Of a DNA stretch of 64,000 nt, positions 1-64,000 are shown one piece after another (positions within the stretch are counted from its first letter, which is position 1; each line of letters opens with the position of its first letter). Position numbers and translations under genes: made by a program. This DNA is from Sphingobacteriales bacterium 44-61. Its GTDB lineage: Bacteria > Bacteroidota > Bacteroidia > Chitinophagales > Chitinophagaceae. The notes beneath the pieces are model-generated. The model saw only the letters and a list, made by a program, of their open reading frames with translations, was not told the origin of the DNA and did not search any database. Where the stretch lies: NCBI GenBank assembly GCA_001898405.1, contig MKTW01000012.1, positions 248,001-312,000 on the forward strand, read 5' to 3'.

Positions 1-485
1 GCATTATCATCAATAGCGCCATGGTAAACCAGCTTATTGTTTTTGTCGAACAGGAATACTTCAGGGGTGCGGGTAGCGCCAAAAATATCGGCCATGGCAG
101 AATTGTTGTCAACCACATAGCTGAAGTTGTAGCCCTGCTCTTTGGCATAAGCCTGCATATCAGTATAGGAGTCGCCCTCATTCCTGGAAGCTTCATTCGG
201 GTTGAGGAGTATGACCCCAATATTCTGGCTGCTGGCCAGCTTAGCTGCTTCAAGGGTACGGCCCTGGTATTTCTTTACAACCGGGCAGGTATTACAACTG
301 AACATTACCATTAACCCATTTTTTTTCATCGCATCCTTAAAGGATACTTCTTTACCGCTGATGTCTTTCATCTTCGCATCAGCGTTAGGCAGGCTGGATC
401 CAATGGGAAGAGGGTCTGTTGCAGTCCGGAATGCCATAAAGGCTATTGCTGCGAGAGGGATGGCGGCAATGAGTATTTTTTTCAT
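1..485 (-). CDS. Thioredoxin-like (AhpC/TSA-type) redox protein, C-terminus cut by the window edge
   Basis: The gene reads from an ATG at 485 and runs off the left edge, so about 161 residues are visible. The N-terminus (MKKILIAAIPLAAIAFMAF) is a signal peptide or membrane anchor, so the domain is exported. The motif SCNTCPVVKKYQ near residue 82 carries the CxxC pair of the thioredoxin fold. It is followed by a strand rich in hydrophobics (NIGVILLNPNE) and a TRTPEVFLFD segment that holds the cis-proline of the family. Related Bacteroidota proteins are annotated as redoxin-domain or thioredoxin-family proteins. The substrate cannot be told from the sequence. The next gene on the same strand ends at 527, so the two may be co-transcribed. 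Confidence 0.85.
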   Translation of the reverse strand, partial: MKKILIAAIPLAAIAFMAFRTATDPLPIGSSLPNADAKMKDISGKEVSFKDAMKKNGLMVMFSCNTCPVVKKYQGRTLEAAKLASSQNIGVILLNPNEASRNEGDSYTDMQAYAKEQGYNFSYVVDNNSAMADIFGATRTPEVFLFDKNNKLVYHGAIDDN

Positions 486-526
486 GACAATTTGGTTTGA
501 GGTTATACATCAAATTTCCGCAAAAA

Positions 527-1501
527 TTATGCATTATGGTGCCCGCCTGCCAGATTTTTATTCCTTTCATCCACTTCATACTTCAGGGAATTGATGCTTA
601 CATTCAGCTCAAAACCAATTAATAACACCAGTGAATTAAAATAAATCAGCAACATCAGGATCAGCACGGTGCTGATAGACCCGTAAAGCTCATTGTAGTT
701 GGAGAAATTGCTGACCCAATAGGAAAAGCCTGCTGTGAACGCGATCATCAGGAAACCGGCCAGGATGGAGCCGGGATTGATGAGTTTCCAGCGCTTGTGC
801 ATGGCCGGCGCATACCGGTAAATAAAAGAGATACAGAAAAAGAACATCAGCACGATAAAGACCCAGCGCAGGTTATGGATCAGGGAGATCACGGTTTCAT
901 TGGTCACACCCATCCATCGCAACACAGCACCCTGCATGATCAGTGCAATGATGGTAATAAAGAGCAGAATGAACAGGATGAACGTTAACCGGAGGGCCAT
1001 ACCTCTTTGATTAAGTCCCTTACGCTTTCTGAAACCTATATAGTCTTTATCAAAAGAACGCATGATACCCATCACGGCATTGGAGGAGAAGAACATGGCC
1101 AGAACAAAACCGGTAGATAAAAGCCCGGTCCTCGGCTTGTTCAAAATATCTGAAAGAAAATTGATCAGTCCATGATTATTTCTTTCACCTGGTACCACAT
1201 CCCTGATCAGGCCAAACATCTGCTGAACGAATTCTTTTGAAATAGGAAGATAAGGTACCAATGTGAACAGGAAGATCACGGCAGGAGGGATGGCCATGGT
1301 GAAGTTGAATGCAATAGCAGACGCTCTTTCCGTAAACCCTGTCTTTTTTGCCTGTCTGAAAAAGAAACGGATCACATCAAACAAAGGAATGCCCTGAAAG
1401 CCCGGAAGAATGATCTTCTTGCTTTTCCTGATCAGGAAACTGACAGGTGCGGATGTTATAAATTCTCTCCGTATCCGTGTGAGCAGGTTCGGGAAATTCA
1501 T
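527..1501 (-). CDS. YihY/virulence factor BrkB family membrane protein
   Basis: This 324-residue inner-membrane protein has about six hydrophobic segments, near residues 62-84, 127-147, 172-190, 212-232, 244-262 and 274-296. The segment NYNELYGS before the last helix matches the YNxxYGS signature of the YihY/BrkB family. The family was once mislabelled as ribonuclease BN. Its true role is not settled, and transport or envelope functions have been proposed. The C-terminus is short and charged, ending in a His-rich GGHHNA tail. The start overlaps the stop of mltG by four bases (ATGA at 1498-1501), so the two genes are translationally coupled. Confidence 0.85.
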   Translation of the reverse strand: MNFPNLLTRIRREFITSAPVSFLIRKSKKIILPGFQGIPLFDVIRFFFRQAKKTGFTERASAIAFNFTMAIPPAVIFLFTLVPYLPISKEFVQQMFGLIRDVVPGERNNHGLINFLSDILNKPRTGLLSTGFVLAMFFSSNAVMGIMRSFDKDYIGFRKRKGLNQRGMALRLTFILFILLFITIIALIMQGAVLRWMGVTNETVISLIHNLRWVFIVLMFFFCISFIYRYAPAMHKRWKLINPGSILAGFLMIAFTAGFSYWVSNFSNYNELYGSISTVLILMLLIYFNSLVLLIGFELNVSINSLKYEVDERNKNLAGGHHNA

Positions 1502-2508
1502 TTCACATTGCGGTTATTTAATTCTTTCTGATAAAGACGGGCATTGGTCATATGGTCTTTATAATTGCTGGTAAATACATGCGTGCCATCAAATGCGGGA
1601 TTGGCCACAAAGTAGATATAATCTGTTTTGGGGGCATGCAGCACAGCGTCCATGGTGGCCAGGCCAGGTGTGCAAATCGGCCCGGGTGGCAGGCCCTTGT
1701 TGACATATGTATTGTAGGGAGAAGCCGTGAGCAATTGCTTTTCATAAATACGCCGCAGGCCAAAATTCCGCAAAGCAAATTTCACTGTCGGGTCGGCTTG
1801 TAAAGGCATTCCTTTTGCCAGCCGGTTCAGGTATACGCTGGCGATATTGGGCCGGTCACTTTCAGCATTGGTTTCTTCATCAATGATGGATGCGAGGATG
1901 GATACCTGGGCGGGGGTAAGTCCCAGGCTATCGGCTAATTGCTTACGTTCAGGTGTCCAGAAAGTGGTCCATGCATTATGGAATTCACGGAATATGCGCG
2001 AAGGGGTGGTGTTCCATTTCAGTGTGTAAGTGAATGGCATTGCTGCAATCATCACAGTATTGGTATCAAGGCCGAATTGGCGCAATGAATCAGGATTGTT
2101 CAGGTAGTTGACCATTTCCAGGGAATCGCATTCAAAGGCGCGTCCGATCCGCTGTGCCAGCACTTCCCTGGTCCTTATTTTCGTGATCACAAAACTGACG
2201 GGGCTCTGGCTGCCATTCTTCAGCATCCTTACAAGGTCGAGCAGGCTCATGCCTTTCTTTATTTCATAGCGGCCGGGCTTTATATTTTTATAGCCTGCCA
2301 TACCGGAACTGAGATTGAACCAGGTTTTGCCGGCAATGATCTTATTCTTTACAAGGCTGTCGGTAACATCATTAAAATTGGCACCGGTACGGATATAAAG
2401 GTATTTACGCTCCGGGACCCTGACAGTAGGGCCCAGGAATTTCCAGGCGAAAAAAACGGCGATCAGGAGAATAGCTGCGGCAACAATAGTTATGCTCTTT
2501 TTTTTCAT
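1498..2508 (-). CDS. mltG: Endolytic murein transglycosylase MltG (YceG family)
   Basis: MltG cuts nascent glycan strands in the periplasm and so sets peptidoglycan chain length. The 336-residue protein begins with a membrane anchor (residues 5-25), followed by a LysM-like part (about 36-100) and the YceG catalytic domain. The catalytic region reads ASIIDEETN, with the conserved glutamate of the EET triplet at about residue 212, and is followed by the family motif LQADPTV (about 236-242). The usual VEKET is IDEET here, a variant I associate with Bacteroidota. The gene precedes, and overlaps by four bases, the YihY-family gene. Confidence 0.93.
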   Translation of the reverse strand: MKKKSITIVAAAILLIAVFFAWKFLGPTVRVPERKYLYIRTGANFNDVTDSLVKNKIIAGKTWFNLSSGMAGYKNIKPGRYEIKKGMSLLDLVRMLKNGSQSPVSFVITKIRTREVLAQRIGRAFECDSLEMVNYLNNPDSLRQFGLDTNTVMIAAMPFTYTLKWNTTPSRIFREFHNAWTTFWTPERKQLADSLGLTPAQVSILASIIDEETNAESDRPNIASVYLNRLAKGMPLQADPTVKFALRNFGLRRIYEKQLLTASPYNTYVNKGLPPGPICTPGLATMDAVLHAPKTDYIYFVANPAFDGTHVFTSNYKDHMTNARLYQKELNNRNVK

Positions 2509-2624
2509 CTGTATGCTTTTATTGCTTTGGCCACATGGAATTCTGCATAGTAGATATTCATTGATCCGGTATGAAAATGAATATCTTATTATGCATGTTT
2601 CATAGTAACGGACAAATTAAACAA

Positions 2625-2650
2625 AAAACCCTGTCTTGGGACAGGGTTTT
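2625..2650 (-). terminator. Intrinsic terminator downstream of secG
   Basis: A perfect 11-bp stem (2625-2635 with 2640-2650) closes a TTGG loop. The arms are AAAACCCTGTC and its complement, so a T-run follows the stem on either strand. It lies 23 bases after the secG stop. Confidence 0.8.
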
Positions 2651-2672
2651 GAAATATAATTAATTGAGGTAA

Positions 2673-3026
2673 TTATTTCGGTGTTGAATCGGGAGCAGTA
2701 GGGAATGCGCCTGTGTTAGCAGGTGTCTGGGGAGTTGCCTGCTGGGGGGCTGGTGCGCCTGTTGCTTTATTGATGCTGTCTGGCAAACCATCGCCATGTC
2801 CTGTTCTGATAAAGAAAGCAGAGATCAGGCAAAGCAGGCCGATAATGCCTGCAAAGATCCATGTGCCTTTTTCCAGTACGTCTGTAGTTTGTTTTACACC
2901 CATGAACTGGTTGCTGAAACCGGCGATATTACCTGCCAGGCCGCCACCTTTGGGGTTCTGTACCAATACGATAAGTCCTAATACTACAGCCGCCAGGATT
3001 ACCAGTATCACAAATAAGATAGTCAT
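2673..3026 (-). CDS. secG: Preprotein translocase subunit SecG
   Basis: SecG is the small third subunit of the SecYEG channel. This 117-residue protein has two membrane helices (about 1-22 and 54-73) and the conserved loop QNPKGGGLAG between them, which is diagnostic of the family. A proline/threonine-rich tail (residues 85-117, with PQQATPQTP) extends beyond the usual end, as in many Bacteroidota SecG proteins. The upstream TPR-like gene ends at 3028, one base away, so the two form a transcription unit that ends at the terminator at 2625-2650. Confidence 0.93.
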   Translation of the reverse strand: MTILFVILVILAAVVLGLIVLVQNPKGGGLAGNIAGFSNQFMGVKQTTDVLEKGTWIFAGIIGLLCLISAFFIRTGHGDGLPDSINKATGAPAPQQATPQTPANTGAFPTAPDSTPK

Positions 3027-3027
3027 G

Positions 3028-3942
3028 TCACAATTGCTTTAAGTGTTCTATTTTGGCTGCAAAATAAGAGCTTTTGGAGGGATCGAGCAAACTTAATTTT
3101 TCATATAACTCCTGGGCTTTTACGGCATTGCCCTGTTTTTCCCATACTTCGGCCATGGCTTCTGTCACCACTTCGCGGTCTGTAATGGAAACCTGTGCCA
3201 TTTGCTCCACATTTTTTTCTTCCTGCCGGGTAGCTGTAACGGGAATTTGGGAAGGCGGCAGTTTCTTAAGTGTCTTCAGCCATTCTGTAAAACTTTTCAG
3301 CTGATGGCCAAGCCGGTCTTTCGGTTTATCCTCTTCCCTGAAACGGATTCCCTGGGAAGCAAAATAATCTACGGTATGATAGGGTTCAAAGGTCAGTTCC
3401 ATCTTACTCTCATCAAGCGGTTCAATTTTCAGGGAAGGAAGAATGAGGGGCTGTTCCACATGGCCAATAACGGACTCTTCTTCCTTACCGGGTATCTCAC
3501 TGATCTGCTCTGCCACCTGCTCATCTTCCGTTTCATCAGCCTTGTCAAAAATGGCCTCTTCAGAATGCACGGAAACTGGCGGAACCGGCACGTTGTCCTG
3601 GCTGTTTATTTGCTCCACCACCTCTTCTTCTGTAGCAGGGCTCTCCAGTATAGTATCATGTATTACCCCTGGCACTGTCTCAGTAACCAATTGCTCTGTC
3701 ACACCTGTTTCATTCAACAACTGATCAAACCAGAGCGGATTAGAAAAGTAAAGTGAAGCTTTTTGCGCAACTGCTGCTGCGTCTTCAGACCTGTCTGCTT
3801 TCACCTTTTTCGCCAGCAACAAATGAGCTGGCGAAAAAAAAGGATAAAGCCTCACCATCTGGCGCAATTCATTCTCGGAACATTCCCCGATATCTTCTTT
3901 CCCTGTAAGGGCATGCGTTAATTGATTAATAGCTTTCTTCAT
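3028..3942 (-). CDS. TPR-like protein of unknown function upstream of secG
   Basis: I do not recognise a named family for this 304-residue protein. Residues 1-85 look helical (ENELRQMVRLYPFFSPAHLLLAKK in outline). Residues about 90-180 are strongly acidic and low in complexity (EEEVVEQ, DETEDEQ), probably disordered. The last 45 residues (EAMAEVWEKQGNAVKAQELYEKL) form a convincing tetratricopeptide hairpin, suggesting a protein-interaction role. There is no signal peptide or membrane segment. A hypothetical protein at this site, between lptE and secG, recurs in Bacteroidota as I remember it. A TATCTTTG promoter element lies 13 bases upstream of the start. Confidence 0.7.
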   Translation of the reverse strand: MKKAINQLTHALTGKEDIGECSENELRQMVRLYPFFSPAHLLLAKKVKADRSEDAAAVAQKASLYFSNPLWFDQLLNETGVTEQLVTETVPGVIHDTILESPATEEEVVEQINSQDNVPVPPVSVHSEEAIFDKADETEDEQVAEQISEIPGKEEESVIGHVEQPLILPSLKIEPLDESKMELTFEPYHTVDYFASQGIRFREEDKPKDRLGHQLKSFTEWLKTLKKLPPSQIPVTATRQEEKNVEQMAQVSITDREVVTEAMAEVWEKQGNAVKAQELYEKLSLLDPSKSSYFAAKIEHLKQL

Positions 3943-3955
3943 GCAGAATGAACCT

Positions 3956-3963
3956 CAAAGATA
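3956..3963 (-). promoter_or_regulatory. Bacteroidota-type -7 promoter element for the TPR/secG unit
   Basis: Read on the minus strand this is TATCTTTG, an exact match to the TAnnTTTG element of the Bacteroidota housekeeping sigma factor. It ends 13 bases before the ATG at 3942. I see no clear TTG -33 box at the usual 17-23 base spacing. That region falls at the edge of the inverted repeat starting at 3983. Confidence 0.6.
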
Positions 3964-3982
3964 GGGATTAACACTAATTAAC

Positions 3983-4173
3983 GCGAATGAGCTTGAGGTA
4001 AGGTATCGATTTGGTTTCAGCCGCCAATTACACGAATACACCTATATAAATGAGAGCGAACTCCTGATAATATATGGTTGTTTGCCATTTTTAATAACTA
4101 TCCAAAACAAAGTGTTCCATTTGTGTAATTGGCGGCTGAAACCAAATCGATACCTTACCTCAAGCTTATTCGC
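3983..4173. repeat. Long inverted repeat, 51-nt arms with one mismatch
   Basis: The left arm (3983-4033) and right arm (4123-4173) are reverse complements at 50 of 51 positions. The inner 44 positions (3990-4033 and 4123-4166) match perfectly. The arms hold the words GGTATCGATTTGGTTTCAG and CCGCCAATTACAC. Beyond the arms the similarity continues in gapped form (TAACACtAAT on the left, ATTcGTGTTA on the right). The 89-bp AT-rich centre (4034-4122) has no reading frame. The element fills the space between lptE and the TPR gene. Confidence 0.9.
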
Positions 4174-4186
4174 AGCATTCGTGTTA

Positions 4187-4726
4187 TCACCAGTCGGAGA
4201 AGAGCCTGTTGAAAATATCATCCGTAACCCCTCTCACCATCTCATCCCTTAGTTGGGATTCGGCTTGTTGTATAGATAGTGAAGCTTTGAATTCGAAGTT
4301 GCGGCTTACATCATACTCTTTTGTTTCATTGCTTTTGGTATCCAGGCGCACGATATGAACTGTAATGGCTAAACGGTTGGTCGCTTCCTGGCCCTGGGAG
4401 ATGCCCGAAGTGCTGAAGGAATAATTGGTGATGGTGCCATTGATCACCCAATCTGCATTATCATTATTGGTTTGACTCAATCTTGTCTGGCTGACAATCT
4501 TTTGGCGGAGCTTATCGGAGATAAGCTGGCTTAATTGAGGATTTACATAAGTAGCCCTGTTTTCAAACTGGGTGATCTTTACTGTTTTAATTGTGTCGGG
4601 AACAGAAATGTCGTTGAATTTATAAACACCGCAACTGGTGATATTGATCGAAGTGAATAATAGTGCCAGCAGGGCCAATAACCCGGTTGAACATAAAACT
4701 CTGGTGGAAATTTTTTTGGTAAGCAT
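4187..4726 (-). CDS. lptE: LPS-assembly lipoprotein LptE-like
   Basis: LptE is the outer-membrane lipoprotein that plugs and supports LptD in lipopolysaccharide export. From the ATG at 4726 this is a 179-residue protein. A hydrophobic signal ends in the lipobox INITSC (Cys about residue 32), followed by GVYKFNDISVPDTIKTVKI, the typical LptE start in Bacteroidota. The FENRATYVNPQLSQLISDKLR segment and the C-terminal IFNRLFSDW also fit. An earlier in-frame ATG at 4768 would overlap the upstream gene by 17 bases. I prefer 4726 because the signal peptide then starts properly (MLTKK). It lies in a run with the sigma-54 activator and miaB upstream. Confidence 0.85.
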   Translation of the reverse strand: MLTKKISTRVLCSTGLLALLALLFTSINITSCGVYKFNDISVPDTIKTVKITQFENRATYVNPQLSQLISDKLRQKIVSQTRLSQTNNDNADWVINGTITNYSFSTSGISQGQEATNRLAITVHIVRLDTKSNETKEYDVSRNFEFKASLSIQQAESQLRDEMVRGVTDDIFNRLFSDW

Positions 4727-4751
4727 ACGGTAATGTTCTTTGTCTCCGGGT

Positions 4752-6014
4752 TTATTCATCAATATCATATTCCTTTAACTTCCTGTATAAGGTTCTTTCG
4801 CTGATGCCCAGATCGAGTGCAGCATCCTTGCGTTTGCTTTTGTGCTTTTTCAGGGCCTTTATGATGAGTTCTTTTTCCTTGTCCATGATGTTCAGGCTTT
4901 CTTCCACTTCTTCATGATCATGGATATCATCATGCCCTGCATTATTATTGTTATGCATCAGCACCGGTTGTGTCTGTGCGCCTGGCTGAATCGCCGGTTG
5001 TTGCATAAAGAATGGTTGAAGGCCTTCATTCGATTTCAGTTCTTTCACCTCATTGAGGAAAGAAGCGTCTTTCGGGGCCATTGAAGGGTTTTGCAGCACT
5101 TCAAGGAACAGTCGCTTAAGTTCTGTTACATCTTTCTTCATATCAAAGAAAAGTTTGTACAGTATCTCGCGTTCATTGGCAAAATCCTGGTTATGGCTGT
5201 TGCCCGGAGCAAGCGCCGGCAGGCGGTTGCTGGAATAAGGCTGTAAAAACCTGCTGAGCTCTTTAGCGGTGATATTCTTATCCTGTGAAAGAACCGAGAT
5301 CTGCTCTGCAATATTCTTCAATTCACGCACATTGCCGGGCCAGGGATAGTTAATTAACAGGTTTTTTGCTTCCTCGTCCAGCTGAACAGAAGCTGTTTTA
5401 TATTTATCCGCAAAGTCGGCTGCGAATTTTCTGAATAATAAATGAATGTCTTCTTTGCGGTCGTGCAGTGCAGGCACGCGGATAGGCACTGTGCTGAGAC
5501 GGTAATAGAGATCTTCCCTGAACTTACCCTGCTGCACCAGTTGCATCAGGTCTTTATTGGTGGCGGCAATAACGCGAACATCGGTCTTCTGCACTTTGGA
5601 AGAACCAACGCGGATGTATTCACCCGCTTCCAGCACTCTTAATAAGCGGGCTTGTGTGCCCAGGGGCATTTCACCGATCTCATCGAGGAAAATGGTGCCG
5701 CCATTCACTGTTTCAAAATAGCCTTTGCGGCTGTCTACTGCGCCGGTGAAGGAACCTTTTTCATGACCGAATAATTCGGAGTCGATCGTCCCTTCAGGAA
5801 TAGCGCCGCAGTTAACGGCAATAAAAGGATTGTGCTTCCTGTTGGAAAGCGCATGGATGATCATGGAAAATGCTTCTTTACCTACACCACTTTCACCCAT
5901 GATCAGCACCGTCAGGTCTGTATTGGCCACCTGCACCGCTACCTGCAAAGCATAGTTGAGCGCCGGCGAATTTCCGATAATCCCAAAACGGTTTTTTATT
6001 GATTGAATATCCAT
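4752..6014 (-). CDS. Sigma-54-dependent transcriptional activator without a receiver domain
   Basis: This 420-residue AAA+ protein drives open-complex formation by RpoN polymerase. The ATPase domain starts almost at the N-terminus. Walker A is GESGVGKE (about 40-47), the sigma-54 contact loop is GSFTGA (about 87-92, a tolerated variant of GAFTGA), and Walker B is GGTIFLDEIGE (about 105-115). The C-terminus (about 383-418, ISERTLYRKLKEY) is a Fis-type helix-turn-helix. There is no receiver, GAF or PAS domain, so activity must be set by expression level or an unseen partner. It sits between miaB and lptE, an order I recall as conserved in Bacteroidota, so a role in envelope control is plausible but inferred. 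Confidence 0.9.
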   Translation of the reverse strand: MDIQSIKNRFGIIGNSPALNYALQVAVQVANTDLTVLIMGESGVGKEAFSMIIHALSNRKHNPFIAVNCGAIPEGTIDSELFGHEKGSFTGAVDSRKGYFETVNGGTIFLDEIGEMPLGTQARLLRVLEAGEYIRVGSSKVQKTDVRVIAATNKDLMQLVQQGKFREDLYYRLSTVPIRVPALHDRKEDIHLLFRKFAADFADKYKTASVQLDEEAKNLLINYPWPGNVRELKNIAEQISVLSQDKNITAKELSRFLQPYSSNRLPALAPGNSHNQDFANEREILYKLFFDMKKDVTELKRLFLEVLQNPSMAPKDASFLNEVKELKSNEGLQPFFMQQPAIQPGAQTQPVLMHNNNNAGHDDIHDHEEVEESLNIMDKEKELIIKALKKHKSKRKDAALDLGISERTLYRKLKEYDIDE

Positions 6015-6054
6015 TCTTAAGTTTTAAAATCCGTGCAAACTTTATCTGCAGAGA

Positions 6055-7497
6055 TCAGTTAACGATCTTTCCCAAAAGGGTGGCCTGTGTACAGTCTGTC
6101 ACGTTTACCATAACATAATCGCCCTTTTTTAGTTTATAAGTTTCTTTGGGGAATACGATCACTTTGTTTTGTGAACTCCTTCCCATCCAGTCGGTTTCGC
6201 TGCGTTTGCTGTTGCCTTCGATCAGTACCTTGAAAGTTTTGCCCAGGTCGCGGTGATTGCTTTCCAGGGAAAGCCTGTTTTGTAATTCCACGATCTCCTG
6301 CAGGCGCCTTTTTTTAACATCTTCCGGCACATCATCTTTATACCGGCGCTGGGCCAGGGTGCCGGGGCGTTCGCTGTAAAAGAACATATAGCTCATATCA
6401 TAGCGGCTGTGCTCCATAATGCTGAGCGTGTCCTGGTGATCCTTTTCTTCCTCGGTACAAAATCCGGCGATGACGTCTGAGCTGATACCGCAGTCAGGCA
6501 TGATCTCGCGGATGCGATCCACTTTGGCCATATACCATTCACGGGTATAGGTCCTGTTCATCAATTGCAATACGCGGGATGATCCGCTTTGCACCGGTAA
6601 ATGAATATAGCGGCAGATATTTTCATACTGCGCCATGGTGTGCAATACTTCGTCGGTAATATCTTTCGGATGTGAAGTAGAAAACCTCACTCTCAGCAAT
6701 GGAGAGATCAGTGCTACCCTTTCCAGGAGTTTCCCAAAGGTTATCGTTTCGTTTTCTTTATCATTCACATAGTAGTAGCTGTCCACATTCTGTCCCAGCA
6801 ATGTCACTTCGCGGTATCCTTTTTCAAACAGGTCCCTGCATTCATTGATGATGCTTTCGGTGTCGCGGCTTCTTTCACGGCCGCGGGTAAAAGGTACCAC
6901 GCAGAAGGCGCACATATTATTGCAACCACGCATGATGCTGACAAAAGCGGATACGCCATTGCTGTCGAGACGGACAGGGGAGATGTCAGCATAAGTTTCT
7001 TCCCGGCTCAGCAGCACATTAACGGCTTTTTGACCACCTTCGGCTTCTTCCACAAGACCGGGCAGGGTGCGGTAAGCATCGGGGCCTACTACCAGGTCGA
7101 CCAGTTTCTCTTCTTCCAGGAATTTAGACTTGAGTCGCTCTGCCATACAGCCCAGTACGCCTACCAGCATTCCCTTTTTCTGATCTTTCAGTTTCCTGAA
7201 TTCAGTCAGGCGCTTGCGCACTGTCTGTTCTGCTTTTTCGCGGATGGAACAGGTATTGATAAAAATAAGGTCGGCTTCTTCCAGGTTGCGGGTGGCTCCA
7301 AAACCCTCCTGGTTGAGAATAGAGGCGACGATCTCGCTATCGGCAAAATTCATCTGGCAGCCATAACTCTCTATATAAAATCTTTTCTTATATGTATTCG
7401 GATCATTTGCAAAGGGGGCATAAGCTTCCCCCTGGCGGGTTTCATCCTGTTTTTTCATCCCTTCGGGGCGTACTGAATCTGTCACCAGGTCAAACAT
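6055..7497 (-). CDS. miaB: tRNA-2-methylthio-N6-isopentenyladenosine-37 synthase MiaB
   Basis: MiaB is a radical-SAM methylthiotransferase that adds a methylthio group to i6A37 of tRNAs reading UNN codons. The 480-residue protein has the three N-terminal cluster cysteines (about C47 in ESYGCQMN, C83 in NTCSIRE and C117 in LGCMAE). It also has the radical-SAM motif CNNMCAFC (C192, C196, C199) and a C-terminal TRAM domain (about 415-478). Compared with RimO at 39.5 kb it carries the NFADSE segment typical of MiaB. It reads toward the sigma-54 activator 40 bases downstream. Confidence 0.96.
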
Positions 7498-7532
7498 TCT
7501 ATTATAATTTTTTCCGGGGTTTGTCCGGGACG

Positions 7533-7540
7533 CAAATATA
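7533..7540 (-). promoter_or_regulatory. TAnnTTTG -7 element upstream of miaB
   Basis: On the minus strand this reads TATATTTG, 35 bases before the miaB ATG. No clear TTG -33 box is seen at the expected spacing. Confidence 0.5.
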
Positions 7541-7686
7541 AGAAAAGCGGCTGGAATATGACAGGATGGCAGCGGGGAAGGCTTTTATGCGTTGACGAAT
7601 AACGGCCATCGGGCAACCATTGCTAGGAAATATGCGTCCGTTTAAACTATCTTAGAGCGCTATTTTTTAACCGAATCACCATTCCC

Positions 7687-10089
7687 TTGAGAATATTTGC
7701 ACTGCTTCTTGGCCTTATCGCCGGGGTGTCCTGCTTTTCGCAGAGTGCCCAGGGATTATTGACTGGTAATGTGATGGATGAAAGAAGCAAGCCGGTAGAA
7801 AATGCTACCGTGGAATTGATCCCTTCCCGCGACACCCTTTCCAAAAAGGCCCAGCTTTCCCTGTCTGACGGCAGTTTTATTTTCCATGATCTTCCATTCG
7901 ACTATTATCAAATCAGGATCAGTTATGTCGGATTTCAAATGCTGGTCATTGACAGTATCAACGTAAGGGCCGAAAGGGCTGATTTCAACCTGCCTGATCT
8001 TGTGCTTCGCGGCAAGACTTCTGAGAACCTGCAGGCCGTGATCGTTTATTCTGAAAAACCACTGATTGAATCCAAAGATGGCAATATCACTTTCAATGCT
8101 GCCGAGTCGCCGCTTAGCGCCGGAAGCAATGCAAGCGATCTGCTGGCCACCGTGCCGCTTGTAACAAAGGACGGAGACGGTAAAATATCCGTGCGGGGAA
8201 AGGAACCAATGATCCTGATCGATGATAAACCTGTACAGCTGAACATGCAACAGCTTCAAGACCTGTTGGAATCGATGCCGGGCAGCTCAATCGAAAAGAT
8301 CGAGGTGATGACCAACCCTCCGCCGCAATACGCTAATGAGCAAGGAGGGGTGATCAATATCGTAACACGGAAAGGAAGGGTAGGGAAGAGCGGACGTATC
8401 AGCCTGTCGGGTGGCAGCCGTGGCGAAGCCAGCATGAATGGCAATTACAGTTACCGCAAACAGGGACTGGTATTTAATATCAATGCAGGAGCAAGTTATA
8501 ATAGATTTGCCGGCAGCGGTTATTCCATCCGCAACAACCTCTATACGGATTCAAGCAATTATTTCAATACCACCAGCAACAATGTAAATAAAGGATTGCG
8601 GCCGAATTTCAGGACCAGCCTTGATTATGATATCACCAAAAAGCAATCGTTCAGTGCGGTATTGCAACTCAATTCCGGCGACCTGGAAAGTCAAAGCCAT
8701 ACAGAATATACCAATATCAATCGTTTTGGACAGATCTACCGGTTGAGCCAGCGGGATATCCGGAGTGAAAGCGAAAACTATAATGGTTCTTTAAGCCTTT
8801 CCTATTTGTTGCGTACGAAGAGGGCAGGGGAGCAATTACGGGTGATCGCTGACGCCAACCGCTCCATCAATCACAACGACAGGCTGTTTTATCAGCAGTT
8901 CTTCAATCCTGATCACACATCCAACGGTATTGATTCAACACAGCGGCAATTGAATAAAAACCGCAACACCGGCTATAATCTCCGGGCGAATTATGACCGC
9001 CCGCTTATTGCACAAAAGACCTTTCTTTCAGTAGGAAGTTTTTATACCAATGTCAGCAATCTCGTAAATGTGGATGCCAGCTACCTGAAAAAACCGGATA
9101 ATGTACCGGCCCCTTTGGACCTGCTCAGCAACCACTTTCGTTTTCATCAGTCAGTTGTTAACCTGCGCGCAGCCTTAAGACAGAATATTGGCTCGAGGTT
9201 CAATATCACTGCAGGTGTTTCAGCAGAGCATACTTCGATCTGGTTTGAACTGTACAAAGAACAGCGTGACGCACGTAATAGCTACTGGACCTGGCTACCC
9301 TTTGCCACTGTTGCAAAGCGTTGGGAAAACCAAACCAGCTTAACGGCCTCCTGGAGAAGAAGCATCCGCCGTCCGGGTATCAATGAACTAAATCCGACAG
9401 TCGATTTTTCTGATCCTTACAATATCCGTTTCGGTAATGAAAAGCTGGAAGCATCCACTGCTGATAATTTTGATTTCGTGTTTGGCAAATCCGACCGGTC
9501 TTATTTTATCAATCTCGGTTTGGGTTATAATCTCGTGAAAGATATTTACAGCCGGGTAAGGACTTTATTGCCAGATGGTAAAACACAGATCAGTTGGGAG
9601 AATATCAGCGGGCGTAAGGAATATGAGGTAAGCACCTGGGGTGGGATAACTGTTGCCCGTAAATGGAGAACAAATATCAGCGCCAGCTATACATTCAATC
9701 AGTACAGCGAATTTGACCGCACAGTGAATCGCTATCGCAATGGCGGATCATTTACTTCCAATATCAGCTCCTCTTATACTCCGAAAGATATCCTGAATTT
9801 CACAACAGGGTTTACTGTAAACCGGTTTGCCAATCCACAGGGATTTGCCCGCTGGAGCTGGAGCATGAACGCCGGTGTGCAAAAGAAATTCTTTGAGAAG
9901 CGGCTTACCGTTACCCTGAATATGATCGACCCGTTTATGCAGCAGCGGAACCGGAGCTATACGTATGGAACCAATTTCAACCTGGAGAATTATAATACGA
10001 CCGCCACACGGAACTTTCGTTTGACCTTAGGTTATAACCTTAGCCACCCGCCAAAGAACCTCTTAAAAAATATTCCCGCAAAAGGATAA
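7687..10089 (+). CDS. Outer-membrane beta-barrel receptor (TonB-dependent-receptor-like) with CarboxypepD-reg domain
   Basis: This 800-residue protein begins with a signal peptide (RIFALLLGLIAGVSCFSQ). It continues with a carboxypeptidase-regulatory-like beta-sandwich (about 25-100, GNVMDERSKPVENATVEL), a plug domain (about 115-215, with ILIDDKPVQL and NPPPQYANEQGGVINIVTRKG in outline), and a long barrel rich in aromatic-ended strands. This matches the outer-membrane beta-barrel family common in Bacteroidota. No SusD partner is adjacent, so a glycan substrate cannot be claimed. The only usable start is TTG at 7687. The frame is open back to a TAG at 7624 but holds no ATG or GTG that fits a signal peptide. 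A 32-bp hairpin follows the stop. Confidence 0.88.
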   Translation: MRIFALLLGLIAGVSCFSQSAQGLLTGNVMDERSKPVENATVELIPSRDTLSKKAQLSLSDGSFIFHDLPFDYYQIRISYVGFQMLVIDSINVRAERADFNLPDLVLRGKTSENLQAVIVYSEKPLIESKDGNITFNAAESPLSAGSNASDLLATVPLVTKDGDGKISVRGKEPMILIDDKPVQLNMQQLQDLLESMPGSSIEKIEVMTNPPPQYANEQGGVINIVTRKGRVGKSGRISLSGGSRGEASMNGNYSYRKQGLVFNINAGASYNRFAGSGYSIRNNLYTDSSNYFNTTSNNVNKGLRPNFRTSLDYDITKKQSFSAVLQLNSGDLESQSHTEYTNINRFGQIYRLSQRDIRSESENYNGSLSLSYLLRTKRAGEQLRVIADANRSINHNDRLFYQQFFNPDHTSNGIDSTQRQLNKNRNTGYNLRANYDRPLIAQKTFLSVGSFYTNVSNLVNVDASYLKKPDNVPAPLDLLSNHFRFHQSVVNLRAALRQNIGSRFNITAGVSAEHTSIWFELYKEQRDARNSYWTWLPFATVAKRWENQTSLTASWRRSIRRPGINELNPTVDFSDPYNIRFGNEKLEASTADNFDFVFGKSDRSYFINLGLGYNLVKDIYSRVRTLLPDGKTQISWENISGRKEYEVSTWGGITVARKWRTNISASYTFNQYSEFDRTVNRYRNGGSFTSNISSSYTPKDILNFTTGFTVNRFANPQGFARWSWSMNAGVQKKFFEKRLTVTLNMIDPFMQQRNRSYTYGTNFNLENYNTTATRNFRLTLGYNLSHPPKNLLKNIPAKG

Positions 10090-10093
10090 CTGT

Positions 10094-10164
10094 TATCCCA
10101 CAAAGACGACGAAGAGCACAAAGAATATTTTTTTCTTTGTGCTCTTCGTCGTCTTTGTGGGATA
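10094..10164. repeat. Palindromic repeat, copy A: perfect 32-bp hairpin
   Basis: Arms 10094-10125 and 10133-10164 are perfect reverse complements around a 7-base T-rich loop. The arm core is CCCACAAAGACGACGAAGAG followed by CACAAAG. It sits between the receptor gene (plus) and tRNA-Gly (minus) and could terminate transcription from both sides. It shares its arm unit with the elements at 42854-42914 and 51568-51689. Confidence 0.95.
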
Positions 10165-10180
10165 CAAATTGCGGGAACAG

Positions 10181-10252
10181 AGCGGCAAATGGGAATCGAA
10201 CCCACGACCTTCAGTTTGGGAAACTGAAGCTCTACCACTGAGCTACTGCCGC
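10181..10252 (-). tRNA. tRNA-Gly (anticodon CCC)
   Basis: On the minus strand a 72-nt cloverleaf can be drawn. The acceptor arm is GCGGCAG paired with TTGCCGC (one G-U), and the D arm is GCTC-AGTGGTA-GAGC. The anticodon arm is TCAGT-TTCCCAA-ACTGA with anticodon CCC, and the T arm contains GTTCGAATC. The discriminator is T and no CCA is encoded, as is usual in Bacteroidota. Only three bases separate its 5' end from the stop codon of the upstream gene on the same strand. Confidence 0.96.
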
Positions 10253-10255
10253 GTA

Positions 10256-10777
10256 TCAGGACTCCGGGTTAATGACTGCAGGTATTTTCTTTGCCAGCCA
10301 GCTTTCCTTCACCGGTATGATCCATTTATTCTCCAGCTCTTCCCTGGTTTGCACCGTATTGTTGATGTATAAAGTATCTGCATCCAGGAAGTCATTTTGA
10401 AATGCATAAGGCAATTGAGTAAGAGGTAACTGCTGTATCTTATCTTTTACAACAAAGGAAAGCATTGTTCTGTCGAACAGGTTAACACTATAACGTTGTT
10501 CTATTTCTTTAATAAAACGCACAGAGCTATCAGTGCTGCATCCGCTCACGCCGGTAACTGTTTCATCTGCCATTAAAATAATGAATTGCCCGAAGAATAA
10601 ATAGGCAGCGCCTTTGACGGGTGTGCCATGAGCTTTCCATTGCTTTGCAAATGCCTGCAATGCTTCTTCAATATCCAATGCTTCACTGATGGAAAATATA
10701 CGGCTGCTTTGATAGATCCATACGCGGGACTGCGGGTCAAAGCTGCTATCAAGCAGGGATTTATATTCAAGGTTCAT
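10256..10777 (-). CDS. Conserved Bacteroidota protein of unknown function (often mislabelled 'ABC transporter ATPase')
   Basis: This 173-residue cytosolic protein contains the segments SRVWIYQSSR, FAKQWKAHG, FGQFIILMADE, SGCSTDSSVRFIKEIE and FDRTMLSFV. I recall these as conserved in a small Bacteroidota family that databases sometimes call an ABC transporter ATPase. No Walker A, Walker B or ABC signature is present, so that label is not supported. It has no signal peptide or membrane helix. A TAATTTTG promoter element ends four bases before the ATG, and tRNA-Gly begins three bases after the stop. The function is unknown. Confidence 0.8.
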   Translation of the reverse strand: MNLEYKSLLDSSFDPQSRVWIYQSSRIFSISEALDIEEALQAFAKQWKAHGTPVKGAAYLFFGQFIILMADETVTGVSGCSTDSSVRFIKEIEQRYSVNLFDRTMLSFVVKDKIQQLPLTQLPYAFQNDFLDADTLYINNTVQTREELENKWIIPVKESWLAKKIPAVINPES

Positions 10778-10781
10778 GCTG

Positions 10782-10789
10782 CAAAATTA
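10782..10789 (-). promoter_or_regulatory. TAnnTTTG -7 element, four bases from the start codon
   Basis: On the minus strand this reads TAATTTTG, then four bases, then ATG (10777). A TTTG (10812-10815) lies 22 bases upstream, within the accepted -33 to -7 spacing. Transcription would begin at or next to the ATG, giving a leaderless or nearly leaderless mRNA. Confidence 0.55.
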
Positions 10790-10810
10790 CGCAAGCCGGC
10801 TTAAACCCTG

Positions 10811-11587
10811 TCAAATAGATTGGGCGATCAGCTCTGCTATGTCCAATACCTGTACGTTTTCTTCTTTTTCTGCAAGTTTGACACCATCAGTCATCATCGT
10901 GTTGCAGAAAGGGCAGGCTGCGGCAATAATGGATGCGCCGGTGCCAATTGCTTCATTACCACGTTCTATATTGACGCGGGTAGTGCCTTTTTCTTCTTCT
11001 TTGAACATTTGTGCACCGCCTGCACCGCAGCATAATCCTTTGCTGCGGCAGCGTTTCATTTCCACCAGTTCGGCATCCAGGGCTTCCAGCACTTTGCGGG
11101 GAGCTTCATAAATATTGTTGGCACGGCCCAGGTAGCAGCTATCATGGTAAGTGATCTTCTTCCCTTTGAAACTGCCGCCTTCTTTTATTTTTATCTTTCC
11201 TTCATCAATCAACTGCTGAAGAAAGACGCTATGATGCACCACGTCATAGTGACCGCCCAGCTCGGGGTATTCATTTTTCAGGATATTAAAGCAGTGCGGA
11301 CATGCGGTAACGATTTTTTTAATGCCATAATTATTCAGCACCTGTATATTCTGGTAGGCCATCATCTGGAACATGAACTCATTGCCGGCTCTGCGGACAG
11401 GGTCGCCGGTGCACATTTCTTCCTTACCCAGGATAGCATAGCGGATGCCTATTTTGTCGAGAATGGTAACGAATGCTTTGGTGATCTTCTGGGCCCTTTG
11501 ATCAAAACTGCCGGCACAGCCGACCCAAAATAGTATCTCGGGGCTTTCTCCGTTGGCGAATAATTCTGCAACCGTAGGGACCTTCAT
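10811..11587 (-). CDS. Cysteine-rich (CCG-domain) Fe-S oxidoreductase subunit, HdrB/LldE-like
   Basis: This 258-residue protein has two cysteine-rich CCG domains of the type found in HdrB, GlpC, LldE and related subunits. The first includes VGCAGSFD, MCTGDP and ACPHCFNILKNEYPE. The second has the signature CCGAGGAQMF with a preceding HDSCYLGR and a following ACPFCNTM. These cysteines bind a non-cubane 4Fe-4S centre in HdrB. The natural partner, a membrane protein with two 4Fe-4S ferredoxin motifs, is encoded at 14309-15640 on the same strand. Together they resemble a split HdrDE or glycolate/lactate oxidase electron-transfer module. The electron donor is not shown by the context. Confidence 0.88.
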   Translation of the reverse strand: MKVPTVAELFANGESPEILFWVGCAGSFDQRAQKITKAFVTILDKIGIRYAILGKEEMCTGDPVRRAGNEFMFQMMAYQNIQVLNNYGIKKIVTACPHCFNILKNEYPELGGHYDVVHHSVFLQQLIDEGKIKIKEGGSFKGKKITYHDSCYLGRANNIYEAPRKVLEALDAELVEMKRCRSKGLCCGAGGAQMFKEEEKGTTRVNIERGNEAIGTGASIIAAACPFCNTMMTDGVKLAEKEENVQVLDIAELIAQSI

Positions 11588-11601
11588 ATTCCAAATTTGT
11601 T

Positions 11602-11609
11602 CAAATCTA
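11602..11609 (-). promoter_or_regulatory. TAnnTTTG -7 element upstream of the CCG-domain gene
   Basis: On the minus strand this reads TAGATTTG, 14 bases before the ATG at 11587. It is divergent from the element at 11645-11652. Confidence 0.45.
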
Positions 11610-11644
11610 AAGACAATTCATTAACAAAGTGATAGTCTTTGTTT

Positions 11645-11652
11645 TATTTTTG
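11645..11652 (+). promoter_or_regulatory. TAnnTTTG -7 element upstream of the ATP-grasp gene
   Basis: The sequence TATTTTTG lies nine bases before the ATG at 11662. It falls inside the reading frame that would start at the GTG at 11629, which supports choosing the ATG. Confidence 0.5.
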
Positions 11653-11661
11653 CCACCCTGC

Positions 11662-12705
11662 ATGCGTATAAAGAAATTTTTCGAGAAACTGTTTAACTGG
11701 GAGTTATGGAACTTTTACATGCTGTATGCTCCCATCGGCCCGGTCTGGTTCTGGTATTGCCTCCGGAGCCGCTCATTCTGGTTTTTCAGCTCTTCCAACC
11801 CGACCATCACTTTTGGCGGATTTGAAGGAGAAGGGAAAAAAGAAATGTATGATCAATTGCCTCCTCACCTTGTTCCCCGTACCATTTATATCCTGCATGA
11901 CCTGCCTTTTGAAGAAGTAAAAAAGAAGATCGCTGAAGCGGGATTTCAATTCCCTTTTGTTGTAAAACCTGATGTGGGCATGAAAGGAGTGCTGTTCCGT
12001 AAAATAGAGAATGAAGAGCAACTCATCAAATACCATGAGCGCATGCCGGTTGAATACATCGTGCAGGAACTGATCACCCTGCCGGTGGAAGTAAGCGTGT
12101 TTTATTACCGCTATCCTGATCAGCAGCAGGGCGTGGTAAGCGGTTTTATACAGAAAGAATTATTGCAGGTGTCTGGTGATGGATCTTCTACTTTAAAAGC
12201 GTTGATAGAACAACACCCTCGTGCCCGCTTCCGTATGGAAGAAATGGAGCACCGGCATGGACACCGTTTTCAGCGCGTTATTCCCAAAGACGAAGTGTTT
12301 TATCTTTCATATGCAGGCAATCATAACCGGGGGGCGCATTTCACCAATCTTCATAAAGAGATCAATGCAAGTCTGCTGGCTGTGTTTGATGAACTGAGTC
12401 ATTATACAGGCCAGTTTTATTATGGGCGTTATGATATAAAGGCATCTTCCATAGAAGATCTGAAGCAGGGAAAGAATTTCCAGATTATCGAGTTCAACGG
12501 CTGTGGTGCGGAACCCAATCATATTTATGATTGCGGGATGAACATCTGGCAGGCCTACAGCGAGATACTCCGGCACTGGAAAGCATTGTATCGCATCAGC
12601 CGCTATAATCATCATAATGGCACTCCTTACTGGTCATTCAAAAGAGGGTGGCAGTTCCTGAAGCAATCCCAAAAACATTTTAAGATGCTGGAGAAGTATG
12701 ATTGA
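11662..12705 (+). CDS. ATP-grasp domain protein (D-Ala-D-Ala ligase / carboxylate-amine ligase-like)
   Basis: From the ATG at 11662 this is a 347-residue protein (an upstream GTG at 11629 is less likely). The N-terminus has aromatic-rich segments (FYMLYAPIGPVWFWY) that may associate with the membrane. The ATP-grasp part follows. FPFVVKPDVGMKGVLFRKI is the nucleotide-binding glycine loop, YIVQELI holds the adenine-contact stretch, and QIIEFNGCGAEPNHIYD supplies the metal-binding E and N residues of the fold. The enzyme would join a carboxylate to an amine or thiol using ATP. The substrate is unknown. It sits alone on the plus strand between the two Fe-S genes. Confidence 0.8.
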   Translation: MRIKKFFEKLFNWELWNFYMLYAPIGPVWFWYCLRSRSFWFFSSSNPTITFGGFEGEGKKEMYDQLPPHLVPRTIYILHDLPFEEVKKKIAEAGFQFPFVVKPDVGMKGVLFRKIENEEQLIKYHERMPVEYIVQELITLPVEVSVFYYRYPDQQQGVVSGFIQKELLQVSGDGSSTLKALIEQHPRARFRMEEMEHRHGHRFQRVIPKDEVFYLSYAGNHNRGAHFTNLHKEINASLLAVFDELSHYTGQFYYGRYDIKASSIEDLKQGKNFQIIEFNGCGAEPNHIYDCGMNIWQAYSEILRHWKALYRISRYNHHNGTPYWSFKRGWQFLKQSQKHFKMLEKYD

Positions 12706-12742
12706 GCCGGGAGTCAAATTATAAATCTTCTTACATTCGTTT

Positions 12743-13444
12743 ATGCACCCCTTACTGCGCATTTTCTTTACAGGTATGTTGGTGAGTTTCCTTGGGTCGC
12801 TGCCCCTGGGAACGCTAAACATTGCCGCTATGCAGATCGCCATTTCTGATGGCATCAGCTCAGCCCTACTTTTTTCTTGCGGATCATTGCTCGTGGAAGT
12901 GGTGTACGTAAGGCTTTCACTGGTGGCAATGGATTGGGTGCGTAAGCAGGAAAAACTTTTCCGTATCCTTGAGTGGGTAACCCTGGCTATTGTTCTGGCC
13001 CTCGCCATTTCAAGTTTTTATGCTGCTGCCCATCCCAAAGTGGAAAAGAATGTGATACTTAGCAGCACGCTGCCGCGTTTTGTGCTGGGTGTTGTTATGA
13101 GTGCCGTAAACCCGGTGCAGATCCCATTTTGGTTTGGATGGAGCACGGTACTGTTTACCAAAAAAGTACTGCTGCCCCGGCAGGACCACTATAATACTTA
13201 CATCGGAGGTATCGGGCTGGGAACACTTGCCGGCAACTGCGTATTTATTTTCGGAGGTCTGTTAATTGCCAGCAAGATCAACAATAACCAACATGTGCTG
13301 AACTGGGTGATCGGCGGTATCTTCTCTATCACTGCGTTGATCCAGCTTTGGAAAATATGGAAGAAAAAAGACGCGGCGCATGACCTGGAACATCCGGAAG
13401 AAGTACATGAGCGTATCAAAACAAAGGTGGATAAAATCAAGTAA
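12743..13444 (+). CDS. LysE-family amino-acid/metabolite exporter
   Basis: This 233-residue membrane protein has five to six hydrophobic helices and the N-terminal LysE-type signature LGSLPLGTLNIAAMQIA. A second proline-bearing motif, SAVNPVQIPFWFGWS, is also typical of the family. A charged cytosolic tail ends the protein (about residues 205-233). Family members export amino acids or related small metabolites, but the substrate cannot be inferred. It lies 37 bases after the ATP-grasp gene on the same strand, so co-transcription is possible. Its stop is only three bases from the convergent dioxygenase gene. Confidence 0.85.
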   Translation: MHPLLRIFFTGMLVSFLGSLPLGTLNIAAMQIAISDGISSALLFSCGSLLVEVVYVRLSLVAMDWVRKQEKLFRILEWVTLAIVLALAISSFYAAAHPKVEKNVILSSTLPRFVLGVVMSAVNPVQIPFWFGWSTVLFTKKVLLPRQDHYNTYIGGIGLGTLAGNCVFIFGGLLIASKINNNQHVLNWVIGGIFSITALIQLWKIWKKKDAAHDLEHPEEVHERIKTKVDKIK

Positions 13445-13447
13445 CCG

Positions 13448-14281
13448 TTACCCCAGTTTTACTGAAGTCATATTCAATGAACCTGCTACCAGTTTATTAT
13501 TGAACAGGGAAATTTCATCTGCTTTATCCTGCAATCCCAATGTATACATCAATGGATAATAATGATCAGGGGTGGGGATGGCCAGTTTTGCCGCAGTTCC
13601 CAGCTTTTCATACTGGATCAATCCCTGGTGATCTCCGCTCAGTAATTTTTCATTGAGGACCTCATTCATTTCTATGGCCCAGTCATAACCATAATTGGGC
13701 ACATTCATTTTATCCCAGGCCACCATACGCAGGTTATGGATGATATTGCCGCTGCCAATGATCAATATCCCTTTTTTGCGGAGGCTGGCCAGTTGTTTGG
13801 CCAGTTCATAATGATAAGCGGCAGGTTGGTCATAGTCAATGCTCAACTGGATCACTGGTATGGATGCATCAGGGTACATCCGCTTCACTACCGACCAGGC
13901 ACCATGGTCAAGTCCCCAATCATGGTTCAGGCCTACATTCGTGCTTTTGATCAGTTCCTTTGTTTCTGCTGCCAGCAAGGGATCACCCGGCGCCGGATAT
14001 TGCACTTCAAACAATTCCTGGGGAAATCCGCCAAAATCATGGATCGTGGCCGGATGCTCCATGGCGGTGACATGCGTGCCGCGTGTAAGCCAATGTGCAG
14101 ATATCACGAGGATCGCTTTAGGCAAAGGCAATTCTTTCCCCATTGCTTCCCATTGAAGGCTGAATTCATTGGTCTCAATGCCATTCATCGGGGAGCCATG
14201 GCCCATAAAAAGAACAGGCATTTTCTGTTCATGAGTGGCCAGGCTATCTGTAAATTTTTTAAGGTTTCCTAAACTGCTCAT
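13448..14281 (-). CDS. ygiD: 4,5-DOPA dioxygenase extradiol-like (class III extradiol dioxygenase, YgiD family)
   Basis: From the ATG at 14281 the protein has 277 residues. It belongs to the LigB-type dioxygenase superfamily. The metal-ligand histidines are in GHGSPMNG, VISAHW and the GSGNIIHNLR stretch, with further conserved DHGAW and TPDHYYPLMY motifs. Characterised relatives cleave catecholic substrates such as DOPA, but the bacterial physiological substrate is uncertain. The frame can be extended to a TTG at 14299. ATG is preferred because FMGHGSP then sits at the usual distance from the N-terminus. It lies 27 bases downstream of the membrane Fe-S gene and may share its mRNA. Confidence 0.87.
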   Translation of the reverse strand: MSSLGNLKKFTDSLATHEQKMPVLFMGHGSPMNGIETNEFSLQWEAMGKELPLPKAILVISAHWLTRGTHVTAMEHPATIHDFGGFPQELFEVQYPAPGDPLLAAETKELIKSTNVGLNHDWGLDHGAWSVVKRMYPDASIPVIQLSIDYDQPAAYHYELAKQLASLRKKGILIIGSGNIIHNLRMVAWDKMNVPNYGYDWAIEMNEVLNEKLLSGDHQGLIQYEKLGTAAKLAIPTPDHYYPLMYTLGLQDKADEISLFNNKLVAGSLNMTSVKLG

Positions 14282-14308
14282 AAGATCATTCAACTTCAAA
14301 AGGAAAAA

Positions 14309-15640
14309 TTATTCAGCCATCTCCGTAGCCCATTTGTCCCTTTCATCGGGAGAGAACTTCCAGGGAGCGAAATTGTTTTCGACATTGCCAAACATAACGG
14401 CCCATTCCTGTGGTGAATTGCTTTCTTCCATCACCAGGTAACGGCGCAGTTGTAAGATGATATCAAGCGGGTTGATGCTTACAGGGCACTCCTGTACGCA
14501 GGCATTGCAGGTGGTGCATGCCCTTAACTCTTCCACGGTGACATAATCATGGAGCAATGTTTTTCCATCATCCTTGAACTCACCCTTATTGGCGGCAATA
14601 TTCTTACCGACCGCTTCAGCGCGGTCGCGGGTATCCATCATGATCTTCCGGGGAGATAGAGCTTTGCCGGTGATATTGGCAGGGCAGGCTGCAGAACAAC
14701 GCCCGCATTCCGTGCAGCTATATGCATCCAGGATATTCTTCCAGCTAAGATCAGCAACATCCTTTGCCCCGAATTTTTTAGGAGGCTCTGCTTCTCCTCC
14801 GGTTGGTGCCAACTCAGGCTGCATGGCATACAGCACTTCGTTTTGGATAGCCGGCATGTTTTCCATTTCTCCCATTGGTTTCAACCGGGCATAATAGGCA
14901 TTGGGAAATGCAAGAATGATATGCAGGTGTTTTGAATAGGGGAGATAGTTCAGGAAGGCGAAAATGCCAACAATATGCAACCACCAGCAAGTTCTTTCAA
15001 TGCCCTGCAATCCTTCATTGCCGACGCCATTCAGCAATGGATGAAGGAATTGGGAAAAAATAAAATTACCGGTAGGGTGAGCAGCATAATGTTCCACTCC
15101 TCTTGCCTGTAAAAGCGTATCGCTCGCATTCAGGGTGAGGAACAGGAGCATCAGAACGATCTCTGTGATCAGGATATAATTAGCATCACTGCGCGGCCAG
15201 CCATTCAGGTCTTTACTGATGAAGCGGCGAAGTTTGAGAACATTGCGCCGGATCAGGAATATGGCACAGCCAATGATCACCAGCACAGCCAGTGTTTCAA
15301 ATGCATTGATCAGGAAAGTATAAAACCCTCCCAGTGGAGCAGCAAATAAACGGTGTGTGCCGAAGATGCCATCCAGCACAATTTCCAGTACTTCTATATT
15401 AATAATGATAAAGCCGGCATATACAAAAAAATGAAGCACCGCCACCAAAGGATTGCGGAACATTTTCTTTTGCCCCAGGGCAAGCAGCAATACATTCCGC
15501 CAGCGGCGGCCCGGTTGATCATTAATGATCTCATCCCTGCCTAACCGGATATTACGGATGATCTGTCTTGCATTTTTACTGAAAAGGAAGATAGCCGCTC
15601 CGCTGATAAGGACGAATAAAATTTGTTGTGCAATTTGCAT
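14309..15640 (-). CDS. Membrane-anchored 4Fe-4S ferredoxin-type electron-transfer subunit
   Basis: This 443-residue protein has about five membrane helices in its first 260 residues, resembling the NarI/HdrE-type cytochrome-b-like domain. A cytosolic dicluster domain follows, with two ferredoxin motifs, CTECGRCSAACP and CTTCNACVQECP. The HdrC-like architecture pairs logically with the CCG-domain protein at 10811-11587, which would supply the second half of the enzyme. The start is the ATG at 15640; a TTG three codons upstream is also in frame. The donor is not encoded nearby. Confidence 0.87.
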   Translation of the reverse strand: MQIAQQILFVLISGAAIFLFSKNARQIIRNIRLGRDEIINDQPGRRWRNVLLLALGQKKMFRNPLVAVLHFFVYAGFIIINIEVLEIVLDGIFGTHRLFAAPLGGFYTFLINAFETLAVLVIIGCAIFLIRRNVLKLRRFISKDLNGWPRSDANYILITEIVLMLLFLTLNASDTLLQARGVEHYAAHPTGNFIFSQFLHPLLNGVGNEGLQGIERTCWWLHIVGIFAFLNYLPYSKHLHIILAFPNAYYARLKPMGEMENMPAIQNEVLYAMQPELAPTGGEAEPPKKFGAKDVADLSWKNILDAYSCTECGRCSAACPANITGKALSPRKIMMDTRDRAEAVGKNIAANKGEFKDDGKTLLHDYVTVEELRACTTCNACVQECPVSINPLDIILQLRRYLVMEESNSPQEWAVMFGNVENNFAPWKFSPDERDKWATEMAE

Positions 15641-15749
15641 AGCAATCAATTACAAGTGCTAATTTACAGCTTGTAATACAGTTTTAAACTTCTTTGCCAC
15701 AGATTGTGCTGTTTGCAGCAATTTTTCGTGGCAATAAACAAATAAATAC

Positions 15750-16250
15750 GTGGCTGCAAAGAATTATATACTCGACGAGGCAGTGGCTGAAAAGAAGCTC
15801 CGCCGGATGGCCCTGGAAATACTGGAAAATAATGCGGATGAAAAAGAACTGGTGTTTGCGGGTATCCATGAAAGCGGAAGCGTTGTGGCAAAGCGTATCC
15901 AGGAGATCATCAGTGAGCTTTCACCTGCTATAAAAACAGCACTGCTAACCATTACACTTGATAAACGTGAACCCAAAGAGATCACGCTTGATCATAAGAT
16001 GGACTTTAACGGGAAAGTTATCATAATGGTAGATGATGTGGCCAACAGCGGTAAAACCCTTTTATATGCCCTGAAGCCATTCCTGGAATATCAACCCAGG
16101 AAAATACAGACGCTGGTGCTGGTAGAACGCAGCCATAATTCTTTCCCTGTAAGGCCTGATTATGTTGGCGTCAGCATCTCCACCACCTTGCAGGAACATA
16201 TTTTTGTGGAAGTGGATGGGAAAAAAGTGCTGGGTGCCTACCTGGAATGA
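15750..16250 (+). CDS. Phosphoribosyltransferase, PyrR-like
   Basis: This 166-residue protein has the type I phosphoribosyltransferase fold. The PRPP loop is VDDVANSGKT, preceded by hydrophobic KVIIM. The FAGIHESGSVVAKRI segment forms the first PPi loop, and the C-terminal part YVGVSISTTLQEHIFVE closes the hood. Overall it resembles PyrR, the bifunctional uracil phosphoribosyltransferase/attenuator. Whether it binds RNA cannot be judged, and no pyr genes are near. It starts at GTG 15750, as no in-frame ATG precedes the conserved region. It converges with the DUF2279 gene 12 bases away. Confidence 0.8.
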   Translation: MAAKNYILDEAVAEKKLRRMALEILENNADEKELVFAGIHESGSVVAKRIQEIISELSPAIKTALLTITLDKREPKEITLDHKMDFNGKVIIMVDDVANSGKTLLYALKPFLEYQPRKIQTLVLVERSHNSFPVRPDYVGVSISTTLQEHIFVEVDGKKVLGAYLE

Positions 16251-16262
16251 GTCGATCCCCTT

Positions 16263-17294
16263 TCAAAAATAGATAGCATACGCTTTAAGCTTCCCTTTAC
16301 TGTCAAGCATTAATGCCGGTGCAGGGCATTTGAATGCATTCAGCAATGCAAATGTGGTACGTAAAAACTTACTATTGGTTTTTATTTTGGTGAAATCAAT
16401 ATCAGGAGCCAGGTAAAACTGCCTTTTGCGGGGAATATCATAGCGTGCTACCGGGTTCCCGTTCTTATCCATCCAGCTGTTATCAAACCCGCCAAACATT
16501 CCATCTGCACCATAACCAACAGCAACATTCAGCCAGGGAGGTAATTTACTGTTCTTGAAGAATGAACGGAGATTGGCACTGAACCAATACGTTTGAGCAT
16601 TGTAGTCTTTCAGCATCCGTTCATACCAGGGCTTTCCAAACAAGCTGCCTGCACGCTGTTCAAGAACGGGATCATCATAGCTGTTATGATGAAAAGAAAA
16701 TTTGAACTGGATCCGTTGTTCATTCCATAAAAACTCCTGTCCCATAAAAAGCGTCGATCCAAATATATTTGCACCCATATCGCTCCAGCTCCATCCCCAT
16801 TCAGCCGAATGTGCATCAAGGAATTCGATAACGGTGAGATAGGCGGCACCGCTCAATCCACCTACCCAAACGGCTTTGCGCCGTGGAAGCCCGGCCCATT
16901 CCCACATTTCGGATAAATATTTGCCGGTGGTATAGGCTGTCCATGCATGCCCCACTTTATCTACCTGCAACCATTCTTTGCTATCATCGAATGTATGAAA
17001 GCTGGTGCGGGGATAATCCTTATACCAGGCAGCATTCAATGCAAGGAGTGAGCCGCCATAAAAAGCGATATTGGCAGCAGTTACCCAGGCAAGACGTTTT
17101 TTCTTATTGAAGGAAGGAGAAATTGAATCTGCCGGGATAAAAGTAAACAAACTGAATGGTGCAGGCTGCTCAATCTCTGGTGAAGGGGAATGATAGATCA
17201 CCTGTGCCGTGTCTTCTTCAATGGATTGAATTGATTGTGCTGCAAGGTTGCCACACCATAACAAGGCCAGTAAACCCAGGAGTTTGCAATTCAT
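16263..17294 (-). CDS. DUF2279 family exported protein
   Basis: This 343-residue protein carries an N-terminal signal peptide (CKLLGLLALLWCGNLAAQ). Its core has two or three membrane-like helices and the segments VDKVGHAWTAYTTGKYLSEMWEWAG, VIEFLDAHSAEWGWSWSDMGANIFGS (quoted in parts), which I recognise as DUF2279/YfiM-like. The second half (after about residue 200) looks like beta-rich envelope sequence. The family's function is unknown. A TATTTTTG promoter element lies only five bases before the ATG. Confidence 0.78.
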   Translation of the reverse strand: MNCKLLGLLALLWCGNLAAQSIQSIEEDTAQVIYHSPSPEIEQPAPFSLFTFIPADSISPSFNKKKRLAWVTAANIAFYGGSLLALNAAWYKDYPRTSFHTFDDSKEWLQVDKVGHAWTAYTTGKYLSEMWEWAGLPRRKAVWVGGLSGAAYLTVIEFLDAHSAEWGWSWSDMGANIFGSTLFMGQEFLWNEQRIQFKFSFHHNSYDDPVLEQRAGSLFGKPWYERMLKDYNAQTYWFSANLRSFFKNSKLPPWLNVAVGYGADGMFGGFDNSWMDKNGNPVARYDIPRKRQFYLAPDIDFTKIKTNSKFLRTTFALLNAFKCPAPALMLDSKGKLKAYAIYF

Positions 17295-17299
17295 ATCTT

Positions 17300-17307
17300 C
17301 AAAAATA
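17300..17307 (-). promoter_or_regulatory. TAnnTTTG -7 element, five bases from the DUF2279 start
   Basis: On the minus strand this reads TATTTTTG followed by five bases and the ATG at 17294. The predicted transcription start falls at or beside the start codon, as for purK and the gene at 10777. Confidence 0.5.
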
Positions 17308-17385
17308 CGTTTCCTTTGGAGAACTAGATTTTCAGGCTAAAAATCAATAACTTCAAACCCAAATCATTCACTCTAAACTTATACT

Positions 17386-19110
17386 ATGGATAGTGCCATA
17401 CAGCAGAAAGTAGATACCTGGCTCAACGGAAATTTTGATGCCGATACAAAAGACGAGATCAGAAAAATGCAGGCGGGAAATACCACAGAACTGGCCGATT
17501 CGTTTTACCGTAACCTGGAATTTGGCACAGGAGGATTGCGCGGTATTATGGGAGTAGGCACCAACCGCATGAACAAATATACTGTAGGCATGGCCACACA
17601 AGGATATGCCAATTACCTGAAATCTTCTTTCCCCGGTGAAGAAGTGCGGGTTGCCATCGCACACGATAGCCGGAACAACAGCCGCTTTTTTGCAGAAACA
17701 ACAGCAAACGTTTTTGGTGCCAATGGGATCAACGTATTCCTGTTTGAAAGCCTTCGCCCTACACCGGAATTATCTTTCGCGATCCGTCACCTTAAATGCA
17801 AAGGCGGTGTGGTGTGCACAGCTTCACATAACCCTAAAGAGTATAATGGATATAAAGCTTACTGGGTGGATGGGGGGCAATTGGTGCCACCCCATGATAA
17901 GAACGTGATCAAAGAAGTGGAAAAGATCGCTTCTGTGGATGATGTAAAGTGGACAGGCGGTGAAGCCAATATCACCCTGATCGGGAAAGAAATGGATGAA
18001 GCATATATTAAAATGGTTAAAGGGCTGAGCGTATATCCAGAAGTGATCGCGAAGCAGCATGACCTGAAGATCGTTTATACACCCATTCATGGTACAGGCA
18101 TTAAACTGGTGCCGGAAGTGCTGAAGCAATTCGGTTTTACCAATGTCAATATTGTAAAAGAGCAGAGCGAACCGGATGGCAATTTCCCTACAGTGGTTTA
18201 TCCCAATCCTGAAGAGAAAGAAACCATGAGCATTGGTTTAAAAAAAGCCAAAGAGCTGGATGCTGATATTTTATTAGGAACAGACCCTGATGCAGACAGG
18301 GTAGGTATTGGTGTAAAAGACAATCATGGCAACTGGGTGCTGATGAATGGCAACCAGACCGCTGTACTGGCTTTTAATTACCTGCTGGAAGCCCGCAAAA
18401 CAAAAGGAATTGCCCAACCCAATGATATGATCATTACAACGATCGTGACAACCGGCATGGCAGACGGGTTGGCTAAAGGGAATAATGTGGCCTGCTATCG
18501 TGTGCTCACAGGTTTTAAATGGATCGCTGAAATGATCCGGTTGAAAGAAGGAAAGGAAAACTATGTGATCGGTGGGGAAGAAAGTTTTGGTTTGATGATC
18601 GGTGACAAGATCCGCGATAAGGATGCGGTGAGTGCTGTGGCACTGCTATGTGAAATGGCCGCTTATGAAAAAGAGAAAGGAAAAACCCTGTTCGAGAAAT
18701 TACTGGAACTGTATGTTCAATACGGTTTTTATAAAGAAGACCTGATCTCCATCACCAAAAAGGGAATGGATGGACAGCAACAGATCGCTGCCATGATGGA
18801 AAGCTACCGTGCTAATCCTCCCAAAGTGATCAATGGGTCTGAAGTGGTGGAATTACTGGATTATGAATTGCAGAAAGGCAAGAACCTGCAAACAGGAAAA
18901 GAATGGAAGATCGATCTGCCTAAATCGAATGTGCTGCAGTTCATACTGGCCGACGGCAGTATTATCTCTGCCAGACCGAGCGGAACTGAACCAAAGATCA
19001 AGTTCTATTTCAGTGTGAAAGAGAAACTGGAGAAAGCCACTGACTTTGATAAGGTGAACAAGCAATTGGATGATAAGATCAAGGCTATTATTGCAGATAT
19101 GAAACTATAG
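17386..19110 (+). CDS. Phosphoglucomutase/phosphomannomutase (phospho-sugar mutase)
   Basis: This 574-residue alpha-D-phosphohexomutase interconverts sugar 1- and 6-phosphates. The four family landmarks are present. The catalytic serine is in TASHNP (about S147), the metal-binding loop is TDPDADR (about 299-305), the sugar-binding loop is GGEESFG (about 396-402), and the phosphate-binding loop is RPSGTEPKIK (about 536-545). The N-terminal GTGGLRGIMG motif is that of the longer PgcA-type enzymes. It is a single gene flanked by non-coding sequence on both sides. Confidence 0.94.
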   Translation: MDSAIQQKVDTWLNGNFDADTKDEIRKMQAGNTTELADSFYRNLEFGTGGLRGIMGVGTNRMNKYTVGMATQGYANYLKSSFPGEEVRVAIAHDSRNNSRFFAETTANVFGANGINVFLFESLRPTPELSFAIRHLKCKGGVVCTASHNPKEYNGYKAYWVDGGQLVPPHDKNVIKEVEKIASVDDVKWTGGEANITLIGKEMDEAYIKMVKGLSVYPEVIAKQHDLKIVYTPIHGTGIKLVPEVLKQFGFTNVNIVKEQSEPDGNFPTVVYPNPEEKETMSIGLKKAKELDADILLGTDPDADRVGIGVKDNHGNWVLMNGNQTAVLAFNYLLEARKTKGIAQPNDMIITTIVTTGMADGLAKGNNVACYRVLTGFKWIAEMIRLKEGKENYVIGGEESFGLMIGDKIRDKDAVSAVALLCEMAAYEKEKGKTLFEKLLELYVQYGFYKEDLISITKKGMDGQQQIAAMMESYRANPPKVINGSEVVELLDYELQKGKNLQTGKEWKIDLPKSNVLQFILADGSIISARPSGTEPKIKFYFSVKEKLEKATDFDKVNKQLDDKIKAIIADMKL

Positions 19111-19285
19111 CGATAAGCTTCATGGGTAATTTGCAGGAAAACCAGGAGGCGAGGTAATTCAGCCGACAAATCCTCTCTATTGGCCTGTTCAACTTACGCT
19201 TTTGCCGAATTGCCGATCTGCTGCAACGGCCGCCTGTTCAGTATAGTAGTTTCGTTTTAATGATTTTCATCTTAAAACCAGAAAA

Positions 19286-20206
19286 ATGAAAACGAAACTA
19301 CCTACTGGATTGCTGCTGGCATTGATGGTTGTTTCATTGGCCGGCTTTACTCCAGAAAAAATACAAGCCCAACCTGTAAGCGCTTCCATTTCCTACCAGA
19401 ACTTTTATGATGGGCTTTCGCCTTATGGCACCTGGATCGATTATCCCACATACGGGCATGTCTGGCATCCAAAGATCGATGGCGATTTCAGGCCTTATCT
19501 TACAAACGGATACTGGAGTTATACTGCCGATGGCTGGTTCTGGGAATCCAATTACGATTGGGGCTGGGCGCCCTTTCACTATGGGCGGTGGATCTATGAC
19601 GACATGTATGGCTGGTTATGGATACCGGGCTACGAATGGTCTCCTGCCTGGGTAACATGGGGCAGCTATGATGATTATTATGCCTGGGCTCCTCTAATGC
19701 CTGAAGTATACGTCGGCCTGTCATTTAATCTCTGGAAACCTGCTGCATTTTATTGGAATGTGTGTGAAAGAGGTCATATCTACGACCGTAATATTTATGC
19801 GCATGTGGCTGCAAGGAATGTTGTTAATGTCAACCGTATAAATATTATTAATAACTTCAACACTACAAAGACCCATAACCTGTATTATTCAAAGGGTCCG
19901 CAGCTGCAGGAAGTGCAGAAATTCACTCCGAAAAAGATTGAAACTGCTTCAATCCGGGAACTCAGGTCTCCTGCCAGGAATGAACATAAGGGTAATGAAA
20001 TAAGTGTGTACCGCCCGGCTATCGATCACCCGCAGCCGAAAGAATTCAGGAGGCTGGAAAATAATAATTCGAACCCTGTCCGGAACGACAACGACAGGAT
20101 CAACACGGCGAGGGAACAGCAACAACGGAATATTGACCATATGCCAATGCATAATGCGCCACAAAGATCTTTTGGCGGCAATGGGAGCAGGGGCCGCAGG
20201 GGATAA
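19286..20206 (+). CDS. DUF6600-type Trp/Tyr-rich secreted protein
   Basis: This 306-residue protein has a signal peptide (residues 1-28). It is followed by a strongly aromatic module (about 38-165) with repeated YGTWID, YGHVWHP, GYWSYTADGWFW and YGWLWIPGYEW elements, the DUF6600 signature. The rest (about 190-306) is polar, Asn/Arg-rich and probably disordered, ending in GGNGSRGRRG. It is likely periplasmic or surface-exposed; its function is not known. The universal stress protein follows 35 bases downstream on the same strand. Confidence 0.8.
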   Translation: MKTKLPTGLLLALMVVSLAGFTPEKIQAQPVSASISYQNFYDGLSPYGTWIDYPTYGHVWHPKIDGDFRPYLTNGYWSYTADGWFWESNYDWGWAPFHYGRWIYDDMYGWLWIPGYEWSPAWVTWGSYDDYYAWAPLMPEVYVGLSFNLWKPAAFYWNVCERGHIYDRNIYAHVAARNVVNVNRINIINNFNTTKTHNLYYSKGPQLQEVQKFTPKKIETASIRELRSPARNEHKGNEISVYRPAIDHPQPKEFRRLENNNSNPVRNDNDRINTAREQQQRNIDHMPMHNAPQRSFGGNGSRGRRG

Positions 20207-20241
20207 TAAAAGTACCGGCTGAAAAAACAAACAGGATAATA

Positions 20242-20697
20242 ATGAAAAATATAATTATTGCGCTCGATCAGAATACTTCTGCAGAAGCAGTAGCAGCATT
20301 GGGATATGCCATAGCGAAGGGTATGAATGCCAGTGTAACACTGGTGCATGTACTTTATGACGCGGCTTACTACGCAGCTAATTATTCACCACTTAATGAA
20401 TTGAAAGGTATATATACAGAAGTTACCGTGGAAATGATAGAAGAGATAAAAAAAGAAGCTGAAAAATTTCTGGAGAGTGCACGTGCTGCTCTCCAGGATA
20501 ATACAGTGAAGACAGTATTGCTGGAAGGAGATATAGAAACTTCCATCCTGGAATTTGCCACAGATCAGCAGGCCGATCTTATCGTGATGGGATCACACCG
20601 GCACCACGGGCTGGGAAACCTGTTTCTCCCGGATGTTGCCGTTCATATATTGAAGCACACTAAAATTCCTTTGCTGACAGTGCCTACTAAAGAATAG
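20242..20697 (+). CDS. Universal stress protein (UspA-type), degenerate ATP motif
   Basis: This 151-residue single-domain USP starts with KNIIIALDQNTSAEAVAALGYA and ends with the typical KIPLLTVP strand. The family ATP-binding motif G-2x-G-9x-G-S/T is not intact. The region reads MGSHRHHGLGNLFLPDVAVHIL, with PDV where the last G-S is expected. It may therefore belong to the non-ATP-binding UspA-like class. It follows the DUF6600 gene closely and may be co-expressed under stress. Confidence 0.9.
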   Translation: MKNIIIALDQNTSAEAVAALGYAIAKGMNASVTLVHVLYDAAYYAANYSPLNELKGIYTEVTVEMIEEIKKEAEKFLESARAALQDNTVKTVLLEGDIETSILEFATDQQADLIVMGSHRHHGLGNLFLPDVAVHILKHTKIPLLTVPTKE

Positions 20698-20706
20698 TTG
20701 TTGTGG

Positions 20707-21363
20707 TTAGCTGTTCTTGCCACCCAGCATGGGCACAAAAGAGAAGTTATCAAATACTTCCTCTTTCAATGCGCCATTAGCCTGTTTGGTGATACGCATC
20801 ATCTGCTGCACATCGCCAGCGCCAACAGGGATGACCATCATGCCTCCGGGCTTCAGCTGTGCTATTAATTTTTCAGGGATTTCCGGTGCTGCTGCTGTGA
20901 TGATGATCCGGTCGAACGGCGCATAAGTAGGCAACCCTTCATATCCATCACCATAAAAGAATTTAATGGTCAGATATTTTTTTAAAAGAGGGAAGTTCTT
21001 GTTGAGCTCAAACAGTTTTTTCTGTCTTTCGATGGTGTACACCTGTGCGCCCATTTCTGCCAGCACCACGGCCTGGTAAGCGCTGCCGGTACCGATCTCC
21101 AATACTTTATTAAAAGGTTCTATTTCCAGCAACTGTGTTTGATAAGCAACGGTATATGGTTGTGAAATGGTTTGCCCTTCACCGATAGGGAAGGCTTTGT
21201 CTGCATACGCTTCTTCACCAAATGCAGAGTCCAGAAAAAAATGGCGGGGAATTTTACCAATGACCTGTAATACTTTCTCGTTGGTGATGCCTTTGGCGGC
21301 AATTATATCTACCAGTTTCTTGCGTAAGCCCTGGAAACGGTATGAATCTTCGGTCGGTCTCAT
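20707..21363 (-). CDS. pcm: Protein-L-isoaspartate O-methyltransferase
   Basis: This 218-residue SAM-dependent enzyme repairs isoaspartyl residues in aged proteins. The family motifs are present: GEGQTISQPYTVAYQ (catalytic Ser/Thr region), the SAM-binding VLEIGTGSAYQAVVLAEMG, VYTIERQ, and the post-I motifs FDRIIITAA and LKPGGMMVIPVG. The start is taken as ATG 21363; a TTG at 21375 is in frame. It converges with the universal stress gene nine bases away. Confidence 0.94.
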   Translation of the reverse strand: MRPTEDSYRFQGLRKKLVDIIAAKGITNEKVLQVIGKIPRHFFLDSAFGEEAYADKAFPIGEGQTISQPYTVAYQTQLLEIEPFNKVLEIGTGSAYQAVVLAEMGAQVYTIERQKKLFELNKNFPLLKKYLTIKFFYGDGYEGLPTYAPFDRIIITAAAPEIPEKLIAQLKPGGMMVIPVGAGDVQQMMRITKQANGALKEEVFDNFSFVPMLGGKNS

Positions 21364-21428
21364 AAGCGGCCGCAATATATTGAATATTCAATGATCAATT
21401 ACTTTGCCAACACAACTTTCTTCAAATA

Positions 21429-21458
21429 CAAAAGACCACAGTTGCCCGTGGTCTTTTG
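21429..21458 (-). terminator. Intrinsic terminator downstream of lpdA
   Basis: A perfect 11-bp stem (CAAAAGACCAC with its complement, 21429-21439 and 21448-21458) encloses an eight-base loop. The A/T ends give a T-run on either strand. It lies between lpdA and pcm. Confidence 0.75.
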
Positions 21459-21492
21459 CCATATATCAAACTGGTTGAAGTGGATATATCTT

Positions 21493-22896
21493 TTATAAGT
21501 GTATCGCTTCGCCATACGCTACTTCGATAGCGTCTTTCACGCTTTCGCTGATGGTAGGGTGGGGGTGAATGCTGTTCAGCACTTCGTGGTAGGTGGTTTC
21601 CAGCTTGCGGGCTGTAACGGTTTCAGCGATGATCTCTGTTACATTGTAACCAATCGCATGAGTACCCAGCCATTCTCCGTATTTTGCATCAAAGATCACT
21701 TTGATAAATCCTTCTGCATGGCCGGCAGCAGATGCTTTACCGGAGGCACTGAGGGGGAATTTGCCAACTTTGATCTCGTATCCTGCATCTTTTGCCTGCT
21801 TCTCTGTAAAGCCTACAGAAGCGATCTCAGGATAGCAATAAGTACAACCCGGAACATTGTTATAGTCGATTGGCTCAGGCTGATGATTGTATTTCTTTTC
21901 AGCATAACCGATTGCTTCCACGCAAATAATACCTTCTTTAGATGCCACGTGTGCAAGGGCCTGACCAGGCACACAGTCGCCAATGGCATAAATGCCGGGA
22001 ACGCTGGTTTGATAATATTTATCTACCGTGATACGGCCTTTATCTGTTTTAATGCCCAACTCTTCCAGCCCGATACCTTCGATATTGGCTGAAACACCTA
22101 CTGCGCTTAATACGATATCCGCTTCCAGTGTAACTTCTCCGTTGGCTGTTTTTACTTTTGCTTTCACGCCGTTGCCGGATGTATCAACAGAAGTTACTTC
22201 ACTGCTGGTTAGCACTTCAATGCCTTGTTTTTTGAAATTCTTCTCCAGTTCTTTGGAGATCTCTTCATCTTCTACAGGCACGATGCGGGGAAGGAATTCT
22301 ACGATGGTTACTTTGGTGCCGATGCTGTTGTAGAAATATCCGAACTCGACACCGATAGCTCCACTGCCTACTACGATCATGCTTTTAGGCTGAGTTGGCA
22401 ACACCATGCCTTCGCGGTAGCCGATGATTTTTTTACCGTCCTGTTTAAGGCTGGGCAGTTCACGGCTGCGTCCGCCGGTTGCGATAATGATATTTTTAGC
22501 TTCTACTGTTTGTTTTTTGCCATCTTTATCGGTCACTTCCAGTTTGCCTTTGGCTACGAGTTTGCCAAAGCCCATGATCACGTCGATCTTGTTCTTCTTC
22601 ATCAGGAATTGCACGCCTTTGCTCATTTTGTCGGCAACACCACGGCTGCGTTTAATGATAGCGTCGAATTTGGGGGTGCCGGTTGCTTCTATGCCATAAG
22701 ATTCGGCATGTTTGATATCATTTACCACCTGGGCGCTTTTCAGCAGGGCTTTTGTAGGGATGCAACCCCAGTTAAGGCAGATACCGCCGAGGCTTTCTTT
22801 TTCAATGATTGCTGTCTTAAATCCTAATTGGGAAGCCCGGATAGCCGCCACATAACCGCCGGGGCCACTACCGAGAACAACTACATCGTATGCCAT
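21493..22896 (-). CDS. lpdA: Dihydrolipoyl dehydrogenase (E3)
   Basis: E3 reoxidises dihydrolipoamide in the pyruvate, 2-oxoglutarate and branched-chain dehydrogenase complexes. Starting at the ATG at 22896 it has 467 residues. The FAD-binding GSGPGGYVAAIRA comes first, then the redox disulfide in CLNWGC (C40, C45) and the NAD-binding GSGAIGVEFG. It continues with the second FAD motif YAIGDC and the dimer-interface HPHPT active-site motif. A frame extension to 22932 adds 12 residues before the usual start and is unlikely. No E1 or E2 genes are adjacent. Confidence 0.95.
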   Translation of the reverse strand: MAYDVVVLGSGPGGYVAAIRASQLGFKTAIIEKESLGGICLNWGCIPTKALLKSAQVVNDIKHAESYGIEATGTPKFDAIIKRSRGVADKMSKGVQFLMKKNKIDVIMGFGKLVAKGKLEVTDKDGKKQTVEAKNIIIATGGRSRELPSLKQDGKKIIGYREGMVLPTQPKSMIVVGSGAIGVEFGYFYNSIGTKVTIVEFLPRIVPVEDEEISKELEKNFKKQGIEVLTSSEVTSVDTSGNGVKAKVKTANGEVTLEADIVLSAVGVSANIEGIGLEELGIKTDKGRITVDKYYQTSVPGIYAIGDCVPGQALAHVASKEGIICVEAIGYAEKKYNHQPEPIDYNNVPGCTYCYPEIASVGFTEKQAKDAGYEIKVGKFPLSASGKASAAGHAEGFIKVIFDAKYGEWLGTHAIGYNVTEIIAETVTARKLETTYHEVLNSIHPHPTISESVKDAIEVAYGEAIHL

Positions 22897-22985
22897 ATTT
22901 GTTGATTGTTTTAATGAATGCTCTTTCCGCATCAGCGGTTAGTGCATAAATGAGTCGCGAAGTTATTTAAAAAACCGCAAACCTT

Positions 22986-24230
22986 TTATTGGGAATATTT
23001 CTTGAAAATTGTTGTTGCAATATGCCCTCCGAAACCAAAAGTATTGTTCATGGCATGATTTATTTGTTTTTCCACAGCCCGGTCAAGGGTCAGGTCAAAC
23101 AAGCCGTCAAATTCAGGTTCCACTTTTTGCACATTGATGGTTGGCGGAATTTTATTTTCCTGCACGGATTTTACTGCAGCAATCGATTCTATAGCGCCGG
23201 CGGCACCCAGCAAATGACCTGTCATTGATTTGGTGGCGCTGATATGAAAGCCTTTTCCTGTTCCGAAAACACGCCTGGCGGCTATAAGTTCGCTGTTGTC
23301 TCCGGCATGGGTGGAAGTGGCGTGTGCATTCAGGTAGTCGATGTCCGAAGGCTGCAACCCCGCATCGTCCAAAGCAGCCAGCATGCCGAGATAAGCACCC
23401 TCGCCTTCAGGATGGGTGCCGGTTAAATGATAAGCATCGGCAGCCATGCCTCCGCCAACCACTTCAGCCAGGATAGGGGCATTGCGTTGTAAAGCGTGCT
23501 CCAGGCTTTCCAGTATCAGGGCACCCGCGCCTTCGCCCATTACAAAACCATCGCGGTCTACATCAAATGGACGGGAGGCAGTAGCAGGCGAATCATTGCG
23601 GGTCGACAATGCTTTGGCTGCATTAAAGCCACCGACAGCACTTTCTGTGATCGGCGCTTCAGACCCGCCGGTGATGATCATGTCAGCTTTGTTCCAGCGG
23701 ATATAATTCATGGCATCGATGATGGCTGTATTGGAAGTGGCGCAGGCAGACATGGTAGTGAAATTGATACCGCGTAAACCGTATTTTATGGAAATAACGC
23801 CCGAAGCAATATCAGCGATCATTTTCGGGATAAAAAAAGGATTGAACCTGGGGGTGCCATCGCCCTGTGCATATTCCATTACCTGCTGCTGAAAGGTATT
23901 GATGCCGCCATTGCCCGAACCCCAGATCACACCGATACGGTTGCGGTTTAGTTTTTCAAAATCAATATTCGCGTCCTTACGGGCTTCTTCTACAGCAATA
24001 AGGGCATATTGAGTAAACAGGTCATATCTCCGGGCCTCCGCTTTTTCGATGAAATTGAGCGGATCGAAATCCTTTAACTCACAGGCAAATTTTGTTTTGA
24101 ATTTACCGGTATCAAATTTAGTGATAGGAGCAGCTCCGCTTACGCCTTTCAATAAAGATGCCCAGAAATCTTTGCTGTTGTTGCCGACAGGAGTTAAAGC
24201 GCCTGTGCCGGTAATGACGACTCTTTTCAT
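22986..24230 (-). CDS. fabF: Beta-ketoacyl-ACP synthase II (FabF)
   Basis: FabF extends acyl-ACP by condensation with malonyl-ACP. The 414-residue protein has the catalytic triad in the usual places: Cys163 in TMSACATS, His303 in NAHATSTHAGD and His339 in KSMTGHLLGAAG. Residues at the end (NNTFGFGGHIATTIFKK) form the family's C-terminal signature. There is no acpP or fab cluster beside it. Instead it is divergent from a TetR regulator across a 158-base gap that holds that regulator's likely operator. It may therefore be part of a dedicated lipid or acyl-product regulon rather than the main fatty-acid operon. Confidence 0.93.
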   Translation of the reverse strand: MKRVVITGTGALTPVGNNSKDFWASLLKGVSGAAPITKFDTGKFKTKFACELKDFDPLNFIEKAEARRYDLFTQYALIAVEEARKDANIDFEKLNRNRIGVIWGSGNGGINTFQQQVMEYAQGDGTPRFNPFFIPKMIADIASGVISIKYGLRGINFTTMSACATSNTAIIDAMNYIRWNKADMIITGGSEAPITESAVGGFNAAKALSTRNDSPATASRPFDVDRDGFVMGEGAGALILESLEHALQRNAPILAEVVGGGMAADAYHLTGTHPEGEGAYLGMLAALDDAGLQPSDIDYLNAHATSTHAGDNSELIAARRVFGTGKGFHISATKSMTGHLLGAAGAIESIAAVKSVQENKIPPTINVQKVEPEFDGLFDLTLDRAVEKQINHAMNNTFGFGGHIATTIFKKYSQ

Positions 24231-24352
24231 GCGTTAATTTTATAGTTTACTTATAACAATGATCCGGATCAATAGTTTTACTGGCTGCCATCCGGGAGAT
24301 TGGAAATGCTTCAGTGAATTAAGGAATATGGTGTAAAAATAAATTAAATTTT

Positions 24353-24366
24353 ATACCAATTGGTAT
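24353..24366. promoter_or_regulatory. Palindromic operator O1 (fabF/TetR intergenic)
   Basis: ATACCAATTGGTAT is a perfect 14-bp palindrome. It lies between divergent fabF and the TetR gene, seven bases upstream of the TetR gene's TATTTTCG promoter element. A matching palindrome is found at 25005-25028. Confidence 0.8.
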
Positions 24367-24372
24367 TTTATC

Positions 24373-24380
24373 TATTTTCG
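24373..24380 (+). promoter_or_regulatory. Near-consensus -7 element for the TetR gene
   Basis: TATTTTCG (consensus TAnnTTTG, one mismatch) lies eight bases before the ATG at 24389 and next to operator O1. A bound repressor would cover the promoter. Confidence 0.4.
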
Positions 24381-24388
24381 GTCCCATA

Positions 24389-24991
24389 ATGCCGGTACCA
24401 GTATCAAAAGCGGAAAGGACCAAGCAATTCATCATTGAAAAAACTGCTCCCATTTTCAATGAAAAGGGTTATGCGGGTACTTCTCTTAACGACCTTACTA
24501 AAGCTACCGGGTTGACCAAAGGAAGTATCTATGGCAATTTCGAAAATAAGGATGATGTTGCTTTAGCAGTCTTTGATTATAATTACAACAGGGTTGTCGA
24601 ATATATAAAAGCAAAATCGCAGGCGACCGAAAACTCTATTGAGCGGTTATTGGTTTACCCCGACGTATACCGCAATTATTTAAAAACCCCTTTCTTACAA
24701 CCGGGCTGCCCGATTTTAAATACAGCAACGGAAGCAGATGACACTCACCCCCTGTTAAAAGAGAAAGCGGCTAATGCTCTTGCTTTTTGGAAAAAAGCAG
24801 TTGAAAATCAAATTAAGCGCGGTATTGCACGGGGGGAAATAAAAGCAGATGCCAATCCAACAGAAATAGCAGTCATCCTTATATCATTGATCGAAGGAGC
24901 ATTTATGCAGGCCAAGGTCACCGGCAGAACAGTGGAATTGAAAATAGCAATGGACTACCTGGAGAAGATGATACTGAGTCTGAAAAAGTGA
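24389..24991 (+). CDS. TetR/AcrR-family transcriptional repressor
   Basis: This 200-residue regulator has an N-terminal TetR helix-turn-helix (about 10-55, FNEKGYAGTSLNDLTKATGLTKGSIYGNF in parts). Its C-terminal ligand domain resembles the YxaF/LmrA-type group (PGCPILNTATEADD). The ligand is unknown. Two matching palindromes, one just upstream and one between this gene and the thioesterase, are its probable operators. That implies autoregulation and control of the thioesterase, and perhaps of fabF. The neighbouring acyl enzymes suggest a fatty-acyl or related ligand. Confidence 0.9.
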   Translation: MPVPVSKAERTKQFIIEKTAPIFNEKGYAGTSLNDLTKATGLTKGSIYGNFENKDDVALAVFDYNYNRVVEYIKAKSQATENSIERLLVYPDVYRNYLKTPFLQPGCPILNTATEADDTHPLLKEKAANALAFWKKAVENQIKRGIARGEIKADANPTEIAVILISLIEGAFMQAKVTGRTVELKIAMDYLEKMILSLKK

Positions 24992-25004
24992 TTTTTTTTG
25001 ATCT

Positions 25005-25028
25005 AAAATATACCAATTGGTATATTTT
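25005..25028. promoter_or_regulatory. Palindromic operator O2 upstream of the thioesterase
   Basis: A perfect 24-bp palindrome is centred between 25016 and 25017, with core TATACCAATTGGTATA flanked by AAAA and TTTT. The inner 14 bases are identical to operator O1. It lies 14 bases before the thioesterase ATG. Confidence 0.85.
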
Positions 25029-25042
25029 ATAAACTAACGTAT

Positions 25043-25567
25043 ATGGAACAATATAAAAAAATGCTGGAGAGTAAAATGAAGGTCCGTTTTCATGATTGTG
25101 ATCCGTTTAATCACCTGAACAATTCAAGATATATTGATTATATCATAACTGCCCGGGAGGACCAGCTACTGGATAATTATGCGCTTGATATATACAAGCT
25201 GGCGAAAGAAAAGGGGATCGGCTGGGTGGCTGCTCAAACACAGATCTCCTATATGGCACCGGCATATCTTATGGAAGAAGTAATTGTTCAAACGCAATTG
25301 ATAGCCTGTTCTGAAAAAAGCCTGCTGCTGGAAGCTTTTATGTGGAATGCCGATAAAACAATCTTAAAAGCAGTGATGTGGGCAAAACTGGTCCATTTCA
25401 ATCTTGTAACGCAAAAAAGCCACCGCCACTCTGAAGAACTAATGCAATTCTTTAAGCAAATAGTGAGTCCGCTTTCCCTGGAAATGAATTTTGAAGAAAG
25501 ACTGAAAAGTTTAAAACAATCTGAACTAAGTATGAACCCGTCAGCAAACCCGGTTGCCGGAAAATGA
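25043..25567 (+). CDS. Acyl-CoA thioesterase, 4HBT hotdog family
   Basis: This 174-residue hotdog-fold protein contains MKVRFHDCDPFNHLNNSRYIDYI, the N-terminal catalytic stretch of the 4-hydroxybenzoyl-CoA/FadM thioesterase group, with the Asp-Pro-Phe-Asn-His-Leu-Asn core. The segment QTQISYMAPAYLMEEVIVQTQ gives the central strands. Members hydrolyse acyl-CoA or acyl-ACP thioesters. A polar tail of about 35 residues follows. It has its own copy of the TetR operator, so it is the clearest target of the repressor encoded upstream. Confidence 0.87.
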   Translation: MEQYKKMLESKMKVRFHDCDPFNHLNNSRYIDYIITAREDQLLDNYALDIYKLAKEKGIGWVAAQTQISYMAPAYLMEEVIVQTQLIACSEKSLLLEAFMWNADKTILKAVMWAKLVHFNLVTQKSHRHSEELMQFFKQIVSPLSLEMNFEERLKSLKQSELSMNPSANPVAGK

Positions 25568-25679
25568 CTGTCCATGTAATTTTCTGCATACTCCCATTGG
25601 TTCATCTGTATTTTTAACCGCTGGCACCAAACCCTTTTCTTATTCCACGCCGGTTGAATAGATTCGCCTTTTCAACTGC

Positions 25680-28103
25680 ATGAAGAAGATCCTACTATTA
25701 TTATGTTGCATCGGCAGTTTCCGGGCAATGGCTCAGCCAGCCGGTGCTGTAAGGGAAATAAATATCACCGTGAGCGGGCTCAACAATCAGGCTTTAGCCT
25801 TTGCTACCGTCAGCCTGCTGAAAACAGATTCAAGCCTTGTTAAAACCCTGCTTACAGATAGCCTGGGCATTGCTTCATTCTATAATCTTCCGGCTGATAA
25901 ATATATTGCCAGGGTCAGCATGATCAATTTTCAGGTGCAGCATGCCGATGTTGATCTTATCAGTAATTCCAGTATCCGCAGGGCAGTGGCATTGCAACCT
26001 GAAGCAGGGTTGATGGGCAATGTGACTGTGACAGCGAGAAAACCGCTGGTACAGTTCATGCCCGATAAAACCGTTATTAATGTAGAAGCAGGTATTACCA
26101 ATGCAGGAGCCACGGTAATGGAAGTATTGGAGAAATCGCCCGGTATTACAATTGACCGTGATGGAAACATCAGCCTTAAAGGAAGGGCAGGCGTGCAGGT
26201 AATGATCGATGGCAAACTCACGCAGTTGTCCGGAGCAGATCTGCAAAACCTTCTGAACGGAATGAATGCCTCACAGGTGGAAACGATCGAACTGATGGAT
26301 AACCCACCGGCCAAATATGATGCAGCCGGAAATGCAGGATTGATCAATATCCGCACCAAACGGGTGCGTCAGAAGGGATTTAATGGTACGTTGACGCTTG
26401 CTTATGGACAAGGCAGGTTGCCGAAAAATAATAACAGTCTTTTGCTGAACTACCGGACAGGCAATTTCAATTTCTTTCTGACCTATAGTCTTAATGCAAG
26501 CCGCTACCTGATGGACCTTTATGCGCTTCGCACTTATTATAAAAACGATGGTACAGTAACAGGCCTGCTGGAACAACCTTACGAAACAAGAGGTATGGGC
26601 TATACGCATAATCTTCGCACAGGGATGGATTATTCTCTTAGCAAGAAAACCACGCTGGGGCTGGCTTTCACCGGTCTGTATCTCACAAGGGATAATAAAG
26701 GGAACAGCAAAGCATCCTGGAAAAATGCTGCGGGGCTGGAAGATTCAACCATTCATACCACCAACCGCAATACCAGCCGTTTGAAACAGGGAGGCATCAA
26801 TTTCAATGCCCGCCATGTTTTCAGTACCAAAGAAGAGCTGACAGCGGATGTAGATATTATCAGGTATGATATTTATAACGATCAGTTTTTTGAGAACCTG
26901 TCTTCTGTGCCCGGTAGCCAGCCTGAAGCGTCGAAGGGAGAAGTGCCATCAGACATACAGATATTTTCAGCTAAAGCGGATTATTCCAAACGCTTCTCCA
27001 ACTTGTTGTGGGAAGCCGGCTGGAAAACATCGGGTGTGAACACGGATAACCTCGCGCGTTATTATTACCGCGATGGGAGTAACTGGGAAGATGATCTTGG
27101 CAAGAGCAACCATTTTTTATACAGGGAAAACATCCATGCGGTTTACAGCAGCATCGATCAGAAGGCAGGGCGATGGAATATCCAGGCCGGGCTGCGTTAT
27201 GAGTATACCAATTACAAAGCGCGGCAACTGGGTAATGCTGTAACAAAGGATTCTTCTTTTAACCGCAATTATCATAGCCTGTTCCCTACAGCGTTTATCA
27301 GCTATGAAGCAGACTCTCTCAATACCTTCACCTTCCGTGCAGGGAGAAGGATAGACAGGCCGGGTTTTCAAAAACTAAATCCATTCGTTTTTATAATCAA
27401 TAAATACACATTCCAGCGGGGCAATCCGTATTTTCTACCGCAATACACCTGGAATATGGAACTCTCGCATCAGTACAAGGACATCCTGTCGACCGGTTTG
27501 AGCTATAGCATCACCAATGATTATTTTTCGCAGATATTCATATCCGATACTGCTACCGGAACGATTGTGTATACGGAAGGAAATGTAGGTAAAATGAAAA
27601 ACCTGGGTGTGTCAGTGAGCACGCAACTGCAATTATCGTCCTGGTGGTCCGTTTCCAGCCAGGCGGTACTGAACCGGAAGATCATTGAAGGCACACTTTG
27701 GAAAGATTATAAAGCCACGATCACGCAGGCGACATTCAGCGTGAATAACCAATTCCGTTTTAAGAAAGGCTGGGCTGCTGAGCTAAGCGGTTTCTATATC
27801 ACCAAAAGCCAGAATGATCTGCAGGAAGTGCTGGAGCCTACAGGGCAGGTTGCTGCCGGTATTTCCAAACAGGTACTGAAGAGTAAAGGAACATTGCGTT
27901 TGGTGATGCGTGATATTTTTTACACGCAGGCCATGGAGGGGCTAACGGATTTTCAAAATACCAAAGAATACTTCAAGCTGATCCGCGATACGCGTGTAGC
28001 AACACTGTCTTTTACCTGGCGTTTTGGCAAAACGATGAAACAGTTGAAACGTTCTCCAGGTAGTGCTGAAGAGTTAATTGAGAGGGCAGGGTCTGTAAAT
28101 TGA
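25680..28103 (+). CDS. Outer-membrane beta-barrel receptor (TonB-dependent-receptor-like), second copy
   Basis: This 807-residue protein has the same architecture as the receptor at 7687. A signal peptide (KKILLLLCCIGSFRAMAQ) is followed by a carboxypeptidase-regulatory-like sandwich (about 27-105), a plug with VMIDGKLTQLSG and MDNPPAKYDAAGNAGLINI, and an aromatic-rich barrel with TFRAGRRIDRPGFQKLNPF. The last of these is a recurrent motif of this barrel family. There is no SusD or TonB gene beside it. It converges with the cytochrome gene nine bases away without a recognisable terminator. Confidence 0.88.
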   Translation: MKKILLLLCCIGSFRAMAQPAGAVREINITVSGLNNQALAFATVSLLKTDSSLVKTLLTDSLGIASFYNLPADKYIARVSMINFQVQHADVDLISNSSIRRAVALQPEAGLMGNVTVTARKPLVQFMPDKTVINVEAGITNAGATVMEVLEKSPGITIDRDGNISLKGRAGVQVMIDGKLTQLSGADLQNLLNGMNASQVETIELMDNPPAKYDAAGNAGLINIRTKRVRQKGFNGTLTLAYGQGRLPKNNNSLLLNYRTGNFNFFLTYSLNASRYLMDLYALRTYYKNDGTVTGLLEQPYETRGMGYTHNLRTGMDYSLSKKTTLGLAFTGLYLTRDNKGNSKASWKNAAGLEDSTIHTTNRNTSRLKQGGINFNARHVFSTKEELTADVDIIRYDIYNDQFFENLSSVPGSQPEASKGEVPSDIQIFSAKADYSKRFSNLLWEAGWKTSGVNTDNLARYYYRDGSNWEDDLGKSNHFLYRENIHAVYSSIDQKAGRWNIQAGLRYEYTNYKARQLGNAVTKDSSFNRNYHSLFPTAFISYEADSLNTFTFRAGRRIDRPGFQKLNPFVFIINKYTFQRGNPYFLPQYTWNMELSHQYKDILSTGLSYSITNDYFSQIFISDTATGTIVYTEGNVGKMKNLGVSVSTQLQLSSWWSVSSQAVLNRKIIEGTLWKDYKATITQATFSVNNQFRFKKGWAAELSGFYITKSQNDLQEVLEPTGQVAAGISKQVLKSKGTLRLVMRDIFYTQAMEGLTDFQNTKEYFKLIRDTRVATLSFTWRFGKTMKQLKRSPGSAEELIERAGSVN

Positions 28104-28112
28104 GCTGGCGTA

Positions 28113-30263
28113 TCAGTTCATAAACAACTCATCCAAAAATACCCATCCTTTATCACCTTTTCCGGGATGCCATGCGGGCAGTTTGCCCACTGGCTTTACT
28201 ATTAGTTTTATAGCCTGCACTTTCCTGGTGGCAAAGCTGCATTCATAACTAGCGATGTAAGGAGTTTCGCTCCTGGCAGGTTGTTGGGGAGTCAGTTTTT
28301 TTAGAAGGTGAAGAGAAGTGCTGTTGTCGCCGCCCCAAACCTGTATCTCGGAAGGAGGCATTATATAGGCGTTGATGTCAATAAGCGATCGGATTGTAAT
28401 ATTGCTTATCTCAACCGGTTGCCTGAAAAACAGGTTGGCTTCCAGAGGCGTTTCTCTATATGCAGCCCAATTGCTTCCTGATGAAAAATCCAAAAGGCCG
28501 AGTTCTCCATCAATAAGCACAGTATTATTTTTAACCGCGAATTTCTTATCAGGAGGTGTCATCTGAATGCTATCGGGCATTACACTGCTTTTATAAAAAT
28601 ATTCAGCGGCAGTGCTGCTGCTGATCCAGCCAGGGAGAAAAGACCTGGCTTTTATAATTCCTGTTTTATTGATGGTAAAAGGTTCTTTATATATTGGTGA
28701 AGCGATGCTGTCTGGTTCGCTGCCGTCAATCGTGTACCGGATCACGGCGCTTTTAACAGGGCTTTTGATTGTGACAGGGATTTCTGTTTTGAAAGTCTTC
28801 TTTTCTGCTTCAATAACCGGCATGGTCAGTTTGGCTAAAACGGTATCTCCTTTAAATCCGCTGTCAAAAATTGTTTTAGGGAAATCTGTTTTAAGTGATG
28901 TGATATCCTGTTGGCTGATGGACGTATTCCATACCTGGATGGATTGCAAATTCTTTAATTGTGCCAATGATTTGAGGTTATTGCTGCTAACCGCTGTTCC
29001 TGAAAGTGAAAGATGTTTCAGGTGTTGCAGGCCGGTTAAATAGTTGACCCCTTCTCCCTTGATAGCGGTAAATGATAGGTTGAGTGCTCTCAGATTGCTG
29101 AAGCTTCCGATTGTTTTGAGGTCGTCATCAGTAACAGGCATTTTGCTTAGCTGTAATGATACGATGCTGTTTTTGATCTGTTCCAGCTCTTTTAATTGAT
29201 CACTTGTAAACCTGGATGCTCCGTAAAAATTTACAGAAATGGCTGGTGATCCGGTAGCAAGAGGAGTTACTACCCGGTAATCATTGTTTAGCCTGGCTAT
29301 GATATTCTTATCTGCAGCCGGAAAGTCATAAACATCAGCATCACTGCTTTTAAAGCGGGCTGTTGCTATCATCCGCAACGAGTCATTTTCTGGTAGTTCC
29401 AGTACTTTTTTAGTGAATCCGGCTCCGCCTTTTATCCATAAATAAAGAATGTTTATTTCTTCGTCTGTAAGCTGTGTCTTGCTTTTGGGAGGCATATGTT
29501 CCTTGTCTTCAAGCGGAAGATGTATGCGTCGCATCATCAGTCCAAAGTCTGCGGCAGCGGTATCCCAGGGTTTACCGTTTTTGCCTCCTTTCAATAATAG
29601 CTGTTCTGTTTCCATGATCAGTTCGCCCTTGGCTTTACTTTTATTATGGCAACCCATACATTTTTGTTCAATGACAGGCTTTACCAGGTGTGTGTATACT
29701 ACAGCGTCTTCTAAAAGCACGGTAGGCTCCTTACTGTCCCCATTGATAGGGGCGAGCAGGAAATCATTCCCATGTGTGAGGCTGGCACCTTTGTGGCCAG
29801 CTATAAATAAAAGAACGGATGTGCCAAGTCCTGTACTGATCATCGCAGCTTTGTTTTTTCGTATCAGGTCTTTGAACCCATACCAGAGAAAGCTTACAAA
29901 AGAACAGATAACTCCCAGCCATTTATGAGTGTTCACTTCACTGCTATCGTATCCCGGTTCCCTGGACAAGAAAAGTCCTGCTAAGGCAGCGATTACTGTA
30001 GTTAGTGAGGCTGCAAGCAATACCCAATTGGCAATGCCCTTTAGTGCAGCCGGCTGCTTTGAATACATGATGGCCAGTTCAAGCACAAATGCCAGCAGCA
30101 ACAGTACAATCGGGAAATGTAATACCATCGGGTGCACCCTGCCAAAAACCTGTAAAAAGGGCGGCACCTGGATGCGGCTGCTGAAAAGCAATAAGAATAC
30201 CAGCAAGCAATTGAATAATATGCATAGATTATATAGGGCTGCCTGCCATTTAAGATGTTTCAT
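28113..30263 (-). CDS. Multidomain membrane protein: DUF2231, planctomycete-type cytochrome c, LRR-like and chitobiase C-terminal-like domains
   Basis: This 716-residue protein is the last gene of a four-gene minus-strand operon. Four membrane helices (about 10-30, 45-68, 80-100 and 117-157) form a DUF2231-like part with VHPMVLHFPIVLLLL. A planctomycete-type cytochrome c region follows, with CMGCH at about 202-206 and MPPKSKTQLTDEE as the distal Met region. Residues about 370-455 form leucine-rich repeats (LRALNLSFTAIKGEGV). IRYTIDGSEPDS (about 515) is the chitobiase/hexosaminidase C-terminal-like sandwich. The last 120 residues look like a carbohydrate-binding jelly roll. Its start is ATG 30263; a TTG two codons earlier is in frame. 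Confidence 0.8.
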   Translation of the reverse strand: MKHLKWQAALYNLCILFNCLLVFLLLFSSRIQVPPFLQVFGRVHPMVLHFPIVLLLLAFVLELAIMYSKQPAALKGIANWVLLAASLTTVIAALAGLFLSREPGYDSSEVNTHKWLGVICSFVSFLWYGFKDLIRKNKAAMISTGLGTSVLLFIAGHKGASLTHGNDFLLAPINGDSKEPTVLLEDAVVYTHLVKPVIEQKCMGCHNKSKAKGELIMETEQLLLKGGKNGKPWDTAAADFGLMMRRIHLPLEDKEHMPPKSKTQLTDEEINILYLWIKGGAGFTKKVLELPENDSLRMIATARFKSSDADVYDFPAADKNIIARLNNDYRVVTPLATGSPAISVNFYGASRFTSDQLKELEQIKNSIVSLQLSKMPVTDDDLKTIGSFSNLRALNLSFTAIKGEGVNYLTGLQHLKHLSLSGTAVSSNNLKSLAQLKNLQSIQVWNTSISQQDITSLKTDFPKTIFDSGFKGDTVLAKLTMPVIEAEKKTFKTEIPVTIKSPVKSAVIRYTIDGSEPDSIASPIYKEPFTINKTGIIKARSFLPGWISSSTAAEYFYKSSVMPDSIQMTPPDKKFAVKNNTVLIDGELGLLDFSSGSNWAAYRETPLEANLFFRQPVEISNITIRSLIDINAYIMPPSEIQVWGGDNSTSLHLLKKLTPQQPARSETPYIASYECSFATRKVQAIKLIVKPVGKLPAWHPGKGDKGWVFLDELFMN

Positions 30264-30280
30264 CACCAACAGAAAACGTT

Positions 30281-31306
30281 TTAGGCTATAGGTTCTAATT
30301 TGTAGGGATAAACTTTACCGGAGTTCCATTGTGCCACATAGAGATTCTCTTCATCATCTACGCAAACATCGTGTGGGTAATCGAAGGCTTTGATGGTTTG
30401 ATACATCTCCTGTAGTTTGCCATCAACATAAGTTGGAGCGCAACCGGCAGGATTTGATACTACCTCGTTGTTTTGGTTCAGGATAGTTATAAAGCCTGAT
30501 TTTTGCCATAGATTGTTGTTGCTTTGTAATACAGCAGCATAGAGGTACAGGCCATGGATAACAGGCCGGCAAACCCAGGCCCCCGGCATTTGAACAGTGT
30601 CAATATAAACTCCATCCATGGTATATCTTTTAAAAGCATTTTGCTGTCTCGACGTTACTATAAGCACCGGTTTGCCATTCCTGTTATCAATGCAAACGCC
30701 ATGTGCATTAAGCAGATGCTTGTCCTGGCCGCCTCTTCCGCCAAAGTGCCGGATATAATTGCCTTTATAATCATATTGTATTACAAAATCTTTACCGTAG
30801 CCGTCTACTACGTAGATATCACCATTGGGTGCGATAGCAGTTTCAGTGGGGATGTACTCTTCTGGTTTTGCATATTCCCCTGTTTCTTTGGGATAGTTCA
30901 AGACTAGCAATACCCTGCCGTCAATGGTGGTTTTTATTACCTGGTGGCGGTTGTTATCACATATAAAGAGGATATCTGTTCCGTTCTCGTTGAACAAGGT
31001 GAAACCGTGTGCGCCGGGATATTCGCTGCCCCAGGAGTTCAAGAATTTACCATTCTTGTCGTATATAATTACATTGTTTTTGGTTTCGTTGGTAAGCAAT
31101 AAGATCCGCCCTTTGCTATCCTGTACCATTTCATGGCAATCATTTACGGGGTTCTTAGACACATCGGCCTGGCTCCAGCGGGTGTTTATCTTGTACCGTT
31201 TTTTGCCATGCCCCAGTATCACTTCGTTTTCGGCAAGCCATAAAGGGATATAGCTTGCCCCGATAAAACCCAGTGCTGTGTTGCGGATAAATTTTTTTCT
31301 GTTCAT
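30281..31306 (-). CDS. NHL/6-bladed beta-propeller protein with Tat-like leader
   Basis: The 341-residue protein starts with NRKKFIRNTALGFIGASYIPLW, a leader with a weak twin-arginine pattern (RKKF), so export is likely. The rest is made of NHL-type propeller blades, for example NGDIYVVDGYGKDFVIQYDYKG, NAHGVCIDNRNGKPVLIV and PHDVCVDDEENLYVAQW (partial quotes). Such propellers often bind peptides, sugars or lipids. It lies between the DUF1501 gene (28 bases upstream) and the DUF2231 cytochrome gene (17 bases downstream). It probably acts in the same extracytoplasmic pathway, but the substrate is unknown. Confidence 0.78.
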   Translation of the reverse strand: MNRKKFIRNTALGFIGASYIPLWLAENEVILGHGKKRYKINTRWSQADVSKNPVNDCHEMVQDSKGRILLLTNETKNNVIIYDKNGKFLNSWGSEYPGAHGFTLFNENGTDILFICDNNRHQVIKTTIDGRVLLVLNYPKETGEYAKPEEYIPTETAIAPNGDIYVVDGYGKDFVIQYDYKGNYIRHFGGRGGQDKHLLNAHGVCIDNRNGKPVLIVTSRQQNAFKRYTMDGVYIDTVQMPGAWVCRPVIHGLYLYAAVLQSNNNLWQKSGFITILNQNNEVVSNPAGCAPTYVDGKLQEMYQTIKAFDYPHDVCVDDEENLYVAQWNSGKVYPYKLEPIA

Positions 31307-31334
31307 GCTGTTTTGGTTGTGTTGCTGATCGGTT

Positions 31335-32783
31335 TTAAGCTATCAGGTCTGTTACTACTTTTCCTGCTACATCGGTGAGCCGGTAGCGGCGTCCGAGATG
31401 CTTATACACGAGTCTTTCATGATCGAGCCCCATTAAGTGAAGGGCAGTGGCCTGAAAATCGTGTACATGCACAGGGTTGGATATAATGTTATAACCAAAT
31501 TCATCTGTTTCTCCATACACGCCCGGTTTTATGCCTCCCCCGGCCATCCAGATGGTAAAGCAGCGGGGATGATGGTCCCGGCCATAATTGTCTTTTGTAA
31601 GCGTTCCCTGGCAATAATTGGTCCTCCCGAATTCTCCACCCCAAATTACCAGTGTCTCGTCCAAAAGCCCTCTTTGTTTAAGGTCAGTAACCAGTGCTGC
31701 AGAAGCCTGGTCTGTATCGAGACATTGACCAGCCAGTTCCTTAGGCAGGTTATTATGCCCGTCCCATCCCTGGTGATAGATCTGTACAAACCGCACACCG
31801 TTTTCGGATAGCTTCCTTGCCAAAAGGCAGTTGGCTGCATAGGTGCCGGGAACAAGACAATCTGCACCATAAAGTTTGACAATGGATTCCGGCTCCTTGC
31901 TGAGATCGGTTACTTCGGGCACGGCCGTTTGCATCCTGTAAGCCATTTCGTATTGCTGCACTTTGGCTTTGATTTCGGGATCGCCTGCTTCGTCATAAAC
32001 TTCATTGTTCAAAGCAGCCAGTTGGTCGAGCATTTTTCTTCTTTCCGCTTTGTCCATTCCTTCAGGATTGTTCAGATATAATACAGGGTTTTCTCCGTTG
32101 CTGAACTGTACGCCCTGGTGCACAGAGTCGAGAAATCCATTGGTCCATAGTTTTGAGTATACGCCCTGCCCATTGCCTTTACCTTTTGAAAGAAGAACAC
32201 AAAAAGCCGGCAGGTTTTTGTTTTCGCTGCCAAGTCCGTAACTAAGCCATGCTCCCATACTTGGACGGTTTCCTATCTGGGCGCCTGTTTGAAAAAAAGT
32301 TAAAGCGGGGTCGTGGTTAATGGCTTCTGTGTAGAGGCTTTTTACAATACACAGATCATTTACGATCCTTGAGGTGTGAGGCAACAACTCACTTATCCAT
32401 GCTTTATGTTCACCATACTGATCAAACTTGAAAAAAGTGCCTGCCAATGGGAATTTGGATTGATCGGCTGTCATTCCTGTGAGGCGTTGTCCTTGCCGGA
32501 CGGATGCAGGCAAGTCCTGCCCGAACATTTCATGAAGCTTTGGTTTATAGTCAAACAGATCTAACTGCGACGGAGCTCCGTTTTGAAAAAGGTAGATAAT
32601 GCGTTTAGCTTTTGGGGCAAAATGAGGGAGGCCTGTGGCAATAGCTTCTTCAGCATTTTTGCTGCCGAACAGATCCGGGACCAGCAGGCTGCCCAGAGCC
32701 GCTCCGCCTATACCCATTCCCAAACTGGTCAGGAACCGGCGACGGTTGATGTTAAGGCCATGTTCCAGTATTTCTTTTTCCAT
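31335..32783 (-). CDS. DUF1501 family protein (alkaline-phosphatase/sulfatase-like fold), Tat-exported
   Basis: This 482-residue protein has a clear twin-arginine leader (INRRRFLTSLGMGIGGAALGSLL, residues about 13-36). The DUF1501 body includes GAPSQLDLFDYKP, VKSLYTEAINHDPALTFFQTG, QIYHQGWDGHNNLP, IWGGEFGRTNYCQG and GRDHHPRCFTIWMAGGGIKPG. The Asp, His and Glu residues in these motifs are arranged as in the sulfatase/phosphatase superfamily. DUF1501 and DUF1553 genes are typical neighbours in Planctomycetes, and this gene follows a DUF1549/DUF1553 gene by 29 bases. Its enzymatic activity is unproven. Confidence 0.9.
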   Translation of the reverse strand: MEKEILEHGLNINRRRFLTSLGMGIGGAALGSLLVPDLFGSKNAEEAIATGLPHFAPKAKRIIYLFQNGAPSQLDLFDYKPKLHEMFGQDLPASVRQGQRLTGMTADQSKFPLAGTFFKFDQYGEHKAWISELLPHTSRIVNDLCIVKSLYTEAINHDPALTFFQTGAQIGNRPSMGAWLSYGLGSENKNLPAFCVLLSKGKGNGQGVYSKLWTNGFLDSVHQGVQFSNGENPVLYLNNPEGMDKAERRKMLDQLAALNNEVYDEAGDPEIKAKVQQYEMAYRMQTAVPEVTDLSKEPESIVKLYGADCLVPGTYAANCLLARKLSENGVRFVQIYHQGWDGHNNLPKELAGQCLDTDQASAALVTDLKQRGLLDETLVIWGGEFGRTNYCQGTLTKDNYGRDHHPRCFTIWMAGGGIKPGVYGETDEFGYNIISNPVHVHDFQATALHLMGLDHERLVYKHLGRRYRLTDVAGKVVTDLIA

Positions 32784-32812
32784 GGTTATTTATAAATTTC
32801 CGGAAGAATGAA

Positions 32813-35125
32813 CTAGACCCTTACAATAGCTTCTTCCATGTTATAAATCAGGTTTATTACCCTCATTAAAGCAGCGACCTCTGTGATGTTTGATGAATTA
32901 TGGTTATACGGATATTCTCCTGCGCGAATAGTTTTCTCTGCCAGTTCTTTCTTGTTGTTAAATAATGTCAATTGATCTTTGTAATAGTTGCTCAGAAGGT
33001 CCATTTCTTTTTTGACCGGCTTTCTGCAAATGATACTTTCAAATGCAGTAAGAATTGTGTTTTCAGGATTTATATTTTTTTTGACCAGGGTTTCAGCAAA
33101 TACTCTTGATGCTTCCAGCACAGTGGGATCGTTCATCATTACAAGTGCCTGCAATGGCGTATTGGTTTTTTGCCTGCTTACCAGGCATTCGTCCCTGTTG
33201 CTCGCATCAAAAATGATCATGGAAGGAGGGGGGACTGTCAGTTTTATAAATGTGTACATACCGCGCCGGTAAAGATCTTCTCCTTTATCCTGCCGGTAAG
33301 TGGCTAATTGCCCTCTGCCGGAAGTGGCGGCCTCCCAAAGTCCCCTGGGTTGATATGGTTTTACGCTCGGCCCGCCTATTTTACGGTTAAGCAATCCGCT
33401 GCTGCTCAGTACCATGTCCCTGATGCCTTCTGCAGACATTCTAAGTCTTGAAGCCCTGGCGTAATAAAGGTTTTCAGGATCTTTTTCAAGCTGCTCTTTG
33501 GTAATGCCGGACGATTGGCGATAGGTAGCAGACATCAGCATTTTTTTGATCAGCTTTTTTATGTCCCATCCCTGTTCCATAAAATCAACTGCCAGCCAAT
33601 CGAGCAACTCCGGATGAGTGGGAAGGCTGCCTTGCATCCCAAAATCACCAACGGACCTTACAATCCCTTTTCCAAAAAACTGTTCCCACATTTGATTCAC
33701 CAATACACGGGCCGTTAGCGGATTTTTTTTATTTACGGTCCATGTTGCAAGTCCCAACCTGCTTTGAGGAAGAGCTGTAGTGTCAAAGTTCATAACTGAA
33801 GCCAATGCAGCGGCGGTCACCACTTCTCCATGCTGATCATACACTCCGCGATTCAAAATATAGGTAGCACGTGCTGTGTCCAATTCTCCCATTACTGATA
33901 CTGTTACAGCCGCCGTATCTTTGGCGTGAATAAAATTCAACAGGTCCCTGGTATCGTTTTGCGTCAGTTTCAATACAGGTGTTTTTGCAGGCCCTGATCC
34001 TACAAGGCCTTCCAGTCCTTTCTCCTTACTGGTATTGAAAAAAGCAAAGAGCCTGTAATAATCTTTTTGCGAAATGGGATCATACTTATGGTCATGGCAT
34101 TGTGCGCATTCAGCGGTAAGCGCAAGTATGCTTCTTGAATAGGTTTTTACTTTATCAATAGCATATTCAACACGGTATTCTTCCGGGATCACGCCACCTT
34201 CTTCTGTTATTTTGTGGTTGCGTAAAAAAGCGGTAGCCAGGACTTGTTCTTTACCTGCATCAGGCAGCATATCGCCGGCCAGCTGCCAGGTCAGGAACTT
34301 ATCGTAAGGCATATTCGTATTAAATGCATGGATCACCCAATCGCGGTAAGGCCATTGTGATCTGTAATCATCATCCTGGTAGCCGTAACTGTCAGCATAC
34401 CTTGAAATATCCAGCCAATGGATGGCCATCTTTTCTCCAAATTGGGGAGTGGCTAAAAGCTTATCGAGCGTTTTTTCATAAGCAGCTTCGCTTTTGTCTG
34501 CGATAAATTCATTCTGCAATTGAAGATCAGGAGGGAGCCCTGTTAAATCGAATGCCAGTCTTTTCAGGAGCGTTTCCTTACCGGCTTCTTCGTTATGTTT
34601 AAGGTGGAGCGACTGCAGTTTTGAAGCAACAAAATAATCTATTTCATTCCTGGCCCATTTCTCTTCTTTTATTTCAGGCAGCGGGGTTTTGGAAGGTGAT
34701 ATAAAGGCCCAGTGTTTTTCATACCTGGCACCTTGTTTTATCCATTTGGTCAGCAAGGCTATTTCATCTTTGTTAAGAACACCGAGATGGGATGCCGGCG
34801 ATGGCATCAGGTAAGACGGGTCTGTGGAAGTGATCCGTTTGATGAGCTCGGATTTTTCCGGGCTTCCGGGAACAATGGCATAAGCCCCTTTGGTTTCCCT
34901 TAAGGGAGCTTTGGCATTCGTTTCGATATCCAATCTTAAGCCGGCTTCCCGTTTGTTCTTATCAGGACCATGGCAAATAAAGCATTTGTCGGAAAGTATA
35001 GGGCGGATATCGTAATTGTAACTTATCTCATTCCTGCCAGGCACCGGGCTTTTAGCTGGCCATGACAGCCATGCTGCAGCAACAGCAATGCATAGTATGA
35101 TAATCGCCGTTATTTTCCATTTCAT
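32813..35125 (-). CDS. PSD1 / DUF1549 / DUF1553 protein with planctomycete-type cytochrome c domain
   Basis: This 770-residue exported protein is the first gene of the minus-strand operon. A membrane anchor or signal peptide (about 5-22) is followed by the planctomycete cytochrome c domain with CFICHG (about 48-53) and GLRLD. The DUF1549 domain (about 155-350) contains FVASKLQSLHLK, LTGLPPDLQ, HWLDISRYADSYGYQDD and ECAQCHDHKYDPISQKDYY, in which CAQCHDHK is a second heme-binding CxxCH. The DUF1553 domain (about 440-760) contains LARVLVNQMWEQFFGKGIV-like text, FGMQGSLPTHPELLDWLA and DASNRDECLVSRQKTNTPLQAL. Family members are thought to be redox or degradation proteins, but none is well characterised. 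Confidence 0.9.
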   Translation of the reverse strand: MKWKITAIIILCIAVAAAWLSWPAKSPVPGRNEISYNYDIRPILSDKCFICHGPDKNKREAGLRLDIETNAKAPLRETKGAYAIVPGSPEKSELIKRITSTDPSYLMPSPASHLGVLNKDEIALLTKWIKQGARYEKHWAFISPSKTPLPEIKEEKWARNEIDYFVASKLQSLHLKHNEEAGKETLLKRLAFDLTGLPPDLQLQNEFIADKSEAAYEKTLDKLLATPQFGEKMAIHWLDISRYADSYGYQDDDYRSQWPYRDWVIHAFNTNMPYDKFLTWQLAGDMLPDAGKEQVLATAFLRNHKITEEGGVIPEEYRVEYAIDKVKTYSRSILALTAECAQCHDHKYDPISQKDYYRLFAFFNTSKEKGLEGLVGSGPAKTPVLKLTQNDTRDLLNFIHAKDTAAVTVSVMGELDTARATYILNRGVYDQHGEVVTAAALASVMNFDTTALPQSRLGLATWTVNKKNPLTARVLVNQMWEQFFGKGIVRSVGDFGMQGSLPTHPELLDWLAVDFMEQGWDIKKLIKKMLMSATYRQSSGITKEQLEKDPENLYYARASRLRMSAEGIRDMVLSSSGLLNRKIGGPSVKPYQPRGLWEAATSGRGQLATYRQDKGEDLYRRGMYTFIKLTVPPPSMIIFDASNRDECLVSRQKTNTPLQALVMMNDPTVLEASRVFAETLVKKNINPENTILTAFESIICRKPVKKEMDLLSNYYKDQLTLFNNKKELAEKTIRAGEYPYNHNSSNITEVAALMRVINLIYNMEEAIVRV

Positions 35126-35182
35126 TATAGGGAAAATACAAAAAAAAGATCATACTATCAGCAATGATTAATCGGGCCGGGA

Positions 35183-35647
35183 TCAGCAGTGATAGTAAGA
35201 TTGGGGCTGACAACTTACCTGCAAAAATTCTTCAATAAAGGAAACCGCATCATCCTGGTCATAAGCCACCAGTGCATTCGGTATGCGCAGCGTATAATAT
35301 CCCTTCTCGAATGAATAATAGGTGCGTTTCAAATCAGCCAATGCTTCACAGCGATTGTAATTCGTTTGAGGCCGGCTCACTTCAATATTCACTTTTGCGC
35401 TGACAATGGAAATATCGGCAGTAGTATAATGATCATCTTTTTCCAGTTCTACTGCAATCCCTTTTTGCTTCAGCAAAAAATAAAGTTTTACAGTTTCACG
35501 GGAAGTATGTTCCAGTTTTGATTTCAGCTCTTGCTGGCAGGAGGGGCAAAGTGGATGGCCGAGCCGGTTAACTGAATAATAAAGCTCTGTTCCGGTCAAC
35601 GCTTCATTACAATTGAGGCATAGGTGGGGGGTACGAGTGGTTCTCAT
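35183..35647 (-). CDS. Zinc-ribbon protein with DUF559/restriction-endonuclease-like domain
   Basis: I do not recognise a named family for this 154-residue protein. It begins with a four-cysteine zinc ribbon (C10, C13, C34, C37 in LCLNCNE and PLCPSCQQE). A C-terminal part (about 75-140) reads ADISIVSAKVNIEVSR, ALADLKRTYYSFEKGYYTLRIPNALV (in two pieces). The pattern of a strand with D and E, then DxxRT, then GYxxLRIxN strongly recalls the DUF559/Vsr-type nuclease fold. The usual acidic or lysine partner after the E (E-V-D or E-x-K) is E-V-S here, so nuclease activity may be lost. It stands alone. An inverted repeat (35678-35707) lies in its upstream region. Confidence 0.65.
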   Translation of the reverse strand: MRTTRTPHLCLNCNEALTGTELYYSVNRLGHPLCPSCQQELKSKLEHTSRETVKLYFLLKQKGIAVELEKDDHYTTADISIVSAKVNIEVSRPQTNYNRCEALADLKRTYYSFEKGYYTLRIPNALVAYDQDDAVSFIEEFLQVSCQPQSYYHC

Positions 35648-35677
35648 AAAAAGGATATTGGCTTGTTAAATAACGGG

Positions 35678-35707
35678 GCGGTCACCGATTTAGTATTATC
35701 TGACCGC
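35678..35707. promoter_or_regulatory. Inverted repeat upstream of the zinc-ribbon gene
   Basis: GCGGTCA (35678-35684) and TGACCGC (35701-35707) form a 7-bp stem across 16 bases. It starts 31 bases upstream of the ATG at 35647. It may be an operator or a leader hairpin. Confidence 0.35.
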
Positions 35708-35797
35708 TTCAGGGTAAGTTAGAAAAGAATCTCCATCCAACCAATAGCCACCTAAATCCTTGTTACACACATAAAACAAAATCCATATTAAATACTC

Positions 35798-35858
35798 CCT
35801 TCCCGTCTTCCCGCCTTACCGGTAAATTTTTTACCGGTAAGGCGGGAAGACGGGAAGG
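35798..35858. repeat. Perfect 29-bp hairpin with TTT loop
   Basis: Arms 35798-35826 and 35830-35858 are exact reverse complements around a three-base loop. Each arm contains the self-complementary word TTACCGGTAA and two TTCCCG blocks. It is the main content of the 462-base gap (35648-36109) between the zinc-ribbon gene and rpmB, together with the repeat at 35678-35707 and the rpmB promoter. It may be a strong bidirectional terminator or a dispersed palindrome. Confidence 0.92.
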
Positions 35859-36078
35859 TTAAGCTGCAACACTCCGATATCAACTTTTGCCCTAGAATGA
35901 TATGATATTGATTTACAAATACTTATATGTTGTAATAGCTGCAGACTGTGAGCCCCCATCCTGTTTTTTGTAAAGACCTTCCCGGTTCACCCCACAGATT
36001 TCCACACCTGTGGGAAACTAACCGCCGCAAAAAGCTGAAATTTTTCAATTCTTCCTTATTATTCTCGTTATTAATCCC

Positions 36079-36086
36079 TACCTTTG
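36079..36086 (+). promoter_or_regulatory. TAnnTTTG -7 element of the ribosomal-protein operon
   Basis: TACCTTTG matches the Bacteroidota consensus exactly and lies 23 bases before the rpmB ATG. No clear TTG box is visible 17-23 bases upstream. Confidence 0.65.
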
Positions 36087-36109
36087 CCGTCCTAAATTTT
36101 GGAATCGTC

Positions 36110-36346
36110 ATGGCTAGAGTATGTCAGGTTACTGGTAAAACGCCGATAGGAGGGAACAAGGTTTCTCACTCCAATATTAAAACCAAGCGTCGTTTTCTGC
36201 CCAATTTGCAGAAAAAGAAATTCTACCTGGTAGAAGAAGACAAATGGATCACGCTGAAATTGTCTACAGATGCTATTCGCACTATCAATAAGAATGGTCT
36301 GTACAGCGTAGTGAAACAACTGAGAGCACAGGGAGAAAAAATCTAA
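36110..36346 (+). CDS. rpmB: 50S ribosomal protein L28
   Basis: This 78-residue protein starts [20 protein letters not shown] and continues with [17 protein letters not shown]. It ends with an [17 protein letters not shown] stretch, all diagnostic of bacterial L28 in Bacteroidota. The start is the ATG at 36110, with a promoter element 23 bases upstream. rpmG follows after 79 bases. Confidence 0.97.
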
Positions 36347-36425
36347 TCCGGTTTAAGGTTGGTGGGTAAAGCTGGCAGATGCTACCGGTTGAGACCACTG
36401 CAAAAAACAATAAACACAATTAACA

Positions 36426-36608
36426 ATGGCAAAGAAAGGAAACCGTGTACAAGTGATCCTGGAATGTACTGAGCACAAAACAAGTGGTCAGCCTGGCACC
36501 AGCCGTTATATCACGGTAAAAAACAAAAAGAACAATCCCGAAAGGTTGGAGTTGAAAAAATATAACCCCATCCTGAAGAAAGTGACTGTTCACAAAGAAA
36601 TTAAATAA
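36426..36608 (+). CDS. rpmG: 50S ribosomal protein L33
   Basis: This 60-residue protein contains [34 protein letters not shown] and ends in VHKEIK, the standard L33 pattern. Only one of the zinc-binding cysteines of the C+ form is present, so it is a zinc-independent (C-) L33. It sits between rpmB and the DUF4295 gene. Confidence 0.97.
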
Positions 36609-36674
36609 GTTTATCGTTTGTGGTTTATAGTCGCGCTGAACGCCTGTAAACAATAGACTTAAAATCATAAGATC

Positions 36675-36848
36675 ATGGCAAAAGCAGCTTCAAAAAACTC
36701 AAAAGTAAAAGACCTTAAAGCATCTGCAGAAGCAAAAAACTGGACCAAAGTGATCAAGGCCGTAAGAAGCCCTAAAACTGGCGCCTATACCTTCAAAGAG
36801 CAGATCGTTCACAAGGACAAGATCAAAGAATTCCTCGCGCAGAAATAA
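36675..36848 (+). CDS. DUF4295 family small protein (ribosomal operon)
   Basis: This 57-residue, lysine-rich protein (MAKAASKNSKVKDLKAS, TYTFKEQIVHKDKI-like centre, FLAQK end) lies between rpmG and ftsY. A DUF4295 protein at this place is a hallmark of Bacteroidota. Its basic nature and operon suggest ribosome association, though that is an inference. The ATG at 36675 and the TAA at 36846 are clear. Confidence 0.9.
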   Translation: MAKAASKNSKVKDLKASAEAKNWTKVIKAVRSPKTGAYTFKEQIVHKDKIKEFLAQK

Positions 36849-36870
36849 TTTCCGTGCAGGCAAACATATA

Positions 36871-36900
36871 AAAAGCTATCCGCAACAACGGGTGGCTTTT
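36871..36900 (+). terminator. Intrinsic terminator after the DUF4295 gene
   Basis: A 12-bp stem with two G-U pairs (AAAAGCTATCCG with CGGGTGGCTTTT) closes a CAACAA loop and is followed by a T-rich stretch. It ends the ribosomal operon ahead of ftsY. Confidence 0.7.
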
Positions 36901-36929
36901 GTTGTTTTATTTTATTAATCTCGGATATC

Positions 36930-37886
36930 ATGGGCTTCTTCAATAAATTATTCGGAAAAAAAGAAAAGGAATCGCTCGATCAGGGTTTACAAAAAACCAA
37001 AGAAGGCTTCCTGGCCAGGATCACTAAAGCAATCGCCGGCAAAAGCACCGTGGATGAAGAAGTGCTGGACAACCTGGAAGAAGCCCTGGTAAGTGCAGAT
37101 GTGGGCATTGAAACCACTGTCAAGATCATCGAGCGGATTGAAAAAAGAGTGGCGAAAGACAAATACATGAATACCGCAGAGCTGAATAAGCTATTGCAAC
37201 AGGAAATGGAGGATATTCTTGTAAACGCTCCTGAATCAAATAATTATAATTTTGATACGGCGCTCCCTGCCAAACCCTATATCATACTGGTAGTAGGAGT
37301 TAACGGCGTAGGCAAAACCACCACTATCGGCAAACTGGCTTACAATTTCAAAAAAGCCGGCAAGCAGGTATTGCTTGGCGCTGCCGATACATTCCGGGCT
37401 GCCGCAGTGGACCAGCTTACGATCTGGAGCGAACGCGTAGGAGTGCCAATCGTAAAGCAGGACATGGGATCCGACCCCGCAGCCGTTGCTTTTGATACTG
37501 CTCAAAGTGCTGTTGCCCGCCAGGCAGATGTAGTGCTGATCGATACCGCAGGCCGCCTGCACAATAAAGCCCACTTAATGGAAGAGCTTTCCAAGATCAA
37601 GCGCGTGATCCAGAAAGTGATACCCGATGCCCCGCATGAAGTGTTGCTGGTACTGGATGGCTCAACCGGCCAGAATGCATTGGAACAGGCCAAACAATTC
37701 ACGGCTGCCACGGCAGTTTCTGCATTGGCCATTACCAAACTGGATGGTACTGCCAAAGGTGGCGTGGTGCTGGCAATTGCTGATCAGTTCAAAATACCGG
37801 TGAAGTTTATCGGTGTGGGCGAAAAGATGGAAGACCTGCTGGTATTCGATAAGCATGAGTTTGTAGACAGCCTGTTCAAGCTCTAA
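36930..37886 (+). CDS. ftsY: Signal recognition particle receptor FtsY
   Basis: FtsY is the SRP receptor GTPase that brings ribosomes translating membrane proteins to SecYEG. The 318-residue protein lacks the long acidic A-domain of E. coli. It has the NG domain with the G1 motif GVNGVGKT (about 123-130), DTAGR (about 205-209), [10 protein letters not shown] (about 269-278) and the C-terminal [13 protein letters not shown]. The start follows the terminator by 29 bases. Confidence 0.97.
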
Positions 37887-37923
37887 GGTCCGCAATGGAT
37901 GATCTTAATATTCCTGTCTAGAT

Positions 37924-39399
37924 ATGCAGTATATAATCGGCATAGATATCGGCACAACGCATACCAAAGCCGTTGTTACCACAACTGCCGCTGAAGTAGT
38001 GGCTGAAACAAAAGCCGGCTATCCTTCCTTGCAACCACAACCCGGCTATCATGAGCAGGATCCGCAGCAAATAATGCAAGCTGTTATTGAAGTGCTTTCG
38101 AAAGCCATTCATGCTGTTCCGGGTAAGGAAAATATTATTGTTGTCAGTTTTAGTGCTGCCATGCACAGCATGATGGCCGTGGATAAGCAGGGGCATCCAT
38201 TAACTAATCTGTGGACATGGGCTGATACCCGCAGCCAGGAAATTGTAGTGTCATTAAAAAACACTTCTTCAGGTCGTCTCCTCTATCAGCAAACGGGAAC
38301 ACCTGTTCATCCCATGTCGCCACTATGCAAAATAGCCTGGATGAGAAGGGAAATGCAGGAACTGTTTGCTGCTGCGCACAAATTTATTTCCGGTAAAGAA
38401 TACGTGATTCACCAATTGACCGGACAATATATTATCGATACAGCATTGGCTTCCGCAACCGGTTTGTTTGATGTGCAGACAATGGATTGGAGCGAAGAGG
38501 CGCTTGCGTTTGCAGGCATTGGCCGTGATAGATTATCTATCCTGGCAGAACCTGTGAATCGTTTACCCAAATTGAAAAAAGAATATCTGCAATTGCTGGA
38601 TCTGCCTGCCGATACAGCTTTTATCGTTGGCGGCAGCGATGGCAGTCTGGCAAATATTGGTGCAGGTGCCGTGTTGCCGGGTGAAGCAGCATTGACTATT
38701 GGTACCAGTGGTGCTGTAAGGATATTAAGTGATCAACCGGTACAGGACGCGGCTCACCGGTTATTCAATTACCGGTTAGACAATAAAACGTATTTACCCG
38801 GCGGGGCCATCAACAACGGTGGTATTCTGCTGGAATGGTTCTATGAAACATTTACTGACCGGCTTCAGCCATTCGATTCTTTCCTCAAAGAGTTCTTACC
38901 CCAGGCCGGTGCAATTGAACCCGGTGCTGAAGGCCTGATCTTTCTTCCTTATATCCATGGGGAAAGGGCACCGGTATGGGACGCGGCAGCAAGCGGAATG
39001 TTTATGGGCATCAAAGCCGTGCATACGAAAGCGCATTTTCTGCGGGCGGTGCTGGAAGCCGTTGGCTTTTCACTCAGGCAGATACTGGAAGCACTGGAAG
39101 AAAATAAGGTGGCGATCAATAGCCTCTATGCAGGCGGAGGGTTTATTGAATCGGCTGAATGGCTGCGCATTATTACGGATATATTGGGAAAAACGGTCAA
39201 TATCAGTCATGATGCCGATGCATCTGCAATGGGAGCGGCTTATATGGGCATGAAAGCGGCCGGTATGCTGAAAAGCTGGGAAGATATAAAACAGCTGGTG
39301 CGGGATAAGGAAACGTATAAACCGGATGCTGAAACCCATGCTGCGTATCAAAAGAATTACAATATTTATCAAAAGCTGTATAACTGTCAGTTCCAGTAA
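37924..39399 (+). CDS. gntK: Gluconokinase (FGGY carbohydrate kinase)
   Basis: This 491-residue FGGY kinase phosphorylates a sugar or sugar acid using ATP. The N-terminus IIGIDIGTTHTKAVV is the phosphate-1 motif. HPMSPLCKIAWMR, GKEYVIHQLTG and TALASATGLFD closely fit the gluconate kinase branch rather than xylulokinase or glycerol kinase. The C-terminal ATP motif is LYAGGGFIESAEWLRIITDILG in pieces. It is a single gene, 37 bases after ftsY, with no gluconate transporter or Entner-Doudoroff gene nearby. The substrate is inferred from motif similarity only. Confidence 0.85.
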   Translation: MQYIIGIDIGTTHTKAVVTTTAAEVVAETKAGYPSLQPQPGYHEQDPQQIMQAVIEVLSKAIHAVPGKENIIVVSFSAAMHSMMAVDKQGHPLTNLWTWADTRSQEIVVSLKNTSSGRLLYQQTGTPVHPMSPLCKIAWMRREMQELFAAAHKFISGKEYVIHQLTGQYIIDTALASATGLFDVQTMDWSEEALAFAGIGRDRLSILAEPVNRLPKLKKEYLQLLDLPADTAFIVGGSDGSLANIGAGAVLPGEAALTIGTSGAVRILSDQPVQDAAHRLFNYRLDNKTYLPGGAINNGGILLEWFYETFTDRLQPFDSFLKEFLPQAGAIEPGAEGLIFLPYIHGERAPVWDAAASGMFMGIKAVHTKAHFLRAVLEAVGFSLRQILEALEENKVAINSLYAGGGFIESAEWLRIITDILGKTVNISHDADASAMGAAYMGMKAAGMLKSWEDIKQLVRDKETYKPDAETHAAYQKNYNIYQKLYNCQFQ

Positions 39400-39464
39400 G
39401 TTAGAATTGGAAAAATAATAGACTGGCCGATAAAGCAATTGTCCGGATATTATTGCGGTTAAGT

Positions 39465-39472
39465 TAACTTTG
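39465..39472 (+). promoter_or_regulatory. TAnnTTTG -7 element upstream of rimO
   Basis: TAACTTTG matches the consensus, with TTG (39439-39441) 23 bases upstream. It lies 43 bases before the rimO start at 39516. Confidence 0.55.
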
Positions 39473-39515
39473 CAGCGATTTTTCCTGCTTCCGCAGGTAT
39501 CTAAACTGAATATAA

Positions 39516-40826
39516 TTGAAAACAAAAACACTTAAGAAAGATAAGGTCAATATCATTACCCTGGGTTGCAGCAAAAACATGGTGGATAGCGAAGTGCTGA
39601 GCGGCCAGTTGCGGGCTAATGAAATTAATGTGGTGCATGAGAACAAAAAATCCGATCACAATATCGTGGTGGTAAATACCTGTGGCTTTATTGATAAGGC
39701 CAAGGAAGAAAGCATTAACACCATTCTTGACCAGGTGGAGTTGAAAAGAAGAGGTAAGCTGGACAAAGTGTATGTGACCGGTTGCCTTAGCGAGCGTTAT
39801 AAAAACAACCTCGAAACAGAGATCCCCGAAGTGGATGCTTTTTTTGGTACCATGGAACTGCCGCTGATCCTGAAACAATTTGAAGCAGATTATAAATCGG
39901 AGTTAGTAGGTGAGCGCCTGCTCGCTACCCCAAAGCATTATGCTTATCTGAAAATATCTGAAGGTTGCAACCGTACCTGTGCTTTTTGCGCCATACCCCT
40001 GATGCGTGGTAAACATACCAGCAAAACCATTGAAGACCTCGTAAAAGAAGCAGAAGGACTGGTAAGGATGGGCGTGAAGGAAGTGATGCTGATTGCGCAG
40101 GAGCTCACTTATTACGGACTGGACATTTACAAAAAGAGAATGCTGCCCGATCTGCTGAACCGCCTGGCGGATATCAAAGGACTGGAATGGATCAGGCTGC
40201 ACTATGCTTATCCATCTAAATTCCCATTGGAGATCCTGGATGTAATGCGTGAACGGGAAAATATCTGCAATTACCTGGATATGCCTTTGCAGCATGCTGC
40301 CAACAATATGCTGAAAGCAATGAAGCGCCAGATCACAAGGGAAGAAATGGAAGAACTGACAGCGGCTATCCGCGAAAAAGTGCCGGGTATTTGCCTGCGC
40401 ACCACGCTGATCGCTGGTTTCCCCGGTGAAACACTGGATGATGTGGACGAGCTTAAACTGTTTCTCCAGCGTCAGCGATTCGACAGGGTAGGGATCTTCT
40501 CTTATTCCCATGAAGAAGGCACTTCAGCATATGATCTGGTGGATAATATCCCTGCTGAAGAAAAAGAACGCCGGGCGCAGGAAATAATGGAAGTGCAGCA
40601 GGAGATCTCTTATGAAAAGAACCAGGAAAAGATTGGCAAGACCTTTAAAGTACTGATCGATAAAAAAGAGGCAGGCCGCTATCTTGGCCGCACTGAATTT
40701 GACAGCGTGGAAGTGGACAATGAAGTGATCATTCACTCCGATAAGAAACTGGCAATAGGAGAATTTGTACAAGCCCGGGTGATCAAGGCTTATGATTATG
40801 ACCTGGAGGCAGAAGTAGTACGCTGA
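39516..40826 (+). CDS. rimO: Ribosomal protein S12 methylthiotransferase RimO
   Basis: RimO adds a methylthio group to the conserved aspartate (D88 in E. coli) of ribosomal protein S12. The 436-residue protein has the N-terminal cysteines in TLGCSKN (C18), NTCGFID (C56) and VTGCLSERY (C90). It also has the radical-SAM motif CNRTCAFC (C151, C155, C158) and a C-terminal TRAM domain (about 375-436). TLGCSKNMVDSE distinguishes it from MiaB. The start is TTG at 39516, because the first in-frame ATG (residue 22) lies inside the conserved N-terminal motif. Confidence 0.95.
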   Translation: MKTKTLKKDKVNIITLGCSKNMVDSEVLSGQLRANEINVVHENKKSDHNIVVVNTCGFIDKAKEESINTILDQVELKRRGKLDKVYVTGCLSERYKNNLETEIPEVDAFFGTMELPLILKQFEADYKSELVGERLLATPKHYAYLKISEGCNRTCAFCAIPLMRGKHTSKTIEDLVKEAEGLVRMGVKEVMLIAQELTYYGLDIYKKRMLPDLLNRLADIKGLEWIRLHYAYPSKFPLEILDVMRERENICNYLDMPLQHAANNMLKAMKRQITREEMEELTAAIREKVPGICLRTTLIAGFPGETLDDVDELKLFLQRQRFDRVGIFSYSHEEGTSAYDLVDNIPAEEKERRAQEIMEVQQEISYEKNQEKIGKTFKVLIDKKEAGRYLGRTEFDSVEVDNEVIIHSDKKLAIGEFVQARVIKAYDYDLEAEVVR

Positions 40827-40954
40827 CGATCCTTTTCTTTTACCATTTGTCAAAAGAAGTAAGCAGGAAAAAGAAATTCGGCCGATATTTAAACTACTGA
40901 GCATTGAATACACAATGTTCAGTAGTAAGTATACAATTATTTAAACCTTGCTAT

Positions 40955-42838
40955 ATGCGCTTTTCCCTGCTCACCCTTTTTGCTTTTGTTTCTTTTTTTT
41001 CTTATTCCCAAAAATTATACAAACCCCGTGACGTGCAGAAGGCCTTTGACAAAGGCACACGCTCTCCGGACGGAAAACCTGGCGCCAAATACTGGCAAAA
41101 TAAAGCGCGGTACACGATCAATGTTACGGCGATGCCGCCTGACCGCACTATCAAAGGCAGTGAGCAGATCAGCTATATCAATAATAGCCCCGACACATTG
41201 CGTGTTGTATTTATCAAACTTTTTCTGAACATCCATAAACCAGGAGCGCCCCGCAATGGCGGCGCATTGCCGGATTATCTTACTTCAGGTGTGCAGATAG
41301 ATCAGTTTGCTGTTAATGGAGAAACCCGCCCCTGGCGGCAAAGCCCTTATACTTATACCAGCGTTGGTGTGAGGCTGCCAAAAGCTTTGGCACCACATGA
41401 TTCACTGCAGTTGTCTTTCGACTGGCATTATGAAATATCTCTGCAGAGCAACCGTGAAGGAATGATCGATTCCACTACTTATTTCCTGGCTTATTTCTAT
41501 CCACGCATAGCAGTGTATGACGATTATAATGGATGGGACAACATGCCTTTTATGGAAGATCACGAGTTTTACAGCGATTTTAATGATTATACTGTCAACG
41601 TTACAGTGCCCGATAATTATATCGTGTGGGGCACAGGCACATTGCAAAAACCGGAGACCGTGCTGCAACCGGAATACCTGAAGCGTTTTAAAGAGTCGCT
41701 GACAAGTGATAAAACCATTCGTATCGCCACCAAAGAAGACCTTGCTTCAAAGAAAGTGACGGCCAATTCATCCAACACCTGGCAGTTTACCGCTTCTCAT
41801 ATTCCTGATATGGCATTTGGATTAAGCGATCATTTTGTATGGGATGCAGGCAGTGTGGTAGTGGATAGCGCAGCAGGAAGAAGAGCCAGTGTGCAGGCTG
41901 CCTACAATGATACGGCACAAGATTACCATCAGATGATAGAGTTTGGTAAGCGTGCCCTCCATCTTTTATCATTCAAATGGCCTGGCGTGCCTTATCCGTA
42001 TGAAAAGACCACCATTTTTCAGGGTTATGCCGGCATGGAATATCCCATGATGGCGAATGATGAAACGTATGAAGATCCACTATTTTCCCGCTTTGTGGCA
42101 GAGCATGAACTGGCACATACCTATATGCCATTCTATATGGGCATTAATGAAACCCGCTATGGATTTATGGATGAAGGCTGGGCTACCACTTTTGAATTAT
42201 TGCTGGGCTATGAAGACCTGGGAAAAGAAAAAGCAGAGGGATTGTTTAAACAATTCCGTGTTGCCGGCTGGATTGAAGATCCTTCGGCAGACCAGGACAT
42301 ACCCATTATCACTCCGGCCGATGTGCTTACTGGTGCAGGCTTTGGAAATAATATCTATGGCAAAGCCGCTTTAGGATATATCGCAGTAAAAGATCTGCTG
42401 GGAGATGCATTGTTCAAAAAATGCCTGCATGAGTATATGCGTCGCTGGAATGGCAAACATCCATTGCCATGGGATTTCTTTAATAGTTTTAATGCAGCAG
42501 CAGGAAAGAACCTGGATTGGTTCTGGAATAACTGGTTCTTTACTTCAGGTTATATTGACCTGGCAATACAGGCAGTGAAGAAAACTTCAACCGGCTATAC
42601 GGTGTCGTTGAAAAATACCGGCGGTTTTGTAGCGCCTGCTGATCTGGTGATCACTTATAAGGACGGCAGCACAGAAACAAAACATTTTACTCCTGCTATA
42701 TGGGAAAAAGACCAAAAGCAAGCCAATGTGTCCATCACTACCAAAAAACAGATCAAGTCTGTAAAATTGGATGGTGGGATTTTTATGGATGCGAATGAGG
42801 AGGATAATGTATATCCCGCAGATAAGAAAGGATTTTAG
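40955..42838 (+). CDS. M1-family zinc metallopeptidase, first of a tandem pair
   Basis: From the ATG at 40955 the protein has 627 residues, with a signal peptide (RFSLLTLFAFVSFFSYSQ). The gluzincin site is complete: H384-E-L-A-H388 with the third ligand E407 in MDEGWATTFE. The substrate-binding GxMEN motif appears as GYAGMEYPMM. A beta-sandwich N-terminal domain (about 20-280) and a C-terminal helical part follow the usual M1 plan. The enzyme is probably a periplasmic aminopeptidase. An upstream frame extension to 40904 lacks a signal-peptide-like start. The paralog at 42928 follows directly. Confidence 0.9.
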   Translation: MRFSLLTLFAFVSFFSYSQKLYKPRDVQKAFDKGTRSPDGKPGAKYWQNKARYTINVTAMPPDRTIKGSEQISYINNSPDTLRVVFIKLFLNIHKPGAPRNGGALPDYLTSGVQIDQFAVNGETRPWRQSPYTYTSVGVRLPKALAPHDSLQLSFDWHYEISLQSNREGMIDSTTYFLAYFYPRIAVYDDYNGWDNMPFMEDHEFYSDFNDYTVNVTVPDNYIVWGTGTLQKPETVLQPEYLKRFKESLTSDKTIRIATKEDLASKKVTANSSNTWQFTASHIPDMAFGLSDHFVWDAGSVVVDSAAGRRASVQAAYNDTAQDYHQMIEFGKRALHLLSFKWPGVPYPYEKTTIFQGYAGMEYPMMANDETYEDPLFSRFVAEHELAHTYMPFYMGINETRYGFMDEGWATTFELLLGYEDLGKEKAEGLFKQFRVAGWIEDPSADQDIPIITPADVLTGAGFGNNIYGKAALGYIAVKDLLGDALFKKCLHEYMRRWNGKHPLPWDFFNSFNAAAGKNLDWFWNNWFFTSGYIDLAIQAVKKTSTGYTVSLKNTGGFVAPADLVITYKDGSTETKHFTPAIWEKDQKQANVSITTKKQIKSVKLDGGIFMDANEEDNVYPADKKGF

Positions 42839-42853
42839 TTTTGATTTATAAAC

Positions 42854-42914
42854 CTTTGTGTTCTTTGTTGTCTTTGTGGGAGAATCTCCTACAAAGACAA
42901 CAAAGAACACAAAG
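42854..42914. repeat. Palindromic repeat, copy B (inside-out orientation)
   Basis: Arms 42854-42883 and 42885-42914 pair over 30 bp with a single G-U type mismatch. The arm unit is the same as in copy A (CCCACAAAGAC, then CACAAAG). Here CTTTGTG lies at the stem base and the GGGAG end at the loop, the reverse of copies A and C. It lies between the two M1 peptidase genes. Confidence 0.92.
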
Positions 42915-42927
42915 AAATTATTAAGGT

Positions 42928-44787
42928 ATGCGTTTAATTGTTTTGTTTATTGTCACCTTGGTGGGAATAAGTATCAATGCTCAGACACTGTTGCCTACAC
43001 CCAGGAATATACAGGCTACTTATAAAAAAGGAACCCGTTCGGTGGATGGAAAACCCGGAAAGAATTACTGGCAGAATACAGCCAGTTATGACCTGGATAT
43101 CCATTTTGATCCCGCCAGCCGTTTATTAAATGGAACAGTCAATATCGTTTATTTCAATAATAGCCCTGATACTTTAAAGCAGATATGGTTCAAGCTATAT
43201 CCAAACGTTTATAAAAAAGGAACTGCCCGTTCATTCGCCGTGAGAGCAGAAGATGAAAATGATGGTGTGATGATCGACTCATTATGGGTCAATGATGTGC
43301 TTACTCCTGTGAAAAGTTTCAATGTGAGTGGCACCAATGCTGTTCTTTCCAGGCAATCACTTGCTAATGGCCAGCAGCTTCGATTCAGGATCGTGTATCA
43401 TTATACTTTGAATAAAGGATCTCATAACCGTACGGGCGAGATAGAGCCCAACGCAGACTTTATTGCTTATTTCTTTCCCCGGGTGGCTGTGTATGACGAT
43501 ATAGATGGATGGAATACTTATCCGTATATCGGTTCCCAGGAATTTTACAATGATTTCTGTCATTTCAATGCAGCTATTACTGTGCCCGCAAATTTTATCG
43601 TATGGGCTACCGGCGATCTGAAAAATGGGGCAGAAGTACTGAATCCTGTATATTTCAATCGCCTGCAGGAAGCTGAGAAAAATGATGGAATCACTACGGT
43701 CATTGACACTACTGAGTTGTCTAAAAAAGATTTCACACCTGAAGGTAAAGCGTTCAATACCTGGAAATATGAAGCCAGTAATGTGACCGATTTTGCTTTT
43801 GCTACCAGCGATCACTATGTATGGAAATCATCCAGCCTGGTAGTTGATCCGAAGACCAACAGGAGAACAAGAGTGGATGCCGTATTCAATCCTCAACATA
43901 AAGATTATTTCCATGTAGTGAGTGATACCCGCAAAACCGTTGAGGCAATGAGCTATCGTTTTCCAGCCTGGCCATTCCCTTACCCGCATATTACAGTAGT
44001 GGATGGGCTTGACCAGATGGAATATCCCATGATGGTAAATGATAACCCGGTTGAAGACAGAACGGAGAGTATTACCCTTACAGATCATGAAGTGTTTCAT
44101 ACTATGTTTCCTTTTTATATGGGGATTAACGAAACAAAGTATGCCTGGATGGATGAAGGCTGGGCCACCATTGGAGAATGGCTGATCTCACCCATGATCG
44201 ATTCAACTATCGTGGATGAGTATGGCGTGATGCCGTATGCATTTTCTGCAGGAAAGGAAACCGATCTTCCGATCATTACACTTAGTACGGAGCAGAACCG
44301 TGCTTATTTCACCAACTCTTATCCGAAGCCGGCAATGGGCTATCTGTATGTAAAAGATATGCTGGGCGATGCTTTATTTACCAAAGCACTTCATCATTAT
44401 ATATCCCAATGGAATGGCAAGCATCCTATGCCGAATGATTTTTTCTATAGCATGAATGAAGGTGCTGGCCGCAACCTCAACTGGTTCTGGAAAAAATGGT
44501 TCTTCGAAGATGGTATACCTGATCTCGCTATTTCCAAAGTGAACAGGAAGGGAAATGCATATTCAGTAGTTATTGCCTCTAAAGGGAACAAGCCTGTTCC
44601 GGTTGATATCACTGTTTATTATACTGATGATACGACATTGAAATTGCATCGCAGCATTGCCGTTTGGGAAAAATCCAGCACAGTAACTATTCCTTTTACT
44701 GCCTCCAAAGCTGTAAAGAAGATCGTGCTGGGAGATCCGCATACGCCAGACAGTGAGCCGCAGAATAATGTTTATAACCAGAACTAA
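42928..44787 (+). CDS. M1-family zinc metallopeptidase, second of a tandem pair
   Basis: This 619-residue paralog of the upstream gene has a signal peptide (RLIVLFIVTLVGISINAQ). Zinc ligands are H387-E-V-F-H391 and E410 in MDEGWATIGE, with GLDQMEYPMM as the GxMEN equivalent. The N-termini of the two proteins share the words KKGTRSVDGKPGKNYWQN and KGTRSPDGKPGAKYWQN in the mature part. It is probably a periplasmic aminopeptidase with a different specificity. A palindromic repeat separates the two genes. Its stop codon (TAA) overlaps the stop of the convergent gene at 44784. Confidence 0.9.
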   Translation: MRLIVLFIVTLVGISINAQTLLPTPRNIQATYKKGTRSVDGKPGKNYWQNTASYDLDIHFDPASRLLNGTVNIVYFNNSPDTLKQIWFKLYPNVYKKGTARSFAVRAEDENDGVMIDSLWVNDVLTPVKSFNVSGTNAVLSRQSLANGQQLRFRIVYHYTLNKGSHNRTGEIEPNADFIAYFFPRVAVYDDIDGWNTYPYIGSQEFYNDFCHFNAAITVPANFIVWATGDLKNGAEVLNPVYFNRLQEAEKNDGITTVIDTTELSKKDFTPEGKAFNTWKYEASNVTDFAFATSDHYVWKSSSLVVDPKTNRRTRVDAVFNPQHKDYFHVVSDTRKTVEAMSYRFPAWPFPYPHITVVDGLDQMEYPMMVNDNPVEDRTESITLTDHEVFHTMFPFYMGINETKYAWMDEGWATIGEWLISPMIDSTIVDEYGVMPYAFSAGKETDLPIITLSTEQNRAYFTNSYPKPAMGYLYVKDMLGDALFTKALHHYISQWNGKHPMPNDFFYSMNEGAGRNLNWFWKKWFFEDGIPDLAISKVNRKGNAYSVVIASKGNKPVPVDITVYYTDDTTLKLHRSIAVWEKSSTVTIPFTASKAVKKIVLGDPHTPDSEPQNNVYNQN

Positions 44788-45089
44788 TCGATCAGGTCTT
44801 CAGTAGCTGCAAAAGCTCCGCCAGACCCATCAGAGTCCTGCTCATCCCTTTGTGAAGAACGGCCCCCTGTATTGTTCATTTTCTCTCCGTCTTTCACATT
44901 CAGGGCAGCGGTTTTCTTTTCCTTTTTTGTTTGCGGCCTGATGATCTTTTCTTTAGCATGCCCATGTGGATAGCCTGAGAAATCCTGGTCAATCCTTTCA
45001 TCGGGGTTTTGAGCCACTTCTTCTTTATGGCGAATGGGCCTGGTCGCTTTTTTATGTTGCAGGTATTCCCGGAACCGTTTTGTTTTCAT
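44784..45089 (-). CDS. Small highly charged protein of unknown function
   Basis: This 101-residue protein is rich in Lys, Arg, Glu, Asp and Gln, with little hydrophobic content (MKTKRFREYLQHKKA at the start and EDLID at the end). It is probably disordered. It has no signal peptide, membrane segment or cysteine. It converges on the M1 peptidase so closely that the two stop codons share bases (44785-44786). No family is recognised. Confidence 0.6.
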   Translation of the reverse strand: MKTKRFREYLQHKKATRPIRHKEEVAQNPDERIDQDFSGYPHGHAKEKIIRPQTKKEKKTAALNVKDGEKMNNTGGRSSQRDEQDSDGSGGAFAATEDLID

Positions 45090-45166
45090 ATCCTTTTCTT
45101 ATTAACTATCACAAAGCCGTGCCAGATTTGAAGAATAAAAATTTATTCTGCCGGTCCGCATTTTGC

Positions 45167-45174
45167 TATTTTTG
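45167..45174 (+). promoter_or_regulatory. TAnnTTTG -7 element for the MORN-like gene
   Basis: TATTTTTG matches the consensus and lies 16 bases before the ATG at 45191. Confidence 0.5.
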
Positions 45175-45190
45175 CATTAATCGTAGCGCA

Positions 45191-46021
45191 ATGAGAACTC
45201 TTATTTCCATCGCGATTCTTGCCTTTCTTTCTATCCGCTTACAGGCGCAGCAACTGGACCAGCAAACTGTTTCCCCTGGTGAACATGTTACCCTTTTCAA
45301 TGTAGATAAATCTGAAGACCGTTTTTCCTTTACCAAAGACGGTGTTATCACTGAATCATTGAATGAACGGAAATTATATTCCGGTCATGTCAAGCGTAAA
45401 AAACTGCATGGCAACTGGGAAAGCTGGTATCAGAGTGGGCAACTTTGTGATTCCGGCAAACTGATTTCAGGCCTGCCGGATGGAGAATGGAAATACTGGA
45501 ACGAACAGGGGCAACTGCTTGCTTTACGCACTTACAGTGCCAATAAATACAAGCGTATACAAATGGAATTGAGCCGGTATACACCGAAAAGAACAGCTTA
45601 CCCGTTGACGGTGATGTATCATAAAGACAGAACCGCCGCAACAAAATACCTTCATTCATCCTATTCATTTCCGCACACGATTAAGCGTATTGATGACCAG
45701 TCATTGCAGCAATGGGTAACAGCCAATATCACACCCGGCAATTCATATCAACCCGTATTTGATCAAAGCCTGCATCATGGATTATTCATGAATTTCTTTC
45801 CTGATGGGCAGGTGAAAGATTCCGGTTATTACGAGAATGGTTTGAGGCAGGGAGTGTGGGTGCATTGTGAAGCACCGGATAGCACCAGCCAAATGGGCGC
45901 ATATAAAAATGGTTACCGGATAAAGGAATGGAGAATTTATACCCATTCCGGCAAACTGGCGGGGATGATCTTCTACAATAACAAAGGCGAAGAATATAAC
46001 AGGAAGAATTTTGACAGGTAG
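45191..46021 (+). CDS. Secreted MORN-variant (YwqK-like) repeat protein
   Basis: From the ATG at 45191 the protein has 276 residues, with a signal peptide (RTLISIAILAFLSIRLQAQ). The body contains repeated blocks of the MORN-variant type: LHGNWESWYQSGQL, PDGEWKYWNEQGQL, HHGLFMNFFPDGQVKDSGYYENG, RQGVWVHC and KEWRIYTHSGKLAG (partial). Databases name such proteins 'toxin-antitoxin system YwqK family antitoxin', but no toxin gene is nearby and the signal peptide argues for an envelope role. It converges with the DUF5916 gene nine bases away. Confidence 0.8.
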   Translation: MRTLISIAILAFLSIRLQAQQLDQQTVSPGEHVTLFNVDKSEDRFSFTKDGVITESLNERKLYSGHVKRKKLHGNWESWYQSGQLCDSGKLISGLPDGEWKYWNEQGQLLALRTYSANKYKRIQMELSRYTPKRTAYPLTVMYHKDRTAATKYLHSSYSFPHTIKRIDDQSLQQWVTANITPGNSYQPVFDQSLHHGLFMNFFPDGQVKDSGYYENGLRQGVWVHCEAPDSTSQMGAYKNGYRIKEWRIYTHSGKLAGMIFYNNKGEEYNRKNFDR

Positions 46022-46030
46022 GCCTCTTTC

Positions 46031-48457
46031 TTAACTGTGTTTTTTCTTTTGCAGGGTTAAATAATCCAGGAAATAGATCACTTTAAATGAAAGGCTGTTG
46101 AATGATGGGGCGTCCACTGCTTTGCTCAGATTGCGGTAATAGCGTTCCTGTATCAACTGATCGTATAGCTCAGAAGCTGTTTTCCAGGTCAGGTTGATAA
46201 AGCTGCCGGGTGCAAACTGCCAGGTATAGTTCATGTCTATATTAAACAGGTTCACATTGATATCAGGATTGCGGCCAGTGTAGGCAATGTTTTCCACATT
46301 ACCATCCGGTTTGAGGTTCATAAAGTCAGTATATTTCACTTTGCTCCAGTAGTGGCGGACCCGGAAAGTGAGCCACATTTTATTCGTGAAATTATATTTT
46401 ACATTCGCAATATTTTCTGCTGTTCTTATTCTTCGCAGGCTCATGAACACGCTGTCAGCATTTTCTGATAAAGCTGCAAAGCCAAAATTCCGGTTATGCA
46501 TTTCCAGGTAATGCGAGAGGATCACGCTCAATTTGTGACTGAAGCGATAAGTGTTGCTTACGAACATTTCCAGGTTGCTGGTATTGTAACGACCGGAAAC
46601 ACGGTGATACATTTCCAGCGAAACAGCATATTTCTTTGCTGAATTGGTATTCACCCAAAAACCTTTCATCCAGGAAGCCGGTTGTTTCACTTTCCATCCA
46701 TCCAGCCTTGCTTCATAAAAATCATTCTTGTTGGGGCGTATGTCCCAGTTGATGCCGACAGTCCAAAGGTTCTTCAACTGGCCGTTTACATTTCCATTGA
46801 GAACAAAGTCCTGATATTGACGGGGTTTGAATAACTGGGTATAATTCCAATTCAGGTTAAGGTAAATATTGTTGTAAAAGCTTTTTGGCTTTACCCATTT
46901 ATAACCTGCATAAAAACCATGGGTCACGTAATTGTTGTTGGTGAAATAACCCATGTCGTTTTGGTTATACTTATCATCGTTCAGGAACCGGTGCACATCA
47001 AAACTGAAACGTCCTTTGAGTTTGCCGAAGAATACCCGGTACATATTTCCCGCCACGGTTTTTCCCGGCGCTTCGTATCCGATCAGCCTGCTATGCGCTA
47101 CCTGGCCCCAGAAATTCCAGTTCACGTTATTATCGTAAAGGTCCCAATCGATCGAACTTACGTTTGCGTCGTATGTTTTACCACTGCGCCACACATTGGT
47201 ATTGATCAGTGTGATCCTTGAATTATTTTTCAGCCCCTGATCAAGTACAAGGATATTGTAGTTGGTAAGAGGGCTGGTTTCCACGCTGCGTTGCTCCTTC
47301 ATCCCATTTTCAATAAGGGCGTACTGCGCTTTGGTGATAGCATTGAAAAAACCGATGCCCAGTTTCTTCTTGGTGCGCCCGCTGATCTTTGTCGCATTGA
47401 TCAATTTGGTTTGTACAGGGTTTTCCAGCACTTTTTCATCCGGCGCCAGGTTATTATAGGCGGCACCATAGTTGACAGGCGCACCGCCGATCCTGCGGCT
47501 GTAAAAGAGATTGCCTTTATTGAACAATTCAGTGCCTTCGTTGAAGAAAGCCCTGTTCTCATTAAACTTTACTTCGAAAGGGGAAAGGTTCAATACCTGG
47601 TTATCACTCTGCACCTGGCCAAAATCAGGAATCAGGGTCATGTCCATGGTAAAGCCATCGGAGATGCCATACTTTACATCCATACCACCATTCACAGATG
47701 TTTCCCATTTGTCGGTGGTGGCAGGATTGCGGGTCAGGTAAGTGGAGAAATAAGGAGAAAAAGAAAGCCGGACCGGTGGTTTGATATCTGTTAAACCTGT
47801 CCATATCCCAGCCTGGTTCATAAATCCGAATTTGGTAGGGTCTACAGGACTCCAGGAAAGCTGCTGTGCCAATTTAGCCCTGCGGCGGATGATATTGAAA
47901 TTCCAGTTTTGTACTTTTTCCTTACTGAAGCGGATGGCAGAGTAAGGGATGCGCATTTCAAATGACCAGCCTGTATCAGTGATCCGGGTTTGGGTATGAT
48001 ACACGGCGTTCCAACTCATATCCTCATCCCCGGTTGAATATTTCAGGTCAAACTGTTCGTTGAATGGGGTTACATAAAGCCCAAGCCCATTGATCTTATC
48101 CTGGTAGGTATCAAAAATGATCCCGATAAAATCATTTACGCCTATTTCATCACGGCCGGAAAGCTGGGCAGCCACACTGTCTCTTGTTCTTTCATAATTA
48201 TAGCCTCCGAAATAAATGAAATTGTCGTCATACAAAAGATATACTTCCGTCCTGTTTTCCGGAGCTTCTCCACGTCCGAAGTGGGGCCGCATTTCAACAA
48301 AATCTGTAATAGCGGGTGATTGCTTCCAGGCGGGTTCATTGGGTATGCCATCGAGGGTAATAGGAAGTGTGGAGCGGACAGCTGCGACCTGTTTAACTTT
48401 TTGCGCAAAGAGCGTCATGCAGCATAGCAAAAGAATGCCCGAGAAAAAAAGTTTCAT
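46031..48457 (-). CDS. DUF5916 family exported protein with CBM9-like N-terminal domain
   Basis: From the ATG at 48457 the protein has 808 residues, with a signal peptide (KLFFSGILLLCCMTLFAQ). The first 220 residues (LDGIPNEPAWKQSPAITDFVE, YLLYDDNFIYFGG, WNFNIIRRRAK) match the family-9 carbohydrate-binding-like domain. The rest is a DUF5916 beta-rich region with many aromatic strands that looks like an outer-membrane barrel (FEVKFNENRAFFNEGTELFN and SRRIGGAP nearby). The substrate is unknown. The 303-base gap upstream (48458-48760) holds no gene and no repeat that I can see. Confidence 0.87.
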   Translation of the reverse strand: MKLFFSGILLLCCMTLFAQKVKQVAAVRSTLPITLDGIPNEPAWKQSPAITDFVEMRPHFGRGEAPENRTEVYLLYDDNFIYFGGYNYERTRDSVAAQLSGRDEIGVNDFIGIIFDTYQDKINGLGLYVTPFNEQFDLKYSTGDEDMSWNAVYHTQTRITDTGWSFEMRIPYSAIRFSKEKVQNWNFNIIRRRAKLAQQLSWSPVDPTKFGFMNQAGIWTGLTDIKPPVRLSFSPYFSTYLTRNPATTDKWETSVNGGMDVKYGISDGFTMDMTLIPDFGQVQSDNQVLNLSPFEVKFNENRAFFNEGTELFNKGNLFYSRRIGGAPVNYGAAYNNLAPDEKVLENPVQTKLINATKISGRTKKKLGIGFFNAITKAQYALIENGMKEQRSVETSPLTNYNILVLDQGLKNNSRITLINTNVWRSGKTYDANVSSIDWDLYDNNVNWNFWGQVAHSRLIGYEAPGKTVAGNMYRVFFGKLKGRFSFDVHRFLNDDKYNQNDMGYFTNNNYVTHGFYAGYKWVKPKSFYNNIYLNLNWNYTQLFKPRQYQDFVLNGNVNGQLKNLWTVGINWDIRPNKNDFYEARLDGWKVKQPASWMKGFWVNTNSAKKYAVSLEMYHRVSGRYNTSNLEMFVSNTYRFSHKLSVILSHYLEMHNRNFGFAALSENADSVFMSLRRIRTAENIANVKYNFTNKMWLTFRVRHYWSKVKYTDFMNLKPDGNVENIAYTGRNPDINVNLFNIDMNYTWQFAPGSFINLTWKTASELYDQLIQERYYRNLSKAVDAPSFNSLSFKVIYFLDYLTLQKKKHS

Positions 48458-48760
48458 CAGAGTGGTTGTGGTTGTTGACAAAGAAACGTTGCTTTTAAAA
48501 AATAGTTACAGCATCCTTGTTAAGAATTGTACAATGCTGTATTAATGGTAACTAATTATTATGAACGGGAAGTGTCGCCAATACGGTCATTTTCCACTTC
48601 CATAACATAACAGCGCAAAGTGAGGGATCATAAAACATCCCTGGAAAATATTTACATATAGTGCAGGAATAAATTGATAAAATACCAGGAACCGAAGGGC
48701 CGGCAATGAATGGAAGGGATGTGTTACCTTTATTCTCTCCGTAAACTAAAAATACTGATC

Positions 48761-50242
48761 ATGTTCAAGGACGCAAGCGTTGCCGAGATAGAACTTGCTT
48801 TACAGGATGCCTGGAAAGCATTCCATATATACCGCAAATTATCGCTGAAGCAGCGGGCTGATTTTATGCGGACGGTGGCAAAAGAAATTGAAGCAATAGG
48901 AGATGAATTATTGCAGGTAGCAGCAGAAGAAACACATTTACCTGAAGCAAGATTGAGGTCTGAACGAGCCCGCACCATGTTTCAATTGACCAGCTATGGG
49001 GAAGCCTGCGAGCGTGGCGACTGGCTGGAAGCAAGGATCGATACTGCCATTCCCGATAAAACCCCTCCCAAACCAGACTTACGGAAAATGCTGGTGCCAT
49101 TAGGGCCTGTGATAGTGTTTGGCGCTGCTAACTTTCCTTTTGCTTATTCAACGGCAGGAGGCGATACGGCCTGTGCATTTGCAGCAGGCTGCCCGGTGAT
49201 TGTAAAAGCACATCCTGCACATGCACGTACGAGTGAGCTGGTGGCACAGGCGATCCATAAAGCAGTAAAGGCAGCTGGCCTGCCTGCCGGTGTATTCTCC
49301 CATTTGCATGGAGTTTCTTTTGAAGTAGGTAAAGCATTGGTTGAGCATCCTTATACAAAAGCTGTCGGCTTTACCGGTTCATTCAATGGCGGTAAGCAAT
49401 TGTTCGATTGGGCCAATCAACGCAAGCAGCCCATTCCGGTGTTTGCAGAAATGAGCAGCATTAACCCTGTTTTCCTCCTGCCCGGAAAAATGAAACAATC
49501 AGCCAGTGAAACAGCCAAACTGTATGCAGGTTCCATTACGCTGGGCGTTGGGCAATTTTGTACCAATCCCGGCCTGATCATCGGGATTGATAATGATGAT
49601 CTGCAAACCTTCAATGATGCATTGGCAGGAGAGATCGTTAAAGCATCACCTGGCATGATGCTGAATACAGGCATTTTCAAAAACTATGTGGAAAGAAGGG
49701 CCAATGCATTGTCGCAGGAAGAAGTGGCTACAGTAGCAGTATCTGCCGCAGACCCGCAACTGGAAGAAGGAGCACCAACCATTGCATCAGTGACTGCCCC
49801 GGTATTTATGCAAAATCCTATCCTTCACCAGGAAGTGTTTGGACCTTATTCACTGATCGTAAAATGCAGGGATATAGCTGAGATGCAGGAAGTGGCTACA
49901 CATTTGGAAGGACAATTAACTGCTACACTGATGGCAACGGAAGAAGATATACTTCAACATGAGTCGCTGGTAGAAGAAGTGAAAAATATCTGTGGCCGGT
50001 TTATCCTGAATGGTGTGCCAACAGGCGTGGAAGTTTGCCTGAGCATGCAGCACGGCGGCCCTTTTCCTGCTACAACAGACAGCCGTTTTACTTCTGTAGG
50101 CGCAGATGGGATCAAACGGTTTGCAAGACCGGTTGCATTTCAAAACTGGTCAAATGAATTGCTGCCTGCTGAATTAAAGAATGAAAACCCTTTGCAGATC
50201 TGGCGGGTAGTGAACAATGAAAGGAGCAGGTCGGGTATTTGA
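48761..50242 (+). CDS. Aldehyde dehydrogenase, alpha-ketoglutaric semialdehyde dehydrogenase type
   Basis: From the ATG at 48761 it has 493 residues. It is an NAD(P)+-dependent aldehyde dehydrogenase of the 2,5-dioxopentanoate (alpha-ketoglutaric semialdehyde) branch. Key residues are catalytic Cys267 in GVGQFCTNPG and the general base Glu230 in VFAEMSSINP, with the nucleotide-binding VGFTGSFNGG. The reaction forms 2-oxoglutarate and is used in pentose, sugar-acid and hydroxyproline breakdown. No companion dehydratase is nearby, so the pathway is uncertain. The frame can be extended to 48710 without a good start. Confidence 0.87.
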   Translation: MFKDASVAEIELALQDAWKAFHIYRKLSLKQRADFMRTVAKEIEAIGDELLQVAAEETHLPEARLRSERARTMFQLTSYGEACERGDWLEARIDTAIPDKTPPKPDLRKMLVPLGPVIVFGAANFPFAYSTAGGDTACAFAAGCPVIVKAHPAHARTSELVAQAIHKAVKAAGLPAGVFSHLHGVSFEVGKALVEHPYTKAVGFTGSFNGGKQLFDWANQRKQPIPVFAEMSSINPVFLLPGKMKQSASETAKLYAGSITLGVGQFCTNPGLIIGIDNDDLQTFNDALAGEIVKASPGMMLNTGIFKNYVERRANALSQEEVATVAVSAADPQLEEGAPTIASVTAPVFMQNPILHQEVFGPYSLIVKCRDIAEMQEVATHLEGQLTATLMATEEDILQHESLVEEVKNICGRFILNGVPTGVEVCLSMQHGGPFPATTDSRFTSVGADGIKRFARPVAFQNWSNELLPAELKNENPLQIWRVVNNERSRSGI

Positions 50243-50249
50243 CGGATAT

Positions 50250-51521
50250 TTATTGTACTGCCATTACCCTTTTTCTTATTTGTATCGTCCACCAGCCGGT
50301 AACGAGCAGGGAAATGATAAAATAACCTTCCAGCAAATAGGTGATGAACGGAGTATAGGCCTTTGCTCCAAACCAATCGTTTTGCAGCACCAGGAAACCG
50401 ATGCCCATACTGCAGCGGACAAGCTCACATATAAATGCGGAAACATTCCCATCCATTAGATCAGTGAGTGCATATACACTCAAAAAGATAAACCCTCCAT
50501 ACCAGAATATATAAGAGCTGTCGATGTTTTTGATGAGGGCAATATTGCCAAATAAATAGCTGACAAAAAGCAGCACCATCAGCAATTGCATCCAGCACCA
50601 GGCTTTGAATGCACCGGAGGCCGGTGTACTGTACTTTTCAAAATGATATACATCTTCGATCTTGTAAACGGGATATTTTGCCGCCACATCAGCCGGGCGA
50701 TAACCGGTGGGCTTAAACCAAAGTGTGAATTTATCTTTCCAACTGGCTGTTCTCCACGCATCTTTTATCAGCAACCATATATGCTGAAAATTTATTTTGA
50801 TCGGGTTCCAGGTGCGGGCAGGCCTGGTAATACCATACACAGGCGGCACATCAGGCAATTCTTCCTGGAAGCTGCCAAACCATTTATCCCACCAGATAAA
50901 GATCTGCCCGTAATTCTTATCGAGATACTCAGGATTGATAGCATGATGCACCCGGTGGTGGGAGGGGGTGACAATGATCTTTTCGAGAAATCCCATTTTG
51001 TTTATATGCTGCGTATGATACCAGAACTGGGCAAATAGATGAAGCGGAGCAACTACTTCGATCACCTGCCTCGGCACGCCCAATAATGCTGCAGGCAACA
51101 GGAATATCACAAAGATCCTGACTATGGAAGAAATGCTTTGCCGCAAGGCACAGGCCAGGTTGAACTCTTCACTGCTATGATGAATGATATGACCGTTCCA
51201 GAAAAAATTAGTGACATGTTGGATGCGATGCACCCAGTACCCGGCGAAATCGAGCGCCAGGAAAGCTATGATATATACGATCAGGGAAGAAGAAATATGC
51301 GTGAGGGCAAGATGATTTACCAGCCAGGGATAAGAGATCAATACGAGATAAATGCCCAACACATCTTTAGTGACATTGGTAACCCCACTGCTGAGGCTGG
51401 AAAGCATGTCCATGGTATGGACCGTTTCCTTCTTTTTATACCAGCCATACCACTTTTCAAATAATACCAGCAGAAGGAAAGCCGGCATGGCTATCAGGAG
51501 TATTTTTCCGTAGGTTTCCAT
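50250..51521 (-). CDS. Sterol desaturase / fatty-acid hydroxylase superfamily membrane protein
   Basis: From the ATG at 51521 it has 423 residues. The di-iron histidine boxes are present: HRIQH (98-102), HIIHH (111-115) and HHRVHH (188-193), among membrane helices at about 8-22, 52-70 and 77-95. A C-terminal hydrophobic part (about 290-415) adds further helices. Members hydroxylate or desaturate lipids, including carotenoids and ornithine lipids. The substrate is not shown by the neighbours. The reading frame can be extended upstream to 51803, but that part translates a palindromic repeat and is not protein-like. Confidence 0.88.
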   Translation of the reverse strand: METYGKILLIAMPAFLLLVLFEKWYGWYKKKETVHTMDMLSSLSSGVTNVTKDVLGIYLVLISYPWLVNHLALTHISSSLIVYIIAFLALDFAGYWVHRIQHVTNFFWNGHIIHHSSEEFNLACALRQSISSIVRIFVIFLLPAALLGVPRQVIEVVAPLHLFAQFWYHTQHINKMGFLEKIIVTPSHHRVHHAINPEYLDKNYGQIFIWWDKWFGSFQEELPDVPPVYGITRPARTWNPIKINFQHIWLLIKDAWRTASWKDKFTLWFKPTGYRPADVAAKYPVYKIEDVYHFEKYSTPASGAFKAWCWMQLLMVLLFVSYLFGNIALIKNIDSSYIFWYGGFIFLSVYALTDLMDGNVSAFICELVRCSMGIGFLVLQNDWFGAKAYTPFITYLLEGYFIISLLVTGWWTIQIRKRVMAVQ

Positions 51522-51539
51522 ATTGGAGCAATCAGTTGC

Positions 51540-51547
51540 CAAATCTA
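51540..51547 (-). promoter_or_regulatory. TAnnTTTG -7 element for the sterol-desaturase gene
   Basis: On the minus strand this reads TAGATTTG, 18 bases before the ATG at 51521. It supports that start and lies just upstream of copy C of the palindromic repeat. Confidence 0.5.
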
Positions 51548-51567
51548 CTAAATTCCCGGGTTTTGCA

Positions 51568-51689
51568 TTCCCACAAAGACGACGGAGACCACAAAGAAAT
51601 ACTGACGCCTTTTTCTTCTTCAATGGCTTTATGGTACCGTAAAGCAAGACAAAATATTTTTTTTGTGGTCTCCGTCGTCTTTGTGGGAA
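51568..51689. repeat. Palindromic repeat, copy C with a 66-nt spacer
   Basis: Arms 51568-51595 and 51662-51689 are perfect 28-bp reverse complements with core CCCACAAAGACGACGGAGACC. The spacer (51596-51661) has no gene. The element is in the 364-base gap between the divergent sterol-desaturase and bshC genes. Apart from this repeat and the two promoter elements I see nothing else there. Confidence 0.93.
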
Positions 51690-51839
51690 AATTGACCAGA
51701 AGCAATAAATTGCCCTAAACTTTTCATTCCCTGAACTTTTTAAACTATTATTGAAAGGCGGTGTATTTTTGAAAACATTTTTGTGAATTATGTGTTCTTG
51801 CATGCTGGAACACGGTTATGAGGGCGGGTAAAGTAATGT

Positions 51840-51847
51840 TAATTTTG
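51840..51847 (+). promoter_or_regulatory. TAnnTTTG -7 element upstream of bshC
   Basis: TAATTTTG lies 38 bases before the bshC ATG at 51886. Confidence 0.5.
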
Positions 51848-51885
51848 CCCAGGCAGGTTTTACTCTTTTTATTTTTACAATACTT

Positions 51886-53487
51886 ATGGACTGTACATCT
51901 ACCCGTTTGTCTTATGCAAAAGCAGGCGTGTTTTCCAAAATAGCGACGGATTATGTTTCCCAGGCTGCGGACTTGCGGCCGTTTTTCCAGCATACTCCAA
52001 CACTGGACGGCATCCGGAAAGCTATCAGTGAAAGACAGCAATTCCCGACCAACAGGAAATTGCTGGCGGAGGAATTGCAAAAACAATATGCGACCGTTTC
52101 CCGGAGCAAAGTGGTAACAGAAAATATTCAGTCCCTATTGTCTCCTGATACTTTTACCATCACTACCGCTCATCAGAACAATATATTCACCGGGCCCTTA
52201 TATTTTATCTATAAAATACTCCACACGATCAGTTTGTCGGCACAACTGAAGCAATCATTGCCACAATATCATTTTGTGCCGGTTTATTATATCGGTTCAG
52301 AAGATGCTGACCTGGATGAGCTCAACCATATCTATCTTGATGGGGAAAAACTGGTATGGAATACGCAGCAAAAAGGAGCTGTTGGCCGGATGAAGATAGA
52401 TGCGGCTTTGCTTCGGCTGATCGACCGGATGGAAGGACAACTTTCCGTGCAACCCAATGGAGCAGAGATCATCAGCTTGCTCAGACAGCATTATAAAAGC
52501 GGCGATACGGTAGAACATGCCACTTTTAGTTTTGTGAACGCTTTATTTGCTGAATACGGTTTACTGGTGCTGATGCCCGATAATGCTGCATTGAAGAAAC
52601 AATTGATCCCGGTGTTTGAAGATGATCTTCTTCATCAAACCGCATCGGGTATTGTTGGAAAAACTGCAGAGCGGATACAGGCGGCAGGTTATAAAACACA
52701 GGCACATCCCCGGGAGATCAACCTGTTTTACCTGAAAGATGATATCCGAGAAAGGATAGAGCTTCATGGCGATGAATACCAGGTATTGAATGAAGGGCTG
52801 CCATTTTCCAAAGATAAAATGCTGGCCGAATTGCAATGGCATCCTGAACGTTTCAGCCCAAATGTGATCCTTCGCGGAATTTACCAGGAAACTATTCTAC
52901 CTGATATCGCTTTTATTGGCGGTGGGGGGGAACTGGCTTACTGGCTTGAGCTGAAAGATCTTTTTGCTCATTATAAAGTCCCTTACCCTGTTCTGGTGCT
53001 TCGCAATTCCTTCCTGGTAGTTGAAAAGAAATGGCAGGCCAAGATGGATAAGCTGGGCTTCAACATGGAGGACTTCTTTTTGCGCGAACAGGAATTGCTC
53101 AACCGGTTGGTGAAAAGAGACACTGCAAATAAACTGAAGCTGAACGGAACGCTTTCACAAACCGAAGCCCTGTATGATACCATCAGGCAGCAGGCTGCGG
53201 CAATTGATACTACCCTGGAAAAACATGTGGAAGCCCTCCGGAAAAAAACCGTTTACCGTTTGCAGGAGCTGGAAAAGAAAATGCTTCGTGCTGAAAAAAG
53301 AAAATTCAGCGATCAGCAGCGGCAGATACAGGCGATCAGGCAAACACTTTTTCCCAAAGACGGGTTGCAGGAGCGCTATGACAACATGAGCTATTTCTAC
53401 GCTAAATGGGGAAGATCATTTATTGATCAGCTATATAAACATTCCCTGGGATTGGAACAGGAGTTTGTTGTGCTGAAAGAAAAATAA
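51886..53487 (+). CDS. bshC: Bacillithiol biosynthesis cysteine-adding enzyme BshC
   Basis: BshC performs the last step of bacillithiol synthesis, joining cysteine to glucosaminyl-malate. The 533-residue protein contains ITTAHQNNIFTGPLYFIYKI, VPVYYIGSEDADLDE, NVILRGIYQETILPDIAFIGGGGELAYWLELK (in parts) and FLVVEKKW. A long coiled segment (about 440-490) and the end YAKWGRSFIDQLYK also belong to the family. No bshA or bshB lies in the window. It is converging with purE. Confidence 0.92.
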   Translation: MDCTSTRLSYAKAGVFSKIATDYVSQAADLRPFFQHTPTLDGIRKAISERQQFPTNRKLLAEELQKQYATVSRSKVVTENIQSLLSPDTFTITTAHQNNIFTGPLYFIYKILHTISLSAQLKQSLPQYHFVPVYYIGSEDADLDELNHIYLDGEKLVWNTQQKGAVGRMKIDAALLRLIDRMEGQLSVQPNGAEIISLLRQHYKSGDTVEHATFSFVNALFAEYGLLVLMPDNAALKKQLIPVFEDDLLHQTASGIVGKTAERIQAAGYKTQAHPREINLFYLKDDIRERIELHGDEYQVLNEGLPFSKDKMLAELQWHPERFSPNVILRGIYQETILPDIAFIGGGGELAYWLELKDLFAHYKVPYPVLVLRNSFLVVEKKWQAKMDKLGFNMEDFFLREQELLNRLVKRDTANKLKLNGTLSQTEALYDTIRQQAAAIDTTLEKHVEALRKKTVYRLQELEKKMLRAEKRKFSDQQRQIQAIRQTLFPKDGLQERYDNMSYFYAKWGRSFIDQLYKHSLGLEQEFVVLKEK

Positions 53488-53509
53488 GATAATGAATGAA
53501 CCAGTTTGT

Positions 53510-54022
53510 TTAATCGAAACTGTTTTCCCAGCCTTCTTTTTTTAGCTTCCCTACTTTTTCAAGCACTTCTTTTTCCAGTGAAGCTTTGTATTCACTCATT
53601 TTTTTGCTGACCGTTTCATCAGCAGTGCCGATGATTTGTGCGGCCAATAGTCCTGCATTTTTGGCGGCATTCAATGCCACTGTAGCCACGGGCACCCCGT
53701 TAGGCATTTGCAGGATGGACAATACAGAATCCCAGCCGTCAATAGAGTTGGATGATTTGACCGGAACACCGATCACGGGTAATGGCGTAATGGAAGCGAC
53801 CATTCCTGGTAAATGTGCTGCACCACCTGCACCGGCGATGATCACTTTCAGGCCTCTGCCTTTTGCCTGTTTGGCGTATTCCACCATCCGCAAAGGTGTT
53901 CTGTGGGCCGACACTACCGTTACTTCAAAGGGGATTCCTAACTGTTTTAATACATCAGCAGCAGCCTGCATTATGGTTAAATCGCTGTCGCTGCCCATTA
54001 TTATCCCAATCTGCGGATTCAT
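53510..54022 (-). CDS. purE: N5-carboxyaminoimidazole ribonucleotide mutase
   Basis: PurE (class I) converts N5-CAIR to CAIR in purine synthesis. The 170-residue protein begins [15 protein letters not shown], with the substrate-binding GSDSD loop, then [26 protein letters not shown] and [19 protein letters not shown]. All are family motifs. Its partner purK lies 5.7 kb upstream on the same strand, separated by an RND efflux operon. Confidence 0.96.
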
Positions 54023-54081
54023 TGAAATGTCGGTTTTGAGTTAGGTAAACTGATCCTGCCGCTAAATTAAGGCAATTCAGC

Positions 54082-55401
54082 TTATTTGATGATCTCACCC
54101 TTCAACCGCAGTAGCTCTGTTTCGGAAAGCTTGGTGGCATACCGCGCAGCGATCAGCCGGTTGTTGGCATCTTCCAGGCTGTTTTGTGCCTCGCGCAACT
54201 GCACAAGCGTTGCCGCACCTAATTTGTAAGTCTGGAAAACAATATCGACATTCTCCCTTGCCAGCAGAATGTTCTCTTCTTCGAGAGCCAGTGTTTTTTT
54301 CTGTTGTTCATACACTCTGAAAGCATTTACCACACTCAATCCGAGGATAGACCGTTGGTTCTCAAAACTGAGCTGCTGGAAGTTTATATCCAGTTGAGCC
54401 TGGCGGATCAGCCGGCGTGCATTTAAACCATTGAAGATGGGAATAGATGCTGTGAGGCCGTAATTGAAACCGTTTGACTGGTTAAATAAAGTAGAGAAAG
54501 GGTTGATCACCGTTTGGTTATTGGTGCGGCTGTAATTATAGGCTGAGTTAAATGAAATAGTTGGCCAGCGTTCGGCTTTTCTTTCTTTCAGCGTCAGTTG
54601 TGCAATGTTGATATTCTTTTGAGCAATCAGCAGGGAAGGGTTTGTTTTTTCAATATCCAGTTGGATGTCACCAAGGCCCAATCCTGTATTCAAGGGGATA
54701 GAATCGCTTACTTCAAAAACAGTCCCCAGTTTGGTATTCATAGCCTGGTTCAATTGATCTTTTAACTGATCAATTAAAGTGAGCTGCTCGAGCTTCATTG
54801 ATTTTTGCGCATTCAGGTCCACTTTGCTTTGCAGCACATCAGGTTTGGCGCCCGTTCCAATATCGAGTTTGTATTGTGAAAGCCTTACACGTTCTTCATT
54901 TAGGGCGATCTGCTCTTCTACAGCTTTAAGCTGCTGTTTTTGCCTTACAATATTATAGTAGGTATTTACAACATTCGCTACGGTATTGACCACCTGTTGT
55001 TTTACTGCGAGTGAACCCAGGTCAACCAACTGGGTTGCTTTATCGCGGGTGGCAAACATTTTCAGTCCGTCAAACAATGTCCATTGCAATTGCGCGGAGG
55101 CTGAGGAATTATGGGAGCGCAGTCCATTCTGTTCCCTTTTTGATCCGTCGGCCAGTGTCTGCCGCTGGTTATTATTATTCCAGGTGGTGCTGGCCGTTGC
55201 ATTCAATGTTGGATAGAACACCATATTCCGGTAGGAATAGTCCAGTGCCGCTACCATTGAATCATTCTTTGATAACTGGATATCGTAATTATTTTGTAAA
55301 GCGGTGGCAATGGCTTCTTCCACTGTCAGCATACGTTGTGCTGATGCAGTAAAGCCGGAGCATAATAAAATTACCAGCAATACAGGGTTCACTCTTGTCA
55401 T
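54082..55401 (-). CDS. TolC-family outer-membrane efflux protein
   Basis: From the ATG at 55401 it has 439 residues, with a signal peptide (RVNPVLLVILLCSGFTASAQ). It continues with the TolC repeat pattern: LTVEEAIATALQNNYDIQL near the start, SQYKLDIGTGAKPDVLQSKVDL in the first coil and RQAQLDINFQQLSFENQ in the second. YKLGAATLVQLREAQNSLEDANN lies near the end. It is the channel of the tripartite pump encoded by the two genes upstream, with a 10-base gap to the pump gene. A longer frame to 55488 has no signal peptide start. Confidence 0.92.
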   Translation of the reverse strand: MTRVNPVLLVILLCSGFTASAQRMLTVEEAIATALQNNYDIQLSKNDSMVAALDYSYRNMVFYPTLNATASTTWNNNNQRQTLADGSKREQNGLRSHNSSASAQLQWTLFDGLKMFATRDKATQLVDLGSLAVKQQVVNTVANVVNTYYNIVRQKQQLKAVEEQIALNEERVRLSQYKLDIGTGAKPDVLQSKVDLNAQKSMKLEQLTLIDQLKDQLNQAMNTKLGTVFEVSDSIPLNTGLGLGDIQLDIEKTNPSLLIAQKNINIAQLTLKERKAERWPTISFNSAYNYSRTNNQTVINPFSTLFNQSNGFNYGLTASIPIFNGLNARRLIRQAQLDINFQQLSFENQRSILGLSVVNAFRVYEQQKKTLALEEENILLARENVDIVFQTYKLGAATLVQLREAQNSLEDANNRLIAARYATKLSETELLRLKGEIIK

Positions 55402-55411
55402 GTATTTCTTT

Positions 55412-58400
55412 TTATACGGACTCGGCATGTGTATCAGTGATAGGGGTTTGGTGGTGCGTGTTTTCCGGGTACAGTACTTCCATGGCACTTTTCTTTTTAC
55501 TTCCAGACATATAACTGTACATGGCGGGAAGGATAAACAGTGTCAATACCAGGGAGAATAAGATACCGCCAACGATCACCACGCCAAGGGGGATACGGCT
55601 GGTGGCAGCAGCGCCCAGTGACAGCGCAAGCGGTAAAGCACCAAGTGACATCGCCAGGCTTGTCATCAGGATGGGACGAAGCCTTTGCGTGGCCGAATAA
55701 ATAGCCGCTTCTGTTTTCTTCATTCCCTTCATCCGGTTTTGGTTGGCGAACTCCACAATCAGGATCCCGTTTTTCGTTACCAACCCGATCAGCATGATCA
55801 TACCGATCTGTGAAAAGATATTCAGCGTATGCCCGAAAATCCACAATGACAGTACCGCACCTGCAATCGCCAGTGGCACTGTGAGCATGATGATGAACGG
55901 ATCAATAAAACTTTCAAATTGTGCAGCGAGGATCAGGAAGATCAGGCCCAGTGCCAACAGGAAAGCAAAACTGGTATTGCTGCTGCTTTCAGCAAAATCA
56001 CGGGAAGAACCGGAGAGTGAGGTAGCAAAAGTATCGTCCAGCAATGCCGAAGCGATCCTGTCCATTTCCTTAATACCATCACCGATGGTATATCCTGGTT
56101 GAAGACCTGCGGAAACCGTTGCTGATTTATAGCGGTTAAAGTGATAGATGGTAGGAGGAGTGTTGGACTCTTCCACATTCACCAGGTTGTCCATGGCAAT
56201 CATTTCACCACGGTTGTTGCGGACAAACAGATTCTTCAGATCTTCCGGGTCATCGCGGTCATTGCGCGCCACTTGGCCCATCACCTGGTATTGTTTTCCA
56301 TCCTTATTGAAATAACCAAGCCGGCGGTTACTGTAAGCCAATTGCAATGTTTCTGAAATATCGCTTACACTTACGCCCAGTTCACTTGCTTTTAAGCGGT
56401 CGATCGATACCCTTAATTCAGGTTTATTGAATTTAAGATCGATATCTGCCTGCTGCAATATCTTGCTCTTACTGGCTTCTTCCAGGAATTTTGGGAGAAT
56501 GGCGGTGAGCTTATCGAAATTATTGTTTTGTATTACGAATTGTACGGGCTGACCACCACGGCGGTTCACCTGTATCGTTTGTTCCTGCACGGCAAAAGCC
56601 CGTCCTTCATTATAGCGCGGCAGGTTACGGTTGATCATGTTCACGATCTCTTCCTGTGAACGATGCCTTTCTTTAGGGTCTTTGAGCGTTACCCGCACCA
56701 TTCCATTATTGGCATTGCCACCGGAAAAGCCTGGAGAGGTGATCGTAAGTATGATCTGTTTTTCCGGCACTGAATCAAGCATCAGGTTGGAAATACGGTC
56801 TACATATTGATCCATCGCATCAAAGGAAGTTCCTTCCGGTGCACTCAGTTGCAGACGGAACTGGCTGCGGTCTTCCATAGGAGCCAGTTCGGATTGAAGG
56901 TTTCTTCCGATAAAATAAATGATTCCTACGCAACCGAGAATAAGGATAAACGATACCCAGCGCACCCGCATGTATTTTGTCAGGGCTTTCTGGTAGGTGT
57001 TTTCCATCCATTGAAAGAACGGCTCTGTTTTGGTATAAAACCAGGAGTGCTTATGGATATTTTTCTTGGTAAGCTTTACGTTCAGTACCGGCGTAAGGGT
57101 CAATGATACAAACGCAGAGATCAATACTGCCCCGGCTACCACGATACCGAATTCACGGAACAGGCTGCCTACAAAACCCTGCAGGAAGATGATCGGCAGG
57201 AACACGACAGCCAGTGTAATGGATGTAGCGATAACAGCAAAGTAGATCTCTTTGGAACCTTCCATCGCAGCCTGCCATTTGCCCATGCCTTTTTCCATCT
57301 TCTTATAGATGTTTTCCGTAACCACGATCCCATCATCCACCACAAGACCTGTAGCCAGTACGATGGCCAGCAACGACAATACGTTGATCGTATAGCCCAT
57401 GATATACATGATGAAGAAAGCACCGATCAGCGATACAGGAATATCGATCAATGGCCGTATAGCGATCAACCAGTCGCGGAAGAAGAGATAGATGATCAGC
57501 ACCACCAGCACGATGGCAACGATCAGTGTTTCTTCCACTTCTGAAATGGAGCGTTTAATGAACCTGGTTTGATCGAGGGCGATATTTACAGAGATATCCT
57601 CGGGTATATCTTTCTTGATCTGCTCGAGGCGTTTGTAGAATTCATCAGAGATAGCGACATAGTTGGCGCCGGGCTGGGGCACCAGTGCCAAAGCGATCAT
57701 GGGAATACCGCTTTCCCTTAAGGCTGTTTCTTCATTTTCAGGACCAAGCACCACTTCTCCAATATCCCTGATACGTACATCTGCACCGTTCACATTTTTA
57801 ATGATCACGTTCCCGAATTCTTCTTCTGTGTTCAGGCGGCCAAAAGTGCGTACAGTAAGTTCTGTTGTATTTCCTGAGATCTTACCGGAAGGCAGCTCTA
57901 CGTTTTCCCGCGATAATGCGGCTTGCACATCGCCGGGTGTAAGGCCGAAGGCAGTGAGCTTGGCAGGGTCGATCCAGATACGCATGGCATATCTTTTTTC
58001 ACCCCATATCTGAATGCCGCTCACTCCGGGAATGGTTTGCAGGCGTTCAACGAGTACGTTATTGGCGTATTCGGTGATCTGCAAAGGATTCCGGGTAGAG
58101 CTTTGTACGGTCATGGAAAGAATGGCATCGGAGCTTGCATCTGCTTTTGTTACTACAGGAGGCGCTTCCAGGTCGGGTGGGAGGGAGCGTTGCGCCTGCG
58201 ACACTTTATCGCGCACATCATTGGCTGCAGCTTCGAGGTTGATACCAAGATCAAATTCCACGTTGATATTGCTGGAGCCGTTGCTGCTGCTTGATGTGAT
58301 ATTCTTAATACCGGCTATACCATTGATCGCTTTTTCAAGCGGTTCTGTTATCTGTGTTTCGATGATATCAGCATTGGCACCTGCATAAGAAGTGCGCACA

Positions 58401-58537
58401 CTGATATTGGGAGGATCGATAGCGGGATAATCCCTTACCCCCAGGAACTTAAAACCAATAACACCGAACACAATGATGATAATGTTCATCACTATGGCAA
58501 GCACAGGTCGTCTTAAACTGAGTTCGGAGATATTCAT
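55412..58537 (-). CDS. RND-family efflux permease (AcrB/MexB-like)
   Basis: This 1041-residue inner-membrane pump has 12 membrane helices with two large periplasmic loops. The proton-relay acidic pair is in GLVVDDGIVVTENIYKKMEKG. The N-terminus MNISELSLRRPVLAIVMN, the porter motif QITEPLEKAINGIAGIKNITS and the C-terminal GIVEFANQ-type stretch (ILIVEFANQNRMKGM) fit the heavy-metal-free HAE-1 branch for drugs or amphiphiles. It sits six bases after the adaptor gene and is followed by the TolC gene, giving a complete tripartite operon. Confidence 0.95.
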   Translation of the reverse strand: MNISELSLRRPVLAIVMNIIIIVFGVIGFKFLGVRDYPAIDPPNISVRTSYAGANADIIETQITEPLEKAINGIAGIKNITSSSSNGSSNINVEFDLGINLEAAANDVRDKVSQAQRSLPPDLEAPPVVTKADASSDAILSMTVQSSTRNPLQITEYANNVLVERLQTIPGVSGIQIWGEKRYAMRIWIDPAKLTAFGLTPGDVQAALSRENVELPSGKISGNTTELTVRTFGRLNTEEEFGNVIIKNVNGADVRIRDIGEVVLGPENEETALRESGIPMIALALVPQPGANYVAISDEFYKRLEQIKKDIPEDISVNIALDQTRFIKRSISEVEETLIVAIVLVVLIIYLFFRDWLIAIRPLIDIPVSLIGAFFIMYIMGYTINVLSLLAIVLATGLVVDDGIVVTENIYKKMEKGMGKWQAAMEGSKEIYFAVIATSITLAVVFLPIIFLQGFVGSLFREFGIVVAGAVLISAFVSLTLTPVLNVKLTKKNIHKHSWFYTKTEPFFQWMENTYQKALTKYMRVRWVSFILILGCVGIIYFIGRNLQSELAPMEDRSQFRLQLSAPEGTSFDAMDQYVDRISNLMLDSVPEKQIILTITSPGFSGGNANNGMVRVTLKDPKERHRSQEEIVNMINRNLPRYNEGRAFAVQEQTIQVNRRGGQPVQFVIQNNNFDKLTAILPKFLEEASKSKILQQADIDLKFNKPELRVSIDRLKASELGVSVSDISETLQLAYSNRRLGYFNKDGKQYQVMGQVARNDRDDPEDLKNLFVRNNRGEMIAMDNLVNVEESNTPPTIYHFNRYKSATVSAGLQPGYTIGDGIKEMDRIASALLDDTFATSLSGSSRDFAESSSNTSFAFLLALGLIFLILAAQFESFIDPFIIMLTVPLAIAGAVLSLWIFGHTLNIFSQIGMIMLIGLVTKNGILIVEFANQNRMKGMKKTEAAIYSATQRLRPILMTSLAMSLGALPLALSLGAAATSRIPLGVVIVGGILFSLVLTLFILPAMYSYMSGSKKKSAMEVLYPENTHHQTPITDTHAESV

Positions 58538-58543
58538 CGTAAA

Positions 58544-59611
58544 TTATTTATTAATGATCTGAGCTACCTGCACTTTGGCGTCGGGGCGCAATGTCAGCAA
58601 ACCGGTAACGATAACCGTGTCGCCTGCTTTCAGGCCCTGGGTTACCTGCACCCTTGATGAGTCGCGCACACCGGTGGTAACATCTACAAATTTGGCTTTA
58701 CCTTCTTCGAGAAGGATCACCTTCTTACCCCTCGCCTGTGGCAGGATGGCTTGTGTGGGGACCAGGATAGCTGCCGGATCAGGATCAAAGCCCAATTGCA
58801 CTTTGGCAAAAGCGCCGGGCAGCAATGCTGCATCTTTTGCCTGTATCAATGACCTTACTTTCAGGCTGCGGGTGTTTTCCATTACAGCCGATTCTGTAGC
58901 GATGACTTTGGCGGTATATCTTTTATTCGATCCTTCGTAAGTGAACCCAACTACCTGGCCGAGTTTGATCTTGCCTGTATGTTTTTCCGGAACAGTGAAA
59001 TCCAGTTTAAGTTCACCGGTCTGGTTGATGGCAGCAATAACGGTGGCAGGGGTTACATAAGCACCAGGGCTGATATTTTTCAGACCCAGCTTGCCGCTGA
59101 ATGGTGCGCGGATCTCTGTCCGGGTGATCTGTGTGCGGATGATATCAATATCCGCTTTGATATTATTTACGTTCAGCAGGCTGGCATCATAATCGGCCTT
59201 GCTGATACCCTGTATCTTCAACAATTGGGCAGAGCGCTCTTCATTGGTATTGGCGATCTGCAATTGCACCTGCAATTTTTTCAGTTGGGCCTGCAGGTCT
59301 TCATCATACAATTTAGCAAGCAGGGTGCCTTTGGCTACCTGGCGGCCTTCTGCCACGTTCAGGCTTACGATACGGCCAGACACTTCCGGGTGGATCTCCG
59401 TGGTTTCATTGGCAATAACAGAGCCAGGCACTTCAATATTTTCTGCAAAAGGCTGGGGAGATACCAGGTAAACGTCTACCCGGACAGGTCCCTGGGCACG
59501 GCCAGACTGCTGCTGAGGCTTTTTGTCATTATTCGACTTTCCTCCACAGGCGGCGAGCAGGCTCAGTGCGGCAACGAAAAAACAATAACGTAAAGGTGGG
59601 TGTGTTCTCAC
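58544..59611 (-). CDS. RND efflux periplasmic adaptor (HlyD/AcrA-like lipoprotein)
   Basis: This 355-residue membrane-fusion protein begins with a lipoprotein signal with lipobox LLAACGG (Cys22). A barrel-sandwich domain contains VPGSVIANETTEIHPEVSGRIVSLNV and GTLLAKLYD. Helical hairpins and a beta-barrel domain (LDFTVPEKHTGKIKLGQ) follow, then a membrane-proximal part (LVPTQAILPQARG). It starts at GTG 59611, as no ATG is available before the signal. It is the first gene of the three-gene efflux operon. Confidence 0.92.
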   Translation of the reverse strand: MRTHPPLRYCFFVAALSLLAACGGKSNNDKKPQQQSGRAQGPVRVDVYLVSPQPFAENIEVPGSVIANETTEIHPEVSGRIVSLNVAEGRQVAKGTLLAKLYDEDLQAQLKKLQVQLQIANTNEERSAQLLKIQGISKADYDASLLNVNNIKADIDIIRTQITRTEIRAPFSGKLGLKNISPGAYVTPATVIAAINQTGELKLDFTVPEKHTGKIKLGQVVGFTYEGSNKRYTAKVIATESAVMENTRSLKVRSLIQAKDAALLPGAFAKVQLGFDPDPAAILVPTQAILPQARGKKVILLEEGKAKFVDVTTGVRDSSRVQVTQGLKAGDTVIVTGLLTLRPDAKVQVAQIINK

Positions 59612-59774
59612 TTGTGTATTAGTTTATTAACAGTCCGGTCGGCCCGGAAATACCATTTTAAACGATTGAAAAACAAACTTGCTTAAAATCCGGTTGTTAT
59701 TGGACGTCAGGCGATTGTCATCCCTGCGCTCATCCCTGCACTAATTATAAAAGGTTTTTAAACGGGATGACAGG

Positions 59775-60896
59775 CTAGGCTTTCACGATCAGCCCGTGCT
59801 TGACCTTATTCGACTGGTAGAGTAGGTCCTGTTTGTCTTTACTCAGAATAGTGACATGCCCCATTTTCCGGCCGGGTTTGGTTTGTTTTTTCCCGTACAG
59901 GTGAACAAAGGCATTCTCGATTTTCAGGACTTCCTCCAATCCCTCATATATAGCATTCCCGGAATATTTGTCGGCGCCGATCACATTGACCATGATCGAA
60001 GGGAGAATTGCTTCGGTGTTTCCCAGGGGATAACCGAGTATTACCCGCCAGAGCATATCGAATTGGGAAGAATAATGGGCTTCGATGGTATGATGCCCGC
60101 TATTGTGTACACGCGGGGCTGTTTCATTGACCAGCACATCCCCGTTTTTATCAATAAACATTTCGATGGCAAAGATGCCGGGTGATTTGAAGTTGCGGAC
60201 GACGGACAGGGCAATGGCTTCCACTTTCCATAAAGTACGTTCGTCGATTTCTGCGGGGCAGAGCTGGTAGTCCAGCAAATTCAATTGCGGATCGAACAGC
60301 ATTTCCACGGGTGGATATAAGGCTGTTTCACCTTTATCATTTATAGCTACCATCTGTGCGATCTCCTTACGGATATCTACCATTTTTTCCAGCACGGACG
60401 GTGCATCAAATCCTTTTGAGAGGTCTTCTTCTTTTTTTATGAGTTGCACCCCGCGGCCATCATAACCGCCTTCTCCCAGTTTATGAACGGCAGGTAAAAA
60501 AGCAAGCTGCTCTTTCAGGGCAGCTGCATCAGGGGTAACAATAAATTCAGGAGAAGGTATCTGGTGGGTCCGGTAATATTCTTTCTGAAGGATCTTGTTT
60601 TTGATGGTCTTCAGTACAGAAGGCTTAGGATAGATGCGCACACCTTCTGTTTCCAGTTTTTCCAGGGCTTCCACATTCACGTTCTCAATTTCGATGGTAA
60701 TTGCATCGAGCTGTTTTCCGAAAGCATATACGTCATCAAAATTTTTGATATCGCCTTTTACAAAATGCCGGCAGAGATGTGCGGCAGGGCATTCCGGGTC
60801 GTTTTCCAGCACAAAGGTTTCAACAGGGTAATTGGCCGCTGCCTGCAGTAACATCCGGCCCAGTTGGCCGCCACCGAGAATACCGATTTTTTGCAT
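59775..60896 (-). CDS. purK: 5-(carboxyamino)imidazole ribonucleotide synthase
   Basis: PurK makes N5-CAIR from AIR, bicarbonate and ATP, the step before PurE. From the ATG at 60896 it has 373 residues. The N-terminal GILGGGQLGRML, the ATP-grasp VHKLGEGGYDGRGVQLI and NETAPRVHNSGHHTIEA motifs are diagnostic. A TATCTTTG promoter element ends only four bases before the ATG, so the mRNA is probably leaderless. The longer frame to 60926 reads through that promoter. Confidence 0.95.
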   Translation of the reverse strand: MQKIGILGGGQLGRMLLQAAANYPVETFVLENDPECPAAHLCRHFVKGDIKNFDDVYAFGKQLDAITIEIENVNVEALEKLETEGVRIYPKPSVLKTIKNKILQKEYYRTHQIPSPEFIVTPDAAALKEQLAFLPAVHKLGEGGYDGRGVQLIKKEEDLSKGFDAPSVLEKMVDIRKEIAQMVAINDKGETALYPPVEMLFDPQLNLLDYQLCPAEIDERTLWKVEAIALSVVRNFKSPGIFAIEMFIDKNGDVLVNETAPRVHNSGHHTIEAHYSSQFDMLWRVILGYPLGNTEAILPSIMVNVIGADKYSGNAIYEGLEEVLKIENAFVHLYGKKQTKPGRKMGHVTILSKDKQDLLYQSNKVKHGLIVKA

Positions 60897-60900
60897 GGCG

Positions 60901-60908
60901 CAAAGATA
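60901..60908 (-). promoter_or_regulatory. TAnnTTTG -7 element, four bases from the purK ATG
   Basis: On the minus strand this reads TATCTTTG, then CGCC, then ATG. Transcription would start at or within a base or two of the start codon. No TTG box is seen at the usual spacing. Confidence 0.55.
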
Positions 60909-61124
60909 GGAGATCGGAATTTGCATATCCCTCGCATTTCTCTAAATTTGCTTATGCGTCCTGATTTTCCTCATAAACGCTTTTCCGATCACCGGAACCT
61001 GTTCAGCCTCCTGATGGAGACAATGGCTATGGGCAGTTGCTAATGTTTTCCCCTTTCTGACCATCCCTGGTCATTTCAGTGAATTCCTCCGGGAATCATT
61101 ATTGTTTTATAAAATCATTGCAAG

Positions 61125-62258
61125 ATGTCAACTATAACCAAAAAAATGGACACGCAGGAAGCTGTTCATGATTTCCTTCCCCTGGAAGGCACCGATTATG
61201 TAGAATTTTATGTAGGGAATGCCAAACAGGCCGCCCATTATTATATGAGTGCTTTTGGTTTCCAGGCCCTGGCTTATGCCGGCCCCGAAACCGGTCTGAA
61301 AGACAGGGCAAGCTATGTAGTGCGGCAGCACAAACTCACATTTGTGCTAACCACTCCTTTGCATCCTGGCAATGATATGGCCGATCATATATACAAGCAT
61401 GGTGATGGGGTGAAAGCACTTTCCTTAAGGGTAAAAGATGCAGAGTCTGCCTGGAAGGAAACGACCAGCCGCGGTGCCAAAAGCTATATGAAACCTCAAC
61501 GGTTAAAAGATGACAATGGTGAAGTGGTCATCAGTGGTATCCATACATATGGAGATACCGTGCACCTGTTTATTGAAAGACAAAATTATAAAGGCGCATT
61601 CATGCCTGGCTACAGGGCATGGGGCAATCCTCTTTTCTGCCCTGCAGACACAGGCCTTCTTTATGTAGACCATTGCGTGGGCAATGTAGGCTGGAACCAG
61701 ATGAACCCCTGGGTGAAATTTTATGAAGATGTGATGGGATTTAAGAATATCCTGTCGTTTGACGATGAAGATATCTCCACTGAATACTCTGCTTTGATGA
61801 GCAAGGTAATGAGCAGTGGGAATGGTTTTGTTAAATTCCCGATCAATGAGCCTGCGGAAGGAAAGAAAAAATCGCAGGTGGAAGAATACCTTGAGTTTTA
61901 CAGGGGCGAGGGAGTGCAACACGTAGCGCTGGCAACCAGTGATATTGTAACCACTGTTCGCGCACTGATGAGCAGGGGAGTGGAATTCCTGAAAGTGCCT
62001 ACCACTTATTATGATGACCTGCTTGACAGGGTCGGGCATATTGATGAAGACCTTGCGCCGTTGAAAGAACTCGGCATCCTGGTTGACCGTGACAATGAAG
62101 GATACCTGTTGCAACTATTTTCCAAACCGGTTGAAGACAGGCCTACGCTTTTCTTTGAGATCATTCAACGCAAAGGGGCCAAGAGCTTTGGCAAGGGGAA
62201 TTTCAAAGCCTTGTTTGAGGCGATTGAACGGGAGCAGGAAGCGAGAGGAAATTTATAA
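61125..62258 (+). CDS. hppD: 4-hydroxyphenylpyruvate dioxygenase
   Basis: HPPD converts 4-hydroxyphenylpyruvate to homogentisate in tyrosine breakdown. The 377-residue protein has two vicinal-oxygen-chelate halves. The iron ligands are His183 in YVDHCVGNV, His266 in VQHVALATSDI and Glu345 in LFFEIIQRKGA. The C-terminal KSFGKGNFKALFEAIEREQ closes the active site as in the family. The next pathway genes are not in the window. A terminator with a GCAA loop follows. Confidence 0.95.
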   Translation: MSTITKKMDTQEAVHDFLPLEGTDYVEFYVGNAKQAAHYYMSAFGFQALAYAGPETGLKDRASYVVRQHKLTFVLTTPLHPGNDMADHIYKHGDGVKALSLRVKDAESAWKETTSRGAKSYMKPQRLKDDNGEVVISGIHTYGDTVHLFIERQNYKGAFMPGYRAWGNPLFCPADTGLLYVDHCVGNVGWNQMNPWVKFYEDVMGFKNILSFDDEDISTEYSALMSKVMSSGNGFVKFPINEPAEGKKKSQVEEYLEFYRGEGVQHVALATSDIVTTVRALMSRGVEFLKVPTTYYDDLLDRVGHIDEDLAPLKELGILVDRDNEGYLLQLFSKPVEDRPTLFFEIIQRKGAKSFGKGNFKALFEAIEREQEARGNL

Positions 62259-62262
62259 AGAG

Positions 62263-62287
62263 CGGGGCAGCAATGCCCCGTTTTTTT
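62263..62287 (+). terminator. Intrinsic terminator downstream of hppD
   Basis: A perfect 7-bp stem (CGGGGCA with TGCCCCG, 62263-62280) closes a GCAA tetraloop and is followed by seven T residues (62281-62287). Confidence 0.9.
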
Positions 62288-62343
62288 AGCCAGCTATATG
62301 CAAATGATCCCTGTCTTCTGCAGGAATTTGTAACGTAATGCCA

Positions 62344-62997
62344 TCATTCTATCAATCCTGATTTGATTGCAAATTTTACCAGCCCGATAGTACTCCTGCA
62401 CTGGGTTTTTACAAGAATGTTCGCTCTGTGATTATCTACTGTTTTTTTACTGATGAACAACTTTTCGGCAATTTCTTCGCTTGTGAGCTCTTTTACAATA
62501 AGGCCCAATATTTCTTTCTCTCTTGCAGATAGATGGCTTATCTGTTCATCCTGTATTTTCTGCTTATGGTATTGGTTGTAAATAATGGGAACTATATCCT
62601 GCGAAAAATAAGTGCCGCCATTTGTAATACGGTGCACGGCCTTCAGCAATTCATCCCTTCCTGCATTTTTTAAGATATATCCATCGGCCTCAGCAAAGAT
62701 GGCTTCCTGTACCGCCGTGGCATTGTTGTACATCGAGAGGATAAGCACCTGTATGTGAGGGAACTGATCTTTAACCATACGGCAAAGCTGCGTGCCGCTG
62801 AGCAGGGGCATACTTATATCGGTGAGCAATAACTGGAAATTGCCAGGGCTGGCAGCCAGCATTTCATATGCCATCTGTCCATTGTTGGCTTCTGCGGTTA
62901 CTATGTAGCCGGGGTCCTTGCTTAGCATATCTTTTACACCATCAATCATCATCTGGTGGTCATCGGCCAAAAGGATATTGATCTTAGTTTGCTCCAT
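62344..62997 (-). CDS. NarL/FixJ-family response regulator
   Basis: This 217-residue regulator has a receiver domain (about 5-120), with the acidic pocket in LLADDHQ, the phosphorylated aspartate D60 in LLTDISMPLL and the conserved Lys in YILKNAG. A LuxR-type helix-turn-helix follows (about 150-212, LSAREKEILGLIVKELTSEEIAEKLF in pieces). Its start overlaps the histidine kinase by 14 bases, so the two form a pair. The signal and targets are unknown. Confidence 0.93.
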   Translation of the reverse strand: MEQTKINILLADDHQMMIDGVKDMLSKDPGYIVTAEANNGQMAYEMLAASPGNFQLLLTDISMPLLSGTQLCRMVKDQFPHIQVLILSMYNNATAVQEAIFAEADGYILKNAGRDELLKAVHRITNGGTYFSQDIVPIIYNQYHKQKIQDEQISHLSAREKEILGLIVKELTSEEIAEKLFISKKTVDNHRANILVKTQCRSTIGLVKFAIKSGLIE

Positions 62998-64000
62998 TTG
63001 CAGGTAAAGTTATTTCTATTTGAGTGCCTGATAGTTTTTCGGACTGAACGTTTATTTTGCCATCAAGCATGTTCACCCTTGCATTGATATTCTTCCAGCC
63101 GATACCCTTTGAATTATCAATGTCTGCCGCATCGAGGCCACGCCCGTTGTCTTTAAGGGCTATCAGTACCTGGTTATCTTTAGGCTGAATGGATAAATCA
63201 ATTTTACTGGCACCGGCATGTTTAATCATGTTATTCACCACTTCCTGCACGATCCGGTAAATAGAGATCTCATTTTGCTTTTCAAATTGCAGGGATTGGA
63301 TTCGTTCTGGAATATCTACAGTCATTCTTGTATTTCCTGAGGCGGTCACTTTTTCTGCCAGGTTTTCCAATGCCCTGAATATTCCAAAATCCAGCTCCTG
63401 TGGTATCAGGTTATGCGATACATTTCTTACTTCATCAATAGTTTTATCGGTAAGAGCCATTGCTTTTTGAACTGTAGTATCACCAGCTTCCAGTGTTGAT
63501 AAATTCATCTTTACCAGTGAAAGCATTTGTCCCACTCCGTCGTGCAGATCTCTTGCAATACGAATGCGTTCATTCTGTTCTCCATCGAACAATGCCTTTG
63601 CTTCTGCAGCCTGGCGGTTAAAAATTTCCTGTTGCAGTTTTTTTGCCTGCCTCGTCCGGGTGATCTTGTAAAAAAGGAAGGCTGCAAGACAAAGCAGGAG
63701 CAGGGGTGCGCCAGCAAATATGAGCCACTGGTTTTTTTGGGCTATTTCAAATTTTTGCTGCTCAATGATATGTTGTTTTTTTTCTGTTTCATATTTTTCC
63801 TGTATGGCAAGAACGGCGTTGGTTTTCTCTTTACTCAATACGGAATCTTTTAACGCAACATATTTTTCAAGAAGCTCCATTGCCGCCCTGTATTCTTTTG
63901 TTTCCTTTTTCAACTGATAACCGTATTCGTAAGCGTCTAACAGTTTTTCCGGACTTTCACTTTTTTGTGAATAAAGCAATGCGGAATCAAGATAATTGGC
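62984..64000 (-). CDS. Sensor histidine kinase (HisKA_3 type), N-terminus outside the window
   Basis: The frame stays open to the right edge, so the start lies beyond 64000 and 338 residues are visible. The visible N-terminal part (ANYLDSALLYSQ and YEYGYQLKKETKEYRAA) is TPR-like, as in Bacteroidota kinases with an extracytoplasmic repeat sensor. A membrane helix (about 90-110 of the visible part, WLIFAGAPLLLLCLAAFLFY) follows. HisKA_3 has the phospho-accepting His in IARDLHDGVGQML. The ATPase domain has the N-box NNMIKHAGASK and the G-box DNGRGLD. It overlaps the response regulator gene. Confidence 0.9.
   Translation of the reverse strand, partial: ANYLDSALLYSQKSESPEKLLDAYEYGYQLKKETKEYRAAMELLEKYVALKDSVLSKEKTNAVLAIQEKYETEKKQHIIEQQKFEIAQKNQWLIFAGAPLLLLCLAAFLFYKITRTRQAKKLQQEIFNRQAAEAKALFDGEQNERIRIARDLHDGVGQMLSLVKMNLSTLEAGDTTVQKAMALTDKTIDEVRNVSHNLIPQELDFGIFRALENLAEKVTASGNTRMTVDIPERIQSLQFEKQNEISIYRIVQEVVNNMIKHAGASKIDLSIQPKDNQVLIALKDNGRGLDAADIDNSKGIGWKNINARVNMLDGKINVQSEKLSGTQIEITLPANGAN

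Follow-up and report, generated by a model that had tools for sequence, protein, structure and literature searches.

A regulator gene of the TetR family lies between an accessory fabF gene and a gene for an acyl thioesterase, with a palindrome on either side of it. In the window, by which we mean the whole 64-kb stretch of DNA that was analysed, the order is lpdA (–), fabF (–), operator 1, tetR (+), operator 2, the thioesterase gene (+), and a gene for an outer-membrane barrel (+). Coordinates are given in Table 1. The genome that we searched comprises 5.58 Mb in 20 contigs.

Table 1. Genes, putative operators, and promoter boxes at the tetR locus (window coordinates).
Feature	Position	Strand	Description and basis
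tetR (P0001, 200 aa)	24389..24991	+	TetR_N and TetR_C_13; Pfam, AlphaFold2 model, conservation in homologues
Thioesterase gene (P0002, 174 aa)	25043..25567	+	4HBT_2 hotdog superfamily acyl thioesterase; predicted target of operator 2
Accessory fabF (P0003, 414 aa)	22986..24230	-	3-oxoacyl-ACP synthase II; TIGR03150; probable target of operator 1
Operator 1, ATACCAATTGGTAT	24353..24366	.	14-bp perfect palindrome; 22 bp upstream of the tetR ATG and 122 bp upstream of that of the divergent fabF
Operator 2, TAAAATATACCAATTGGTATATTTTA	25004..25029	.	26-bp perfect palindrome between tetR and the thioesterase gene; centre 25 bp past the tetR stop
-33-like box, TTTG	24997..25000	+	Thioesterase promoter; conserved T-run ending TTTG/A, -20 to -17 from the operator centre
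-7-like box, TATATTTT	25021..25028	+	Overlaps the right arm of operator 2; cf. flavobacterial -7 consensus

The assignment of the regulator to the TetR family, proposed earlier from the sequence alone, was borne out by its domains and by fold matches. P0001 scored 43.7 bits against TetR_N (cut-off 24) and 95.8 bits against TetR_C_13 (cut-off 27), the domain content of a TetR/AcrR regulator, and matched TetR_C_13_2, the LmrA/YxaF-like C-terminal domain, more weakly than TetR_C_13 (43.6 bits, cut-off 27). The AlphaFold2 model (pLDDT 90.2) has nine helices, with the recognition helix at residues 44-50, and the top matches in a fold search with this model were TetR structures. The genome holds no close TetR paralogue; the sole other match was 30% identical over 64 residues.

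The neighbouring genes were assigned to enzyme families of acyl metabolism. The thioesterase matched Pfam 4HBT_2 with 65.8 bits (cut-off 25.5; 6.3e-18), and its closest PDB sequence was YbaW (1njk). It scored below the TIGR00051 cut-off for the YbgC/FadM subfamily (48.5 versus 68.7 bits) and was filed as a member of the 4HBT_2 superfamily only. FabF passed TIGR03150 (537.9 bits, cut-off 493.75), and its residues 2-413 aligned with 4ls5; the regions of one Cys and two His residues, which we take to be catalytic, were kept. Two fabF genes in the genome are above the cut-off, and the window copy is 58% identical to the other. We also considered lpdA, which follows fabF on the same strand, as a member of the regulon. 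Lipoamide-dehydrogenase-like genes are cargo of the regulator in other genomes, yet the window lpdA is the genome's sole match above the TIGR01350 cut-off and shares just 40% identity with a cargo gene of this kind (L077), and we took it to be a housekeeping neighbour. Farther along the window (28113-35125), this Bacteroidota genome carries a set of genes with PSCyt1/PSCyt2/PSD1, DUF1501, and DUF2231-Fn3 domains that the Pfam names mark as planctomycete-type.

The two palindromes share one 14-bp sequence that is otherwise missing from the genome. The 14-bp perfect palindrome that the sequence-only reading had described between fabF and tetR is present there, and its sequence recurs at 25010-25023 as the core of operator 2. 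The same reading had described the second palindrome as 24 bp long; positions 25005-25028 and the 14-base gap to the thioesterase ATG fit that version, but the actual palindrome is 26 bp. There was no further exact copy in the 5.58 Mb (reversed control, 0), and the occurrence at many unrelated sites that had been named as telling against a regulatory role was not found. Six palindromes of at least 14 bp were present in the 64 kb (4.2 expected), which makes a lone 14-bp palindrome unremarkable; the chance expectation for one of 26 bp was 0.001. With up to three mismatches to the 14-mer, the window contained just two places, both exact, compared to 4.4 expected by chance.

Weaker matches elsewhere in this genome did not reveal further targets. 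There were 26 places with up to two mismatches to the 14-mer (14 for the control) and 25 places matching TACCRNNYGGTA (38 for the control). We examined 28 near-matches, made up of 13 of the 24 non-window places for the 14-mer and 15 of the 23 for TACCRNNYGGTA. Twenty-five lay inside called open frames and the other three (L005, L015, and L096) were poor, asymmetric matches, and we rejected them all as regulon members beyond the locus.

Operators accompany homologous tetR genes in several families of the Bacteroidota. We analysed the best 80 of 457 TetR homologues among named records, and dropped L032, whose flanks and matches were the same as those of L031, from the conservation counts, the tree, and the cargo counts, leaving 79 loci. 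An operator was defined as an ACC-N4-GGT palindrome with at least five of seven pairs matching, located 10-70 bp before tetR or no more than 60 bp past its stop. Within these best 80 of 457, the upstream operator was present in 55 of 79 Bacteroidota loci (first-order Markov expectation 0.16 loci) and not recognisable in the other 24, and the downstream operator was present in 69 of 78 (expectation 0.125 loci), one locus with too little flank having been left out. Both operators were found in 46 loci and neither in one, and the centre of the downstream operator fell 24-26 bp past the tetR stop in 64 of the 69. This arrangement exceeds chance by a wide margin. The locus that lacks both operators in recognisable form is L024; L219 has the same TetR.

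Operator 2 lies within the predicted promoter of the thioesterase gene. Across loci, the downstream operator is flanked on one side by a T-run ending in TTTG/A and on the other by a TATATTTT-like box; the window reads TTTG-N20-TATATTTT, with operator 2 in between. The -33 box of such promoters is TTTG or TTG. A -7 consensus of TAnnTTTG, which the window sequence fits, is given for a flavobacterium in PMC9723704. As read from the sequence, the placement of operator 2 is the layout of a promoter-blocking repressor. Because the operator sits between the -33 and -7 boxes, autorepression and repression of the thioesterase gene are well supported, and we consider both very likely. Each had been predicted by the sequence-only reading, and each is strengthened by conservation among Bacteroidota homologues: of the operator in the regulator's own promoter region in the one case, and of operator 2, which overlaps the thioesterase promoter, in the other. 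A palindromic operator in its own and in a target promoter, as judged from sequence alone, also places the regulator with TetR/AcrR repressors.

The recognition helix varies together with the operator. Among the downstream operators (best 80 of 457), 41 loci had the T-type (TACC), 27 had the G-type (GACC), and one (L060) had A at that position. Residue 46 was Ser in all 38 aligned proteins with T-type operators and Cys in all 24 aligned proteins with G-type operators. L027, L028, L057, L067, L081, L082, L087, and L095, with translated frames of fewer than 150 residues, were left out of the tree and the residue counts, and hence 38 of the 41 and 24 of the 27 proteins were aligned. Outside this count there were exceptions, with Cys46 beside a TACC operator in L187 and Ala46 beside TACC operators in L177, L178, L179, L181, and L080; in L060 and L023, Cys46 goes with A at that operator position. 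Since the G-type proteins belong mostly to one clade, the covariation may reflect a single change.

The operator pattern was enriched in genomes that encode such a regulator. The pattern ATACCRWWYGGTAT had 92 sites in 30 genomes of the family with a regulator (20 for the reversed control), compared to 25 sites in 30 genomes of the family without one (28 for the control). The first set left out G099 and G022, in which the operators beside the regulators are of the AGACC type, and genomes with matches weaker than that of G084 (4.4e-48). The second was picked by hand from genomes with no match to P0001 stronger than 2.7e-11. Among the matches listed, with places in G084, G001, and G101 and the third of G026 left out, 26 exact matches had no regulator close by (L285-L310, in 15 other genomes of the family with a regulator). 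All 26 were intragenic and we attribute them to chance. The second match in L311 also lies inside a called frame, near the frame end. Because these sites without a regulator close by are all intragenic, the regulon looks local and seems to take in the regulator, the operon that follows it, and, depending on the genome, fabF or an efflux gene. Among the loci of related regulators, L182, L188, L231, L233, and L236 carry an extra operator immediately ahead of a 510-520 aa gene. These genes belong to one cluster, whose examined member (L182) is an EmrB-type DHA2 efflux gene, and they adjoin an SDR gene and, in some loci, a thiolase gene.

The genes behind operator 2 differ widely among relatives. 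Of the 69 loci with this operator (best 80 of 457 homologues), 18 had a 4HBT_2 thioesterase as the first gene after it, the commonest class, followed by lipoamide-dehydrogenase-like (15), DinB_2 (8), mixed GNAT/DinB (6), other (5), thiolase (4), GNAT (4), a family without assignment (4), ketopantoate reductase (2), none (2), and glyoxalase-like (1), each cluster being named after one representative had been searched against Pfam or NCBIfam. A 4HBT_2 thioesterase was present anywhere in the same-strand run in 32 of the 69 (best 80 of 457). The sequence-only reading had suggested a small acyl-release pathway or a lipid-stress response. Because the same regulator and operators serve such varied cargo, we rejected a dedicated acyl-release pathway as the general role; the label is too narrow and is not supported, and within the thioesterase clade the combination of a thioesterase and fabF beside one regulator is otherwise found just in L050 (fetched flanks). 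The frequency of detoxification-type cargo also speaks against a purely lipid role. In L045, L058, L061, L062, L066, L077, and others, from Sphingobacteriaceae, Weeksellaceae, and a Chitinophaga, a lipoamide-dehydrogenase-like gene leads the same-strand run behind the regulator and is followed by various GNAT, glyoxalase-like, methyltransferase, DinB_2, and 4HBT genes. By their gene content, these runs look like collected detoxification cargo.

From the genes, the operators, their conservation, and the promoter overlap seen in the sequence, we infer binding, repression, and a signal as follows. The TetR would be a local autoregulating repressor that binds ATACCAATTGGTAT as a dimer in its own promoter and in that of the thioesterase gene. 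Repressor at operator 2 would fill the space from -33 to -7 and keep RNA polymerase out. A signal, perhaps an electrophile or oxidant acting through Cys107, would inactivate the repressor, and the regulator and the thioesterase would then be made together, with the divergent accessory fabF probably released too. The thioesterase, with or without FabF, would be the form that an exchangeable cargo for repair or detoxification takes in this genome. We regard this explanation, taken as a whole, as likely, and its parts differ in strength.

Control of fabF by the TetR is a moderately probable part of this explanation. Our sample of accessory fabF genes comprised every non-own match that reached 600 bits in 147 genomes of the family (n = 27). 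A T-type operator was located no more than 2.5 kb upstream of seven of the 27, of which one is from the same genus and three have no regulator within 3.5 kb. The case for fabF as a genuine target is strongest in these three: the operator is directly before fabF in L195 and L194 (imperfect in L194, with five of seven pairs), two operators precede a 4HBT-fabF pair in L207, and the regulators of these genomes are located elsewhere (L228, L227, and L230). A TetR_C_13-like gene was within 3.5 kb of 12 of the 27; an operator, such a gene, or both accompanied 15, and 12 had neither. There were ten further or overlapping cases of a 57-66% identical fabF near a TetR gene (L180 and L182-L190), but L177-L190 were chosen for a TetR near fabF and hence are no evidence of frequency, and L190 is itself one of the 27. 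Seven genomes (L192, L196, L197, L200, L205, L206, and L210) carry a shorter TetR gene (about 185 aa) immediately ahead of the accessory fabF, without a TACC operator; the one examined, in L197, matches TetR_C_13.

The main alternative is that fabF is a bystander, with operator 1 serving tetR alone and a fabF promoter closer to the fabF start. We give this somewhat less than an even chance. It would account for the distance from operator 1 to the window fabF and for the poor promoter there (TTG-N15-TATTTTTA), with no good pair of boxes, for the absence of the operator from 20 of the 27 accessory fabF genes, and for the membership of the window TetR in a clade in which L050 is the one other sampled member with an adjacent fabF in the fetched flanks. 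The distance, the poor promoter, and the missing operators also weaken the possible control of fabF mentioned in the sequence-only reading, which is strengthened by the operators before accessory fabF genes elsewhere in the family. A bystander fabF is also at odds with the regulator-free operators of L195, L194, and L207, with the order TetR-thioesterase-fabF on one strand in L050, and with the same-genus locus L177, in which fabF is downstream of an SDR gene behind the same operator type.

The comparison with that same-genus locus suggests that one TetR replaced another beside fabF. At the place equivalent to window 24231-25030, G084, the sole other genome of the genus in the search, has lpdA-fabF-SDR-operator-TetR-operator (L177, 8517-9192). 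Its lpdA and fabF are 94% and 87% identical to those of the window, and an 808-aa gene after its second operator matches the window barrel gene. The TetR of G084 is just 43% identical to that of the window and falls in another, well supported part of the tree. The window TetR is within a clade of 80 rows (support 100/99) in which thioesterase neighbours are common and, among the fetched flanks, fabF neighbours occur in the window and L050 only. This placement suggests that a thioesterase-type TetR took over at the fabF locus, and, most simply, a TetR-thioesterase cassette would have taken the place of an SDR-TetR pair with the operator type unchanged, a direction and mechanism that we infer. 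In addition, bacterial families are mixed in the tree: Runella forms a supported group with Pollutibacter, and Aequorivita falls, less firmly, among Sphingobacteriaceae. This mixing suggests horizontal spread.

A conserved cysteine is a candidate sensor. Cys107 was present in all 102 homologues compared and was the only cysteine in 49 of them. Lys176 was present in 93; the nine that lack it are all outside the thioesterase clade. With a profile of 34 family members, NemR (4yze, 1.5e-16) was the highest functionally studied repressor, and the profile alignment placed Cys107 and Lys176 opposite chain positions 108 and 177 of 4yze. We take these to be Cys106 and Lys175 of NemR, because the 4yze chain (201 residues) is two residues longer than native NemR (199 residues). 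With this offset in numbering, Cys107 aligns with the oxidant-sensing cysteine of NemR. According to PMC8748444, Cys106 is needed for the hypochlorite response of a NemR-based biosensor, and a sulfenamide with Lys175 was not seen in that biosensor work. Identity to NemR of about 20% and the absence of a NemR model from the NCBIfam matches count against a cysteine sensor, and the conserved cysteine could be structural instead. We tentatively favor release of the repressor by an electrophile or oxidant through this cysteine, while rating it below even odds.

An acyl-CoA or a fatty acid might be the signal instead, as with FadR or PsrA, and the thioesterase and fabF would then form a lipid feedback loop. 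This is still viable because Bacillus subtilis FadR with stearoyl-CoA was also among the fold matches (rank 9), and the targets include thioesterases of several 4HBT kinds, fabF, thiolases, and SDRs. However, NemR was above FadR in the fold search, and many of the first genes are not connected to acyl groups (the lipoamide-dehydrogenase-like, DinB_2, mixed GNAT/DinB, and GNAT classes above). A GCPxxN...E.DD signature that includes Cys107 is conserved in the 102 homologues, and it is, to our knowledge, no known acyl-CoA motif, which we count against such a sensor. Overall, we consider this signal rather unlikely.

Less probable still, the regulator might sense plant phenolics or drugs in the manner of LmrA/YxaF, and fabF might be a spare copy able to withstand an inhibitor of fatty-acid synthesis. 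The TetR_C_13_2 match, the extra operators before the efflux-cluster genes, and the status of the window fabF as a second copy are consistent with it, but the part of the window from fabF to the barrel gene contains no efflux gene, and resistance of FabF to an inhibitor is a supposition. Finally, chance palindromes, or palindromes with another role (a terminator, or a site for another regulator), are extremely improbable: single 14-bp palindromes are common here, but the position beside this regulator is conserved in dozens of genomes, the exact copies in the genome number two, and in 60 family loci, chosen around such regulators and fabF genes, the density was 544 per Mb in intergenic DNA versus 4 per Mb in genes.

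Returning to the local repressor with its two operators, we believe that, for a TetR subfamily found widely in Bacteroidota, it supplies a defined operator, the architecture of a promoter, and a short list of targets. If the cysteine is the sensor, then thiol sensing of the NemR type would extend to a large phylum and be tied to acyl-chain enzymes; if a cassette was exchanged, the locus would be a natural example of a swap between regulators with a common operator. More speculatively, and with low confidence, the TetR may be a phylum-wide mobile switch: a cysteine-based repressor with a ready repressed promoter behind its stop (operator centre 24-26 bp past it) into which varied repair and detoxification genes are plugged. 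Here, it would have displaced a regulator with the same operator type and taken over the accessory FabF, so that stress from electrophiles or drugs would induce an enzyme of fatty-acid elongation.

The subfamily was undescribed, among the matches listed, in open-licence full texts searched by operator string and by topic, and the nearest systems are those found by structure and sequence. E. coli NemR (nemRA-gloA) is likewise an autoregulating TetR-type repressor, its sensor cysteine and lysine align with those here, and 4yze was the highest functionally studied structure in the fold search (rank 6). Operators of a related clade, AGACC-N4-GGTCT or GGTTT, resemble the NemR box. In contrast, the operator here starts with TACC rather than GACC, and where NemR controls a reductase and a glyoxalase, the predicted targets here are a thioesterase and probably fabF. 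With identity of about 20% and no NemR model among 15 NCBIfam matches, the regulator does not qualify as a NemR orthologue and was not filed as NemR, although it may work like NemR.

The TetR structures closest by both sequence and fold are 3eup (Cytophaga hutchinsonii) and 3qbm (Chloroflexus aurantiacus), which have the GCP...NT..E.DDT signature in common with the regulator. LmrA/YxaF of B. subtilis is related through the C-terminal domain TetR_C_13_2, and the yxaF structure (1sgm) was among the weak PDB matches, as was 3vpr, which we take to be PfmR of Thermus thermophilus. LmrA/YxaF and PfmR sense flavonoids or fatty acyl compounds. PA3973 of Pseudomonas aeruginosa, set beside the TetR here by description only, binds SAAGRNMTGAACG at more than 300 sites. 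AltR of Pantoea ananatis, as described in PMC13178969, is related to NemR, represses its own promoter through an inverted repeat, and needs the conserved Cys100 for release; it differs in its operator sequence and in its thiosulfinate-tolerance gene cluster, and the comparison is by description. Next to these systems, the local TetR autorepressor with its matched pair of operators is a cleanly defined new case of a known type.
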